The notes below the pieces were generated by a model. The model worked only from the letters and a program-made list of their open reading frames with translations, was not told where the DNA came from and made no database searches. A stretch of DNA of 47,810 nucleotides, from contig JAAYVD010000108.1 in assembly GCA_012517355.1 (NCBI GenBank), positions 1 through 47,810 on the forward strand, written 5' to 3'. The translations under genes and the position numbers were made by a program. Source of the stretch: Candidatus Rifleibacteriota bacterium. Lineage in GTDB: Bacteria > Muiribacteriota > Ozemobacteria > Ozemobacterales > Ozemobacteraceae. Shown here piece by piece: positions 1 through 47,810 of the stretch. Within the stretch, counting starts at the first letter, position 1; every line of letters begins with the position of its first letter.

Positions 1-1
1 C

Positions 2-1018
2 GGGTGGGTGGGTGGGCTGGTGGGCGAGCACCTGCTGCAACCGCTGGGGCGTATGCAATCGGTCCTCGCAGGGGTGGCGGCGGGAAACCTCGAGACGGAA
101 CTGCGGTCGGCCCGGGCCGATGAACTGGGGGAACTGGCCGGCCAGCTCGACGAGATGATCCGGGGCCTGCGGCGCCGGCGGGACCTGGCCCGGTTCGTGT
201 CGGGGACGCTCGACGCCCGCGTGCGGCAGGAGGCGGCGGGGGACGGGCTGGGCCCGCGGGTCGACGCCGGGGTGGTGCTGGTTTCCGACCTGCGGGGCTT
301 CACCAGCATGTCGGAGACGCACCCGCCGGAGGAGATCGTCGCCCTGCTCAACAGCCACATCGAGGCCATGACGGGGCCCATCCATGCCGAGGGTGGCCGC
401 ATCGAGCAGTTCATCGGCGACGCCATCGTCGCCCTCTTCACCGGCCCCGGGCCCCGTGAGGGGCGGCCGGGCGGGGACGGGAGCGGCCGGATGACAGGCG
501 GGGAAGCCGCCGGAGCATCGGCGCGGGCGGCGGTGCGGGCGGCCTGCGCCATGCGCCGGGCCCACCTGGCCCTGCAGGAGACGCGACGCGGGCAGGGGCG
601 GTTTCCCTACGAGATGGGGGTGGGCATCGACGGCGGACCGCTGCTGATGGGAGTGATCGCCGGCGAGGGGAGGGCGGAGTTCTCGGTCATCGGGCCGGCC
701 CGGGACGGGGCCGAGGAGCTGGAAACCCGGTCCCGCGAGGGGCGGCATTCCCGCATCCTGGTGGCGGATGCCCTGTGGCCGTCGCTGGCGGTCGCCTTCA
801 CCGCGACCCCGGGTCCGGGCGGGGGCTGTCGCGAGATCCTGCTGGATACCCCCACCCCTGCCGCCGACCGGGGGAGGCCCGCCGGTGACCTGCCCCGGCC
901 GGGAGGAGGCCGGGCGGGATCCCCTGGCGCCCCGGATGGTGTCGTGAATCGTGGGGCAGACGCCTTGCCGGGGGGCCGGCCGCCCGGTTCCGGGCTTCCG
1001 GAAGGGGGTCGGGCGTGA
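2..1018 (+). CDS. HAMP + class III nucleotide cyclase, metal-binding half (5' end cut by window)
   Basis: The frame is open to the window edge, so the N-terminus (probably membrane segments and a sensor) lies outside; residues here are numbered from the in-frame GTG at position 8. Residues 8-60 look like the end of a transmembrane/HAMP module. Residues 85-255 are a class III adenylate/guanylate cyclase domain. Both metal-binding Asp residues are present: D94 in SDLRGFT and D138 in GDAIVALF. The other catalytic positions are lost. Q134 replaces the adenine-selecting Lys. The segment VIGPARDGAEEL (227-238) replaces the usual VIGDxVNxAxRL, giving D233 for the transition-state Asn and E237 for the Arg. 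A Gly/Pro-rich tail follows. The stop overlaps the next gene's GTG by 4 nt (GTGA), implying coupled translation. Alone it should not work as a homodimer; paired with the next protein it could supply the metal side of one active site. The family call is firm, the pairing is inferred. Confidence 0.85.
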   Translation, partial: GWVGGLVGEHLLQPLGRMQSVLAGVAAGNLETELRSARADELGELAGQLDEMIRGLRRRRDLARFVSGTLDARVRQEAAGDGLGPRVDAGVVLVSDLRGFTSMSETHPPEEIVALLNSHIEAMTGPIHAEGGRIEQFIGDAIVALFTGPGPREGRPGGDGSGRMTGGEAAGASARAAVRAACAMRRAHLALQETRRGQGRFPYEMGVGIDGGPLLMGVIAGEGRAEFSVIGPARDGAEELETRSREGRHSRILVADALWPSLAVAFTATPGPGGGCREILLDTPTPAADRGRPAGDLPRPGGGRAGSPGAPDGVVNRGADALPGGRPPGSGLPEGGRA

Positions 1019-4000
1019 GCCGGTCCCTGGTGGTCGCGCTGGTGGTGGTGCTGTTCGTGGGAGCCACCCTGGCGCTGGCGAACTGGACCCGGGCGGCCGG
1101 GGCGCGGCAGTGGCAGGAGGCTCTCGTGGACGAGGCCACCCGCGAGACCTTCCAGGAACTCGACCGGGTCCAGACCACCGCCGACATCGAGTCGCAGATC
1201 GGCAGCCTGCTGAACGTCTTCGCGGCGCGGGTTCGCGCGGCGGCGGGGGGACCGCGGGCGGCGGCCCGGGGGGAACAGGCCTGGCGCGAGCTGCTGCAGC
1301 CGAACCTGCCGCCCCACGACCTGTTCGTCTACGGGCCGGCGGCGGGGTCCATGGCGGCTCCCCTCCTGTTTTCCCACGAACACCCGCTCGGGTTCGGGGC
1401 GGTGGCGGACGAGTATTCCCTCTTCCTCGATTCGTTCACCGACCAGGATCCAACGGGTCGGCCGCGCAGCTCCTTCCCCGACTCCCGCATCCGGGCGCTG
1501 GCGCGGGGGATCCGTGACCACGTGGGGGCGGCATTCCCCCTGGAGCCGACCATCCGGCCCCGGGCCGACGTCATGGATTTCCGCACCGCCGACCGGCGCC
1601 TGTTCCTCATCTGGGAGGAATACGGGAGCCTGGGGAAGGTCGTTCTGCTGATGGACGGCAGCCATCTCGCGCCCCAACACCCGTTGCGGGTGATGGCCGG
1701 CCGCTGGGCCCGGCGGGGGACGGGGGTGGCCTTCTGGGACCACTGGCGTCACCGGCTGACCAGCTCGGGGCTGGTGCGCCGGGTTCCCGGGCTGGCCCGG
1801 GACATCGCGGCCCTGGCCGAGCGCCACCGCGATGCCCCACGGTTTTCGGAACAGCGATTGCACCAAGGGCCGGCGGCTGCGGGCCCCGGGGAAGGGCTCC
1901 CTGGAGAGGGGCGACACGAGGGGCGCGCGCCGCCATCGGGGGCGGCCAGGGAGCCCTTCCGACCTCAAGTCGGTGGGTCCGGCCCAGGTGAGGCGGGGGG
2001 CGCGGACGACCCGGTGCGGTTCCTGGTCGCCGGCGGGCCCTTCCTGCCGGGCGGCCGGTTCCGGCCGGTCATGGTACGGGCTTTGCCCGTGACCCCCGCC
2101 CGGATCCCTCCCGGTGAGGCCGCGTTGTTCGCCGCCTCGCTGCTGCTGTTCGGGGTGACCGTCTGGGCCGCGGTCGAGGGGGCGGTCTTCGGCCGCCGCC
2201 CTGCCTTTCCCGTGCGGGTCGTCCTGGTGTTCGCCTTCGTGCTGGTGGCCATCCTGCCCTTGTCGGGGGTGGGTTTCTTCGTCCATGCCCTGACCCGGGA
2301 ATGGGTGGACCGGGAACGGGACCGGCTCGCCCGGGAACTGCACGAGGACCTGCGGGCGATCGACACCAGTTTCGAACGCACCCTGGCGAGCTACACCTGG
2401 CAGTTGCGGTCCTGGACCCGCGATCCGGCGGTCCAGGGACGCCTGGAGCGCGCTCTCGCGACGGACGACCCCGAAGCCGTGGTGCGGGAGTTCCAGGCGA
2501 TCATCGAGCGGTTCCGGGCCCACAACACCGTCAAGTTCGCGGCGGTGGTAGGTCCCCGCGGCCTGTTCGCCGCCTGGCGGATCATCTTTTCGGCCATCCA
2601 CCGCCGGTACCTCGACACCATCCTGGAGAAGGTCATGCAAAGCACCCTCTCGCAGCACCTGGGGGAGTTCAACCCCGACCTGGCGGGAACCGGTCCGGGC
2701 GGGCCGGCGGTCAATGCCCCCGACCGGGGTGCCCTGTACCGCGAGATGGGCTACCAGTCGCTCTTCCAGATCGTCGGTCCGCAGGGGTTCATCACCATGG
2801 TGGCCTATCCCGAGGAGATGCTGCGGGTCACGCTGCGGGCGACCTGGCTGGGCATGTTCTCCGTCCCGGTGCCCATCCAAAGGACCATCACCTTCGTGTT
2901 CCGGTGGCACCTGGTCAACCGCGAGCTGGAGTACCTCCACCTGCAGAGCCAGATCGGGCCGCACGAGGCGGACGACCCCGGCAACGCCCGGTTCGGGGTG
3001 TGCGGGTCGCAGGACTACTACTTCCCGCCGGTGCCGGCGGGCCTGGACGTGGCTTCCTACGACGGCCTGCTCGCCGCCGCCGACCAGGTTTTCAACTCCC
3101 AGATCGGCATGCGGTTCCGGGAGGACGATCGTCCGGACCGGCGGCTGGTCGAGATCATGGTTCCCCGGCAGCTCTGCTCCATCCTGGTCGGGACGCGCGC
3201 CACCGCCTGGCTGGACGAGGCGGCCCGCCGGGCCCACGCCGCGGCGAGCCTGATCCTGTTCTTGATCCTGCTTGCCGCCATCCTCATCGGCGCGTTGACC
3301 GCGGGCTTCTTCCTCGAACCGTTGCGGGCCCTGCGGCAGGGGGCGCGGGAGATCGGCCGGGGCAACCTGGCGGCCCGCCTGGACATCCGGCGTGGGGACG
3401 AGTTCGACGACCTGGCCGACACCTTCAACCGGATGGCGCAGGGGTTGCAGGAGGGCCGCACGCTCGGCCGGTTCGTCTCCAGTGCCGTCCGGGAGATGGT
3501 CGGGGCGGGCCGCATGGGGGAAGGGCCGGCGCCGGCCCATCGCTGTCGGGCCACGATCCTGTTTTCCCAGGTCGTTCCGGCGGCCGCGGCGCGTGGTGAT
3601 CCCGACCGGTTCTTCGCCTGCCTGGACGCCCACCTGCGCGCCATCGAGGAGGCCACCGGCCGGTTCGGCGGGGATATCGACAAGATCATCGGCGAGAAGG
3701 TGCTGGTGGTGTTTTCGCACGAGGCTTTTCCCACCGGTCAGGCGGCCGCGGCCGCGGCGTTCCGGGTCGTCCGGGCGCTGGAACGGGCGCGGCCCGGGCT
3801 TCCGCTCGCCGAACGGCTGGTGGCGGGCATCACCACCGGGGAAGTGGTGAGCGGGGTGCTGGGGGCGGCCAGCGTGCGGCTCGACCACACGGTCATCGGC
3901 GATCCGGTCAACCTGGCCGCCCGCCTGGCCGACCTCGCCCGCCGGATGGACGGGGAAGCGGTGATCCTGGCCGCCGGCGAGGCGGTGCGCCTGGCCGGGT

Positions 4001-4098
4001 GGCAGCGGCAGGCCCGCCGGCTCGACCTGACCGCGGTGAAAGGCAAGACCCAGCAGGTGGAGGCCTGGCGCCTCGCCGCAGAGGGGGCGCGGGGGTAG
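1015..4098 (+). CDS. Membrane sensor class III cyclase, substrate/transition-state half
   Basis: 1027 aa, GTG start inside the stop of the upstream cyclase. Predicted membrane segments lie near residues 3-22, 371-391, 402-424 and 744-767, leaving two extracytoplasmic regions (about 23-370 and 425-742) that may sense ligands; I recognise no family in them. A HAMP linker (about 768-820, with GDEFDDLADTFNRMAQ) leads to a cyclase domain at 845-1020. Its first metal Asp is Q852 (LFSQ instead of LFSD) and its second is E894 (IIGEKV instead of FIGDAV). It keeps K890, T959, N966 and R970 (VIGDPVNLAARL), the substrate and transition-state residues. This is the mirror image of the upstream protein, like C2 versus C1 of mammalian adenylyl cyclases. 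Lys plus Thr suggests ATP, hence cAMP. Residues about 280-345 are low complexity and include an in-frame copy of a dispersed repeat. The product is inferred, not shown. Confidence 0.88.
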   Translation: MSRSLVVALVVVLFVGATLALANWTRAAGARQWQEALVDEATRETFQELDRVQTTADIESQIGSLLNVFAARVRAAAGGPRAAARGEQAWRELLQPNLPPHDLFVYGPAAGSMAAPLLFSHEHPLGFGAVADEYSLFLDSFTDQDPTGRPRSSFPDSRIRALARGIRDHVGAAFPLEPTIRPRADVMDFRTADRRLFLIWEEYGSLGKVVLLMDGSHLAPQHPLRVMAGRWARRGTGVAFWDHWRHRLTSSGLVRRVPGLARDIAALAERHRDAPRFSEQRLHQGPAAAGPGEGLPGEGRHEGRAPPSGAAREPFRPQVGGSGPGEAGGADDPVRFLVAGGPFLPGGRFRPVMVRALPVTPARIPPGEAALFAASLLLFGVTVWAAVEGAVFGRRPAFPVRVVLVFAFVLVAILPLSGVGFFVHALTREWVDRERDRLARELHEDLRAIDTSFERTLASYTWQLRSWTRDPAVQGRLERALATDDPEAVVREFQAIIERFRAHNTVKFAAVVGPRGLFAAWRIIFSAIHRRYLDTILEKVMQSTLSQHLGEFNPDLAGTGPGGPAVNAPDRGALYREMGYQSLFQIVGPQGFITMVAYPEEMLRVTLRATWLGMFSVPVPIQRTITFVFRWHLVNRELEYLHLQSQIGPHEADDPGNARFGVCGSQDYYFPPVPAGLDVASYDGLLAAADQVFNSQIGMRFREDDRPDRRLVEIMVPRQLCSILVGTRATAWLDEAARRAHAAASLILFLILLAAILIGALTAGFFLEPLRALRQGAREIGRGNLAARLDIRRGDEFDDLADTFNRMAQGLQEGRTLGRFVSSAVREMVGAGRMGEGPAPAHRCRATILFSQVVPAAAARGDPDRFFACLDAHLRAIEEATGRFGGDIDKIIGEKVLVVFSHEAFPTGQAAAAAAFRVVRALERARPGLPLAERLVAGITTGEVVSGVLGAASVRLDHTVIGDPVNLAARLADLARRMDGEAVILAAGEAVRLAGWQRQARRLDLTAVKGKTQQVEAWRLAAEGARG
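1929..1978 (+). repeat. Dispersed palindromic repeat, in-frame copy inside the cyclase gene
   Basis: This stretch matches the second part of the 70-bp repeat found at 5121-5274: a CCGCCATC...GGCGG hairpin half, then GCCCTTCCGACCTCAAGTC. It translates as PPSGAAREPFRPQVG, close to PPSAAARGKPFRHQVG, which the same frame of the intergenic copy would encode. It sits in a low-complexity part of the first extracytoplasmic region, just before the second membrane segment, and does not break the reading frame. Confidence 0.7.
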
Positions 4099-4231
4099 GG
4101 GTGCCTTCGGTTTCCGGCCGCCACGCGCGTGCGCGGGGAACGGCATCGCCGGCGAACCCGGCCAGTTGCTCCAGAATCTGCGAGGGCGACGGGCGAAACT
4201 CCCGCGAACCCGCTTCCGGCAGTCCTGCACG

Positions 4232-4269
4232 GGCAGCCGGGGCGGACCCCCGTGTCCGCCCCGGCTGCC
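4232..4269. terminator. Perfect 16-bp inverted repeat downstream of the cyclase pair
   Basis: GGCAGCCGGGGCGGAC at 4232-4247 pairs perfectly with GTCCGCCCCGGCTGCC at 4254-4269 across a 6-nt loop. It lies about 130 bp after the cyclase stop. No T-run follows, so it may be a terminator of an unusual kind, an mRNA-end stabiliser or a member of another repeat family. Confidence 0.4.
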
Positions 4270-4462
4270 ATGTGGCTTTCCGGGTTTCGCAGAACGATCG
4301 ATGGTCTTGGGGGTCGCCAGCAATTCTCCCCATTTCTGCTGAAGCGGTTGTCCGGATTGTTTCGGTCTGACTTGCTGGATGGGCCAAGTCCTGCGGAAAT
4401 CTCTGTCCATCAGAAAAGCCTGGGAGCGCTGAGGGAGAATTCCTGGGGGGGTGCCGGACGGG

Positions 4463-4491
4463 TTGCCAGTGGCAAAATGCGGTGCTATCAT
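4463..4491 (+). promoter_or_regulatory. Sigma70-like promoter for the gene at 4630
   Basis: TTGCCA (4463-4468), a 17-nt spacer and TATCAT (4486-4491). Transcription would begin near 4498, giving a leader of about 130 nt before the GTG at 4630. Apart from this promoter and the hairpin at 4232, I see nothing in the 4099-4629 gap. Confidence 0.55.
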
Positions 4492-4629
4492 GGCGCTCAG
4501 AGTACCGCGACAGGCAGCCGCAGAAACACACCACAACGACAGGCCCGACGCTCCCCTCCCCCTGCCGGTACCGCCCCTGGTGACCGGGGTACCCTGGGAA
4601 GCCGTCCCAACAAGGAGCGTCCAGCACCC

Positions 4630-5028
4630 GTGAGCCTCAACACCTTCAGCGCCTACCTGGATTTCGCCATCCGCCTGGAGGAATCCGGGCTCGAACACCT
4701 CCGCCGGTACCAGCAGTCCGGAGTCCCCTGGGCGGGCACCCTGGTCGCCGAGGGGGAGAAGACCCTCAAGACCCTGCGCACCATCCTGCGGGAGAACGTG
4801 ACCGAACTGGTCATGGAGCCCTGCGAGCCCCTGTCGGAGGAAACCTACCGCTGCGACCCGGTGCCCGATGACCCCGCCGGCGGTGCCCGCCGGTTCCTGG
4901 TGGCCCAGCGCACCTTCGCCCTCGACGTGGCGCGGGTCATCAACCTGAAGGAAGTGAAGCGCTCCTTCACCCGGCTGGCCGACCGCAAGGACCAGCTCCT
5001 CGCCGGCGTCCCCGCCGCCGCCCGGTGA
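4630..5028 (+). CDS. Uncharacterised small helical protein
   Basis: 132 aa. I chose the GTG at 4630 because AAGGAG lies about 13 nt upstream and no conserved-looking sequence precedes it, although the frame stays open to 4129. The protein is soluble-looking, mostly alpha-helical and charged, with no signal peptide and no membrane segment. It has a single Cys pair (residues 64 and 74) and no motif I recognise. It has its own promoter at 4463. A 413-bp repeat-bearing gap separates it from the pyrimidine operon, so co-transcription is possible but not evident. Function unknown. Confidence 0.7.
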   Translation: MSLNTFSAYLDFAIRLEESGLEHLRRYQQSGVPWAGTLVAEGEKTLKTLRTILRENVTELVMEPCEPLSEETYRCDPVPDDPAGGARRFLVAQRTFALDVARVINLKEVKRSFTRLADRKDQLLAGVPAAAR

Positions 5029-5120
5029 GCCGGAAAAGACGCCGGCCCGGCCGCTCCGCTCCTGTTTTCCCCGCGCCCCCTCTGAGAAAGCGTGTGGCCA
5101 CCTCGGCCCCGTTGCCGGGC

Positions 5121-5274
5121 GCGAAACGGGCGTTTCGTGCCGCCATCCGCGGCGGCAAGGGGGAAGCCCTTCCGACATCAGGTCGGTCGGCCCCTTTGCG
5201 AGGCGCGAAACGGCCGTTTCGCACCGCCATCCGTGGCGGCAAAGGGGAAGCCCTTCCGACATCTTGTCGGTCGG
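5121..5274 (+). repeat. Two tandem copies of a 70-bp dispersed palindromic repeat
   Basis: Copies at 5121-5190 and 5205-5274 are 84 bp apart and nearly identical. Each has three short palindromes in a row: GCGAAACGGGCGTTTCG, then CCGCCATCCGCGGCGG, then CGACATCAGGTCGGTCGG. Between the last two lies AAGGGGGAAGCCCTTC. Related copies occur at 1929, 20404, 33278, 42503 and probably 45570. They fill most of the 5029-5441 gap before the pyrimidine operon. I see no convincing promoter in that gap. Confidence 0.85.
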
Positions 5275-5441
5275 GGGTCGGGCGGCGAACCCGCCCGGTC
5301 GCCGGAAGGTTTCCACGGCCAGGGGAAGAGGGCCCGGCCGCCATCCATGTGCTGTCTGAAACCGGGCGCCCCGGACGGGTGTTTCCCGCCGGTCGCCCCG
5401 TTGTTGCCAACCCAACCAACAGATGAAGGAGGATTGAACGG

Positions 5442-6314
5442 ATGCCCCGGAAGGTGAAATGCGGTCTCATCCAGTGCGGACTCCCGCTCCACGAGGGCGA
5501 GGGGACGGTCGCGAAGATCAAGGAGGCCATGATCGACAAGCACCTCAAGATGATCGACCAGGCCGGCAAGAAGAAGGTCCAGATCCTGTGCCTGCAGGAG
5601 ATCTTCTCGACCCCCTACTTCTGCCCGTCGCAGGATGCCAAGTGGTATGCCACGGCCGAGGCCGTTCCCGGCCCCACCACCGACCTGCTGTCAAAGTACG
5701 CGAAGAAGTACAAGATGGTCATCGTGGTCCCGATGTACGAGCGGGCCGCCGCCGGGGTCTATTACAACACCTCCGCGGTCATCGACGCCGACGGCGAGTA
5801 CCTCGGCAAATACCGCAAGATCCACATCCCGCAGGTGGCCGGCTTCTGGGAGAAATTCTTCTTCAAGCCCGGCAACCTCGGCTACCCCGTGTTCGAGACC
5901 GCCTACGCCAAGGTCGGCGTCTACATCTGCTACGACCGGCACTTCCCCGAGGGGGCCCGCTGCCTCGGTCTGAACGGCGCCGAGATCGTGTTCAACCCGT
6001 CGGCGACCGTGGCCGGCCTGTCGCAACACCTGTGGAAACTCGAGCAGCCCGCCCACGCCGTCGCCAACGGCTATTTCATGGGCTGCATCAACCGCGTCGG
6101 CACCGAACGGCCCTGGAAGATCGGCAAGTTCTACGGCCACAGCTACTTCGTCAACCCGCGCGGCGAGATCCTGGCCGAGGGCAGCGAGGACCATGATGAA
6201 GTGGTGACCATCGACATCGATCTCGACAAGATCGACGAGGTGCGCAACACCTGGCAGTTCTACCGCGACCGGCGGCCCGAGACCTACGACGAACTGGGCA
6301 TGCTGCTGCCCTGA
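5442..6314 (+). CDS. pydC: Beta-ureidopropionase (nitrilase family)
   Basis: 290 aa, ATG preceded by GAAGGAGG. It is a carbon-nitrogen hydrolase with the nitrilase triad visible: E53 in QEIF, K126 in RKIHIP and C163 in ICYDRHFPE. Ureidopropionases hydrolyse N-carbamoyl-beta-alanine (or N-carbamoyl-beta-aminoisobutyrate) to the beta-amino acid, CO2 and ammonia, the last hydrolytic step of reductive pyrimidine breakdown. The close relatives N-carbamoylputrescine amidase and D-carbamoylase cannot be excluded by sequence alone. The five following genes (dihydropyrimidinase, aminotransferase, semialdehyde dehydrogenase, PreT, PreA) make the pyrimidine role much the best fit. It is the first gene of the operon, and the protein is cytosolic. 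Confidence 0.88.
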   Translation: MPRKVKCGLIQCGLPLHEGEGTVAKIKEAMIDKHLKMIDQAGKKKVQILCLQEIFSTPYFCPSQDAKWYATAEAVPGPTTDLLSKYAKKYKMVIVVPMYERAAAGVYYNTSAVIDADGEYLGKYRKIHIPQVAGFWEKFFFKPGNLGYPVFETAYAKVGVYICYDRHFPEGARCLGLNGAEIVFNPSATVAGLSQHLWKLEQPAHAVANGYFMGCINRVGTERPWKIGKFYGHSYFVNPRGEILAEGSEDHDEVVTIDIDLDKIDEVRNTWQFYRDRRPETYDELGMLLP

Positions 6315-6348
6315 CGCCCGACCGCACCGACGCAAGGAAAGGAGACAC

Positions 6349-7818
6349 ATGGCCCCCATCCGCACCGCCCGAACGAAACCCGTTGCCGCCCCCGCCGCCG
6401 GCCGACCGACCGGCCTGCCCCGGTACACCCTGATCCGTCGCGGCACCATCCACACCGCCGCCGATTCCTTCCCCGCCGACCTGCTGATCGAGAAGGGGAA
6501 GATCGTCCAGATCGGCGACGTTCCCCCCGGCCCCGGCATGCTGATCATCGATGCCAAGGGGCTCGAGATCTTCCCCGGCGGCATCGACGTCCATACCCAC
6601 TTCGAGCTGCCCTTCATGGGCACCGTGTCGGCCGACGACTTCGAGACAGGCACCGTCGCCGCGGCCTGCGGCGGCACCACCGCCATCGTCGACTTCGTCA
6701 TCCCCGGCAAGGGCCAGCGCATCACCGAGGCGGCCAAGGCCTGGCACAAGAAGGCCGCCGGCAAGGCCGTCGTCGACTACGGGTTCCACATCGCCCTCGT
6801 CGAGGCCACGCCCCAGGTTCTCGCCGACATCCCCAAGGTCGTGGCCGACGGCATCACCAGCTTCAAGTGCTTCATGGCCTACAAGGGCTCGCTGATGATC
6901 GACGACACCCAGCTCCTGGCGGTGCTCGCCGCGGCCCGCCGGCACGGGGCGCTCGTCTCCGTCCACGCCGAGAACGGCGACATGCTGTCGTGGGTCATGG
7001 AACAACTGGTCGCCGCGAAGAAGACCTCGCCCCGCTACCACCCCGTGGCCCACCCCGCCCTGGCCGAGGGCGAGGCCGCCCACCGCGCCATCGCCCTGGC
7101 CGCGATGGCCGAAGCCCCGCTCTACATCGTCCACCTGAGCTGCATGGAGGCCCTCGACGAGGTGGTTGCCGCCCGGATGGCCGGCCAGCCCGTGTTCGCC
7201 GAGACCTGCCCGCAGTATCTCCTGCTCGACGACCGGCTCTACGAGAAACCCGGCTTCGAAGGGGCCAAGTGGGTGATGTCGCCGCCCCTGCGGCACGTCT
7301 CGAACCAGGTGCCGCTGTGGTCGGGTCTGCGCGAGGGATTCCTGCAGTGCGTCGCCACCGATCACTGCTCATTCCGCTTCAAGGGCCAGAAAGACATGGG
7401 GAAGGGGAACTTCCTGAGGATCCCCAACGGCATTCCCGCCGTCGGCGACCGCATGAACCTCCTCTACTCGCACGGGGTCCGCAAGGGCCGCCTGTCACCC
7501 CAGCAGTTCGCCGCCATCACCGCGACCAACCCGGCCCGCCTGTTCGGCATGTACCCCGACAAGGGGACGATCGCCGTCGGCTCCGACGCCGACCTCGTGC
7601 TCTACGACCCGAAGAAGACAGGCGTGGTGTCGGCCAAAACCACGCGCCACAACGTCGACTACTCGGCCTTCGAGGGGTTCCGGCTGAACGGCCTGCCCGT
7701 GCTCGTGCTCTCCCGCGGCGAAGTGATCGCCCGCGACGGCGACTACGTGGGCGGCAAGGGGCGCGGCCGCTACCTGGCCCGCCGGCCGTTCGACCTGGCC
7801 CACTGGGGATACCGCTGA
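6349..7818 (+). CDS. pydB: Dihydropyrimidinase / hydantoinase
   Basis: 489 aa, start set by AAGGAAAGGAG just upstream. It is a cyclic amidohydrolase with a two-metal centre. Visible ligands are H82 and H84 (DVHTHFE), the Lys expected to be carbamylated, K173 (SFKCFMAYKG), H206 (VHAENGD), H262 (IVHLSC) and D338 (ATDHCSF). It opens the ring of dihydrouracil or dihydrothymine to N-carbamoyl-beta-amino acids, which the preceding gene product would hydrolyse. An N-terminal extension of about 24 residues rich in Ala, Pro and Arg precedes the first beta strand; a shorter start is possible but has no better ribosome site. The gap to the upstream gene is 34 nt, consistent with one transcript. Confidence 0.92.
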   Translation: MAPIRTARTKPVAAPAAGRPTGLPRYTLIRRGTIHTAADSFPADLLIEKGKIVQIGDVPPGPGMLIIDAKGLEIFPGGIDVHTHFELPFMGTVSADDFETGTVAAACGGTTAIVDFVIPGKGQRITEAAKAWHKKAAGKAVVDYGFHIALVEATPQVLADIPKVVADGITSFKCFMAYKGSLMIDDTQLLAVLAAARRHGALVSVHAENGDMLSWVMEQLVAAKKTSPRYHPVAHPALAEGEAAHRAIALAAMAEAPLYIVHLSCMEALDEVVAARMAGQPVFAETCPQYLLLDDRLYEKPGFEGAKWVMSPPLRHVSNQVPLWSGLREGFLQCVATDHCSFRFKGQKDMGKGNFLRIPNGIPAVGDRMNLLYSHGVRKGRLSPQQFAAITATNPARLFGMYPDKGTIAVGSDADLVLYDPKKTGVVSAKTTRHNVDYSAFEGFRLNGLPVLVLSRGEVIARDGDYVGGKGRGRYLARRPFDLAHWGYR

Positions 7819-7860
7819 GCGGCAAAAGCCGCCGGCATCAGGACAGCAAAGGATGACGAG

Positions 7861-9162
7861 ATGAAACACCAACGTCCCACCAACCAGCAGGTGACCGCGA
7901 AGTACAAGGAGTTTTTGTTCCCCGGCGTCATCACCTACTACCAGGATCCCCTGCCCGTCGCCTCCGGCGCCGGCTGCCGGGTGAAGGATTTTGACGGCCG
8001 CGAGTACCTCGACTTCTTCGGGGGCATCCTGACCGTCTCGCTGGGCCATTGCCAGAAGACCATCACCGAGCGGGTCGTCGAGCAGGCCCGCACGCTCCAG
8101 CACGCCTCGACCCTCTACCCGACCCTGCCGGCGGCCGAACTGGCCGAGAAGCTGGCCGGCATCGCGCCCGGGAAGCTGAAGAAGAGCTTCTTCACCAACA
8201 GCGGCACCGAGGCCGACGAGACGGCCGTGCTGCTGGCCCAGCACTACACCGGGAACCAGGAGATCATCGCCCTGCGGCACTGCTACAGCGGCCGCTCGTC
8301 CCTGGCGATGAGCCTCACCGCCCACTCCGCCTGGCGCATCGCCAAGACCCAGATGCCCGGCATCCGGCACGCGCACGCGCCCTACTGCTACCGCTGCCCG
8401 TTCCACCTGTCCTTCCCGGGCTGCGACCTGGCCTGCGCCACCGATCTGGAGGAGCTGATCAAGACCGAGACCTGCGGCAAGCCCGCCGCCTTCATCGCCG
8501 AACCGATCCTCGGCGTGGGCGGGTTCATCGTGCCGCCGAAGGACTACTTCAAGGTCGCCGTCGAGATCGTGCGCAAGGCGGGCGGCGTGTTCATCGCCGA
8601 CGAGGTGCAGACCGGCTGGGGCCGCACCGGCAAGCACTGGTTCGGCATCGAGCATTTCGGCGTGCAGCCCGACATCATGACCTCCGCCAAGGGCATGGCC
8701 AACGGCATCCCCATCGGCTGGACGATCGCCACCGCCGAAATCGCCGACAGCCTCAAGGGCCTCACCATCTCGACGTTCGGCGGCAACCCGGTCTCCTGCG
8801 CGGCCGCCCAGGCCACCCTCGAGGTCATCGAGAAGGAGCACCTGCTCGACCACGTCGAGAAGATGGGCCAGCACCTGACCGGCCACCTGCGCAGCCTGCA
8901 GGAGGAATTCCCGGTCATCGGCGAGGTGCGCGGCATGGGCCTGATGGCCGGCGTCGAGATCGTCACCGACCGCAAGAGCAAGGCCCCCAACGCCCCGGCC
9001 GTGGTCAAGCTGTTCGAGGAGACGAAGAAGGACGGCCTGCTGATCGGCAAGGGCGGCCTCTACGGCAACGTCCTGCGCGTCTCGCCCCCGATGATGGTCA
9101 CCAAGGGCGAGATCGACGAGGCGATGAAGACCCTGCGGGCGGCCTTCCAGCGGCTGTCCTGA
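7861..9162 (+). CDS. Class III aminotransferase, probably beta-alanine (beta-aminoisobutyrate):pyruvate type
   Basis: 433 aa, PLP-dependent fold type I. The PLP Lys is K277 (TSAKGMANG), the ring-contacting Asp is D247 (IADEVQTGWGRTG), and the phosphate-binding SGTEADE lies at 114-120. It resembles the alanine-glyoxylate aminotransferase 2 branch, which uses beta-alanine and 3-aminoisobutyrate as amino donors. It has that branch's Cys-rich loop (C176, C179, C188, C192). Here it would convert the beta-amino acid released by ureidopropionase into malonate semialdehyde or methylmalonate semialdehyde, the substrate of the dehydrogenase encoded 55 nt downstream. The amino acceptor (pyruvate or 2-oxoglutarate) cannot be read from the sequence. 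The ribosome site is weak (AAGGATGA). Confidence 0.87.
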   Translation: MKHQRPTNQQVTAKYKEFLFPGVITYYQDPLPVASGAGCRVKDFDGREYLDFFGGILTVSLGHCQKTITERVVEQARTLQHASTLYPTLPAAELAEKLAGIAPGKLKKSFFTNSGTEADETAVLLAQHYTGNQEIIALRHCYSGRSSLAMSLTAHSAWRIAKTQMPGIRHAHAPYCYRCPFHLSFPGCDLACATDLEELIKTETCGKPAAFIAEPILGVGGFIVPPKDYFKVAVEIVRKAGGVFIADEVQTGWGRTGKHWFGIEHFGVQPDIMTSAKGMANGIPIGWTIATAEIADSLKGLTISTFGGNPVSCAAAQATLEVIEKEHLLDHVEKMGQHLTGHLRSLQEEFPVIGEVRGMGLMAGVEIVTDRKSKAPNAPAVVKLFEETKKDGLLIGKGGLYGNVLRVSPPMMVTKGEIDEAMKTLRAAFQRLS

Positions 9163-9217
9163 CCGGCCGGTTCCCGGCCTGCCCCCAAACGACACCGGAA
9201 AGGAACACACACCACCG

Positions 9218-10666
9218 ATGAAACAGATCCGCAACTACGTCAACGGCGAATGGACGACCCCGAAAGGGAAGGACGGCCAGGAAGTGATCGACCCCGGCAC
9301 CGGCGAAGCCATCGCCCAGGTGCCCTTCTCGACGGCCGACGAGGTGAACGCGGCGGTCAAGGCCGCGCGGGAGGCGTTTCCCGAGTGGCGCGCCACCCCG
9401 CCCGTCACCCGCGCCCGCTACATGTTCAAGCTGAAGAACCTGCTCGAGGAGCGGTTCGAGGAGGCCGCCAAGGTCTGCTCCCAGGAGGTCGGCAAGACCC
9501 TCGAGGAAAGCCGTGGCGAGGTGCGCCGGTCGATCGAGGTGGTCGAGGTGATGGCCGGCATCCCTTCGCTGATGAAGGGCCAGAGCCTCGAGGACATCGC
9601 GGCCGGTCTCGACTGCGTGACCTGGCGCCAGCCGATCGGCGTGTTCGCCGCCATCGCGCCGTTCAACTTCCCCTTCATGGTCCCGCTCTGGTTCCTGCCC
9701 CCGGCCCTGGCCACCGGCAACACCTTCCTGGTCAAGCCGTCCGAACAGGTGCCCCTGTCGCAGCAGATGGTCTTCGAGATCCTCGACGAGCTGAACCTGC
9801 CCCCCGGCGTGGTCAACCTGGTCAACGGCGGCCGCGACGTCGCCAACGCCCTGCTGACCCACCCCGAGGTCAACGGCGTCTCCTTCGTCGGCTCGACCGC
9901 CACCGCCCGCCACATCTACGCCGAGGCCGCCCGCACCGGCAAACGCGTCCAGTCGCTGGGCGGCGCCAAGAACTACATCCTGATCATGCCCGACGCCGAC
10001 GTGGGCGCCACCGTCAAGGCCCTGATCGGCTCCTGCTACGGCTGCGCCGGACAGCGCTGCCTCGCCGGCAGCAACCTGATCACCGTGGGCGACGTCCACG
10101 ACCGGTTTCGCGACGCCTTCGTCGCCGCCTCGAAGAACATCACCACCGGCTACGGCCTCGAGCCCGGTTCGCAGATGGGGGCCATCGCCTCGCGCCGGTC
10201 GCTCGACCGCATCCGCGGCCTGATCGAGACCGGGGTCAAGGAAGGGGCGAAGCTGCTGCTCGATGGCCGCCAGGTCAAGGTCGAGAAGCATCCCAAGGGC
10301 TTCTACCTCGGCCCCACCGTGTTCGACGAGGTGGCCCCCACCTCGACCATCGCCCGCGAGGAGGTCTTCGGGCCGGTCGTCAACCTCGTGCGGGCCCGGG
10401 ATTTCGAGGAGGCCATGCGCCTCGTCGAATCCTCGCCCTACGCCAACGCCGGCAGCATCTTCACCGCCTCCGGCAAGATGGCCCGCGAGTTCGCCTACCG
10501 CCTGCCCGCCAGCATGTGCGGGGTCAACATCGGCATCGCCGCGCCGATGGCCTATTTCTCGTTCGGCGGCGCCCGCACCTCGTTCTTCGGCGACCTCAAG
10601 GCCCACGGTCCCGAGAGCATCGACTTCTACACCGACCGCAAGGTCGTCTCGACCCGGTGGTTCTGA
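9218..10666 (+). CDS. mmsA: CoA-acylating (methyl)malonate-semialdehyde dehydrogenase
   Basis: 482 aa, aldehyde dehydrogenase superfamily. The catalytic nucleophile is C281 in GCAGQRCLAGS. At the place where hydrolytic aldehyde dehydrogenases carry the general-base Glu, this protein reads LGGAKNYILIMPDAD (N252). That is the signature of the CoA-dependent MmsA branch. The reaction is malonate semialdehyde + CoA + NAD to acetyl-CoA + CO2 + NADH, or propionyl-CoA from methylmalonate semialdehyde. It completes the route from uracil or thymine to an acyl-CoA and returns one NADH of those spent in ring reduction. It lies in the operon between the aminotransferase and PreT. Confidence 0.92.
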   Translation: MKQIRNYVNGEWTTPKGKDGQEVIDPGTGEAIAQVPFSTADEVNAAVKAAREAFPEWRATPPVTRARYMFKLKNLLEERFEEAAKVCSQEVGKTLEESRGEVRRSIEVVEVMAGIPSLMKGQSLEDIAAGLDCVTWRQPIGVFAAIAPFNFPFMVPLWFLPPALATGNTFLVKPSEQVPLSQQMVFEILDELNLPPGVVNLVNGGRDVANALLTHPEVNGVSFVGSTATARHIYAEAARTGKRVQSLGGAKNYILIMPDADVGATVKALIGSCYGCAGQRCLAGSNLITVGDVHDRFRDAFVAASKNITTGYGLEPGSQMGAIASRRSLDRIRGLIETGVKEGAKLLLDGRQVKVEKHPKGFYLGPTVFDEVAPTSTIAREEVFGPVVNLVRARDFEEAMRLVESSPYANAGSIFTASGKMAREFAYRLPASMCGVNIGIAAPMAYFSFGGARTSFFGDLKAHGPESIDFYTDRKVVSTRWF

Positions 10667-10691
10667 ACCGCCAGGGCGAAAGGAGAAACCC

Positions 10692-12035
10692 GTGACCCAT
10701 CGTTCCGAACCCGTCGCCATGGAACCCGGCTTCACCTGGGACCAGGCTGTCGCCGAGGCCGGCCGGTGCCTGCTCTGCCACGATGCCCCGTGTTCGAAGG
10801 GCTGCCCGGCCGGTACCGATCCCGGCCGCTTCATCCGGCAGTTCCGGTTGCGCAACGTGACCGGCGCCGTCCGCACGATCAAGGAGAACAACATCCTGGG
10901 CGGGGCCTGCGGGGTCCTCTGCCCCACCGCCCGCCTGTGCGAGAAGGAGTGCAGCGCCTGCGGCATCGACCGTCCGATCCGCATCGGCAAGCTCCAGCGG
11001 TTCCTCGTCGAGCACGCCCGCACGACCGGCTTCCACCCCTTCGACAACCCGCGCTGGGAAAAACCCGCCCCTCGCCAGGAGCACGTGGCCGTGGTCGGCG
11101 CCGGTCCGGCCGGCCTGAGCTGTGCCGCGGAGCTGGCGAAGGCCGGCTTCCCCGTCACCGTCTTCGAGGAACGCGCCGAACCGGGCGGGGTGCTGCGCTA
11201 CGGGGTTCCCTCCTTCCGCTTCTCGTCCGAGTTCCTCGCCCAGGAGATCGCCGACCTGAAGGCGCTGGGCGTGAAATTCGAATGTTCGAAGCCCCTGCGC
11301 GACCGCGGGGCCATCGAATCCCTCATGAAGGACCGCTACCAGGCGGTCTTCCTCGGCATCGGCCTCTGGGAGCCGGTGCGGCTCACCGACGAACGCGACA
11401 GCGGTGAGGATGTCTACCCCTCCATCCGGTTCCTGGAGGCGTTCCGGCAGGGCAAGGCCAAGGACCTCGGCCGGCACTGCAAGGGGAAGGTCGTGGCGGT
11501 GGTCGGGGGCGGTTCGGTGGCCATCGACTGCGCGCGGGTCGCCAAAAAGCTCGGCGCCGCGGACGTCTACCTGGTCTACCGGCGGGCCTTCGAGCAGATG
11601 CCCGCCGAGGCGGACGAACGGGCCGAGGCTCTCGCCGAGGGCATCCATTTCCTTCTGTTGAACCAGCCGCAAGGCTACGTGCGCGATGGGCACGGGAACC
11701 TTACCGGGGTGCAGCTGGTGCGCACCCGGCTGGGCGCGGAGGACGCCTCGGGTCGCCGCAAACCCGTCGAGATTCCCGGTTCCGACTGGGTGCTCGAAGC
11801 CCAGACGGTGGTCGAGGCGATCGGCAACCAGGCCCCGGCCGAGTCTCCCGACTGGTATCCGCGGGTCAAGGTGAGCGGCATGAACCTGGTGGTGGCCGAT
11901 GCCGAGACCGGCCGCACCTCGTTCGCCGGCGTGTTCGCGGGGGGCGACATCGTGCGCGGCCCCGCCACCGTGGTGGAGGCGATCGCCGACGGCAAGGCCG
12001 CGGCGAAGGCCATCACCGAGTACCTGACGAAGTAG
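10692..12035 (+). CDS. preT: NAD-dependent dihydropyrimidine dehydrogenase subunit PreT
   Basis: 447 aa. The start is the GTG at 10692, preceded by GAAAGGAG; the frame is open further upstream but overlaps mmsA and reads as nonsense there. The N-terminal part has the Cys sets of a double 4Fe-4S domain (CLLCHDAPCSKGCPAG, then CGVLCPTARLCEKECSAC). FAD binding follows (VVGAGPAGLSCAAELAKAG) and then an NAD(P)-binding fold (VVGGGSVAIDCARVA). The C-terminal GGDIVRGPATVVEAIADGK is typical of glutamate-synthase-small-chain-like flavoproteins. It would pass electrons from NADH through FAD and Fe-S centres to PreA, which follows after 14 nt. Its presence with the hydrolytic genes separates it from GltD. 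Confidence 0.92.
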   Translation: MTHRSEPVAMEPGFTWDQAVAEAGRCLLCHDAPCSKGCPAGTDPGRFIRQFRLRNVTGAVRTIKENNILGGACGVLCPTARLCEKECSACGIDRPIRIGKLQRFLVEHARTTGFHPFDNPRWEKPAPRQEHVAVVGAGPAGLSCAAELAKAGFPVTVFEERAEPGGVLRYGVPSFRFSSEFLAQEIADLKALGVKFECSKPLRDRGAIESLMKDRYQAVFLGIGLWEPVRLTDERDSGEDVYPSIRFLEAFRQGKAKDLGRHCKGKVVAVVGGGSVAIDCARVAKKLGAADVYLVYRRAFEQMPAEADERAEALAEGIHFLLLNQPQGYVRDGHGNLTGVQLVRTRLGAEDASGRRKPVEIPGSDWVLEAQTVVEAIGNQAPAESPDWYPRVKVSGMNLVVADAETGRTSFAGVFAGGDIVRGPATVVEAIADGKAAAKAITEYLTK

Positions 12036-12049
12036 GCCGGGAGGACCAC

Positions 12050-13297
12050 ATGCCGAACAAGACCATCGACCTGTCGATCGATTTCTGCGGGGTCCGGTTC
12101 CTGAACCCCTTCCTGCTCTCCTCGTCTCCCGTCTCCAACAGCGCCGAGATGGTGGGCCGCGCCTTCGAGGCCGGCTGGGGCGGCGTCGCCTACAAGACCC
12201 TGGTCACCGACCGCATTCCCATCCACCACCCGTCGCCCCGCATGCACGGCTACCATTACGGCGACGCCCGCCTGGTCGGGCTGCAGAACGTCGAGCAGAC
12301 CACCGACCGCGGACTCGAACCGAACCTGCGCGACATCGCCTGGCTGAAGAAGAAGTATCCCAAGCACATCGTGATGGCCAGCATCATGGGCTTCGCCAAC
12401 CAGGAATGGGCCGACCTCGCCAAGGCCTGCACCGACGCCGGGGCCGACCTGCTCGAACTGAACTTCAGCTGCCCGCACATGACCGTCGAGGGGTCGGGCT
12501 ACAAGGTCGGCCAGGCCTTCGACCTGGTGCAGAAGTTCACCGAGACCGTCCGCAACGTCACGAAGCTGCCGCTGGTGGCCAAGATGACCCCCAACATCGC
12601 CGACATGAACGAGCCGGCCATGGCCGCCAAGCGCGGCGGGGCGAACGGCATCTCGGCCATCAACACCGTCGGCGGCATCTCCGAGGTGGGCCTCGACGAC
12701 TACGTGCCGCGGCCCAACGTCTTCGGGAAGGGCGCCATGAGCGGCTACAGCGGCCCCGCCGTCAAGCCGATCGGCCTGAAGTTCATCGCCCAGATGGCCA
12801 AGAACCCCGACCTCGGGCTGCCCCTGTCCGGCATGGGCGGGGTCGAGACCTGGGTCGACGCCCTCGAATACCTCTTGGTGGGCGCCTCCACGGTCCAGGT
12901 GACGACCGGCATCATCCATTACGGATACCGCATCGTCGAGGACATGATCGAAGGGCTGTCGGACTACATGGCGCAGCGCAAGATCAAGCGGGTGGCCGAC
13001 CTGGTCGGCAAAGCCGTCCGCAACGTGCACGAGACCGGCGAGTTCGATGTCATGCGCCAGGGCATCGCCCAGTATGACCTCGACCGCTGCGTCGGCTGCG
13101 GGCAGTGCTACATCGTCTGCCGCGACGCCGGCGGCAGCGCCCTGGAATGGGACGCGAAGAAGCGTCGTCCGCAGCTCGACGAGGACACCTGCCTCAGCTG
13201 CATGGTCTGCAGCTTCGTCTGCCCCGTCACCGGCCTGATCTCGTTCAAGGAGATGCCCAGGACCTGGAAGCGGAAGCCCACCGTCACCCTGGGCTGA
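12050..13297 (+). CDS. preA: NAD-dependent dihydropyrimidine dehydrogenase subunit PreA
   Basis: 415 aa, ATG after GGGAGG. Residues about 5-320 form an FMN-binding TIM barrel of the dihydroorotate/dihydropyrimidine dehydrogenase family; LNFSCPH carries the likely active-site Cys. The C-terminus has two 4Fe-4S motifs, CVGCGQCYIVC and CLSCMVCSFVCPV. With PreT it interconverts uracil/thymine and their dihydro forms with NAD(H). In this operon the reductive direction is implied because dihydropyrimidinase is present. It is the last gene; a perfect hairpin 42 bp past the stop probably ends the transcript. Confidence 0.93.
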   Translation: MPNKTIDLSIDFCGVRFLNPFLLSSSPVSNSAEMVGRAFEAGWGGVAYKTLVTDRIPIHHPSPRMHGYHYGDARLVGLQNVEQTTDRGLEPNLRDIAWLKKKYPKHIVMASIMGFANQEWADLAKACTDAGADLLELNFSCPHMTVEGSGYKVGQAFDLVQKFTETVRNVTKLPLVAKMTPNIADMNEPAMAAKRGGANGISAINTVGGISEVGLDDYVPRPNVFGKGAMSGYSGPAVKPIGLKFIAQMAKNPDLGLPLSGMGGVETWVDALEYLLVGASTVQVTTGIIHYGYRIVEDMIEGLSDYMAQRKIKRVADLVGKAVRNVHETGEFDVMRQGIAQYDLDRCVGCGQCYIVCRDAGGSALEWDAKKRRPQLDEDTCLSCMVCSFVCPVTGLISFKEMPRTWKRKPTVTLG

Positions 13298-13338
13298 CGC
13301 CCGTTCCCGACCCCGCCTCGTCTCCTGGCGGTGCCCGA

Positions 13339-13366
13339 CCTCCCCGGCGGATCTTCGCCGGGGAGG
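13339..13366 (+). terminator. Hairpin at the end of the pyrimidine operon
   Basis: CCTCCCCGGCG (13339-13349), a 6-nt loop and CGCCGGGGAGG (13356-13366) form a perfect 11-bp stem shortly after preA. There is no T-tract, so it is terminator-like rather than a classical intrinsic terminator. Confidence 0.5.
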
Positions 13367-13403
13367 GGCGTCAATCGGAAATCCCATGGCAAGGATGGAC
13401 AGC

Positions 13404-16349
13404 ATGAAGCGTGGCACCGCCAGGTGGCGATTGGTCGTGATGGTTCTCGTCCTGGGGATTTTCCTCCCCTCGGTTTGTGCCCAGCCCGTCGAGCGTTGGA
13501 ACGAGATCCGTTCCCGGCTCGAGCGGGTCGATTCCGAGCGTGGCCGCCAGGAGGTGGCCAAGGAAGTCGGGTACCAGTGGGTTTCGGCGAATCATACCCA
13601 GATCGGGTTGGCCGCGCAGGGGTTGGAGTATCTGATCGATGCCAGCAGCCAGTCCGGGCTGGCCCAGTTCAACCAGGTCATGACGCGAGTCGGCGGGGTC
13701 CTGATCCTGGCCCAGGTGGCATACGAGATCTCCCAGGGCCGCCCGGGCGGAGAGATCCTGAAGAACCTCGCCACGAACTCCGGGTTTTTTGCCGCTGCCC
13801 TGGCCAAAGCGCCAACCCTGAACTTCATCGCCTGGGCCACCCTTGCCTTCAAGTTCACCGGCGACATGCTTGCCGACACCCTGTACACGGCCGATGACAA
13901 GATCTGGTGGGATCTGTACCAGGATTTTTTCCTCACCGGCCCCGGCAAGCTGAGTCGGGCCGGGTGGCTCGGCCTGTTCGAGGGCAAGACGACGGACCGC
14001 TTCACGGAGCACATGGATGGCTTCTTCACCCAGGAAGGCAAACTCTACGCCCAGGACAGGCGCCAGGAGTTCGAGCGCACTGGTCGTCGGGTGCCCCGGG
14101 TGGCCGATCCGGAGGACGCTCCCGTCCGGAAGCTGGCCGAGGCCTTCCGGTTGCGCTATTACCAGACCCACCTGCAGAAGCAGATGGCCATCTGGGCGCT
14201 CGCCGAAGCCGAACGCGAGGTCCAGAGAGAGATCGCCAACCTGCGGGCCGAACTGGCCAAGGTGCTGGAAGCCAGCCGGGTCCTCGTCAAGGTGGTCGAC
14301 GCCAACGACGGGGCTCCGGTCCAGGGCGCCTTCGTCGAGGTCTCCTTCCAGGGGGACCGCGGCCCTGACGAGCGCTACGGGAAGACCGGCGAGGACGGGC
14401 TGGTCGATCTGAGGGGGGTTCCTCCGTGGGCGCAAGGGACCCTGAGCGTGGAGGCCAGAGGATACCTCGTTCGTCGGGAAAACGATGTGGAAAAGTTTGT
14501 CAGTTCAGCCGACCAGCCGCGGCCGGTGACGGTCGAGATCACTCCGGGCGCCGCGAAACTGGCGGTCGTGGTGGTCGACGCGACCAACGGCAGTCCGGTT
14601 GCCGGGGCGCGTGTCAACGCCGTTCCGACGGCACGTGGGACCCCGGTGGCGATTTCGGTGGGCGGGAACGGGCAGGGAACGATGGAGTTCCCGCGTCTGG
14701 GCGAGTATGCCTTCACCGTGGAGGCTCCCGGCTTTGCAACCCTCGAGCGGCTCCTGACCGTCGATGCCCGGGGCGGCGGGCCGGAAACCTTTCGCCTGGT
14801 CGCCGGTGGAAAGGGAGTCCAGGTCTCGGTTCTTGTCCGCGATGCAAAGACCGGGAAGCCGCTCGACCGCGTGGAGGTGACCTGTCGTTCCGGTGACAGG
14901 AGCGCGTCAGGGGTGAGCGGGCCTACCGGAGCCGTGTCGCTGACCCTGTCCGGGTCGACCGGCGGAGCGGTGCAGATCGGCCTGACGCGCGAGGGATACG
15001 CCGCCCAGGCCCTGGACCGGCCCGTGGTGGCCGGGAAGGTCAGCCTGACCGCCGCCCTCGAAGGCGAGGCTGCCGGTGTGCGGGTCCTGGTCAAGGACCA
15101 GAGTACGAACGCGCCGTTGCCCGGGGTCAAGGTCAGCCTCGCGGGTGGGGGCAGCCTGGTTCGTACCGACGGACAAGGGGTTGCGCTCCTTCCCGCCTCA
15201 GGAGCGGATCCAGTGTCGGTGACCTGTTCCCTGCCCGGATTCAAGCCCGGCAAGGCCACGCTTCGTCAGGGGGAGGCCGAGGTGACGGTGATGCTGGTCC
15301 CGGAGGTCGCCCTCCTGACGGTCAAAGTGGGAAACAAGGCCACCATGGAGCCGCTGGCGAAGGTGCGGGTCAGAGCGACGGTCAACGGGGTGGAGCGGGC
15401 CGGGGAGACGGATGCCTACGGCTCTGTGAAACTCGAGATCCCCGCCGGTGACACGGTCAAGGTGAACCTGTCCAAGGACGGGTTCCAGGCCATCGAGGTC
15501 GAAAAGCCGATCAAGGACCGGCAGGTCGCGGTGAGTGGGACGCTTTCCTCCACCGGTGGCGGCACGCTCGCCGTGACCATCAAGGACAAGGCGACGAAAC
15601 GGCCGCTGGCCGGGGTCACGGTCAAGGCAGGCGGCGTGTCGGTGGTCACCGACCGGGAGGGGAAGGCTTCCCTCGTCGTCGAGCCGGGACTGGAGTTGAC
15701 GATCGTTGCCTCTGCCGACGGGTATGAAACCCGAACCGATACCGGGACAGGCCCGGCCGTCGGCCAGGCCAAAGCCATCGGCTGGTATCTCGAACGCCTG
15801 GCCGCGAAACCGCCCGAACCAGCGCCTGTTCCCCCCAAGGCTGCCGCCGGGGGAGGCAACACCCCTTTCTGCGGAATCTACCAAGGCCATTTTTTCTATG
15901 ATCCGGGGGTAGTCGACGACTTGAACGCCAGGTTTTATGGCGGCAGACCCCGTTTCCAGGGGGGACTGGACACGGAAAGCGTTTTCACCCTGGAGGTGGT
16001 ACGCCAGATTTCCCATGCCGAACCGAAATCGGCGAAGTATCCCTGGGATGGGATCTACCAGGTCAGGATCAAGATCCAAGGCGAAGTCCCGAGCACCCTC
16101 GACCCGAAAGGCACGCCTTTCGCCGGCGAGGGGGAGGCAGAGGTGAAGATCGCGGGAAGCGGTGTGGAAGACAATTACAAGCAATTCACGGTGCTTTCCT
16201 TCGCCATCAGTTCCTTCGCCTACGGAGGCAAGCCGGGGAAGGTCCAGTTCTTCTGCCGGTACGTTGAAAGAGAAACCGGCTTGTATGGGAACATCCGCTA
16301 TGAAGCCCCGGGTCACGGGGGAGACATTTCCTTCAGGGGGAAGCCTTGA
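13404..16349 (+). CDS. Exported multi-domain protein with six carboxypeptidase-regulatory-like repeats
   Basis: 981 aa from the ATG at 13404, chosen because AAGGA lies 8 nt upstream and the protein then opens directly with a signal peptide (about residues 1-26). Two earlier in-frame ATGs (13386, 13395) are less likely. Residues 27-285 are helical with a hydrophobic stretch (about 90-160). Six beta-sandwich repeats follow, beginning near residues 290, 388, 472, 560, 636 and 720, each opening like VLVKDxxTxxPLxGV, the pattern of carboxypeptidase regulatory-like (transthyretin-like) domains. A Pro-rich linker (about 800-825) leads to a C-terminal beta-rich domain with two Cys residues. It is probably a periplasmic or surface structural/binding protein; the function is not known. 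No promoter was found in the 106-bp gap upstream. Confidence 0.8.
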   Translation: MKRGTARWRLVVMVLVLGIFLPSVCAQPVERWNEIRSRLERVDSERGRQEVAKEVGYQWVSANHTQIGLAAQGLEYLIDASSQSGLAQFNQVMTRVGGVLILAQVAYEISQGRPGGEILKNLATNSGFFAAALAKAPTLNFIAWATLAFKFTGDMLADTLYTADDKIWWDLYQDFFLTGPGKLSRAGWLGLFEGKTTDRFTEHMDGFFTQEGKLYAQDRRQEFERTGRRVPRVADPEDAPVRKLAEAFRLRYYQTHLQKQMAIWALAEAEREVQREIANLRAELAKVLEASRVLVKVVDANDGAPVQGAFVEVSFQGDRGPDERYGKTGEDGLVDLRGVPPWAQGTLSVEARGYLVRRENDVEKFVSSADQPRPVTVEITPGAAKLAVVVVDATNGSPVAGARVNAVPTARGTPVAISVGGNGQGTMEFPRLGEYAFTVEAPGFATLERLLTVDARGGGPETFRLVAGGKGVQVSVLVRDAKTGKPLDRVEVTCRSGDRSASGVSGPTGAVSLTLSGSTGGAVQIGLTREGYAAQALDRPVVAGKVSLTAALEGEAAGVRVLVKDQSTNAPLPGVKVSLAGGGSLVRTDGQGVALLPASGADPVSVTCSLPGFKPGKATLRQGEAEVTVMLVPEVALLTVKVGNKATMEPLAKVRVRATVNGVERAGETDAYGSVKLEIPAGDTVKVNLSKDGFQAIEVEKPIKDRQVAVSGTLSSTGGGTLAVTIKDKATKRPLAGVTVKAGGVSVVTDREGKASLVVEPGLELTIVASADGYETRTDTGTGPAVGQAKAIGWYLERLAAKPPEPAPVPPKAAAGGGNTPFCGIYQGHFFYDPGVVDDLNARFYGGRPRFQGGLDTESVFTLEVVRQISHAEPKSAKYPWDGIYQVRIKIQGEVPSTLDPKGTPFAGEGEAEVKIAGSGVEDNYKQFTVLSFAISSFAYGGKPGKVQFFCRYVERETGLYGNIRYEAPGHGGDISFRGKP

Positions 16350-16440
16350 GCAGATCTTCGGCCTCGCCACCAACCGCCCCAGTCGAGGGAAGCCGCGGCC
16401 CGGAAACCTCGGCGTGCCTGGATCGAAAGTCAGGGAGAAA

Positions 16441-16977
16441 ATGCGAATGAAACATCCCGTTCCGGTTCTCGTCGTTGTGATGCTCCTCCTCGGTGGGTTG
16501 GTGGGGCCGTCCTGGGCAGGTTCCTTTTCCGATCCACGGCTCCGGTTCGAATTCCAGTGGCCCGACGGTTGGGTGCAGGTTGAGAAGGGTTCGTCGGAAA
16601 ACTCTGTCCTTTGCCTGCAGAAAAATGGGATCCAGTTCAATTTCAGCATCGCCGTTGTCCCCGGGGTGGAACCAAGGTCCGTCTCCAACGAGGAGTATCT
16701 GCGATCCGATACCTGTATGAAGCAGGCTTTCGAGAACACCAACAAGAGCAAGGTCCTGGTCGATGGTATGACCACGGTCTGCAAGTTCCCCGCCCGTCGG
16801 GTCATCTGGATGGGAACCCAAAAAGCGATCGTCGGCATGGTCCAGATCCTTGCCAACGGCAATCTCTACATGCTCGTGGCGGCGAAGCATCCCGGGGATC
16901 TGACCTCGTTCCAGCCCGAGTTCGATCGGCTGGTGGGCGGGTTCACGCTCAAGGGCGAGTTCGGCACCGATTTCTGA
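16441..16977 (+). CDS. Small exported protein
   Basis: 178 aa from the ATG at 16441 (GGGAG just before it); an ATG two codons later is also possible. A signal peptide ends near PSWAGSF (about residue 26). The mature part is a compact alpha/beta sequence opening with SDPRLRFEFQWPDGW, the kind of start seen in PsbP-like or other small exported proteins whose first strands read FSFxxPxGW. Three Cys residues are present (58, 92, 113). It lies 91 bp after the large exported protein on the same strand and may share its transcript. Function unknown. Confidence 0.75.
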   Translation: MRMKHPVPVLVVVMLLLGGLVGPSWAGSFSDPRLRFEFQWPDGWVQVEKGSSENSVLCLQKNGIQFNFSIAVVPGVEPRSVSNEEYLRSDTCMKQAFENTNKSKVLVDGMTTVCKFPARRVIWMGTQKAIVGMVQILANGNLYMLVAAKHPGDLTSFQPEFDRLVGGFTLKGEFGTDF

Positions 16978-17015
16978 GGGCTCTGGGAAGGATTCGAAAG
17001 ACCGCGCCAGTCCTT

Positions 17016-17399
17016 CTACCAGGCCTTCTTCACGGGGAGGTCGGGGATGGGGAAATGGCGGACGTTCAGGGTGAACAACCGGCCGCCGGTCTGAAGGACG
17101 CTTGCCGCCAGGAAGGTGTCGTTGATGTCCATGCCGTGGCTGGGGTGCCACCGATGGTACAGACCCTCCGCGAGGTCGACCACGGCGGCGTTGATCGGCG
17201 CGGTCTGGAAATGGGAGAGGAACAGGAGGGTGGCAGCCTCTTCGGATGGGCGCATGAAGAACACCACCTCCGCCCGCTGCATGGCCCCTGTCCACAGTTC
17301 ATACTCCCCGGCGGCCCGCAGCCGGTGCAGGAAAGAGGCTGCCTTCCGCTCGCCGCGCAGGTGCCAGATGAGGATGTCGGAGTCGATGTAGGCTCTCAT
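17016..17399 (-). CDS. VapC-type PIN-domain toxin
   Basis: 127 aa. PIN-domain nucleases place three or four acidic residues around Mg2+. Candidates here are D6 and D8 in YIDSDILIW, E44 in AEVVFF and D94 in DINDTFLAA, with N112 in the late TLNVRHF motif where many family members have Asn or Asp. VapC proteins are RNases that cut tRNA or rRNA when freed from their antitoxin. The ATG overlaps the stop of the upstream gene by 4 nt (ATGA), the normal antitoxin-first arrangement. The reading frame is intact, so the pair is probably functional. The target cannot be predicted. Confidence 0.88.
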   Translation of the reverse strand: MRAYIDSDILIWHLRGERKAASFLHRLRAAGEYELWTGAMQRAEVVFFMRPSEEAATLLFLSHFQTAPINAAVVDLAEGLYHRWHPSHGMDINDTFLAASVLQTGGRLFTLNVRHFPIPDLPVKKAW

Positions 17400-17650
17400 C
17401 CGTGTCGGCGCATCGCCTCCCGGAAACGCCGGCGGGCCTGTTCCACCAGTTCGCCCGCCGCCTCTTCGCGTTCCCAGGCGCCGCAGGTTTCCCGAAGGAG
17501 ATCCCGCCCCGTCCCGGCCTCGACCTCGGCCGCAAACAGGGCCAGGGCGCGCTCGAGGATCTCCTTCTTCGTCACCTTGAGCCGCCGGGACAGTTCCGCC
17601 AGCCGCAACACCCAGGCTTCATCGATCCGTGCCGACAGGACCCGATCCAT
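17396..17650 (-). CDS. VapB-type ribbon-helix-helix antitoxin
   Basis: 84 aa from the ATG at 17650, with GGAGGG 6 nt upstream. The N-terminal MDRVLSARIDEAWVLRLAEL followed by SRRLKVTKKEILERAL fits a ribbon-helix-helix DNA-binding fold. The Arg/Glu-rich helical C-terminus would wrap the PIN toxin encoded next (4-nt overlap). Antitoxins of this class bind their own promoter; a near-palindrome covers the -10 region upstream. The RHH call rests on pattern and position, as the sequence is short. Confidence 0.78.
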   Translation of the reverse strand: MDRVLSARIDEAWVLRLAELSRRLKVTKKEILERALALFAAEVEAGTGRDLLRETCGAWEREEAAGELVEQARRRFREAMRRHG

Positions 17651-17673
17651 GGTGCCCTCCTGTTTACGATTAC

Positions 17674-17702
17674 ATTCTAACGTAAGAATCAACTCGGGGC
17701 AA
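17674..17702 (-). promoter_or_regulatory. vapBC promoter with overlapping operator-like palindrome
   Basis: On the minus strand TTGCCC (17702-17697), a 17-nt spacer and TAGAAT (17679-17674) form a promoter with a start near 17667. ATTCTAACGTAAGAAT at 17674-17689 is a 16-bp near-perfect palindrome covering the -10 box, a natural autoregulation site for the antitoxin-toxin complex. Confidence 0.55.
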
Positions 17703-17761
17703 GGCTGTGCGCCTCGGGGCAAGCACAAGGGTCGAGCCTTGGATCGGGGCCCGGGGCGTGG

Positions 17762-18508
17762 TCAGGGGCGGGTGAAGGCCAGGACCAGCAGCAGGGGCCA
17801 GCCCAGGTACTTGCGGGCGCGCGGGGAGGCGGCAGCCAGTTCGTCGTCGACGGGGAATTCGCCGATGGTTTCCACCACCAGGCCGCCTCGGACGCCGGCG
17901 TTGACGTAGGCGGCGATGTCGTGCCGGGCGCTGGCCGGGCGGGTCTGCCGGCCGGTGGCGGGGTCGGTGAACCGGGCCTCGACGCCCAGCAGCATCATGG
18001 CCGGATGCATGGCGGTGACGACCACCCGGCCGCCGGGGCGGGCCAGGCGCGCCATCTCGGCGAACGGGACGGCCAGCGCCGGCAGGTGTTCCATGGCCAG
18101 GCAGCTCAGCACCAGGTCGAAGGCCTGCCCGGGCAGGGGAAGGGGCGTTGCCAGGTCGTGGGCCACCAGGCGCAGGTCGAGCCCTTCCGCTTTCTGGCGC
18201 GCTTTCGCCAGCATCCCCTCCGAGAAGTCGACGCCCGTCACCCGGGCCCCGTCCCGCGCCAGCCGCACCGACCAGCGCCCGGTGCCACAGCCGAGGTCGG
18301 CCACCGCCAGGCCCGCCGCGGGGCCCAGGAGGGGCGGCAGGTGCCGTTCCTCGAGCTTGATCAGGGGGTTGTCCTCGTCGTCATAGAGCTCGGCCCACCG
18401 GTCGTATCCGGCGCGGGTCGCCACGACCTGCGGATCCGGTCCTTTGGGCGCGGGGTTGGTGCAGCGTTCCAGGACGGCCCGCAGCAGGGCAGGATCAGAG
18501 AGAGGCAT
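17762..18508 (-). CDS. Class I SAM-dependent methyltransferase
   Basis: 248 aa. The SAM-binding motif I is clear (VADLGCGTGRWSVRLA), followed by VTGVDFSEGMLAKAR and the motif IV-like FDLVLSCLAMEHLP. This is the common Methyltransf_11 type used on small molecules, lipids or quinone-like substrates; nothing in the sequence fixes the substrate. The N-terminal AGYDRWAELYDDEDNPL is typical of the class. Its start lies 14 nt inside the end of the small membrane protein gene, so the two are probably co-translated. Confidence 0.85.
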   Translation of the reverse strand: MPLSDPALLRAVLERCTNPAPKGPDPQVVATRAGYDRWAELYDDEDNPLIKLEERHLPPLLGPAAGLAVADLGCGTGRWSVRLARDGARVTGVDFSEGMLAKARQKAEGLDLRLVAHDLATPLPLPGQAFDLVLSCLAMEHLPALAVPFAEMARLARPGGRVVVTAMHPAMMLLGVEARFTDPATGRQTRPASARHDIAAYVNAGVRGGLVVETIGEFPVDDELAAASPRARKYLGWPLLLVLAFTRP

Positions 18509-18977
18509 GCGAGTCCCCTCCTTGCGGGGCGAGGGCCTTCACCCCCGCCTGGATCTCGGCCAGGAGCTTGGCGGAAAGGTTCAGCGGGACGTCCGGGCAG
18601 CGTTTGAACGCCAGGCTGACCGTCGGGAACAGGCCGAACCCGTCGTGTTTTTCGGCGACGCTCATTTCCGACCAGGGAACGAAGATCGGCGGGTGGCCGC
18701 CCCCGAAGAACCACGGCATGGTCAGATGGAGCCCTTCGCGATCGCCGCCCAGGGCCACGGCGTTGTTGTAGCGGGCCCAGAATCCGAGACGCAGGCTGCG
18801 AAACCGCCAGACCTGCCCTTCCACCTGGGGCCGCCCGGGATAGGCGGCGGCCAGCCGCTGCCAGCTGCCCAGCCAGGCGACGAGGGTCAGCACCAGGTTG
18901 AGGAACAGCAGGAAACCCGCCAACCCCAGGGGGATGGCCAGATACGACCAGAGTTCCGAAGCCATGGGTGGATTCAT
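18495..18977 (-). CDS. Small membrane-anchored protein
   Basis: 160 aa from the ATG at 18977, which has GGGAG at a good distance; the frame continues upstream but without a ribosome site. One hydrophobic segment (about residues 9-32) is followed by a soluble beta-rich domain with WRFRSLRLGFWARYNNAVALGG-type strands and the phrase FVPWSEMSVAEK. This pattern resembles membrane-anchored PH-like domains of unknown role. It overlaps the methyltransferase gene by 14 nt and has a promoter candidate at 19031-19060. Function unknown. Confidence 0.72.
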   Translation of the reverse strand: MNPPMASELWSYLAIPLGLAGFLLFLNLVLTLVAWLGSWQRLAAAYPGRPQVEGQVWRFRSLRLGFWARYNNAVALGGDREGLHLTMPWFFGGGHPPIFVPWSEMSVAEKHDGFGLFPTVSLAFKRCPDVPLNLSAKLLAEIQAGVKALAPQGGDSHASL

Positions 18978-19030
18978 CCGCTCTCCCGTGGCGGGGGGCC
19001 AAGGTCTTTCCGCCCACCCGCCCGGACCGA

Positions 19031-19060
19031 AGTATACCCCATCGGGGCCATTCCTCCCAA
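19031..19060 (-). promoter_or_regulatory. Promoter candidate for the membrane protein-methyltransferase pair
   Basis: Minus strand TTGGGA (19060-19055), an 18-nt spacer and TATACT (19036-19031). The start would fall near 19024, about 45 nt before the ATG at 18977. Confidence 0.45.
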
Positions 19061-19126
19061 CCACCACGGGCCGGTCGGGCTGGCGGGTCCTGCCCCGGAA
19101 GCCATTTTCCGACGACGATCCCCGCC

Positions 19127-19342
19127 AAGGCTTGTCGAAGGGGCCTTGCCCCTTCACCCCACCTCAAGGCCGGCCGGCGCGCCGAGGCTCAGGGCGCAAG
19201 GGCTTGTCGAAGGGGCTTTGCCCCTTCACCCCACCAGGGAGATCGCCCTGGACCCCTGCCTTTGGCGTGGCGAACGCTGTCGCGTTCACCACGCGGGAGG
19301 GTCGCTCCGCGGACATCTCGCCGGCGAACGAATCATCGTTCG
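19127..19342. repeat. Array of four hairpins between divergent genes
   Basis: Two direct copies (19127-19163 and 19198-19235) of a 36-37-bp unit each hold the perfect hairpin GAAGGGGC-3 nt-GCCCCTTC. They are followed by a 12-bp stem with one mismatch at 19266-19293 (GAACGC/GCGTTC core) and a 7-bp stem at 19325-19342 (CGAACGA/TCGTTCG). The units resemble REP-type extragenic palindromes. With the two promoters they account for the 571-bp gap 18978-19548. Confidence 0.65.
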
Positions 19343-19483
19343 GGCAGCGGCAGTGGCGCGGCAGCCCCGACCTGACCTCCGACCTCCGACCGCCGGCCGC
19401 CGGCTTGGTGCGACACTTGGTTGACGCGTGTTCAGGGCCGTCACACGGGAGTCGGCTTCAAGGGTCCAGGGGCGGGAATTCCG

Positions 19484-19512
19484 TTGCCGGAGACGGTGGA
19501 TTCTGGTAGCCT
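19484..19512 (+). promoter_or_regulatory. Promoter candidate for the TerB-like gene
   Basis: TTGCCG (19484-19489), a 17-nt spacer and TAGCCT (19507-19512). The start would be near 19519, about 30 nt before the ATG at 19549. The -10 box is a weak match. Confidence 0.4.
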
Positions 19513-19548
19513 GACCGCAACGATATTCGATTGCAGAGGAGGTTCTCC

Positions 19549-20175
19549 ATGTTTCTGAAGGGTCTGAATGCGATGCAGCAGAAGTTGTTCCTCGGTGTCG
19601 CCCAGCAGCTGGCCGAGGCCGACGACAAGATCAGCGTTCAGGAGCGGGACATGCTCAACGCCCTCAGCGAGGAGATGGGCCAGCAGGAACTGATTCCCAA
19701 CCCCGATGACGATGTCCTGGAGGCGTTCTTCCCCGACAAGGCCTCCCGGGCCGCGGTCATGCTCGAGATCATCGGCCTGGCCACCTGCGACGGGATCGTC
19801 CCCGCCGAGAACCGCCTCATCAAGAGGCTGCAGCGTGTCTTCGCCATTCCCGCGGCCGACCTCGCGGCCTACCAGTCCTGGGTGAAGCGGTTCTTCGCCA
19901 TCCGCGCCGAAGCCGTCGCCTTCTTCGTCGACCGGCCCGCCCAGGGCAAGGCCAAAGCCATAGCCCCGGTCAAACCCAAGACCAAAGCCAAAGCCAAAGC
20001 CCCCGTCAAGGCCAAAGCCAAAACCCCGGTGAAAGCCACAGCCAAGGGAAAAGCCCCGGCCCGGGCGAAGGCCCAGGCGAGGCCGAAGGCCAGGAAGCCG
20101 GCCAAGCCGGCTCCCCGCGCCAAGGGCAAGACCGCGAAGAAAGCCCCGGCCAACAACGGCAAAGGCCGGAAATAG
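19549..20175 (+). CDS. TerB-like domain protein with a histone H1-like Lys/Ala tail
   Basis: 208 aa from the ATG at 19549, preceded by AGAGGAGG. Residues 1-130 are helical and follow the TerB pattern (AQQLAEADDKISVQERDML ... IIGLATCDGIVPAENRLIKRL), with acidic pairs that in TerB-fold proteins can bind metal. Residues about 133-208 are almost only Lys, Ala, Pro, Arg and Gly in short KAKAPVKAKAKTP-type repeats. This resembles bacterial histone H1-like tails that bind nucleic acid without sequence specificity. It is monocistronic between hairpin arrays. A tail-mediated association with DNA, RNA or polyphosphate is plausible but inferred. Confidence 0.8.
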   Translation: MFLKGLNAMQQKLFLGVAQQLAEADDKISVQERDMLNALSEEMGQQELIPNPDDDVLEAFFPDKASRAAVMLEIIGLATCDGIVPAENRLIKRLQRVFAIPAADLAAYQSWVKRFFAIRAEAVAFFVDRPAQGKAKAIAPVKPKTKAKAKAPVKAKAKTPVKATAKGKAPARAKAQARPKARKPAKPAPRAKGKTAKKAPANNGKGRK

Positions 20176-20281
20176 CCCCCGGCCCAGGTCATCCCCAAGC
20201 GGTCACCTGAACAGAACGGGCGCTCGCGCCGACCCTCCTGGCGGCGGGGGCGTGCGTTCGACCTTGTGTCGGTCGGCTGGT

Positions 20282-20306
20282 GGGGCGGCCACGGGGGGGC
20301 CGCCCC
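20282..20306. terminator. GC-rich hairpin after the TerB-like gene
   Basis: GGGGCGGCC (20282-20290) and GGCCGCCCC (20298-20306) form a 9-bp stem about 100 bp past the stop, between convergent genes. No T-run follows, so termination is only a possibility. Confidence 0.35.
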
Positions 20307-20403
20307 TACGAGGCAACGCCCTGACGAACCTCTGTCCACCGCGCGCCACCGGCGTTCCACACGGTCACCCGAAGCGGCGGCGAGGCTCCCCGGTGCCTGG
20401 AAA

Positions 20404-20567
20404 CCCCCGACCGGCACGATGTCCGGAAGTTGGGTTTCCACCTTGTCGCCACGGATCGTGGTTCGAAACGCAAGGTTCCCGTATAGCAAGGGGGCGACCG
20501 ACACGATGTCGGCAGGAAGGCACCCTCCTTGCCGCCACGGATGCCGACGCGAAACGGGCGTTTCGCG
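20404..20567 (-). repeat. Two copies of the dispersed palindromic repeat, inverted
   Basis: Read on the minus strand, 20567-20494 matches the 70-bp unit at 5121 through all three palindromes, including the GAAACG/CGTTTC one. A second, more diverged copy spans about 20480-20404. They lie between the convergent TerB-like and kinase genes. Confidence 0.75.
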
Positions 20568-20583
20568 CCCCGCCAGGGGGCCG

Positions 20584-22071
20584 TCAGGAGGCCAGCGGCC
20601 AGAACAGGGTGAAGGTGGAGCCGACGCCTTCCTGCGAGGCGATCTCGAGGCGGGCGTGGTTGAGGTCGAGGATGCGCTTGACGATGGCCATGCCGAGGCC
20701 GGTGCCGGAGATCTGCACGGTGGCCGCGGTCTTCACCCGGAAGAACTCCTCGCCGATGTGGCGCAGGTGGTCGGCGGCAATGCCGATCCCGGTGTCGGCC
20801 ACGGCCACCTTCCAATGCGCCCCGGACCGCTCGTTGGTCACGGTCACCGAGCCGCCCTCCCGGTTGTACTTGATGGCGTTCGACACCAGGTTGGTGAACA
20901 CCTGGGTCAGTTCCCCGCGGTCGGCGAGCAGCCTGACCGGCTCGGCGGGCGGCACCACCATCAGGCTCACCTTCCGCTTCCCCGCCTCTTCGGCCAGGAA
21001 CTCGCAGGTCTCCTGGACGGTGGGCACCGGGTCGATCGTTTCGAGGTTCCGCTCGATGCGTCCCTGCTCGATGCGCGACAGGTCGAGCAGCTCGCGGATC
21101 AGCCGCTGCAGGAGCCCGGCCCGGTCGCGGCACCGTTCGATCTTGGGGCGGTATTTCTCGACCGCCGGCTCGAGGTCGCTCAGGATCAGGTCGAGGTAGC
21201 CCTCGATCGCCCCGACCGGCGCCTTCAGCTCGTGGGCGACGATCGAGACGAAGCGGGTCTTGGCCTTTTCCAGGTCTTTCATGGGGGTGATGTCGGCCAG
21301 CACCAGCACCCACCCGGCCGGCCCCGTCTCGCCCGCCTGGCTCTCCAGGCAGGTCACGGTCAGCATCCAGGTCTTCTGCTCGCGCGGGTCGAACACCTCG
21401 GTCGAGATGGTCTTCGTCTCTCCGGTCAGCTTGGGGAAGGCATCGGCGCAGGCCTCGAGGAGGCCCGGCACCGCCAGCGCCTCGGCCATCGGCCGGCCCG
21501 GCCCGGTCACGCCCTCCTGCAAAAACCGGCGCGCCGCCGGGTTGACGAACACCAGTTCCTGGGCGGCATTGATCACCAAAAGGGGCTCGCCCATCGCGTA
21601 GATGATGGTGCGGGTGCGGCTCTGCTCGCGGGCCAGGTCGAGCAGGGAACGGGCCCGTTCCTTCTGCAGCGTCTGCCGCTCGACGAGCAGGGCGCGCTTC
21701 TCCAACGCCCGCTGGACGACGATCCGCAGCTCGCTCGGGGTGAACGGCTTGGGCATGTAGTCATACGCCCCGGCCTGAATCGCCTGGACCGCCGTCTCGA
21801 AGCTGGCATAGCCCGTGATCATGACCACCACCGCATCGGGGTCGATCTCGCGCAACCGCGGGATGACCTGCAGTCCGTCGAGCCCGGGCATGGCCAGATC
21901 GAGCATCACCAGGTCGATGCCGCCGGCCTTGAAGGCCTCGATGGCCGCCAGTCCGTCGGCCGCCACGACCACCTCGTGGCCGTCCTCCCCAAGGATCTTC
22001 TGGCAGCCGATCCGGATCGACACCTCGTCGTCGGCGACCAGGATGCGGGCGCGGGTGATGACGTCAGCCAT
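20584..22071 (-). CDS. Receiver-PAS-histidine kinase hybrid
   Basis: 495 aa. Residues 8-125 form a receiver domain with acidic D14/D15, phospho-acceptor D58 (VMLDLAMPG) and K108 (MPKPF). A PAS-like region (about 155-265) follows. The kinase module has H280 in the H-box (IVAHELKAPV), the N-box NLVSNAIKYN, the G1 box ADTGIGIA and GTGLGMAI. There is no DNA-binding output. It is the last gene of the hydrogenase operon, 33 nt after a stand-alone receiver. It could receive phosphate from the H-cluster kinase upstream and then phosphorylate an unlinked regulator. Confidence 0.9.
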   Translation of the reverse strand: MADVITRARILVADDEVSIRIGCQKILGEDGHEVVVAADGLAAIEAFKAGGIDLVMLDLAMPGLDGLQVIPRLREIDPDAVVVMITGYASFETAVQAIQAGAYDYMPKPFTPSELRIVVQRALEKRALLVERQTLQKERARSLLDLAREQSRTRTIIYAMGEPLLVINAAQELVFVNPAARRFLQEGVTGPGRPMAEALAVPGLLEACADAFPKLTGETKTISTEVFDPREQKTWMLTVTCLESQAGETGPAGWVLVLADITPMKDLEKAKTRFVSIVAHELKAPVGAIEGYLDLILSDLEPAVEKYRPKIERCRDRAGLLQRLIRELLDLSRIEQGRIERNLETIDPVPTVQETCEFLAEEAGKRKVSLMVVPPAEPVRLLADRGELTQVFTNLVSNAIKYNREGGSVTVTNERSGAHWKVAVADTGIGIAADHLRHIGEEFFRVKTAATVQISGTGLGMAIVKRILDLNHARLEIASQEGVGSTFTLFWPLAS

Positions 22072-22104
22072 GGGTTCCTCCCCGAACGGACCGGGTTTGC
22101 GCGC

Positions 22105-22527
22105 TCAGGACCCGTGCGGCGCGGGTTTCTCGGCGGGCTGGCCGAGCAGGTGGTGAACCTTGGCCAGCAGGATGTCGGGGCGGATCGGTTTCTCGGCGAA
22201 ATCGTCGGCCTTGATCCATTCCCGCGAACTGGGCGACTTCAGGTCGAACCCGATGCTGCGGGCCTTGCTGACCCCGGTCAGCATCAGCACGGGGATCTTC
22301 GCCGTCCGGGCGTCGCGCTTGACGGCGTGGCAGAAGGTGAAGCCGGCGTCGTCGCGTTCGATCATCAGATCGACCATGATCAGGTCGGGCAAGGGGTTCT
22401 TGGCCAGCCACTCCAGCCCGTCCTGCGCAGTGTGGACGGCGTCCACGTGGTTGCCGTCCCGTTCCAGGACCTCGCGCTGGATGGCCACGAAATCGACGTC
22501 GTCGTCGACGATCAGGATGTTTGCCAT
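22105..22527 (-). CDS. Stand-alone response-regulator receiver
   Basis: 140 aa from the ATG at 22527. A single receiver domain with D8-D10, phospho-acceptor D53 (IMVDLMIERDD), T84 (VLMLTGV) and K113 (FAEKPI). An insertion (about residues 87-108) lies between the Thr and Lys motifs, longer than in CheY. No output domain follows, so it should act by protein contact or as a phosphate shuttle. It sits between the H-cluster histidine kinase and the receiver-PAS-kinase hybrid, which makes it the likely relay between them. Confidence 0.9.
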   Translation of the reverse strand: MANILIVDDDVDFVAIQREVLERDGNHVDAVHTAQDGLEWLAKNPLPDLIMVDLMIERDDAGFTFCHAVKRDARTAKIPVLMLTGVSKARSIGFDLKSPSSREWIKADDFAEKPIRPDILLAKVHHLLGQPAEKPAPHGS

Positions 22528-22565
22528 GACTGGATGCTCCTTTGCGGGGGTCCGCGGGGGGCCCC

Positions 22566-24569
22566 TCAGAATTTGCCGTGGAAGCCGATCGGGGTCTCGG
22601 GGGCGTGGCTCTCCAGGGGCAGCAGGATGGTGAAGCGCGTTCCCTGGCCGGGTTTGCTGCTCACGGCGATGGTGCCGCGATGCATCTTGACGATGCCGTA
22701 GGTGATGGCCAGGCCGAGCCCGGTTCCCTTGCCGATGCCCTTGGTCGTGTAGAAGGGGGTGAACAGCTTGGACAGGTTCTCCTCGGGGATGCCGACGCCG
22801 GTGTCTCCGATCACCACCTCGATCTGCTGGGTGCCGGGGACCTGGCGGGCGCTGACGGTCAGGACGCCCCCCTGCGGCATCGCCTCGATGGCGTTGTGGA
22901 TGATGTTGGTGAGCGCCTGCCGGAACTGGACCGGGTCGAGCTGGCAGGGGGGAAGCTGCGGGTCGAAGGTCTCCTCCGCCCGCAGGCCCGGGGGCGCGGC
23001 GCGTGTCTCGAGGGACACGATCTCGCGAAGCAAAGCCACCAGGTCGACCTGGGCGCGTTGCAGCTTGCTCTGGCGGGCGAAGTCGAGCAGGCCCCGCACG
23101 ATGTTGCGGCAGCGGGTGGCCTCCTTGACGATGACGTCGAGTTCCTCGGGGACTCCTCCCTCCTGGAGCTTCTTCGTCCGGTCGAGGAGGATGTTGGAGA
23201 ACAGCAGGATGCCGCCGAGAGGGTTGTTCAGTTCGTGCGCCACCCCGGCCGACAACTGCCCCAGCGAGGCCAGTTTCTCGGAATGGACGAGCTCGTCCTG
23301 CGCCTTCTTCAGCTGTTCGTGGGAGAACTTCAGCTCGGTGCAGCTTTCCTCGAGCTGGCGGATGATGTGGGGAAGGCACATCTCGGGCTCGGCGAACCCG
23401 TGGAAGACGGCGCGGGCCTTGTCCCGGCAGGTCTTGTAGCCGCAGGCGCCGCAGTTCAGCTGGTCTTCCGGCGACCGCTTGCCGAACGAGGTCAGGATCA
23501 GGTTGATCTGCTCGTCGGTCGGTTCGACCAGTTGGCGTTTGCGGTTCTCATATCGTCGGGCCAGGTTGATCTCGGGCAGGCTCGAGGGGTTGAGGTGCCG
23601 GCTCTCGCCCACCAGTTCCTGGATCTTGCGGGTCTTCTGCAGGTGCGACAGGTTGGTGTCGATCTCCACGCCGTCGATGCACCCGCGGCAGAACAGGATG
23701 TCGATGAACTCCTGGTCGGGGGAATGCTCCTCGAAGGTGCTCAGAAACTCCATCGTCTCGTGGTGCCCCTCGATGATGGCCACCCGGCGGTCGAGGATGT
23801 CGGTGCCGATGCCGCCGCTCTTGAGGATGCCGCCCATCAGGGGAAAGATGCGCCCCTCTCCGGGGTGGGGCGGATCGAACGGCACCCCGTTCAGGCGGGT
23901 GGGGTCGAGACCACGCTCCTGCAGCATCTCTTTGACTTCCCGGAAGGTGAGGGCGTAGTCGATGACCCCGGCCAGGTTGGGGTCGCGGATCTCCTGCTTC
24001 TTGGCGATGCAGGGGCCGATGAACACCAACGTGGCCGGGGTCCCGTGCTCGTTGCCGCGCAGATACCGGCCCATCGCGATCATGGGCGAGACCACGGGGG
24101 CGAGGTGCGGCAACAGGTGCGGGAAATGCTTCTCGATCAGGAACACCACCACGGGGCAGGGGCTGGCGATGATGGGTTTGGGGACCTTCGGATTGAACAG
24201 CAGGCGACGCGACTCCCGGCCGACCAGTTCCGCCCCGTAGGCCACTTCGACCACCTTGGTGAATCCCAGGACGCGGAGGGCGGCGATCAGTTGTTGCGGG
24301 CTGCAGTCGTGGAAGCTGGCAGGGAAGCTGGGCGCCAGGAGGGCGACCACCTCGGCGTTGTCGACGAAGGCCCGCTTGACCTGGGGGACGTCGGTGACCA
24401 CCTCCTTGGCCTTCTGGTTGCAGAACCGCACGCAGGTGCCGCAGGAGACACAGAAGTCCTCGAGCACCTGGGCCATGCCCTGCTCGACCGAGATGGCCTT
24501 GACCGGGCAGTTGCGCACGCAGGTATAGCAGCGCTTGCACTTGCCGGTGATGGTTCGTACGACAGCCAT
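22566..24569 (-). CDS. Ferredoxin / [FeFe]-hydrogenase-like H-cluster domain fused to a histidine kinase
   Basis: 667 aa. Domains in order: two 4Fe-4S motifs (C11, C14, C17, C21 and C40, C43, C46, C50); an H-cluster-type domain (about 70-345); a 4Fe-4S motif with C373, C376, C381 and C398 (CGACGYKTC ... CLP); a coiled linker; and a histidine kinase with H445 (GVAHELNNP), VIGDTGVGIP and GTGLGLAI. The three H-cluster loops read ASPCPVVV, GPCIAKKQE and LFCRGCIDG, giving one Cys each in the first two and C294/C297 in the third. All four cluster ligands are thus possible, but the proton-relay features of catalytic enzymes are missing. This fits the sensory (group C/HydS-like) hydrogenases. Its position right after hydA suggests it senses H2 or redox state to control this enzyme. 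Confidence 0.88.
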   Translation of the reverse strand: MAVVRTITGKCKRCYTCVRNCPVKAISVEQGMAQVLEDFCVSCGTCVRFCNQKAKEVVTDVPQVKRAFVDNAEVVALLAPSFPASFHDCSPQQLIAALRVLGFTKVVEVAYGAELVGRESRRLLFNPKVPKPIIASPCPVVVFLIEKHFPHLLPHLAPVVSPMIAMGRYLRGNEHGTPATLVFIGPCIAKKQEIRDPNLAGVIDYALTFREVKEMLQERGLDPTRLNGVPFDPPHPGEGRIFPLMGGILKSGGIGTDILDRRVAIIEGHHETMEFLSTFEEHSPDQEFIDILFCRGCIDGVEIDTNLSHLQKTRKIQELVGESRHLNPSSLPEINLARRYENRKRQLVEPTDEQINLILTSFGKRSPEDQLNCGACGYKTCRDKARAVFHGFAEPEMCLPHIIRQLEESCTELKFSHEQLKKAQDELVHSEKLASLGQLSAGVAHELNNPLGGILLFSNILLDRTKKLQEGGVPEELDVIVKEATRCRNIVRGLLDFARQSKLQRAQVDLVALLREIVSLETRAAPPGLRAEETFDPQLPPCQLDPVQFRQALTNIIHNAIEAMPQGGVLTVSARQVPGTQQIEVVIGDTGVGIPEENLSKLFTPFYTTKGIGKGTGLGLAITYGIVKMHRGTIAVSSKPGQGTRFTILLPLESHAPETPIGFHGKF

Positions 24570-24653
24570 GGACGTGTCCTTGCGGTGATCTCTGATTCGG
24601 TGTCTGGACGGCAGGCGGGGGTCCCGTTGGGTGACGGGCGTGGTGATGGGAGT

Positions 24654-26369
24654 CTACACCTTTTCCGGGCGGGGATGATAGTGGGTGTGCAGGAACCGGT
24701 GCGCCGTTTCCGAGTTGGGCTTGCCCAGGAAGTCGGCGTAGAGCTTCTGGATCGAGGGGTTGTCGTGCGAGCGCCGCAGCTGCATCCCGGCGTCGATGGC
24801 GTAGATCTTCCGGAGCCGCTCCTGCAGCGCGTCGACGTCGAACACGGTGGGCTGGCCGCCGCCGTTCAGGCAGCCGCCGGGGCAGGCCATGATCTCGATG
24901 AAATCGTACTTCCGTTCGCCCGACCCCAGCGAGGTCAGCAGCTGGCGGGCATTCGCCAGCCCCGAAGCGACGGCGCAGCGCAGCCGCAGGTCGCCCAGGG
25001 CGATGGTGGCCTCCTTCACCCCGGTGAAGCCGCGGACCGCCTCGATGTCCAGGTTCTCCAGGTCGCGGCCGGTCACCAGCTTGTGCGCGGTGCGCAGGGC
25101 GGCCTCGGCGACCCCGCCGGTGGCCCCGAAGATGGCCCCTGCCCCCGAGGCCTCGCCCAGGGGATGGTCGAACGCCGCCGGCCGGCAGGTCTTCAGGTCG
25201 ACGTCGTAGGCCTTCAGCAGGCGGGCGACCTCGCGGGTGGTCAGCACGATGTCGACGTCGCGGATGCCGTCGACCTCCATTTCGGGCCGCTGCGCCTCGA
25301 ACTTCTTGGCCGTGCAGGGCATCAGCGACACGACGTGGACCTGCCGGGGATCGAGGTTCATGCGCTTCGCCCAGTAGCCCTTGATCATGGCTCCCTGCAT
25401 CTGCTGCGGCGACTTGCAGCTCGACAGGTTGGGCAGATACTGCGGGAAGAAATGCTCGATGAACTTGATCCAGCCCGGGCTGCAGCTGGTGATCATGGGG
25501 AGCACCCCGCCCGAGGTCAGGCGGTGGACCAGTTCGCTGCCCTCCTCCATGATGGTCAGGTCGGCGGCGAAGTTGGTGTCGAAGACGTAGTCGAACCCGA
25601 TGCGGCGCAGGGCATCGACCAGCAGGGGGGCCACGTTGTCCTCGTCGACGCCGAACAACTCGCCGAGGGCCACCCGTACGGCCGGGGCGATCTGCGCCAC
25701 CACCGTCTTGCCCTTGGTGTTCAGTACGTCGATGGTCTCGCGCACCGCGAACGATTCGGACAGGGCGCCGGTCGGGCAGACCTTGATGCACTGTCCGCAG
25801 TTGACGCAGGTGGTGCTGGCCAGGTCCTCGTTGAAGGCGGGCAGGACCATGGTCTGGAAACCCCGCTTGGTGAAGTCGATCGCCCCGATGCCCTGCACCT
25901 CCTCGCAGACCCGCACGCAGCGCCCGCAGATGATGCACTTGTTGGAATCCCGCACCAGCGAGGGGGAGGAGGCGTCGACGGGGTAGGTCCGCCGCTCCTT
26001 CCACTGTGGCCTGGGCTCGGCCCCGAGTTCCTGCGCCAGTTTCTGCAGTTCGCAGGTCAGGCTGCGGCTGCAGCTCAGACAGTCCTGCGGATGGTTGGCG
26101 ATCAGCAGCTCGACGATCAGCTTGCGGGCATCGCGGATCCGCTCCGTGTTGGTGCGGACCTTCATCCCCTCGCTGAGCGGGTAGGCGCAGGATGGGACCA
26201 GGGTGCGGGCCCCGTCGACCTCGACCACGCAGATCCGGCAGGAACCGGAGGGGGTCAGGTTCTTCAGGTGACAGAGAGTGGGAATGTCGATGCCGGCCTT
26301 CCGGCAGGCATCCAGAATGGTCAGGCCGTTGTCGAACTGGTAGGGGGCGCCGTTGATTTCGACGTTCAT
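24654..26369 (-). CDS. hydA: NAD-linked [FeFe]-hydrogenase catalytic subunit HydA
   Basis: 571 aa. The N-terminal 2Fe-2S domain (C33, C44, C47, C61) is followed by a His-ligated 4Fe-4S site (H93, C97, C100, C106). Next come two 4Fe-4S motifs (CIICGRCVRVC, CVNCGQCIKVC) and the H-cluster domain. Loops L2 (MPCTAKKFE) and L3 (EIMACPGGCLNGGGQP) are canonical. L1 reads TSCSPGW (295-300) instead of TSCCPxW, so Ser stands at the second Cys. The C-terminal SHDNPSIQKLYADFLGKP replaces a separate small subunit. With HydB and HydC it forms the trimeric enzyme that couples NADH and reduced ferredoxin to H2 (electron bifurcation or confurcation in studied members). It starts 18 nt after hydB. Maturases HydEFG are not in the window. 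Confidence 0.95.
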   Translation of the reverse strand: MNVEINGAPYQFDNGLTILDACRKAGIDIPTLCHLKNLTPSGSCRICVVEVDGARTLVPSCAYPLSEGMKVRTNTERIRDARKLIVELLIANHPQDCLSCSRSLTCELQKLAQELGAEPRPQWKERRTYPVDASSPSLVRDSNKCIICGRCVRVCEEVQGIGAIDFTKRGFQTMVLPAFNEDLASTTCVNCGQCIKVCPTGALSESFAVRETIDVLNTKGKTVVAQIAPAVRVALGELFGVDEDNVAPLLVDALRRIGFDYVFDTNFAADLTIMEEGSELVHRLTSGGVLPMITSCSPGWIKFIEHFFPQYLPNLSSCKSPQQMQGAMIKGYWAKRMNLDPRQVHVVSLMPCTAKKFEAQRPEMEVDGIRDVDIVLTTREVARLLKAYDVDLKTCRPAAFDHPLGEASGAGAIFGATGGVAEAALRTAHKLVTGRDLENLDIEAVRGFTGVKEATIALGDLRLRCAVASGLANARQLLTSLGSGERKYDFIEIMACPGGCLNGGGQPTVFDVDALQERLRKIYAIDAGMQLRRSHDNPSIQKLYADFLGKPNSETAHRFLHTHYHPRPEKV

Positions 26370-26387
26370 GGTTGCTGCATCTCCTCG

Positions 26388-28358
26388 CTATGACACCGTG
26401 ATGGCCTTGAACGGGCAGACTTCCTGGCAGACACCGCAGCGGACGCATTTGTCCTTGACGATGTAATGGCTGTGCTTGAGTTCGCCGACGATCGCCCCGT
26501 TGGGGCATTTCTTCTTGCACAACCCGCACCCCTTGCAGGCCTCGGGCTGTACGCGGAAGGTCAGCAGCGACTTGCACTTGCCGGCCGGGCAGTGGCGGTC
26601 GTAGATGTGGGCCTCGTATTCGTCCTTGAAGTAGCGCAGGGTCGACAGGATCGGGTTGGGGGCCGTCTGACCCAGGCCGCAGGCCGCGGTGTCCCGGATC
26701 GTTTCGCAGGTGTGGCGCAGGTCGATGACCGCCTTGAACCGCTCGAGGGTCATGTTTCCCTTCTCGGACTCGGGGGCCTGCACGATCTTGTCGAGCATCT
26801 CCTGGAGACGGGCGATGCCTTCGCGGCAGGGAATGCACTTGCCGCACGACTCGGACCGCGTGAAGTTGATGAAGAACCGGGCCACGTCGACCATGCAGGT
26901 CTTGTCGTCCATCACCACGAGGCCGCCCGAGCCCATCATGGCGCCCGCGCTGATGAGGGAATCATAGTCGATGGCCGTCTCCAGCAGGGAGGTGGGCAGG
27001 CAGCCGCCGGACGGGCCGCCGATCTGCGCCGCCTTGAAGGTGCCGTCGTTGAGGATGCCGCCGCCGACGTCGAAGATGATCTCGCGCAGCGTGATGCCCA
27101 TCGGCACCTCGATCAGGCCCGACAGCTTGACCTTGCCGGTCAGGGCGAACACCTTGGTGCCTTTCGACCGCCCGGTGCCGATGCCGGCGAACCAGGAGGC
27201 GCCCCGCCACAGGATGTCGGGGACGTTGGCGAAGGTCTCGACGTTGTTGATGACGGTGGGCTTGCCGAACAGCCCGGACACCGCCGGGAAGGGGGGCCGG
27301 GGCTTGGGCATGCCCCGCTTGCCCTCGATCGAGGCGATGAGGGCGGTCTCCTCGCCGCAGACGAAGGCGCCGGCGCCCATCTTCAGGGTGAGATCGAATT
27401 CCACCCCCGAACCGAGGATGTCCTTTCCGAGAAGGCCGACTTCCCGGCAGTGCGCGATCGCCCGGTTCAGCTTCTCGATGGCCAGGGGATACTCGGCCCG
27501 CACGTAGATGTAGCCCCGGGTGGCGCCGATCGCGTAGCCGCCGATGGCCATGCCCTCGATGATCCGGTGCGGATCCCCTTCCAGGACGGACCGGTCCATG
27601 AAGGCGCCGGGGTCACCCTCGTCGGCGTTCATCACGATGTACTTCTGGGGGTTGTCCTGGCTGAAGGCGAACTCCCATTTCTTGCCGGTGGGGAACCCGC
27701 CGCCGCCGCGGCCGCGCAGGCCCGAGGCGGTCACCTCGGCGACCACCTGCTTGCGGGGCATGCGCAGGGCCTTGGCCAGCGCGCGGTATCCGCCGCGGGC
27801 CAGGTACTCGTCGAGGGAGTCGGGGTCGAGGGTGCCGCAGTTGCCCAGCACGATGCGAAGCTGTTTCTTGAAGTAGGGAAGGTCCTTGAACCGGGGCACG
27901 CCGGCCCAGTCGCCGGGGATCTCGAAATCGGGCCCGGACGGATAGGATTCGGAAATGCCCAGGACCAGGTCCCGGGGGAGCTCATCCTTTTCCAGGTAAG
28001 AGGAAACGATCTTCTCGAGGCGCGGCAGGGTGACGCTGCCGAAGCTGACCCGGGGCCGGCCGGGCTTCTTGACGTCGACCATGACCTCGTGCTGGCAATA
28101 GCCGATGCAGCCGGTCTTTTTGAGGGTGACGGCGATGCGGCCGGAGCGGTTCAGCTCCTCGAGCTTGTTCCAGATGTCCATGCCGCCGGAGGCCAGGCCG
28201 CAGGTGCCCAGTCCGACGTAGACGATGGTCCGGCCATCCTGCTCGGCCTGCAGCAGCTTCGCGGCCTCGTCCATCGGCCGTCCCGACAGGAGGTCGGCGA
28301 TGGTGGCGGGGCCCCGCAGGACCTGGGACACGGGAGCGGTGACGGCGGTGGCGGTCAT
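26388..28358 (-). CDS. hydB: NADH-binding subunit HydB (NuoF-like) of the [FeFe]-hydrogenase
   Basis: 656 aa from the ATG at 28358 (GGAAGG before it); the frame extends further upstream but overlaps hydC. An N-terminal thioredoxin-like 2Fe-2S region (about 35-125; GTCGLASGG, KTGCIGYCQHE) precedes the NuoF core. The core has the FMN/NADH-binding GLRGRGGGGFPTGKKW and NADEGDPGAFMDR motifs, then a 4Fe-4S site SCGKCIPCREG plus a later HTC. The C-terminus adds CPAGKC and two ferredoxin 4Fe-4S motifs (CKGCGLCKKKC, CVRCGVCQEVC). These extra clusters distinguish HydB from complex I NuoF and provide the ferredoxin route. Its start overlaps the hydC stop by 4 nt. Confidence 0.95.
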   Translation of the reverse strand: MTATAVTAPVSQVLRGPATIADLLSGRPMDEAAKLLQAEQDGRTIVYVGLGTCGLASGGMDIWNKLEELNRSGRIAVTLKKTGCIGYCQHEVMVDVKKPGRPRVSFGSVTLPRLEKIVSSYLEKDELPRDLVLGISESYPSGPDFEIPGDWAGVPRFKDLPYFKKQLRIVLGNCGTLDPDSLDEYLARGGYRALAKALRMPRKQVVAEVTASGLRGRGGGGFPTGKKWEFAFSQDNPQKYIVMNADEGDPGAFMDRSVLEGDPHRIIEGMAIGGYAIGATRGYIYVRAEYPLAIEKLNRAIAHCREVGLLGKDILGSGVEFDLTLKMGAGAFVCGEETALIASIEGKRGMPKPRPPFPAVSGLFGKPTVINNVETFANVPDILWRGASWFAGIGTGRSKGTKVFALTGKVKLSGLIEVPMGITLREIIFDVGGGILNDGTFKAAQIGGPSGGCLPTSLLETAIDYDSLISAGAMMGSGGLVVMDDKTCMVDVARFFINFTRSESCGKCIPCREGIARLQEMLDKIVQAPESEKGNMTLERFKAVIDLRHTCETIRDTAACGLGQTAPNPILSTLRYFKDEYEAHIYDRHCPAGKCKSLLTFRVQPEACKGCGLCKKKCPNGAIVGELKHSHYIVKDKCVRCGVCQEVCPFKAITVS

Positions 28359-28867
28359 TGCCCTTCCCCCTTCCGGATCTCGGCGACCAGCTTGCCGGCA
28401 TCCTTGTTTTCGAGGCGGCCGTGGAACGTGCCATCGACGGTGACCACCGGAGCGATCGAGCAGCTGCCGAGGCAGGCGACGATATCGAGGGTGAACAGGC
28501 CGTCTTTCGTGGTCTGGCCCGGGGCGACCCCCAGCTCGGACTCGAACGAGCGCAACAGCTGGTCGGAACCGCGCACGTGGCAGGCGGTGCCGCGGCAGAC
28601 CTGGATGGTGTGCTTGCCGGGCGGGTTCAGTTTGAACTGGTTGTAGAAGGTGGCGACCCCGTAGACCTTGCTGACCGGCACTCCGACGTGCTGGGCGATG
28701 TGGATCATCGCGTCGCGCGACAGGAATTTGAACTTCTCCTGGGTGACCTGAAGGATGGGAATCAGGTATTCGCGCTTCTGGGAAGGAAAGCGCTCCAGGA
28801 TGGCGGCAAGTTCGGCCGGCGGGGGAGTGGAGGGGAGAGTGGTCTGGCAGGCGCAGGGGTGGTTCAT
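28355..28867 (-). CDS. hydC: 2Fe-2S subunit HydC (NuoE-like) of the [FeFe]-hydrogenase
   Basis: 170 aa from the ATG at 28867, with GGAG upstream; an in-frame ATG 16 codons earlier lacks a ribosome site. It is a NuoE/24-kDa-type protein: an N-terminal helical bundle (AILERFPSQKREYLIPIL) and a thioredoxin-like domain holding one 2Fe-2S cluster with Cys pairs in CRGTACHVRG and CLGSCSIAP. It is the first gene of the hydrogenase operon, with a 4-nt overlap into hydB. The leader from the predicted promoter is about 60 nt. The N-terminal CACQ is not part of the cluster site. Confidence 0.93.
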   Translation of the reverse strand: MNHPCACQTTLPSTPPPAELAAILERFPSQKREYLIPILQVTQEKFKFLSRDAMIHIAQHVGVPVSKVYGVATFYNQFKLNPPGKHTIQVCRGTACHVRGSDQLLRSFESELGVAPGQTTKDGLFTLDIVACLGSCSIAPVVTVDGTFHGRLENKDAGKLVAEIRKGEGQ

Positions 28868-28936
28868 GGCTCGCTCCGTTGTGTGATGTAGGGGTTCGAA
28901 GAGGACCAAGCGCACTTGAGAAAACTTTCACTATTT

Positions 28937-28965
28937 AATATAACATATTGCGACTAAATTCACAA
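28937..28965 (-). promoter_or_regulatory. hyd operon promoter overlapped by a Rex-like operator
   Basis: Minus strand TTGTGA (28965-28960), a 17-nt spacer and TATATT (28942-28937) form a promoter in an AT-rich island. The 18-bp sequence TTGTGAATTTAGTCGCAA (28965-28948) matches the Rex consensus TTGTGAA-N4-TTCACAA at 12 of 14 fixed positions and covers the -35 box. A bound repressor would block RNA polymerase. Rex binds when NADH/NAD is low, so high NADH would release hydrogenase expression. Confidence 0.65.
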
Positions 28966-28980
28966 GTCAAATCTGTGCGC

Positions 28981-29287
28981 GGACTGAGACAGCGGGGTGA
29001 CCGGGGGTCGATTCGGAAATCTGGCTTTGGGGGCGGGCGAAGGAGGCGGGTTGCGGAACCTGGCTCGGGAAGGTGTTTGCGGGAGCGTCTCGGGAAGCGC
29101 ATGAGGGAAGGGGCCGCGCGGGCCGGGACCTGGCGGGGGTGGGCGTGGCCGGCGTGAGAGAGGGCGATGGACGGGTGTGGGAAGAGCCCGTGCGGTGCCA
29201 GCAGGTGCGGGCTGGACCCGACGCGGGCGGTGGGCCGGTCGAACGGGGCGCGGCTACGGGAGCGGGTGAGGGAAGGGGCCGCGCGGG
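28981..29287. other. GC-rich gap with a direct repeat
   Basis: Between the hyd promoter and the end of the next gene I see no gene. A 21-bp sequence (TGAGGGAAGGGG followed by CCGCGCGGG) occurs exactly at 29102-29122 and 29267-29287 in the same orientation; its second half is self-complementary. The rest is purine-biased with no clear signals. Confidence 0.5.
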
Positions 29288-29776
29288 TCATGGCTCGTCG
29301 GGGGCTGGTGGCGTGCCCGTGCGAGGATCGGTCTGGGGTGGAAGCGGCTCGGGCAGTGCATCGGCCAGCCGGGAGCGGAGGTCTTCGGGAAAATGGCGGT
29401 CGGCGAGGGCCCGCTCGATCTCCCGGTGGGCATCCGCCTCGCGGCCCAGGTCGAGAAGGGCGAGGGCGCGGTAGGTGCGGGAAAGGGGATCGCCCTGGCC
29501 ACGCAACGCCCGGAGGAGGTCTTCCGCCTGGCCGGACTGGAGCATGTCCTCATAAGCGGACGCCGCCCCTTCCCCCGACAGGGAGGGACTGCCGTCACCG
29601 ACCGCCCCGTGGATGTTGCCGACCTTGAGGCTGACGCCGGTGTCCTTTTCCTTGGGCGGCTGGTCGGTGCCTCCCGGATAGATCACTTTGGTCCCCACGG
29701 TGAGCTGGCTCTGGGCCAGGGTCTGGAACGGGACCGCGGCCAGGATGGCAGCGAGAAGAACGAGCCGGACCATCAT
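29288..29776 (-). CDS. Small exported protein with a helical C-terminal half
   Basis: 162 aa from the ATG at 29776 (the next codon is also ATG), with GGAGGGG upstream. A signal peptide ends at about TLAQSQ (residue 22). The mature N-terminus (LTVGTKVIYPGGTDQPPKEK) is short and polar. Residues 75-145 form helix pairs (LLRALRGQGDPLSRTYRALALLDLGREADAHREIERAL) like one or two TPR units. A Pro-rich end follows. It has a promoter candidate at 29824-29853. The stop overlaps the second copy of a direct repeat. Function unknown. Confidence 0.7.
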   Translation of the reverse strand: MMVRLVLLAAILAAVPFQTLAQSQLTVGTKVIYPGGTDQPPKEKDTGVSLKVGNIHGAVGDGSPSLSGEGAASAYEDMLQSGQAEDLLRALRGQGDPLSRTYRALALLDLGREADAHREIERALADRHFPEDLRSRLADALPEPLPPQTDPRTGTPPAPDEP

Positions 29777-29823
29777 GAAATCCCCTCCTTCGGCCGATGA
29801 CGGCGCTGGGGTTTTCCCTTCCC

Positions 29824-29853
29824 AGTATACGCCTGCGGAAGACGCCCCGCCAA
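29824..29853 (-). promoter_or_regulatory. Promoter candidate for the small exported protein
   Basis: Minus strand TTGGCG (29853-29848), an 18-nt spacer and TATACT (29829-29824). The start would be near 29817, about 40 nt before the ATG at 29776. Confidence 0.5.
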
Positions 29854-29865
29854 CGGGAAGGACAG

Positions 29866-30420
29866 ATGGTCAAGACGCTCGAACGGTTCCATGCCTTCCG
29901 GCATTGCCCCAGGTGCAAGGCCGACGTCGACCCGCACCACCGGTTCTGCCGGCAATGCACCTTCTGGCTGGCCCGGCCGGAAGTGGACGGGTTGCGCCAG
30001 GTCGAGACCCGCCCGGCCGGAAACGCCATTTCCGAGATGCTCGGTCGGTTGGTCCAGGTCATCCGGCAGTTCCAGTCGTCCGTCCATTTCATCTTCCTGG
30101 GTCTTTCCCTCGGAGCGATCGGGACCTTCCTGCTGGTCGTCATGCTCAATTCCGTTGCTCCGGACTGGGTCGCCTTCGGGGCCCGGGCCCAGCGCCGCAG
30201 CTGCTACGCCAACATGCGGGTGATCCAGGGCGCCATGGAGGTCTTCCTGCAGGAGAACCGCTTCACCCCCGCCCTGGCCAGCGACCCGGTCCAGGTGCTG
30301 TTCGAAGGCGGAACCCTGAGCAACCGGCCGGTCTGCCCCGTCGCCGGCAACCGGTACCGGATTCCCCGTGGCTCCAGTCTGCAGTGCGTCGGCTCGGAAG
30401 GTCACGGCCTGCCGTATTGA
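29866..30420 (+). CDS. Zinc-ribbon membrane protein with a pilin-like motif
   Basis: 184 aa from the ATG at 29866, with GGGAAGGA just upstream. Residues about 14-31 form a zinc ribbon, CPRCKADVDPHHRFCRQC (Cys 14, 17, 28, 31). One membrane segment (about 74-97) follows. After it comes RRSCYANMRVIQGAMEVFLQEN, the pattern that follows the first helix in type II secretion pseudopilins and type IV pilin-like proteins, then a small domain with paired Cys (PVCPVAGNRY ... LQC). There is no prepilin cleavage site before the membrane helix; the zinc ribbon replaces it. It may be a cytoplasmically anchored pilin-derived protein; this is inference. Confidence 0.7.
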   Translation: MVKTLERFHAFRHCPRCKADVDPHHRFCRQCTFWLARPEVDGLRQVETRPAGNAISEMLGRLVQVIRQFQSSVHFIFLGLSLGAIGTFLLVVMLNSVAPDWVAFGARAQRRSCYANMRVIQGAMEVFLQENRFTPALASDPVQVLFEGGTLSNRPVCPVAGNRYRIPRGSSLQCVGSEGHGLPY

Positions 30421-30503
30421 AGAAATTCCGCACAAGGCTCACACAACGGCGACATCCGGCCGATATGGCCGCCAACAGTTCTCCTCGGAGGGACGGAAGA
30501 TCG

Positions 30504-31046
30504 ATGGAAAAAAAGAGATATTCGTTGCGGGATATCCAGAAGATGGCCCAGCTTTCCCCGGCCGTGCTGCAGGACCTGGTTCGGAAGAACCGGGAACATC
30601 TCCGGGTGGAGGTGAAGAAGGGGCCCAACGGCGAGGAAGAGATCTGGTTCGATCAGGATTCCCTGGACCGCCTGCTGTTCATCAAGCAGTTGCGGTTCCC
30701 GCGACCCTTGTCACGGGATGAATACCTGGCCCAGTTGCGTGTTCCCGACCGCCCCGGGACGAAGAAACGCGAGGAGCCGGTGGCCATGGTCGACCTGATG
30801 GTGGCCGCCCTGGACCGGCTGGCAGGAGAGATGCGGACCCTCAAGGGCATCCTGGGCGATCTCCTGTCGCGTCATCACCAGATCCTGCGTGACCTGGGGC
30901 GGTCGCAGATGGAGAATTCGCACCTCCACAAGGAGGTCGAGGCGATGCGCCAGCGTCAGCACACCCTGGTGCAGGAGCTCCAGAAATACGTGGAGACCGG
31001 GGAGAACCCCGACGTCGAAGGCGAGGAGCAGAAGGCGATCAACTAG
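30504..31046 (+). CDS. MerR-like winged-helix protein with coiled coil
   Basis: 180 aa. The start ATG has GGAGGG and GGAAGA upstream. Residues 5-70 (YSLRDIQKMAQLSPAVLQDLVRK ... EIWFDQDSLDRLLFIKQLR) resemble the N-terminal helix-turn-helix of MerR-family regulators, but the usual effector-binding part is missing. Residues 95-165 are heptad-rich and should form a long coiled coil (LLSRHHQILRDLGRSQMENS). It could be a small DNA-binding or cell-organisation protein; I cannot decide. Its end overlaps the convergent TPR gene by 8 nt. Confidence 0.65.
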   Translation: MEKKRYSLRDIQKMAQLSPAVLQDLVRKNREHLRVEVKKGPNGEEEIWFDQDSLDRLLFIKQLRFPRPLSRDEYLAQLRVPDRPGTKKREEPVAMVDLMVAALDRLAGEMRTLKGILGDLLSRHHQILRDLGRSQMENSHLHKEVEAMRQRQHTLVQELQKYVETGENPDVEGEEQKAIN

Positions 31047-32070
31047 CCGGCTTCTTCGGTTTCCTGGTTTTTTCCGACGGTTTGGCCGCGAGGGTCTTCT
31101 TCGCGGCCTTGCCGGCTTTTCCGGAAGGAAGGGTGCCCTTGGGGTGCTTGGCTGAGGCGGGTTTCGCGGCGGACCTGGGGGGGGAGGCCGGGCGGGGCCG
31201 GGCCGCGGGGGACGAGGGGCGATCGGTGTGGTCGGAGGAGGGGCGATCGGTTTCGTCGGAGGCGGGTCGGGTCGCCGGGCGGGGCGGGCGTGGGGAGGGT
31301 TGGCGATCCTGGGTGGGGGGGGCGTCCGTGGGTGCGGCGGTGGAGCCGGGTTCCACGGGTGCCTGTTCGATGGAGGGGCGGAGGGGTTTCTCGTGTTTGG
31401 CGGCGAGGATGCGGCGGTTGAGGGTGTCGACGCTTTCGAGATGGGTGGCCGGGTCGAGTTGGGCGGATTTGTCGGCGTGGCGGAGGGCCTCGTCGTAGTG
31501 GCCCAGTTCGAACAGGGCGTTGGCCTGGTTGAAGTGGGCCAGCGCGTAGTCGGGATCCTCGTGGAGGGCCTTGCGGTACCAGAGGGAGGCCTTTCCGTAC
31601 ATGCCGATGGTGGCATAAGCGAGGCCGATGTTGTGCATCGTCTCGACGTTGTCTTCGTCGCGGCGGTGGGCATCCTTCCAGAAGGCGATGGCCTTGCGGA
31701 GCTTCCCTTCCTTGAGGGCGACCTGGCCGAGGTTGAACAGGATCTCGGAATCCTCGGGGGACAGGGCGAGGGCTTTCTTCCAGTAGCGCTTGGCCACCGG
31801 AAGGTTTTCCTCGAGGTAGAAGGCGAGGGCGAAGTTGTAGATCAGGTCGATGTTCTGGGGGAACCGGCGGATGGCGTCGCGCCAGATCCGTTTGGCCTTG
31901 CCCAGGAATCCGGTATAGGCGTAGGTGTTGCCCAACAGCCTGATGGCGACCGGATCGTCGGGGTTCTTCTCGAGGTAGGCTTTCAGATGCGGCCGGGCTT
32001 CGTCGTATTTCCCGTCTTTCATCAAATCCTGGATGTCGGCGAGGGTCTTGGGGGTGGTGCCCATGGTCAT
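31039..32070 (-). CDS. TPR protein with a low-complexity basic tail
   Basis: 343 aa, starting at ATG 32070 (a second ATG two codons later). Residues 10-220 hold about six tetratricopeptide repeats (for example DSEILFNLGQVALKEGKLRKAI, YALAHFNQANALFELGHYDEAL). Residues 235-343 are Pro/Ser/Ala/Lys-rich and disordered. They include two tandem 24-bp DNA repeats (31210-31257) encoding DETDRPSS/DHTDRPSS, and end in a Lys/Ala/Pro stretch that could touch nucleic acid or acidic partners. It lies 7 nt after the permease gene on the same strand. TPR domains bind proteins; the partner is unknown. Confidence 0.8.
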   Translation of the reverse strand: MTMGTTPKTLADIQDLMKDGKYDEARPHLKAYLEKNPDDPVAIRLLGNTYAYTGFLGKAKRIWRDAIRRFPQNIDLIYNFALAFYLEENLPVAKRYWKKALALSPEDSEILFNLGQVALKEGKLRKAIAFWKDAHRRDEDNVETMHNIGLAYATIGMYGKASLWYRKALHEDPDYALAHFNQANALFELGHYDEALRHADKSAQLDPATHLESVDTLNRRILAAKHEKPLRPSIEQAPVEPGSTAAPTDAPPTQDRQPSPRPPRPATRPASDETDRPSSDHTDRPSSPAARPRPASPPRSAAKPASAKHPKGTLPSGKAGKAAKKTLAAKPSEKTRKPKKPAS

Positions 32071-32077
32071 TCCTTTC

Positions 32078-33241
32078 TCAGAAGAAGGTTCCGAACAACA
32101 GCCCGCAGAGGGCAGCGATGATCACGACCAATGCGAAGAACGCCATTGCTTTGTGACGGCCCACGACGGGGACGATGGCCAGGAGGCTGGGCAGGCTGAC
32201 CGCCGGACCGGCCAGGGTGAGGGCCATGGCAGGCCCCGCATGCATGCCGTACCTCATCAGGGTGGCCACGATGTTCACCCCGACGATGGTTCCAAAATAC
32301 ATCAAAGAGCCGATGAATGCAGCCAAAAAGTTGCCCTGCAGGGAGTTGGTATCGAACACCGCCATCAGCCGGGGGTCCGACAGCTGGATGCCCGCCGCCA
32401 GGATGCCCGACAGGAACAGGCCGAGCAGCACCTTGGGGAAGATCGTGACGAACAGGTCGACCGACTTGTTCAGCCACAACCGGGTTTCGGCCAGGGAGAA
32501 CCATTTCCACAGGACCCCCGCCAGAATGAGGACCTGGGTCAGGAGGAGCAGGCCCTTCGCCATCAGGAAGTCGATCGCCCGGATGTCGCCGCCGGTGAAG
32601 TAAGGGGAATGGGCGGCGAGGCCTTCGGGCCGCAGGTAGGAGTCGAACAACCCGGTCGAGGTGATCATGATCAGCAACAGCAGGGCGAACAGGAGGGCGG
32701 TGGGGGCGAGGGGCCGCTCGTCCTCTTCCACCATGACCAGGGGGCCGGGAAGGCCGGCGGCGGTCGGGGGCGGGTCGCCGAACAGGCGTTTCATCGCCAG
32801 TCCCACCGCCATGGCGGCGAGGACGACGAGCAGCCCGCGCCAAAGGGTGAAACGGATCCCGATGAGGGACCAGGTGTAGGTCAGCGAGATCAGGTTGACG
32901 GCCGGGGCGGCCAGCAGGAAGGTGAAGGCGGGGCCGATGCCCGCGCCCTGGCTCAGGACGCTCGAGAAGATGGGGATGACCCCGCAGGAGCAGACGGTCA
33001 GGATGCCGCCGGTGAGCGCGGCGACCGGGTAGGCGACGAGGGGGTTGGCCTTGGACCCCATCAGGCGGGTGATGTTCTGCTTGTCGAGGAAGATGTTGAT
33101 GGCGCCGGCGATGAAGAACGCGGGAATCATGCCGGAGATGAGGTGGGTGCCGAGGAACTGTCCGACCTCGACCAATCCGGGCCAGATCACGGTGCCCTTC
33201 AGGGGCAGGAGCCAGGAGTCGACGATGATCCAGAGGCTCAT
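32078..33241 (-). CDS. DUF318-type permease (ArsP/SO_0444-like)
   Basis: 387 aa with 8-10 predicted membrane helices. The motif TVCSCGVIPIF (about residues 82-92) with adjacent Cys residues is the hallmark of the DUF318 permease family. Members include ArsP, which exports trivalent organoarsenicals, and SO_0444, linked to metal/arsenic export. A second conserved half (FIGSLMYFGTIVGVNIVATL ... GPAVSLPSLLAI) is present. The substrate is not readable, though Cys in the membrane suggests a soft metal or metalloid. A TPR gene follows after 7 nt. No clear ribosome site precedes the ATG at 33241, so the start is tentative. Confidence 0.82.
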   Translation of the reverse strand: MSLWIIVDSWLLPLKGTVIWPGLVEVGQFLGTHLISGMIPAFFIAGAINIFLDKQNITRLMGSKANPLVAYPVAALTGGILTVCSCGVIPIFSSVLSQGAGIGPAFTFLLAAPAVNLISLTYTWSLIGIRFTLWRGLLVVLAAMAVGLAMKRLFGDPPPTAAGLPGPLVMVEEDERPLAPTALLFALLLLIMITSTGLFDSYLRPEGLAAHSPYFTGGDIRAIDFLMAKGLLLLTQVLILAGVLWKWFSLAETRLWLNKSVDLFVTIFPKVLLGLFLSGILAAGIQLSDPRLMAVFDTNSLQGNFLAAFIGSLMYFGTIVGVNIVATLMRYGMHAGPAMALTLAGPAVSLPSLLAIVPVVGRHKAMAFFALVVIIAALCGLLFGTFF

Positions 33242-33277
33242 GCGGTGGCGGCCACGGGGCGATGGGCGGGCCGGGGG

Positions 33278-33332
33278 GTTCGCGCCGCCAGCCGTGGCGG
33301 CAAGGGGATGGGGCCGGCATCATACCGGTCGA
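33278..33332 (+). repeat. Diverged copy of the dispersed palindromic repeat
   Basis: GTTCGCGCCGCCAGCCGTGG followed by CGGCAAGGGG and GGCATCATACCGGTCG matches the later two palindromes of the unit at 5205-5274 in order and spacing, with substitutions. It occupies the 142-bp gap before the permease gene. Confidence 0.6.
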
Positions 33333-33383
33333 GGTGGCGGATGCGGTGGGGGAGGGGTTGGCGACAGCCGGCGCGAGCCGTGC

Positions 33384-34202
33384 TCATCGAGACCCTCCCG
33401 GGGGCTGGACGGCGGGGAACCACTCCATCATCAGGATGCGGGAGCGAAGGGAGAGGTAGTCGTCTTTCGCATTCTGGATCAGGCCGGCACGGACCGCTTG
33501 GGAGGTCGTCTGGGACGCCAGGGTGGCGTCGAGGGCATCGAGGGTGGCCACGGCGGCCCGGTAGGGGGGCCGGGCCTCGGAAGCCAGGCGCGGTTCGAGG
33601 TCGCGGAGGAAACCGGTCAGGGAGGCGACCACCGGCCGCATGGCCTGCGGATCGCCGGCCGGGGACAGCTGTTCGAGCTGGAAGAACAGGTCGGACATCC
33701 GCAAAAACAGCCGGTAGCTTTCCGACATCTTCACCGAGTCGAAGAAGTTGCCCAGGTGGTTGCTGAGCGCCAGGACCTCGTTGTGTGCCTGGAAGGTCTC
33801 GCCGGCCTGGATGGCCTTGCGGATCGACCCGATGCGGGTGGCGGTGTCCTGCATCTTGGCGGCCCAGCCCGGGTCGCCCCGCGCCTCGTCCGGCGGGGAA
33901 ATGGAAAACCGGTTGGAAAGCTGCAGCCAGGATTCCATGACCTTGCCGAGCAGCCCTTCCACCTCGGTGTCCCGGCGTTCCTTGAGGGCGGTGCCGAGGC
34001 CCGTCAGGTCGCGGTTGAACTGCCGGATGCCGCGGCTGAATTCGCTCTTGGGGTCGGACGCGGTCAGCAGGGTCATGAGGGTGTCGTCGCAGGCCCCCAA
34101 CGGGAGGGCCGCGCCGGCGAGCAGAAACGCCAACGCCAGCGGCAGCGCCCACCCGGCCAGGCCCTGGCCCGGGGGGGAGGGGGCGACCGGAAGGCCTGTC
34201 AC
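33384..34202 (-). CDS. Exported helical protein, possible lipoprotein
   Basis: 272 aa from the GTG at 34202, which overlaps the stop of the DUF1786-like gene by 4 nt (GTGA). A hydrophobic signal (about residues 18-37) ends in PLGACDD, a possible lipobox with lipidated Cys38. The mature protein is almost wholly helical, with long amphipathic stretches (EFSRGIRQFNRDLTGLGTAL, NHLGNFFDSVKMSESYRLFL) that suggest a four-helix bundle or coiled coil. I do not recognise the family. It is the third gene of the moeA transcript. Confidence 0.68.
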   Translation of the reverse strand: MTGLPVAPSPPGQGLAGWALPLALAFLLAGAALPLGACDDTLMTLLTASDPKSEFSRGIRQFNRDLTGLGTALKERRDTEVEGLLGKVMESWLQLSNRFSISPPDEARGDPGWAAKMQDTATRIGSIRKAIQAGETFQAHNEVLALSNHLGNFFDSVKMSESYRLFLRMSDLFFQLEQLSPAGDPQAMRPVVASLTGFLRDLEPRLASEARPPYRAAVATLDALDATLASQTTSQAVRAGLIQNAKDDYLSLRSRILMMEWFPAVQPPGGSR

Positions 34203-35299
34203 GCGGGGTTCTCCATGGGAAGGAGGGACATCCCGCGCAGGATGCCGAGGGGGCCGGTCATCATCATGTCGCCGCCGGGGGCCGCCTCCAGGTAGTCGGG
34301 CAGGCCGGTCTTCGCCATGAGGTGCCGCTGGGGCCCGGTGACCACGCAGCCGGCGATCCGGGAGAAGGGCAGGGGATCGAAGGTGACGCAGCCGTTGCCA
34401 TCGTCGTGGAAGACCTCCTCGGAAGGCAGGGTCCCTTCCGCCAGCCGGGTCATGTAGCCCTTCATGATTTCCGGTTTGTTCTTCAGGATGCGGGTGTGAT
34501 GCTCGAAGAATCCACGGATGCGGCCCTGGTCGAGGATGCAGGCCATGACGTGACCGTTCCCGAAATTGATGTAGAGGACCGGGCCGTGGATGGCCGCGAC
34601 CCGTGGGTCGAGGGCGCAGCCGAGGATGGCCGAGAAGGAGGTGTCGATCAGGACCACCCGCAGGGCGGGGTTGAACCGTGACACGCACAGGGCTCCCGAT
34701 TTCAAACGGCCGAACACCTCGGGCAGATTGCCGGAGGTGAAGACCAGCGACCGGGGCAGCTGGTCCTTGGCCAGGTGGTCGAGGAAGTAGCGGAACCGGT
34801 TGTGCCGGGAGGATTCGTCACTGGTGTTGTAGCCGTGGTCCTGCACCGACAGGCCGATCGCCGCGATGCGGGAGGGATCCTCGCCGAACCGTTCCAGCAG
34901 GTCGAAGTAGAGGGGAAGCTCGATCTCGTCGAAATGGTGCGAGGGATGTTCGACCTGTTCCACCACCTCGATGCCGGCGGCCCGCACCTCTTCGAGGTTG
35001 TTGCGGACGGTGAAGGCGGGCAGGGTCTCCATGACGACCCGGTGCCCTTTCTGGACGTGTTTTTTGAGGACCTTGGCCAGGTAGCCGCCGCCCATGGTAT
35101 AGCCCGCGACGGACAGGTCGCCCGTGCAGGATTCGAGGGCGTTGGCCATCAGGAGGGCGGGGGTCGGCACCACGAGCTTGATGTTGTTTTCGAGGGTGTT
35201 GCCGGGGGAGAAGTGGAGGACGTCCTTGGTGCCGGTCCCGATGTCCATGGCCAGGGTGACCGGGCAGCGGGAGATCTGGTGGAGGGGGTGGCTGGTCAT
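34199..35299 (-). CDS. DUF1786-like protein (ASKHA-type fold)
   Basis: 366 aa. The opening LAMDIGTGTKDVLHF is a phosphate-1-type loop like those of actin/Hsp70/sugar-kinase (ASKHA) proteins. Later GYTMGGGYLAK, VLIDTSFSAILG and LYINFGNGHVMACIL supply further glycine-rich turns that fit two related lobes. I recall the set as the DUF1786 family, sometimes labelled putative pyruvate formate-lyase activating; it lacks the radical-SAM CxxxCxxC motif, so that label should not be used. A nucleotide-dependent role is likely. It lies 14 nt after moeA, which may point to cofactor or redox-enzyme assembly. Confidence 0.65.
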   Translation of the reverse strand: MTSHPLHQISRCPVTLAMDIGTGTKDVLHFSPGNTLENNIKLVVPTPALLMANALESCTGDLSVAGYTMGGGYLAKVLKKHVQKGHRVVMETLPAFTVRNNLEEVRAAGIEVVEQVEHPSHHFDEIELPLYFDLLERFGEDPSRIAAIGLSVQDHGYNTSDESSRHNRFRYFLDHLAKDQLPRSLVFTSGNLPEVFGRLKSGALCVSRFNPALRVVLIDTSFSAILGCALDPRVAAIHGPVLYINFGNGHVMACILDQGRIRGFFEHHTRILKNKPEIMKGYMTRLAEGTLPSEEVFHDDGNGCVTFDPLPFSRIAGCVVTGPQRHLMAKTGLPDYLEAAPGGDMMMTGPLGILRGMSLLPMENPA

Positions 35300-35313
35300 G
35301 GGAAGGTCTCCGC

Positions 35314-36564
35314 TCAGCGCAGGGCCAGGCAGGTGACCGGTTCCCCGGCCTCGAGGCGGGGCCGGTCGCCGGGATGCCGGATCAGGATGGAGGAGCCCGC
35401 CAGGGAGGACAGGAGGTGGGAATCCTGCCGCTCCAGCGGTTCGGCGCGGGACACGCCGGTGGCGGCCGGTTCCCCCGCGACGATGGTGCCGCGCAGGAAG
35501 TGGTCGCGTCGCGTCGGGTTGTCGATGGCGCGGGCCAGGGGAAGGACGAGGGCGGGAAGGTCGGGCTGGTGCCGTCCCTGCATGCGGGCCAGGTAGGGTC
35601 GGACGAACAACTGGAAGGTGACCGCGGACGAGGCCTGGTTCCCTGGCAGGCCGAACACCGGCCGGCCGGCGAGGAGCCCGAAGAACAAGGGTTTGCCCGG
35701 TTTCATGGCGACCCCGTGGACGACCGGCCGGACCTGGAGCGTCTGGAACGCCGTGACGAACGGGTCGCGGCGGCCGAGGGAGACCCCGCCCGAGGTGACG
35801 ACCAGGTCGGCGAGGTCGGCGGCCAGTTCGAGGGCGGCGGCGGCCCGGTCGGGGTCGTCACGGACGATGCCGAGATCGAGCGGTTCCCCTCCGGATTCCC
35901 GGATGGAGGCAGCCAGGACGGCGGTGTTGGCGTTGCGGACCTGCCAGGGGGATGGGCTTTCGAAGGGCATGACCAGCTCATCGCCGGAGGTCAGGATGGC
36001 CACCCGGGGCCGCTGGCGGACCCGGACCCCCATGCGGCCGAGGGAGGCCACCACGCCGATCTCGAAGGGGCCCAACAGGTCGCCCTTCCGCAGGACGGTG
36101 GCGCCTTCCTGCATGTCACGGCCGCGGGCCCGCACGAAGGACCCCGGGGGCGGAACCGAGCGGAAGACCACCTGGCGCTGGTCGGCGGCGACCTCGACGT
36201 CTTCGATCTTGACGATGGTGTCGGCCCCGGCCGGCAGCAGGCCGCCGGTGGCGATGTAGGCCGCCTGCCCGGGCGGCAGCGACTCGAGGGGATGGCCCGC
36301 GTCGGAAAACCCGGCCACGGGAAGGGTGACAGGGGAGGCGGTGGTGGCGCCGGCGATCTCGGCGTGACGGACGGCGTAGCCGTCCATGGCCGAGTTGTCG
36401 GCGGCCGGAACGTCACCGGGGGCGGTCAGGTCCTCGGCGAGCACCCGGCCGGCGAGGTCGGCCAGGGTGGCTCCTTCCGCGGGGAGGAGGCACCCTCCGG
36501 CGGTGGCCATGATGGCCTGGCGGGCTTCGTCGAAGGTGAGAAGACGTTCAGAGGCGGTTTTCAT
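35314..36564 (-). CDS. moeA: Molybdopterin molybdenumtransferase MoeA
   Basis: 416 aa. Conserved MoeA motifs are present in order: PAADNSAMDGYAVR (53-66), GGLLPAGADTIVKIEDV, TSGDELV, TSGGVSLGRRDPF, MKPGKPLFFG and FGLPGNQASS (the usual Pro after GN is Gln). MoeA inserts molybdate into adenylylated molybdopterin, or tungstate in anaerobes. No molybdoenzyme or other moa/mob gene lies nearby. The ATG lies 6 nt after a TAGAAT box and has no Shine-Dalgarno sequence, so the mRNA is probably leaderless. Confidence 0.94.
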   Translation of the reverse strand: MKTASERLLTFDEARQAIMATAGGCLLPAEGATLADLAGRVLAEDLTAPGDVPAADNSAMDGYAVRHAEIAGATTASPVTLPVAGFSDAGHPLESLPPGQAAYIATGGLLPAGADTIVKIEDVEVAADQRQVVFRSVPPPGSFVRARGRDMQEGATVLRKGDLLGPFEIGVVASLGRMGVRVRQRPRVAILTSGDELVMPFESPSPWQVRNANTAVLAASIRESGGEPLDLGIVRDDPDRAAAALELAADLADLVVTSGGVSLGRRDPFVTAFQTLQVRPVVHGVAMKPGKPLFFGLLAGRPVFGLPGNQASSAVTFQLFVRPYLARMQGRHQPDLPALVLPLARAIDNPTRRDHFLRGTIVAGEPAATGVSRAEPLERQDSHLLSSLAGSSILIRHPGDRPRLEAGEPVTCLALR

Positions 36565-36570
36565 GCGCGA

Positions 36571-36599
36571 ATTCTAGCATACTTCACCCGGGCTGCCAA
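36571..36599 (-). promoter_or_regulatory. moeA promoter, leaderless arrangement
   Basis: Minus strand TTGGCA (36599-36594), a 17-nt spacer and TAGAAT (36576-36571), each one mismatch from consensus. Transcription should begin at about 36564, the A of the moeA ATG. The inverted repeat ACCCGGGC/GCCCGGGT (36586-36609) overlaps the spacer and -35 box and could be an operator. Confidence 0.6.
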
Positions 36600-36641
36600 T
36601 GGCCCGGGTTTCCCCGGAACCGGCGGGGGGGGGGGCCGTGG

Positions 36642-39392
36642 TCAGAACTGCACCCGGAGGATCAAGGGGTGGCGGCGCCGGAGGTCGATCCGGTCGATCT
36701 CGAAATCCTGGCGGAACGAGGTTCCCCGGGTGAGGGAGAAGGTTTCCGGCTGGATCTGGAACGCCGCGGTGCCGCGGGGGCCGGAGAGGATCAGTTCGCC
36801 CCCGGTCTGGAAGCATTCCCCGAGGCGGATGGACGACAACGGGTGGTGGGACCCTTCCCCCTCGATTTCCAGGAGGGGGACGGCCAGGCCGCCGTCGGGC
36901 GGCTCATCGGGCTCCTGGGGCCCGGAGACCGGGGCGGACCGGACGTGGACCTTCACGGTGGGATCGACGGCGATGATGTCCGACAAACGGAAGAAGACCT
37001 CCTCGAGGCTGGCCTTCAGGAGGGGGGAGAGGGGGCGGCGGGCCCGGATCCGCTCGACCAGGAAGTGGGCGAGATCGCCGAGGGTGGCCTCCAGGACGGG
37101 AATCTCGGCCTCCCGTTCGTCGGGGTCGAGCAGGGGGAACCGATCGCACCGCGCCTTGGCTTGCTGGGCCAGGAGGGTCGCCGAGGGGGGGTGCTGGGCC
37201 AGGCTGTCGATCAACCGGTTCCAGAACTCCTTTTCCTCGAGGATGACCTCGAGGCGGCGGATGGGCCGGCCGGTCCACCGCTGGCCGTGCGTCACCAGAA
37301 GGAAGCGGCCGGGGCCGCCCCGGCGGGAGGGCGCCAAGGGGACCAGGGGGAAGATCCAGGAGGCGATGCCCGGGGCGGGAAGTTCGAAGGGCGACGGGGG
37401 TGGGCTCTCCAGGCGGAAATCCAGGGCCGGGAGGGAAGGCAGGGTGGCGGTGGGTGGGGTGGTCGCGGTTGCGTCGGCGGGCGGCGGCCGGGGGGGAAGC
37501 GGGTCGAACCGGCCGAGGCGCTCCAGCCCCCAGAACACGCCCCAGAACGCGACGGCCAGGATCAACGCCTGGCTGAGCGCCCCTTTCCACCCGGAAGCCA
37601 GGAAGGGGGTCAGCAGGCGGGTCCCGGTGGTGAGGAGGCGGGTGCGCCAGCGGTCGGCGAGGAAGGGCAGATGATGGCCGCCGATCCAGGCGAACATGGT
37701 GGCCATCGCGGCCAGGGCGGTTCCTGTCGGCCAGGCCCCCGGCCAGACGAGGGTGGGATCGATGGCGAGGCGGTGGGCCAGGAGGTCAGCCCCGGCCAGG
37801 CCGGCCAGGAATGCGCCCATCAACTGGACGGCGGTGCCAAAACGGAAGAAGGTCCGGAAATGGCCGGCCAGCACGCCGACCACCGCCAGGAAGGCCAGGA
37901 TGGCGACGGCGGCCAGGGTGACCACGGTGGCGGCCGGTGGGGGCAGGAGGAACCCCGCCAGGGCCACGACGCTGCAGCCGGACGTGGCGGCGAAATGGCG
38001 GGCCAGGATGGGGGCTTCGGGAGAGTCGGGGGCGATGCGGCGCGGGGGCACCACCAGCAGGAAGACCACGAGGGCGGCCATTCCGGCGGGGAAGACGGAC
38101 ATGATCCCGCGGAGCCATTGGCGCAGGTGGGCGGTCAGGGTGCCGTCGCGCAGGGAGGTGGTGAATCGCAGGGGGGGCGGGACATGGCAGGTCAGCAGCC
38201 GGCGGAGGACCTCGGCGACCGGGACGTCGAGCCGGCGGGCGAGCCAGGCCGGGACCGAGTCCGAGGCCACGCCTTCCCGTTGCGGGGGGAGGAACAGGTC
38301 GGTGGCCAGGACCTGCGACCCCGAGGCCTCCCACAGGCGGATCCTGACCGGGAGACCCTGGGGCAGCGAAAAGGCAAAGGGGACGCGGAGCGTTTCGGAA
38401 GCGGCCGGCACGGCATAGGTGTAGAACAGGTGATTGCGCAGCCAGACTTCGATCTGATGCGGGTTTGGCCAGGGCCGGCGGTAGGTCAGGAACAGCGCCT
38501 GGTCGATCAGCCGAGCTTCGATCCCGGGCGGCTCGGGCGGCGGGGGGGATTCCCAATGGAGGGGGGGCGGGGCGATCCCCGGCAGGTCGCGGAGGCCGGG
38601 GGTGGTGTGTACCAGGCGGATCCAGGGGAAGGAGGCCTCCAGGAGGGTGGCGACGGGCAGGGCGGGTCGCGGGGGCAGTTCGAGATGGAGGGAGGTGGTC
38701 AGGGGGCCGGCGGAAAAGCGGATCTGGTGCAGGCCGGTCTCGGGTTCGGCCGGCGCGTGCAGGTGGACCCGGCCGATCCCGTCGCCGGGGGTGACGATGG
38801 TGCGATTGACGATCTCGATGCCGGAGGGGGGGATCATTTTCACCCTGATCGGCAGCCCCGTGACGGGGCGCGCGGTGACCAGGTCGAACCCGGCCACGAG
38901 GAATTCGAGGGGGCTGCCGGCCCACAGGGGGGTTTCGGGGGGGATGACGAGGAGGGCCAGGGCGGGTTGGACGCGAAGGTCGAACGAGGCGAGGGGAAGG
39001 TCGGGGCGAGCCTCCAGGAACAGCCGGGCGTGGAAGGGGCCTTCGGGGATTCCCGTCGGCAGGGTGACCCGCCCCTGGTATACCCCAGGCCGTCGCTCGG
39101 CCAGCGGGACGTCGGCCAGGGCGGGCGCGGCGGGGACCAGGCCACGCGCGGGGCCGGGGGAGCCGTCGATCACGAGGTGGACGGGGAGATCCGTGACCGG
39201 GCGGCTGGTTTCCTGTTCGCGGATGTAGAAGACGATCTCCTGGGGTTCCCCGGCCTGCCAGCCGTGGGGAGGGGAGACGACCACCTCGATGGCGGGCAGC
39301 CGGTCGGCCGACCGGACGATGAAGACGGCCGATGCGGCAAACAGGGCGATCAGGGCTCCCACCCCGACCAGGAGCAACCAGCGACGTTCCAT
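36642..39392 (-). CDS. Large membrane protein with extracytoplasmic beta domains
   Basis: 916 aa from the ATG at 39392 (GGGGAGG upstream). One membrane segment (about 5-25) leads to an extracytoplasmic part (26-430) of repeated beta-sandwich segments (VVVSPPHGWQAGEPQEIVFYIRE; LPTGIPEGPFHARLFLEA; IPPETPLWAGSPLEFLVAGFD). These recall macroglobulin or immunoglobulin-like folds. About six membrane helices lie between 430 and 625, then a 290-residue soluble C-terminus with helical and beta parts. A Pro/Thr-rich stretch (about 630-665) separates them. I cannot assign a family. A promoter with a perfect TTGACA lies just upstream; the gene ends 77 bp before moeA begins. Confidence 0.72.
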   Translation of the reverse strand: MERRWLLLVGVGALIALFAASAVFIVRSADRLPAIEVVVSPPHGWQAGEPQEIVFYIREQETSRPVTDLPVHLVIDGSPGPARGLVPAAPALADVPLAERRPGVYQGRVTLPTGIPEGPFHARLFLEARPDLPLASFDLRVQPALALLVIPPETPLWAGSPLEFLVAGFDLVTARPVTGLPIRVKMIPPSGIEIVNRTIVTPGDGIGRVHLHAPAEPETGLHQIRFSAGPLTTSLHLELPPRPALPVATLLEASFPWIRLVHTTPGLRDLPGIAPPPLHWESPPPPEPPGIEARLIDQALFLTYRRPWPNPHQIEVWLRNHLFYTYAVPAASETLRVPFAFSLPQGLPVRIRLWEASGSQVLATDLFLPPQREGVASDSVPAWLARRLDVPVAEVLRRLLTCHVPPPLRFTTSLRDGTLTAHLRQWLRGIMSVFPAGMAALVVFLLVVPPRRIAPDSPEAPILARHFAATSGCSVVALAGFLLPPPAATVVTLAAVAILAFLAVVGVLAGHFRTFFRFGTAVQLMGAFLAGLAGADLLAHRLAIDPTLVWPGAWPTGTALAAMATMFAWIGGHHLPFLADRWRTRLLTTGTRLLTPFLASGWKGALSQALILAVAFWGVFWGLERLGRFDPLPPRPPPADATATTPPTATLPSLPALDFRLESPPPSPFELPAPGIASWIFPLVPLAPSRRGGPGRFLLVTHGQRWTGRPIRRLEVILEEKEFWNRLIDSLAQHPPSATLLAQQAKARCDRFPLLDPDEREAEIPVLEATLGDLAHFLVERIRARRPLSPLLKASLEEVFFRLSDIIAVDPTVKVHVRSAPVSGPQEPDEPPDGGLAVPLLEIEGEGSHHPLSSIRLGECFQTGGELILSGPRGTAAFQIQPETFSLTRGTSFRQDFEIDRIDLRRRHPLILRVQF

Positions 39393-39420
39393 GGTGAAAA
39401 CGGCCTCCCCAGGCCTGGTC

Positions 39421-39449
39421 AAGCTAACATCCGGCCGGAACCCTGTCAA
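39421..39449 (-). promoter_or_regulatory. Promoter for the large membrane protein
   Basis: Minus strand TTGACA (39449-39444), a 17-nt spacer and TAGCTT (39426-39421). The start would be near 39414, leaving a 22-nt leader that contains GGGGAGG. Confidence 0.5.
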
Positions 39450-39539
39450 CCGCCGGTCGGGGGCCGGTTCCCGAACCCTCTCTGGACCAGGGCAGATGCC
39501 CCGCGCCGCGGTCCGGCAGGAACCTGGGCAGGGGGGGTG

Positions 39540-39566
39540 TTGCGACGCCCGGATCCGCATTATAAT
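39540..39566 (+). promoter_or_regulatory. recD2 promoter, leaderless arrangement
   Basis: A perfect TATAAT at 39561-39566 stands 7 nt before the ATG at 39574, and TTGCGA at 39540-39545 (15-nt spacer) is a fair -35. No purine-rich ribosome site lies between. Transcription starting on the ATG is the simplest reading. Confidence 0.5.
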
Positions 39567-39573
39567 GCCGCCG

Positions 39574-41832
39574 ATGGATGCGGAATGTCTGACGATCCAG
39601 GTCGAACGGATCACCTACACCAACCCGCAGAACGGGTATTCCGTGCTGCGCGCCTCCAGCCGCGGGCATCCGAACGGGGTGGTGGTGGTGGGAACCTTCG
39701 GCGTGATCAACCCCGGCGAGGAACTCCGGGTCTACGGCACCTGGACCTGCCACCCCCAGTTCGGCGTGCAGTTCCACGCGTTCCGGTACACCACCCTCAA
39801 GCCGGCCACCCTGAAGGGCATCGAGAAATACCTCGGGTCGGGCATGATCAAGGGCATCGGGCCGGTGACCGCCCGGCGGCTGGTGGCGACCTTTGGCCTC
39901 GAGACGCTCGACGTCATCGAGCGGCAGGGCGACCGCCTGACCGAGTGTCCGGGCATCGGGCCGTCGCGGGCGGAACGCATCGCGCTCGGGTGGGCGCAGC
40001 AGAAGGCGGTGCAGGATGTGATGATCTTCCTGCAGGGGCACGGCATCTCGCCCGCCTACGCGGTGCGCATCTTCCGGTCCTTCGGGTCGGACGCGGTGAG
40101 GAAGGTGGCCGAGGACCCCTACGTGCTGGCCTACGAGATTTCGGGCATCGGGTTCAAGACGGCCGACAAGATCGCCGCCGAGTTCGGCATCACCGGCACC
40201 GACCCGCGCCGGGTGCGGGCCGGGCTGATGTACCTGATGCGCGGGGCCCTCGACGAGGGGCACCTGTTCCTGTCGCAGGAAGACCTGGCGCGGCAGGCCC
40301 GCGAGATCATGCAGTTCGACTCCGACGAGGCGGTGGAAGCGGCGACCGCCACCCTGTTGACCGAGGAGCGCCTGCTGCTGCGTGTCTGGCAGGACCGGCG
40401 GTTGCTGTATCTGCCGCACGCCTTCCACGAGGAACAGGGGGCGGTCAACCGGCTGGTCGATTTCCTGGCGCGGCGCGCGGCCTGTCCCCGCGACCGGCTG
40501 CTCACCGCCCTCGACGGGGCCCTGGGCCGGGCGGGCCTCACCCTGACCGACCTGCAGGCCCTGGCGGTCGAACGCAGCCTGGCCGAGCGGTTCCTGGTGA
40601 TCACGGGGGGGCCGGGCACCGGGAAGACCACGACCCTGCGCGCCGTGGTGGAAGCGCACCTCACCCTCGGCCGGCAGGTGGCCCTGGCCAGCCCGACCGG
40701 CCGGGCCGCCAAGCGGCTGGCCGAGGTCACCGGCCACGACGCGAAGACGATCCACCGCCTGCTGGAGTTCTCGCCCCAGGACAAGGGCTTCCGCTTCAAG
40801 CCCGGCAACCCGCTTCCCTGCGACACCCTGATCGTCGACGAGGCGTCGATGATCGACATGAGCCTGTTCTTCCACCTGCTGCGCGCGCTTCCCAACTCGG
40901 CCACCTTCGTCCTGGTCGGGGATGCCGACCAGCTGCCGTCGGTGGGTCCGGGACTGGTGCTGCAGCAGCTGATCGCGTCGGACGTGGTGCCGGTCGTGCG
41001 GCTGGAAACCGTGTTCCGGCAGGCGGAGGCCTCGCACATCATCACCAACGCCCACCGCATCAACCGCGGCCAGATGCCCGTCCTGCTTGCCCCCGACGGG
41101 AAGACCCGCACCGACTGCTATTTCCTCGACGCCCCCGATCCCGACAAGACGATCGCCCTGTTGAAGAACGTGGTGACCAGCAGCCTGCCCAAGCGGTTCG
41201 GCTACGACCCGATCGCCGACATCCAGGTGCTGACCCCGATGAACCGCGCCTCGCTGGGGGCGGCCGCCCTGAACGCCACGCTGCAGGAGGCCCTGAACCC
41301 GCCTTCCCCCGACAAACCGGAAATGAAGCACATGGCCCGGGTGTTCCGGCAGGGCGACAAGGTCATCCAGCTGAAGAACAACTACGACCTCGAGGTCTTC
41401 AACGGCGACATCGGCCTGGTGCGTGAGGTCAACCCCGAGGACCAGGAGATCGTGGTGGCCTTTCCGCAGGGGGAGAAGGTCTACCAGCCGGTCGACCTGC
41501 TCGACCTGGGCCTGGCCTACGCCATCACCATCCACAAGTCGCAGGGCAGCGAGTACCCGGCGGTGGTGCTGCTGCTGACCACGCAGCACTACGTCATGCT
41601 GCAGCGCAACCTGCTGTACACCGGGCTGACACGGGCCCGCAAGACCATCGTGCTGCTGGGCACGAAGCGGGCGGTGGCCCTGGCGGTGAAGAACGCCAAG
41701 ACCGCCCAGCGGAACACCCTGTTCCGGGAACTGCTGATGGAAAAGGCGGTGGCGGTCCTGGGTGGGGGCGGACCCGGCGGCCCAGCGTCTGGCGGCCTTG
41801 CTAGCGGCAGCCCTCCTGGCAGCCCTACTTGA
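39574..41832 (+). CDS. recD2: RecD2-type 5'-3' DNA helicase
   Basis: 752 aa from the ATG at 39574; an ATG at 39565 is also in frame but lies inside the TATAAT box. The N-terminal OB-like domain (TIQVERITYTNPQNGYSVL) is followed by helix-hairpin-helix motifs (GSGMIKGIGPVTARRL, CPGIGPSRAERI). The superfamily 1B helicase core has Walker A GGPGTGKTTTL, Walker B LIVDEASMID, VGDADQLPSVGPG and the late ITIHKSQGSEYPAVV and LYTGLTRARK motifs. RecD2 acts without RecBC in DNA repair and fork stability. The C-terminus is a short Gly/Ser/Pro tail. Its last 8 nt overlap the convergent PycTM-like gene. Confidence 0.93.
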   Translation: MDAECLTIQVERITYTNPQNGYSVLRASSRGHPNGVVVVGTFGVINPGEELRVYGTWTCHPQFGVQFHAFRYTTLKPATLKGIEKYLGSGMIKGIGPVTARRLVATFGLETLDVIERQGDRLTECPGIGPSRAERIALGWAQQKAVQDVMIFLQGHGISPAYAVRIFRSFGSDAVRKVAEDPYVLAYEISGIGFKTADKIAAEFGITGTDPRRVRAGLMYLMRGALDEGHLFLSQEDLARQAREIMQFDSDEAVEAATATLLTEERLLLRVWQDRRLLYLPHAFHEEQGAVNRLVDFLARRAACPRDRLLTALDGALGRAGLTLTDLQALAVERSLAERFLVITGGPGTGKTTTLRAVVEAHLTLGRQVALASPTGRAAKRLAEVTGHDAKTIHRLLEFSPQDKGFRFKPGNPLPCDTLIVDEASMIDMSLFFHLLRALPNSATFVLVGDADQLPSVGPGLVLQQLIASDVVPVVRLETVFRQAEASHIITNAHRINRGQMPVLLAPDGKTRTDCYFLDAPDPDKTIALLKNVVTSSLPKRFGYDPIADIQVLTPMNRASLGAAALNATLQEALNPPSPDKPEMKHMARVFRQGDKVIQLKNNYDLEVFNGDIGLVREVNPEDQEIVVAFPQGEKVYQPVDLLDLGLAYAITIHKSQGSEYPAVVLLLTTQHYVMLQRNLLYTGLTRARKTIVLLGTKRAVALAVKNAKTAQRNTLFRELLMEKAVAVLGGGGPGGPASGGLASGSPPGSPT

Positions 41833-42361
41833 AGAACGATATGATCATGCACCCGATCCAGAGGAGGCAGGAGAGAAAGGTCATGCTCTGGGCGTTGGCA
41901 TAGATCGAGAACTTGGCGTTGGCGATGCTCGCCACGATGAAGATGTTGCGCAACACCTGGTCGAGGAACCGCCTGCTGTCGTAGTTGCCGAACTCGCTGA
42001 TGTACCCTTCGGGAGTGTTCGTCTCGACGATGTCCTTGTAGTAGACGAGGCTGGTGGAGCCGGGGTCGTCGTCGATCATGGGGAGCTTGCGGGTGGAGAT
42101 GACGCTCAGCGACAACAGGATGGAGATCACGCACGTTCCCAAAAACCCGATGAAGATGAGATAGCCTGGTCCCGAAAGGCCCTGGAGGGTGCTGATGAAC
42201 GGGCTGAGGGCGGCCAGGAAGATGGAATTGATCAGCAGCAGCCCGTTGGCCTTGCTGTCGGCGAACTGGACCAGCCCCTGATTGTAGTTCAGGATGCCGA
42301 AAGCCACCTCGATGTTCTTGGGGACAGGGAGTTCTTCCTTGGCCTTCTTGTCGAGGAACAT
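41825..42361 (-). CDS. PycTM-like (DUF5706-type) membrane protein, possible Pycsar effector
   Basis: 178 aa from the ATG at 42361 (AGGAGG upstream). Three membrane segments lie near 37-56, 66-88 and 160-177, with a soluble loop of about 70 residues (90-158) between the second and third. The first is preceded by VQFADSKANGLLLINS, matching the (F)AD-KA-xxLL motif I associate with the Pycsar effector PycTM. Such effectors damage the inner membrane when they bind cCMP or cUMP from a phage-activated PycC cyclase. No cyclase gene is adjacent; the nearest cyclases in the window are about 38 kb away. It could also be a housekeeping membrane protein of the same fold. Confidence 0.55.
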   Translation of the reverse strand: MFLDKKAKEELPVPKNIEVAFGILNYNQGLVQFADSKANGLLLINSIFLAALSPFISTLQGLSGPGYLIFIGFLGTCVISILLSLSVISTRKLPMIDDDPGSTSLVYYKDIVETNTPEGYISEFGNYDSRRFLDQVLRNIFIVASIANAKFSIYANAQSMTFLSCLLWIGCMIISFFK

Positions 42362-42502
42362 GGGGATCCTCCTGGACGGGTTCGGGGCGGCCGGTGGATG
42401 GGGGAAAGGCCGTCCCGTCTGCATGGTAACAGACTTCCCGGGGCTTTGCACGGGAATTCCGGACAGGCCCCCTGGCCGTGCGCGGGAACGGAGGGGGCGC
42501 CC

Positions 42503-42547
42503 GGCCATCCGTGGCGGTCAGGGGAAGTCGTTCCGACTTCGTGGCGG
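42503..42547 (+). repeat. Partial copy of the dispersed palindromic repeat
   Basis: GCCATCCGTGGCGG, then TCAGGGGAAGTCGTTCCGAC and TTCGTGGCGG, follow the middle and end of the 70-bp unit, with the first palindrome missing. It lies between divergent genes, just upstream of the promoter at 42588. Confidence 0.6.
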
Positions 42548-42587
42548 TCAGGGCCCGCCTTTTTTCGTGCGGAAGGGGCCCGTTCCC

Positions 42588-42616
42588 TTGACGCTTTTCG
42601 AAACGGTTGGTAAGAT
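42588..42616 (+). promoter_or_regulatory. Strong promoter for the Gly/Ala-rich exported protein
   Basis: TTGACG (42588-42593), a 17-nt spacer and TAAGAT (42611-42616), followed by an AT-rich TTAATTAAA stretch. Transcription would start near 42623, about 45 nt before the ATG. Confidence 0.65.
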
Positions 42617-42667
42617 TTAATTAAATTCCAGGGTACATCGAGATTTCAGAGATTCAGGGGGTTCGGT

Positions 42668-43498
42668 ATGATGAAGCGCAGCGTGTTCAAGACTCCGATC
42701 TGCATCCTTCTTTCCCTGTTGATGCTTCTCGACTACGCGGTGTTCAACGTCCCGCCCGCCAAGGCGCTCGACAAGAAGAGCGTCCTGATCGGGGCCGGCG
42801 TCGGCGCCGCGGCCGGCGCGGGCATCGCCTTGGCCGCTCCCGCCATCGCGGGCGCCGTGGGCGCCGCGGGTGGCATCGCCGGGATCGGCACCGCCATCGT
42901 GGGCGGGCTGGCCGCGGTGGGTGGTGGCCTGCTGGGCGTGGTCGGGGCCGTGGGTGCCGCGATCGCCTCGGGCATCGGCGCCATCGGCGGGTTCATCGTG
43001 GGCATCATCGGCAGCCCCCTGTTCATCCCGGCGTTGATCGTCATCGCCGCCGTGGCCGTGGGCATCTACCTGTATCGCCGCCACAAGAAGAAGCAGCAGG
43101 CTGATTCTCCCGTCATCCCGGGCAGCGACGACATCATGGTCACCACCGGTGACTACGACATGAACCCGGTCTTCAACCCGACCGCTCCCGACCAGATCAC
43201 GATCGGCGACGAAGACACGCTCTCGATCTCGGGCGAACAGGTGACCATCAGCGACACGCCGCCCAGCGTCTCGGTGCCGGCCGACAACACCAACAGCGAG
43301 ACCACCCCGGTCGTCATCGGCGAGGCCGACGGGTCCAGCTCCGATCTCGAGGCCGCCCACAAGGCCTATATCGTGGCCTACAACGAATATACGCAGCTGG
43401 TCACCACCGGTGGCAGCGGGGACGTGAAGACGGCCCTGGCCAAATACAAGGCCGCCTACAACAAATACATGACCCTGAAGGCCTCCGCCGGCAAGTAA
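42668..43498 (+). CDS. Exported Gly/Ala-rich glycine-zipper protein
   Basis: 276 aa (the third codon-in ATG at 42671 is equally possible). A signal peptide covers about residues 1-33 (PPAKALDKK). Residues 38-118 consist almost only of Gly, Ala, Val and Ile with GxxxG spacing (GVGAAAGAGIALAAPAIAGA), a glycine-zipper membrane segment. A further helix (about 117-136) is followed by YRRHKKKQQ. The C-terminus (145-276) is acidic, Thr/Ser-rich and ends in a helical KAYIVAYNEYTQL/KYKAAYNKYMTL pair. It is monocistronic with its own promoter and terminator, which suggests high, independent expression, perhaps as an envelope structural protein. Function unknown. Confidence 0.75.
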   Translation: MMKRSVFKTPICILLSLLMLLDYAVFNVPPAKALDKKSVLIGAGVGAAAGAGIALAAPAIAGAVGAAGGIAGIGTAIVGGLAAVGGGLLGVVGAVGAAIASGIGAIGGFIVGIIGSPLFIPALIVIAAVAVGIYLYRRHKKKQQADSPVIPGSDDIMVTTGDYDMNPVFNPTAPDQITIGDEDTLSISGEQVTISDTPPSVSVPADNTNSETTPVVIGEADGSSSDLEAAHKAYIVAYNEYTQLVTTGGSGDVKTALAKYKAAYNKYMTLKASAGK

Positions 43499-43525
43499 TC
43501 ACCGAATCTCCTTCCCGTCCATACG

Positions 43526-43550
43526 CCGCGCCCGGGTTCCCCGGGCGCGG
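43526..43550 (+). terminator. Terminator hairpin
   Basis: CCGCGCCCGGG (43526-43536), a 3-nt loop and CCCGGGCGCGG (43540-43550) form a perfect 11-bp stem followed by TCCCTTGT. It lies 28 nt after the stop of the Gly/Ala-rich gene and between convergent genes, so it may serve both. Confidence 0.65.
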
Positions 43551-43568
43551 TCCCTTGTACGCCCGGTC

Positions 43569-44165
43569 TCAGGTGGTTGCCGGCGGGGGGGTGCCCGGGA
43601 CGGTCGGGGGGCGGAGGCGGAAAAAGGTGAGGACGGTGTCGCCGAAGGTGCGCTCATCGAACTGGTCGAGGGCGGGGCGGTCGGCGAGGCCCAGATCGTC
43701 TTTCTTCTGGCGTTCGATGATGAAGATGGTGCGGGGGGTGAACAGCGGGCAGCCGGGAATCTCGTCGAGGATGGGCCCCAGCAACCCTTTCAGGTAGGGA
43801 GGGTCGATGCACACGATGTCGAACGGGTCGAGGTCGCGCAGGCGCAGGAACCGGAGGGCGTCGAGGGGGTACATCCGGCCCCGGTCGGTCAGGCGGGTCA
43901 GTTCGAGGTTGTCGCGGATGGCCCGGGCGCAGTCGGGGGAATGATCGACGAACGCGGCGAAGGCGGCCCCGCGCGACAAAGCCTCGATCCCCAGGCTTCC
44001 CGAGCCGGCGAACAGGTCGAGGAACCGGCACCCGGGCAGCCGGGCGGCCAGGATCGAGAACAGCGAGTTCTTGACCCGGTTCATGGCGGGCCGGGTCTTT
44101 CCCCCCTTGGGCATCTTCAGGGAGCGCCCCTTGGCACTCCCGGTGGAAACGCGCAGCGCGGCCAT
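43569..44165 (-). CDS. rsmD: 16S rRNA (guanine966-N2)-methyltransferase RsmD
   Basis: 198 aa from the ATG at 44165, preceded by GGAGG at 11 nt; an ATG at 44183 is possible but lacks a ribosome site. The order of motifs is that of RsmD: RVSTGSAKGRSLKMP, TRPAMNRVKNSLFSIL, the SAM loop FLDLFAGSGSLGIEALSRGA, the catalytic DPPY and a late IIERQKKDD. RsmD methylates G966 of 16S rRNA in the assembled 30S subunit. It lies 7 nt after recG and shares its transcript. The C-terminus is Pro/Thr-rich. Confidence 0.92.
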   Translation of the reverse strand: MAALRVSTGSAKGRSLKMPKGGKTRPAMNRVKNSLFSILAARLPGCRFLDLFAGSGSLGIEALSRGAAFAAFVDHSPDCARAIRDNLELTRLTDRGRMYPLDALRFLRLRDLDPFDIVCIDPPYLKGLLGPILDEIPGCPLFTPRTIFIIERQKKDDLGLADRPALDQFDERTFGDTVLTFFRLRPPTVPGTPPPATT

Positions 44166-44172
44166 CGGTCGG

Positions 44173-46842
44173 TCAGCCTCCATCCATGAAAGTGGCGAGC
44201 GCGGGGCCGAAACTCTCGGCCATGCGCTCCCGGAACCAGTCCCGGACCGGGGCGGGCTCGCGGGTGAGCAATTCGAAGGCCCGGCGGCGGGCCTTTTCCA
44301 GCATCTCGGGGGGAAGATCGTGGGAGAACGCGGGGTGGGAAAGGCCGCTCTGGCGCATCCCCACCAGGTCGCCCGGCCCGCGCAGCCGCAGGTCGGCCTG
44401 GGCGATGACGAACCCGTCGTCGGTACGGACCAGGATGTCCAGGCGTTCCGATTCGGCCTGGGGGCTGACCAGCAGGCATTGCGGGTGGGGAAGGGAGGCG
44501 GCCGACAGGTCGGCCGGTCCGGCGGGGCCCTGTCCGCCGCGGCCGATGCGGCCTCGCAACTGGTGGAGCTGCGACAGGCCGAACCGGTGGGCGTCCTCGA
44601 TGACCATCAGGGTGGCTCCGGGGTGGTCGATGCCCACCTCGACCATCGAGGTGGCCACCAGCAGCCGGGTCTGGCCGCCGCGGAACCGGCGCATCGCTTC
44701 CAGGTTGTCGGCGGTGTCCTGCTGTCCCGAAATGGCCTCGAGCGTGACTCCGGGAAGGGCTTTGGCCAGCTTGACGCGGGCCTCGCCGAGCGAGGCCCGG
44801 TCCGACCGGCCGGACTTCTCGATGATGGGGCAGATGAAGAAGGCCTGGCCGCCCCGGTCGAGGTGGTCGTGGAGGGCGGGCAGGGCGGCCTGCCAGCCCG
44901 GCAGGATGAGGGTTTCCACCGGCCGCCGGCCGGGCGGGCGGTCGCGCAGGACGCTGACGTCCATGTCGCCGAACATGGTCAGGGCCAGGGTGCGGGGGAT
45001 CGGGGTGGCCGACAGCAGGAGCAGGTGGGGCCCCCCCGTCGGCGGGGGAAGGCCGGTGTTTGGCCCTTCCGCGCCTGGTCCGCCGGTTGGCTGGGCGCCT
45101 CCGGGCGGGGTGAACGGGTTGTCGGGTTCGACGGTTGGCCGTTCCGCGCCTGGTGCGCCGACCGTCGGTCGAGGCGAATCGGGGGGGAGCGTCGGGTGCC
45201 GGGGCCCGGCGTCGGCGACAGGGTGGCTGGCGGTTGGGAGCGCGGGCCGGGCGTCGGTCTGACCCTTGCGCACGAGGGCGCGGCGGTGGTCGACGCCGAA
45301 CCTCTGCTGTTCGTCGATGACGGCGAAGCGGAGGTCGGCGAACCGGACGTCGTCCTGGAAGAGGGCGTGGGTGCCGAACAGATACCGGATCTCTCCGCGG
45401 GCCAGGGCGGCCAGCAGGTCCTGGCGGGCGGAGGCCCGGAGGGAGCCGGTCAGCAGGCCGGTGTGGGGGGCGGTTTCCGGGAAGAAGCGGAGGAACGCCT
45501 GATGCTGCTGGCCGGCCAGGATCTCGGTAGGGGCCATGAAAGCGCACTGCGGGCGGGCAGGGCCGGCCGCCCCGATGTCGGAAGGGGTTCCGCCTGGCAC
45601 CACCGGTTGGACGTCCGGGGCAGGCGTTCCGCCCCCCGCCTGGAAGCCGCCTTCCGCGCACCAGCGCATGGCCTGGAAGGCCACCATCGTCTTTCCCGAG
45701 CCGACGTCCCCTTGCAGGAGGCGGTTCATGGGGCGGCCGCCGGGGGCGGCGAGGTCGTGCAGGACCGCGCCGAGGGCGGCCTGCTGGTCGCCGGTCAGGG
45801 GAAACGGCACCGGGAAGGGGGGCGCGGCAGGGGGCGCGGACCGCTCCTCGGGCACCGACACCTCGCCGGTCAGGGCCCGGCGGCGTTCGAACACCCCCAT
45901 CTGGAACAGCACCTGGTCGAAGAAGGCGAACGTCAGTCGGGCCTGGGCGCCGGCGGCGGGGTCGCGGGGCCAGTGGGCGTCGAGGATGGCCTGGCGCAGG
46001 CGGGGGAAGGGCCCTTTGGGGTCGGTGTCGGGGAAGGAAGCGGCCCAGTCGAGTCCGGCGAGCAGTCGGGCGATCAGGCGGCGGACGAGGCGGGGCGAGA
46101 TCCGGGCATCGGAGAGGGCGCGCCGGGCCGGGTAGACCGGGGTGAGCGCCCCGGGGACGGGGGGCGGAACGGCGTCCTCCACCGGTTCCCATTCGGGGTT
46201 GTCGAGGACGACGGTGCCCTTGACCTCGGCCACCGGGCCGAACAGGAAGTATTCCTTCCCCGGCACCAGGGCGCGGGAAAGGAACGGCTGGTTGAACCAC
46301 CGGGCCCGTCCCTGGCCGCCGGCGTCGCGGAAGAGGGCCCAGACGATGACCATCCCGCCGCCCGGGCGGGCCATCTTGACGGTTTCGAGGGTGGCGCGGA
46401 AGACCCCCTGCGGATCGCGCCCGGGGCGGGCGGCGGCCAGAGGTCGCAGGGCGGTGCGGTCCTCGTGGCGGCGGGGCAGCAGCCGGAGCAGGTCGAGCAC
46501 GCGGCCACAGCCGGCGGCGGCGAAGGCGGCGGCCCGTTTGGGGCCGATGCCGGGGATGCCTGCCAGGGGTGAAAAGAGGGTGGGGGAGCCTGATAGCGGG
46601 GCGGAGCCGCCGTCGTGGGCGGCGGGGCGGCGTTTTTGAGCGTGGCCGGGGGGCGGTTTCCTGGAAGTGGCCGCCTTGCCTGGCGTGGAACCGGCGATTG
46701 GTGTGGCCATTCCTGGCGAAGAGGGGGTCAGGCCGGCGTCAGGCGGTCCGGATGGGGAGGCGGAGGGGGTGGCTTCCGGGCCCGGGGTTCCCGTCGTGGA
46801 GGGCGCGGCGGGACTTCGCGGCTGGCGGGTATTTCCGGTCAC
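44173..46842 (-). CDS. recG: ATP-dependent DNA helicase RecG with Pro/Gly-rich insertions
   Basis: 889 aa, longer than the usual 680-700. After a disordered Pro/Ser/Thr N-terminus (1-90) comes the wedge-domain region (LAGIPGIGPKRAAAFAAAG, RHEDR). The helicase core follows: LTGDQQAALGAVLHDL, LLQGDVGSGKTMVAFQA, MAPTEILAGQQ, FGTHALFQDD, VIDEQQRFGVDHR, LLLSATPIPRTLALTMFGDMD, EVGIDHPGATLMVIEDAHRFGLSQLHQLRGRIGR. Two insertions stand out: about 35 residues between motifs I and Ia (45545-45655) and about 80 residues between the DEQQ box and the SATP motif (45028-45267). Both are low complexity and made of repeats. RecG reverses stalled forks and branched DNA. The GTG start has no clear ribosome site. 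Confidence 0.92.
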   Translation of the reverse strand: MTGNTRQPRSPAAPSTTGTPGPEATPSASPSGPPDAGLTPSSPGMATPIAGSTPGKAATSRKPPPGHAQKRRPAAHDGGSAPLSGSPTLFSPLAGIPGIGPKRAAAFAAAGCGRVLDLLRLLPRRHEDRTALRPLAAARPGRDPQGVFRATLETVKMARPGGGMVIVWALFRDAGGQGRARWFNQPFLSRALVPGKEYFLFGPVAEVKGTVVLDNPEWEPVEDAVPPPVPGALTPVYPARRALSDARISPRLVRRLIARLLAGLDWAASFPDTDPKGPFPRLRQAILDAHWPRDPAAGAQARLTFAFFDQVLFQMGVFERRRALTGEVSVPEERSAPPAAPPFPVPFPLTGDQQAALGAVLHDLAAPGGRPMNRLLQGDVGSGKTMVAFQAMRWCAEGGFQAGGGTPAPDVQPVVPGGTPSDIGAAGPARPQCAFMAPTEILAGQQHQAFLRFFPETAPHTGLLTGSLRASARQDLLAALARGEIRYLFGTHALFQDDVRFADLRFAVIDEQQRFGVDHRRALVRKGQTDARPALPTASHPVADAGPRHPTLPPDSPRPTVGAPGAERPTVEPDNPFTPPGGAQPTGGPGAEGPNTGLPPPTGGPHLLLLSATPIPRTLALTMFGDMDVSVLRDRPPGRRPVETLILPGWQAALPALHDHLDRGGQAFFICPIIEKSGRSDRASLGEARVKLAKALPGVTLEAISGQQDTADNLEAMRRFRGGQTRLLVATSMVEVGIDHPGATLMVIEDAHRFGLSQLHQLRGRIGRGGQGPAGPADLSAASLPHPQCLLVSPQAESERLDILVRTDDGFVIAQADLRLRGPGDLVGMRQSGLSHPAFSHDLPPEMLEKARRRAFELLTREPAPVRDWFRERMAESFGPALATFMDGG
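45570..45597 (-). repeat. Probable fragment of the dispersed repeat inside recG
   Basis: Read on the coding (minus) strand, GGCGGAACCCCTTCCGACAT then CGG matches the GGCGG...AAGCCCTTCCGACATCAGG part of the 70-bp unit. It lies in the first recG insertion, translated in another frame (GGTPSDIG) than the copy in the cyclase gene. The match is short. Confidence 0.45.
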
Positions 46843-46876
46843 CGGCCGGTCGGGAGGGGGCGGCAGGGTGGGGGGG

Positions 46877-47071
46877 TCAGCGCGGTTCGTCGTCGTACTG
46901 GAAGAGCTGCTTGAGGATCATGAACCGGTCGGTCATGTGGGCCAGTTCCCAGCCGTTCTTGCCCGCCTCGTCGAGGAGGGCGCCGAGCCGTTCGAGGAAG
47001 TCGGGGCCGGCCAGGGTGGCGAGGTCGTAGGTCTTGTAGTTCCAGCAACGGTTGGCTTTGATCAGGGCCAT
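46877..47071 (-). CDS. Small DUF4177-like protein
   Basis: 64 aa, ATG preceded by AAGGAG. The order WNYKTYDLATL ... LGALLDEAGKNGWELAHM ... FMILKQ follows the DUF4177 pattern (WEYK start, then GWEL and a final strand), a small alpha/beta protein of unknown role. It lies between the TPR gene (18 nt upstream) and recG (34 nt downstream) and is probably co-transcribed with both. Confidence 0.72.
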   Translation of the reverse strand: MALIKANRCWNYKTYDLATLAGPDFLERLGALLDEAGKNGWELAHMTDRFMILKQLFQYDDEPR

Positions 47072-47089
47072 ACGGTCTCCTTGTCGGGG

Positions 47090-47809
47090 TCAGGCTTGCT
47101 CGAGGGTGGACTTGACGAACAGGTAGCTCTGCAGGAGGGCCTTCAGCGATTCGTCGGGCTGGGGGGATTGGGCGCAGGCCCGCAAGGTGGCGTCCATGGC
47201 GATGAAGGCCTCGGTGGGGTTCTGGGTGAAATACTGGCAGAAGGCCAGGAGCAGGTTGGACTCGACGTCGAGCGGGGACAGCGAGACGGCCCGGGTCAGG
47301 ACGGCGATGGCCTCGCGATACTGGCGGATGTGGATGTGGAGCATGGCCAGCTTCTGGTACAGCACGGGGTTGCGGGGGGACAGTTCGACCGCCTTGGAGA
47401 GCAGTTTGATGCTTTCCATGGTGCAGCCGCCGAGTTGGTAGATCTGGGCGAGGATCAGATAGCCGCCCAGCAGCTTGGGATAGATGTGGAGGGCCCGCAA
47501 CAGGTGCTCCTTGGCCTTTTCGTAGTCTTTCTGCAGGAAGGCGATGCTGCCCAGGTTGTAATGGGCCTTGGCGGAGGTGGGGTGCAGGAGGAGGATCTTT
47601 TCGTAGACCTGGGCGGCTTCGGGGAACTTCTTGAGCTGGAAGCAGAGATTGGCCAGCCCGATGTTGGCCTGGAGGTTGTCGGGCTGGGCGGCGAGAACCT
47701 TCCGGTAGACCTTCTCGGCGGCCGCGAACTCCTTGGACAGCACAGCGTTGGCCGCGAGTTCCAGTTCCCGGTCGAAGGAGGGGGGCGGGGCGGCGGGGAT
47801 GACCGGCAC
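47090..47809 (-). CDS. TPR protein (5' end cut or near window edge)
   Basis: At least 239 aa. The frame is open to the window edge; a GTG at 47809 could start it, but there is no room to see a ribosome site. At least five tetratricopeptide repeats are visible, for example AEKVYRKVLAAQPDNLQANIG, AKAHYNLGSIAFLQKDYEKAK and LYQKLAMLHIHIRQYREAIAV. No membrane segment is visible. It heads the DUF4177-recG-rsmD group on the minus strand. TPR proteins bind other proteins; the partner is unknown. Confidence 0.75.
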   Translation of the reverse strand: MPVIPAAPPPSFDRELELAANAVLSKEFAAAEKVYRKVLAAQPDNLQANIGLANLCFQLKKFPEAAQVYEKILLLHPTSAKAHYNLGSIAFLQKDYEKAKEHLLRALHIYPKLLGGYLILAQIYQLGGCTMESIKLLSKAVELSPRNPVLYQKLAMLHIHIRQYREAIAVLTRAVSLSPLDVESNLLLAFCQYFTQNPTEAFIAMDATLRACAQSPQPDESLKALLQSYLFVKSTLEQA

Positions 47810-47810
47810 C

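Follow-up and report, generated by a model that had tools for sequence, protein, structure and literature searches.

The analyzed window is an entire contig (C4) of 47810 bases from a 7.1 Mb Riflebacteria genome, placed near Ozemobacteraceae, and it carries two coupled cyclase genes on the plus strand, to which all window coordinates given here refer. Gene A (2..1018) is an ORF that supplies only the C-terminal portion of a receptor cyclase of A-type (C1-like); since it opens at the edge of the contig, its sensor region is absent. Gene B (1015..4098) encodes a full-length B-type (C2-like) receptor cyclase of 1027 aa. The stop codon of A and the start codon of B overlap by 4 nt (GTGA, 1015..1018), as a preliminary description of this DNA had pointed out, and a reading of the sequence confirmed that this overlap is real; in the same-genus relative G001 it has the form ATGA. 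Residues were numbered from the GTG at nt 8 for gene A and from the GTG at 1015 for gene B.

Both products combine a HAMP domain with a Guanylate_cyc domain. In gene A these two matches exceed the Pfam cut-off, with HAMP at 29..172 (PF00672, residues 10–57 of the frame 2..1015) and the catalytic domain, delimited by a profile match, at 245..823. The relative of A in G001 is ~1060 aa long and has four transmembrane (TM) segments as judged by hydropathy. In gene B, whose relative in G001 is 56% identical, hydropathy placed TM1 at 1024..1080, TM2 and TM3 at 2119..2274 and TM4 at 3241..3297, and these are followed by HAMP (3298..3453; Pfam PF00672, residues 762–813) and the catalytic domain (3526..4053; profile match). 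In the AlphaFold2 model of gene B the HAMP and catalytic domains are usable, while much of the sensor regions has a pLDDT <50; the C-terminal part of this model matches bPAC, OaPAC, CyaC, CyaB and other class III cyclases. Hydropathy alone gives the general layout of each half, i.e. TM, an outer region of ~320 aa, TM-TM, a second outer region of ~330 aa, TM, HAMP and cyclase. Searches of the outer regions of the A and B receptors against Pfam and NCBIfam revealed no sensor domain.

Several other features of the window were recorded. A REP-like repeat of 84 nt, which has an inverted core and is dispersed over at least 40 sites of the genome, occurs in the window at 5103-5270, 1895-1980, 20406-20583 and 42466-42556. 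Gene B itself contains a diverged copy, located where its protein has an in-frame insertion of ~50 residues relative to that of G001. The genes downstream of the pair (5442-9162), judged from their translations only, resemble a cluster for the degradation of pyrimidine or hydantoin, with a nitrilase-like amidohydrolase, a dihydropyrimidinase-like protein and a class III aminotransferase.

The profile matches and the fold identify A and B as catalytic domains of class III nucleotide cyclases. Against PF00211 (cut-off of 21.9 bits), A scored 31.5 bits, and B scored 21.5 bits, just below the cut-off, in one scan and 25.9 bits, above it, in the genome scan. The reference positions of the six catalytic residues were taken from an alignment with the solved CyaB (3r5g), Cya2 (2w01) and bPAC. 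In A, both metal-binding Asp are retained (D94, metal Asp 1, 287..289, and D138, metal Asp 2, 419..421), Q134 (407..409) occupies the Lys position, and S226, D233 and E237 (683..718) replace Thr/Asp, Asn and Arg, respectively. In B, Q852 (3568..3570) replaces metal Asp 1 and E894 (3694..3696) sits at metal Asp 2, with the base-selecting K890 (3682..3684) and T959, N966 and R970 (3889..3924) being retained; K890 and T959 are adenylyl-type base-selecting residues. The preliminary description had named the same twelve residues and read them as two complementary half-sites, and the alignment placed every one of them correctly; no alignment showed an Asp at the first metal position of B or the Asn/Arg in A. 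Since the six residues do not occur together in one chain, neither A nor B fits a homodimeric bacterial class III cyclase.

A scan of the host genome with PF00211 revealed 87 cyclase domains, whose loci were fetched and typed at the six positions. Two adjoining cyclase domains (three in one case) were found at 28 loci, and in all 28, as in the window pair, the half-sites are complementary in the manner of a heterodimeric (C1/C2-type) class III cyclase. Twelve of these pairs are fused in one ORF with the layout (4TM-HAMP-C1)-(4TM-HAMP-C2), 15 are encoded by adjacent genes (12 in the order A then B, 3 in the order B then A), and one A-B pair (L069) is broken by an in-frame TAG. Complete sites (both metal Asp together with Asn/Arg) occur in none of the 56 paired domains versus 28 of the ~32 unpaired domains of the same genome (Fisher p ~2e-18, with the unpaired row entered as 28/33), and the complementarity of the pairs is far beyond chance.

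The coupling of the genes is likewise recurrent. A 4-nt stop/start overlap was found in 31 of 64 tested adjacencies between separate A and B ORFs, and the separate AB pairs fetched from G000-G002 have it with a single exception. As the 64 also include junctions between neighbouring pairs, the proportion for cognate pairs alone is higher. Some loci depart from the simple pair. One locus (L082) has the order A-A-B, and this and other arrays (A-B-A, A-B-A-B and B-A-B-A-B-A, at L219, L231, L232 and L179) suggest tandem duplication of pairs and perhaps partner exchange. A solitary B-type domain (L086, 1830-4256 of G000:C112; residues GKDTNR) has a C-terminal extension and no adjoining A; its partner may be supplied in trans. 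In G038, an A-type cyclase (L188, 880-4575; residues DKDSEA) is unpaired and lies ~4.6 kb from a complete cyclase.

A search for the split in related genomes had been proposed together with the preliminary description, and the relatives were found to share it rather than to carry complete genes. A scan across 84,980 species yielded Riflebacteria loci from groundwater, rumen and digester genomes, all of them with the A/B arrangement and several being single ORFs of ~2000 aa with C1 followed by C2. The split is present in more than 20 genomes, and A/B pairs occur in nearly all of the checked genomes of the family. Twenty loci from further family members comprised 16 intact A/B pairs, two with one member truncated or frameshifted, one with a contig end at the site of the partner, and one (G006) with a single complete cyclase. 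Pairs also occur in another family of the Riflebacteria (G025, G032), where the order is B-A and the B halves have mostly lost both metal Asp. Overall, 66 complementary pairs were tallied, of which 26 are fused; the named and numbered genome sets overlap, as some are the same genomes (L100 and L236 look identical).

Outside the phylum the picture is different. The non-Riflebacteria loci from the same 84,980-species scan have both metal Asp and the Asn/Arg intact, with the exception of a single domain (L119) with His in place of Arg, and this one aside, the sites are complete in ~100 cyclases sampled across other phyla. An A-type profile was also compared with 84 genomes from two other phyla, and all 37 of its best matches that could be typed are complete. 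Apparent cases outside the phylum were examined and dismissed. Loci L269 and L272 had been typed as B because metal position 1 is absent, which is due to their ORFs starting at a contig end; the halves of UBP17_UBA6191 (L139) share 74% and 60% identity with their counterparts in G025, which is placed in the Riflebacteria; and the domains of L104, labelled Methylomirabilis, group with Riflebacteria, the label being probably wrong.

The pattern of conservation follows the split. Across 31 A domains the two metal Asp (D94 and D138 of the window gene) are the only invariant residues among the six positions, and across 30 B domains Lys, Thr, Asn and Arg (K890, T959, N966 and R970) are all invariant; in a larger set of B domains, Lys is present in 65 of 67 and Thr in 66 of 67. 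The lost positions drift: metal position 1 of B is occupied by G, S, A, H, Q, T, E and others, and the Asn position of A by K, A, R, Q, E, G and others. Many A domains still have Lys and Thr, and about a fifth retain Arg.

Since the typing of A and B by their catalytic residues is partly circular, trees were built without the six catalytic columns. The larger of these groups 77 of the 81 A domains in a single clade (SH-aLRT 96) and places the B domains nearby, in one large group and a few small ones; the A and B labels require 3 and 2 changes, compared with 64 and 61 after shuffling. Riflebacteria cyclases that are complete and HAMP-linked (L089, L090, L229) are placed, with weak support, beside the A group or within its edge. 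This placement would fit a scenario in which an ordinary homodimeric receptor cyclase was duplicated inside the phylum and the two copies then lost opposite halves of the site. The A and B trees mirror each other, with a Mantel r of 0.81 for 57 pairs (0 of 2000 permutations) and of 0.64 for the 28 pairs in the genome of the window (0 of 5000 permutations); this correlation partly reflects the shared ancestry of duplicated pairs, which in itself implies inheritance of the pair as a unit.

In a class III site, as described for transmembrane adenylyl cyclases (tmACs), the two metal Asp come from one protomer and the Lys, Thr/Asp, Asn and Arg from the other (PMC8815786). Under this rule, an A-B dimer would contain exactly one complete site and one lacking both sets of residues. 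Judging from the residues, their conservation, the pairing and the mirrored trees, A and B very probably form an obligate heterodimer, a class III receptor cyclase that has a single live site. As B has the Lys/Thr adenine pair of CyaB and bPAC, the enzyme is most likely an adenylyl cyclase, with ATP as the expected substrate. The live site would receive both metal Asp from A and Lys, Thr, Asn and Arg from B, and the mirror site, with neither set, would be dead. Each half is predicted to be a membrane receptor, and signals arriving at either half may converge on the single site via two HAMP domains, with cAMP as the presumed product. With 28 pairs in the genome, co-translation through the 4-nt overlap, or gene fusion, would keep each half with its cognate partner. 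The same genome has 24 matches to cNMP-binding domains, which may be targets.

It could be asked whether catalysis is needed at all. Class III pseudo-cyclase domains exist, and both halves could belong to them, forming neither a catalytic homodimer nor a catalytic heterodimer and serving as nucleotide sensors or dimerisation modules. A structural model of a fused relative could be read in the same direction, as it shows no docked dimer. This AlphaFold2 model (L103, from C1 to C2, 1181 aa; 10-sequence alignment, pLDDT 73, pTM 0.51) has both catalytic domains folded and matching class III structures, and the top Foldseek match of the whole chain is human AC5, at an rmsd of 34.5 Å and a TM-score of 0.25, values which mean that the domains are undocked and that the model does not show the C1/C2 dimer. 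However, the metal Asp of A and the Lys, Thr, Asn and Arg of B are invariant while the complementary positions drift, and without catalysis there is no reason for exact complementarity in pair after pair, which makes this explanation quite unlikely. A homodimer of one half, active by non-canonical chemistry and with the other half as its regulatory partner, is very unlikely. There are class III cyclases that accept other residues in place of Lys, Thr and Asn, and many A domains keep Lys and Thr, but A lacks Asn and usually Arg, and B always lacks metal Asp 1. Loss of Asn/Arg or of metal Asp 1 cripples class III homodimers such as Rv1625c, and a homodimer would not predict that the lost positions drift in A as well as in B.

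The obligate A-B heterodimer has also to be weighed against explanations that concern the data or the choice of partner. In a high-GC metagenome, a split could in principle be mimicked by frameshifts, misassembly or misalignment, and gene A is indeed cut by a contig end and one pair of the genome (L069) contains a stop codon in frame. The same split, however, recurs in more than 20 genomes, rumen and groundwater Riflebacteria among them, with ORFs open over ~2000 aa; decay or artefact is thus extremely unlikely, and a pseudogene or assembly error was rejected as contradicted by the genome survey. A variant of the heterodimer itself, in which halves of different loci mix freely, so that 28 A and 28 B would make up a combinatorial network in place of 28 insulated receptors, is consistent with the one fold and architecture common to all halves and with the extra unpaired halves (L082, L086). 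Fusion, the 4-nt overlaps and the mirrored A and B trees within the genome point instead to cognate pairing, and free mixing is regarded as unlikely.

Among the closest counterparts of the proposed A-B heterodimer are the mammalian tmACs (AC1-AC9), in which C1 provides the metal Asp and C2 the Lys, Asp/Thr, Asn and Arg, resulting in one live site and one dead pseudo-site; the fused relatives resemble them further in combining two membrane cassettes and two cyclase domains in a single polypeptide. The likeness to C1/C2 had been drawn in the preliminary description from the residues, and it is taken further by the many relatives that join the halves in one chain, C1 then C2, and by the profiles. 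The A-half profile is matched better by mammalian C1, sAC-C1 and sGC-alpha than by their partners, and the B-half profile by C2 (AC5, AC8, IIC2), sAC-C2 and sGC-beta, with AC9 as an exception; the catalytic columns themselves contribute to this sorting. The observed features are best explained by functional equivalence of A and B to C1 and C2. The bacterial proteins differ from tmACs in having 4-TM cassettes with large outer regions and HAMP rather than two 6-TM bundles and Lys/Thr instead of Lys/Asp, and in that many pairs are unfused. With 4 TM and a HAMP domain per half, and with separate genes in the window, they fall outside the tmACs (class IIIa), and the nearest sequence relatives of the halves are CyaB, Cya2 and bPAC rather than tmACs.

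Soluble guanylyl cyclase also consists of two separate subunits with complementary half-sites, A resembling alpha and B beta, but the Riflebacteria pairs are membrane receptors in which no H-NOX or heme domain was found and the Lys/Thr pair predicts ATP as the substrate. The bacterial homodimeric receptor cyclases CyaB, Cya2 and Rv1625c share the catalytic fold but have a complete site per chain and, as homodimers, two symmetric live sites. Obligate heterodimers of two receptor cyclases are known from the NeoR/RGC rhodopsin guanylyl cyclases of chytrid fungi; the cyclase domains of RGC1 and RGC2 retain all catalytic residues (PMC8815786), unlike the complementary half-sites of the Riflebacteria pairs. 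The PADLOC model PycC (Pycsar cyclase) gave matches at the level of the shared fold only (E-values of 4.6e-12 for A and 2.1e-7 for B); A and B are membrane receptors with HAMP.

According to the review Schultz 2022, bacterial class III cyclases homodimerise, and fused dimeric species are unknown in bacteria (PMC9552081). A literature search, which did not extend to subscription papers, found no description of a fused bacterial class III cyclase dimer and no paper on Riflebacteria cyclases. The mechanism is a known one, and what is new is the fused form in a new domain of life, on an unusual scale. It is conceivable, though we would give it somewhat less than an even chance, that Riflebacteria independently evolved a mammalian-type pseudo-heterodimeric adenylyl cyclase, including its one-chain fusion, with the dead site as a regulatory pocket and with dozens of insulated receptors per cell, each integrating two sensor halves into cAMP. 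In mammals, such a regulatory pocket is the forskolin site, which derives from the dead second site.

One genome offers bacterial pairs of both kinds, fused and separate, as dozens of natural variants, so split-site cyclases become testable on bacterial proteins and the steps of duplication, split and fusion can be traced inside one phylum. Fused ORFs have ~8 TM segments, as judged by hydropathy only. Another layout was observed in G029, where two loci (L186, 5316-6506, and L187, 6893-8086) have two close cyclase domains, A-like then B-like, in an ORF of ~1400-1550 aa, an arrangement resembling that of human soluble adenylyl cyclase (ADCY10).
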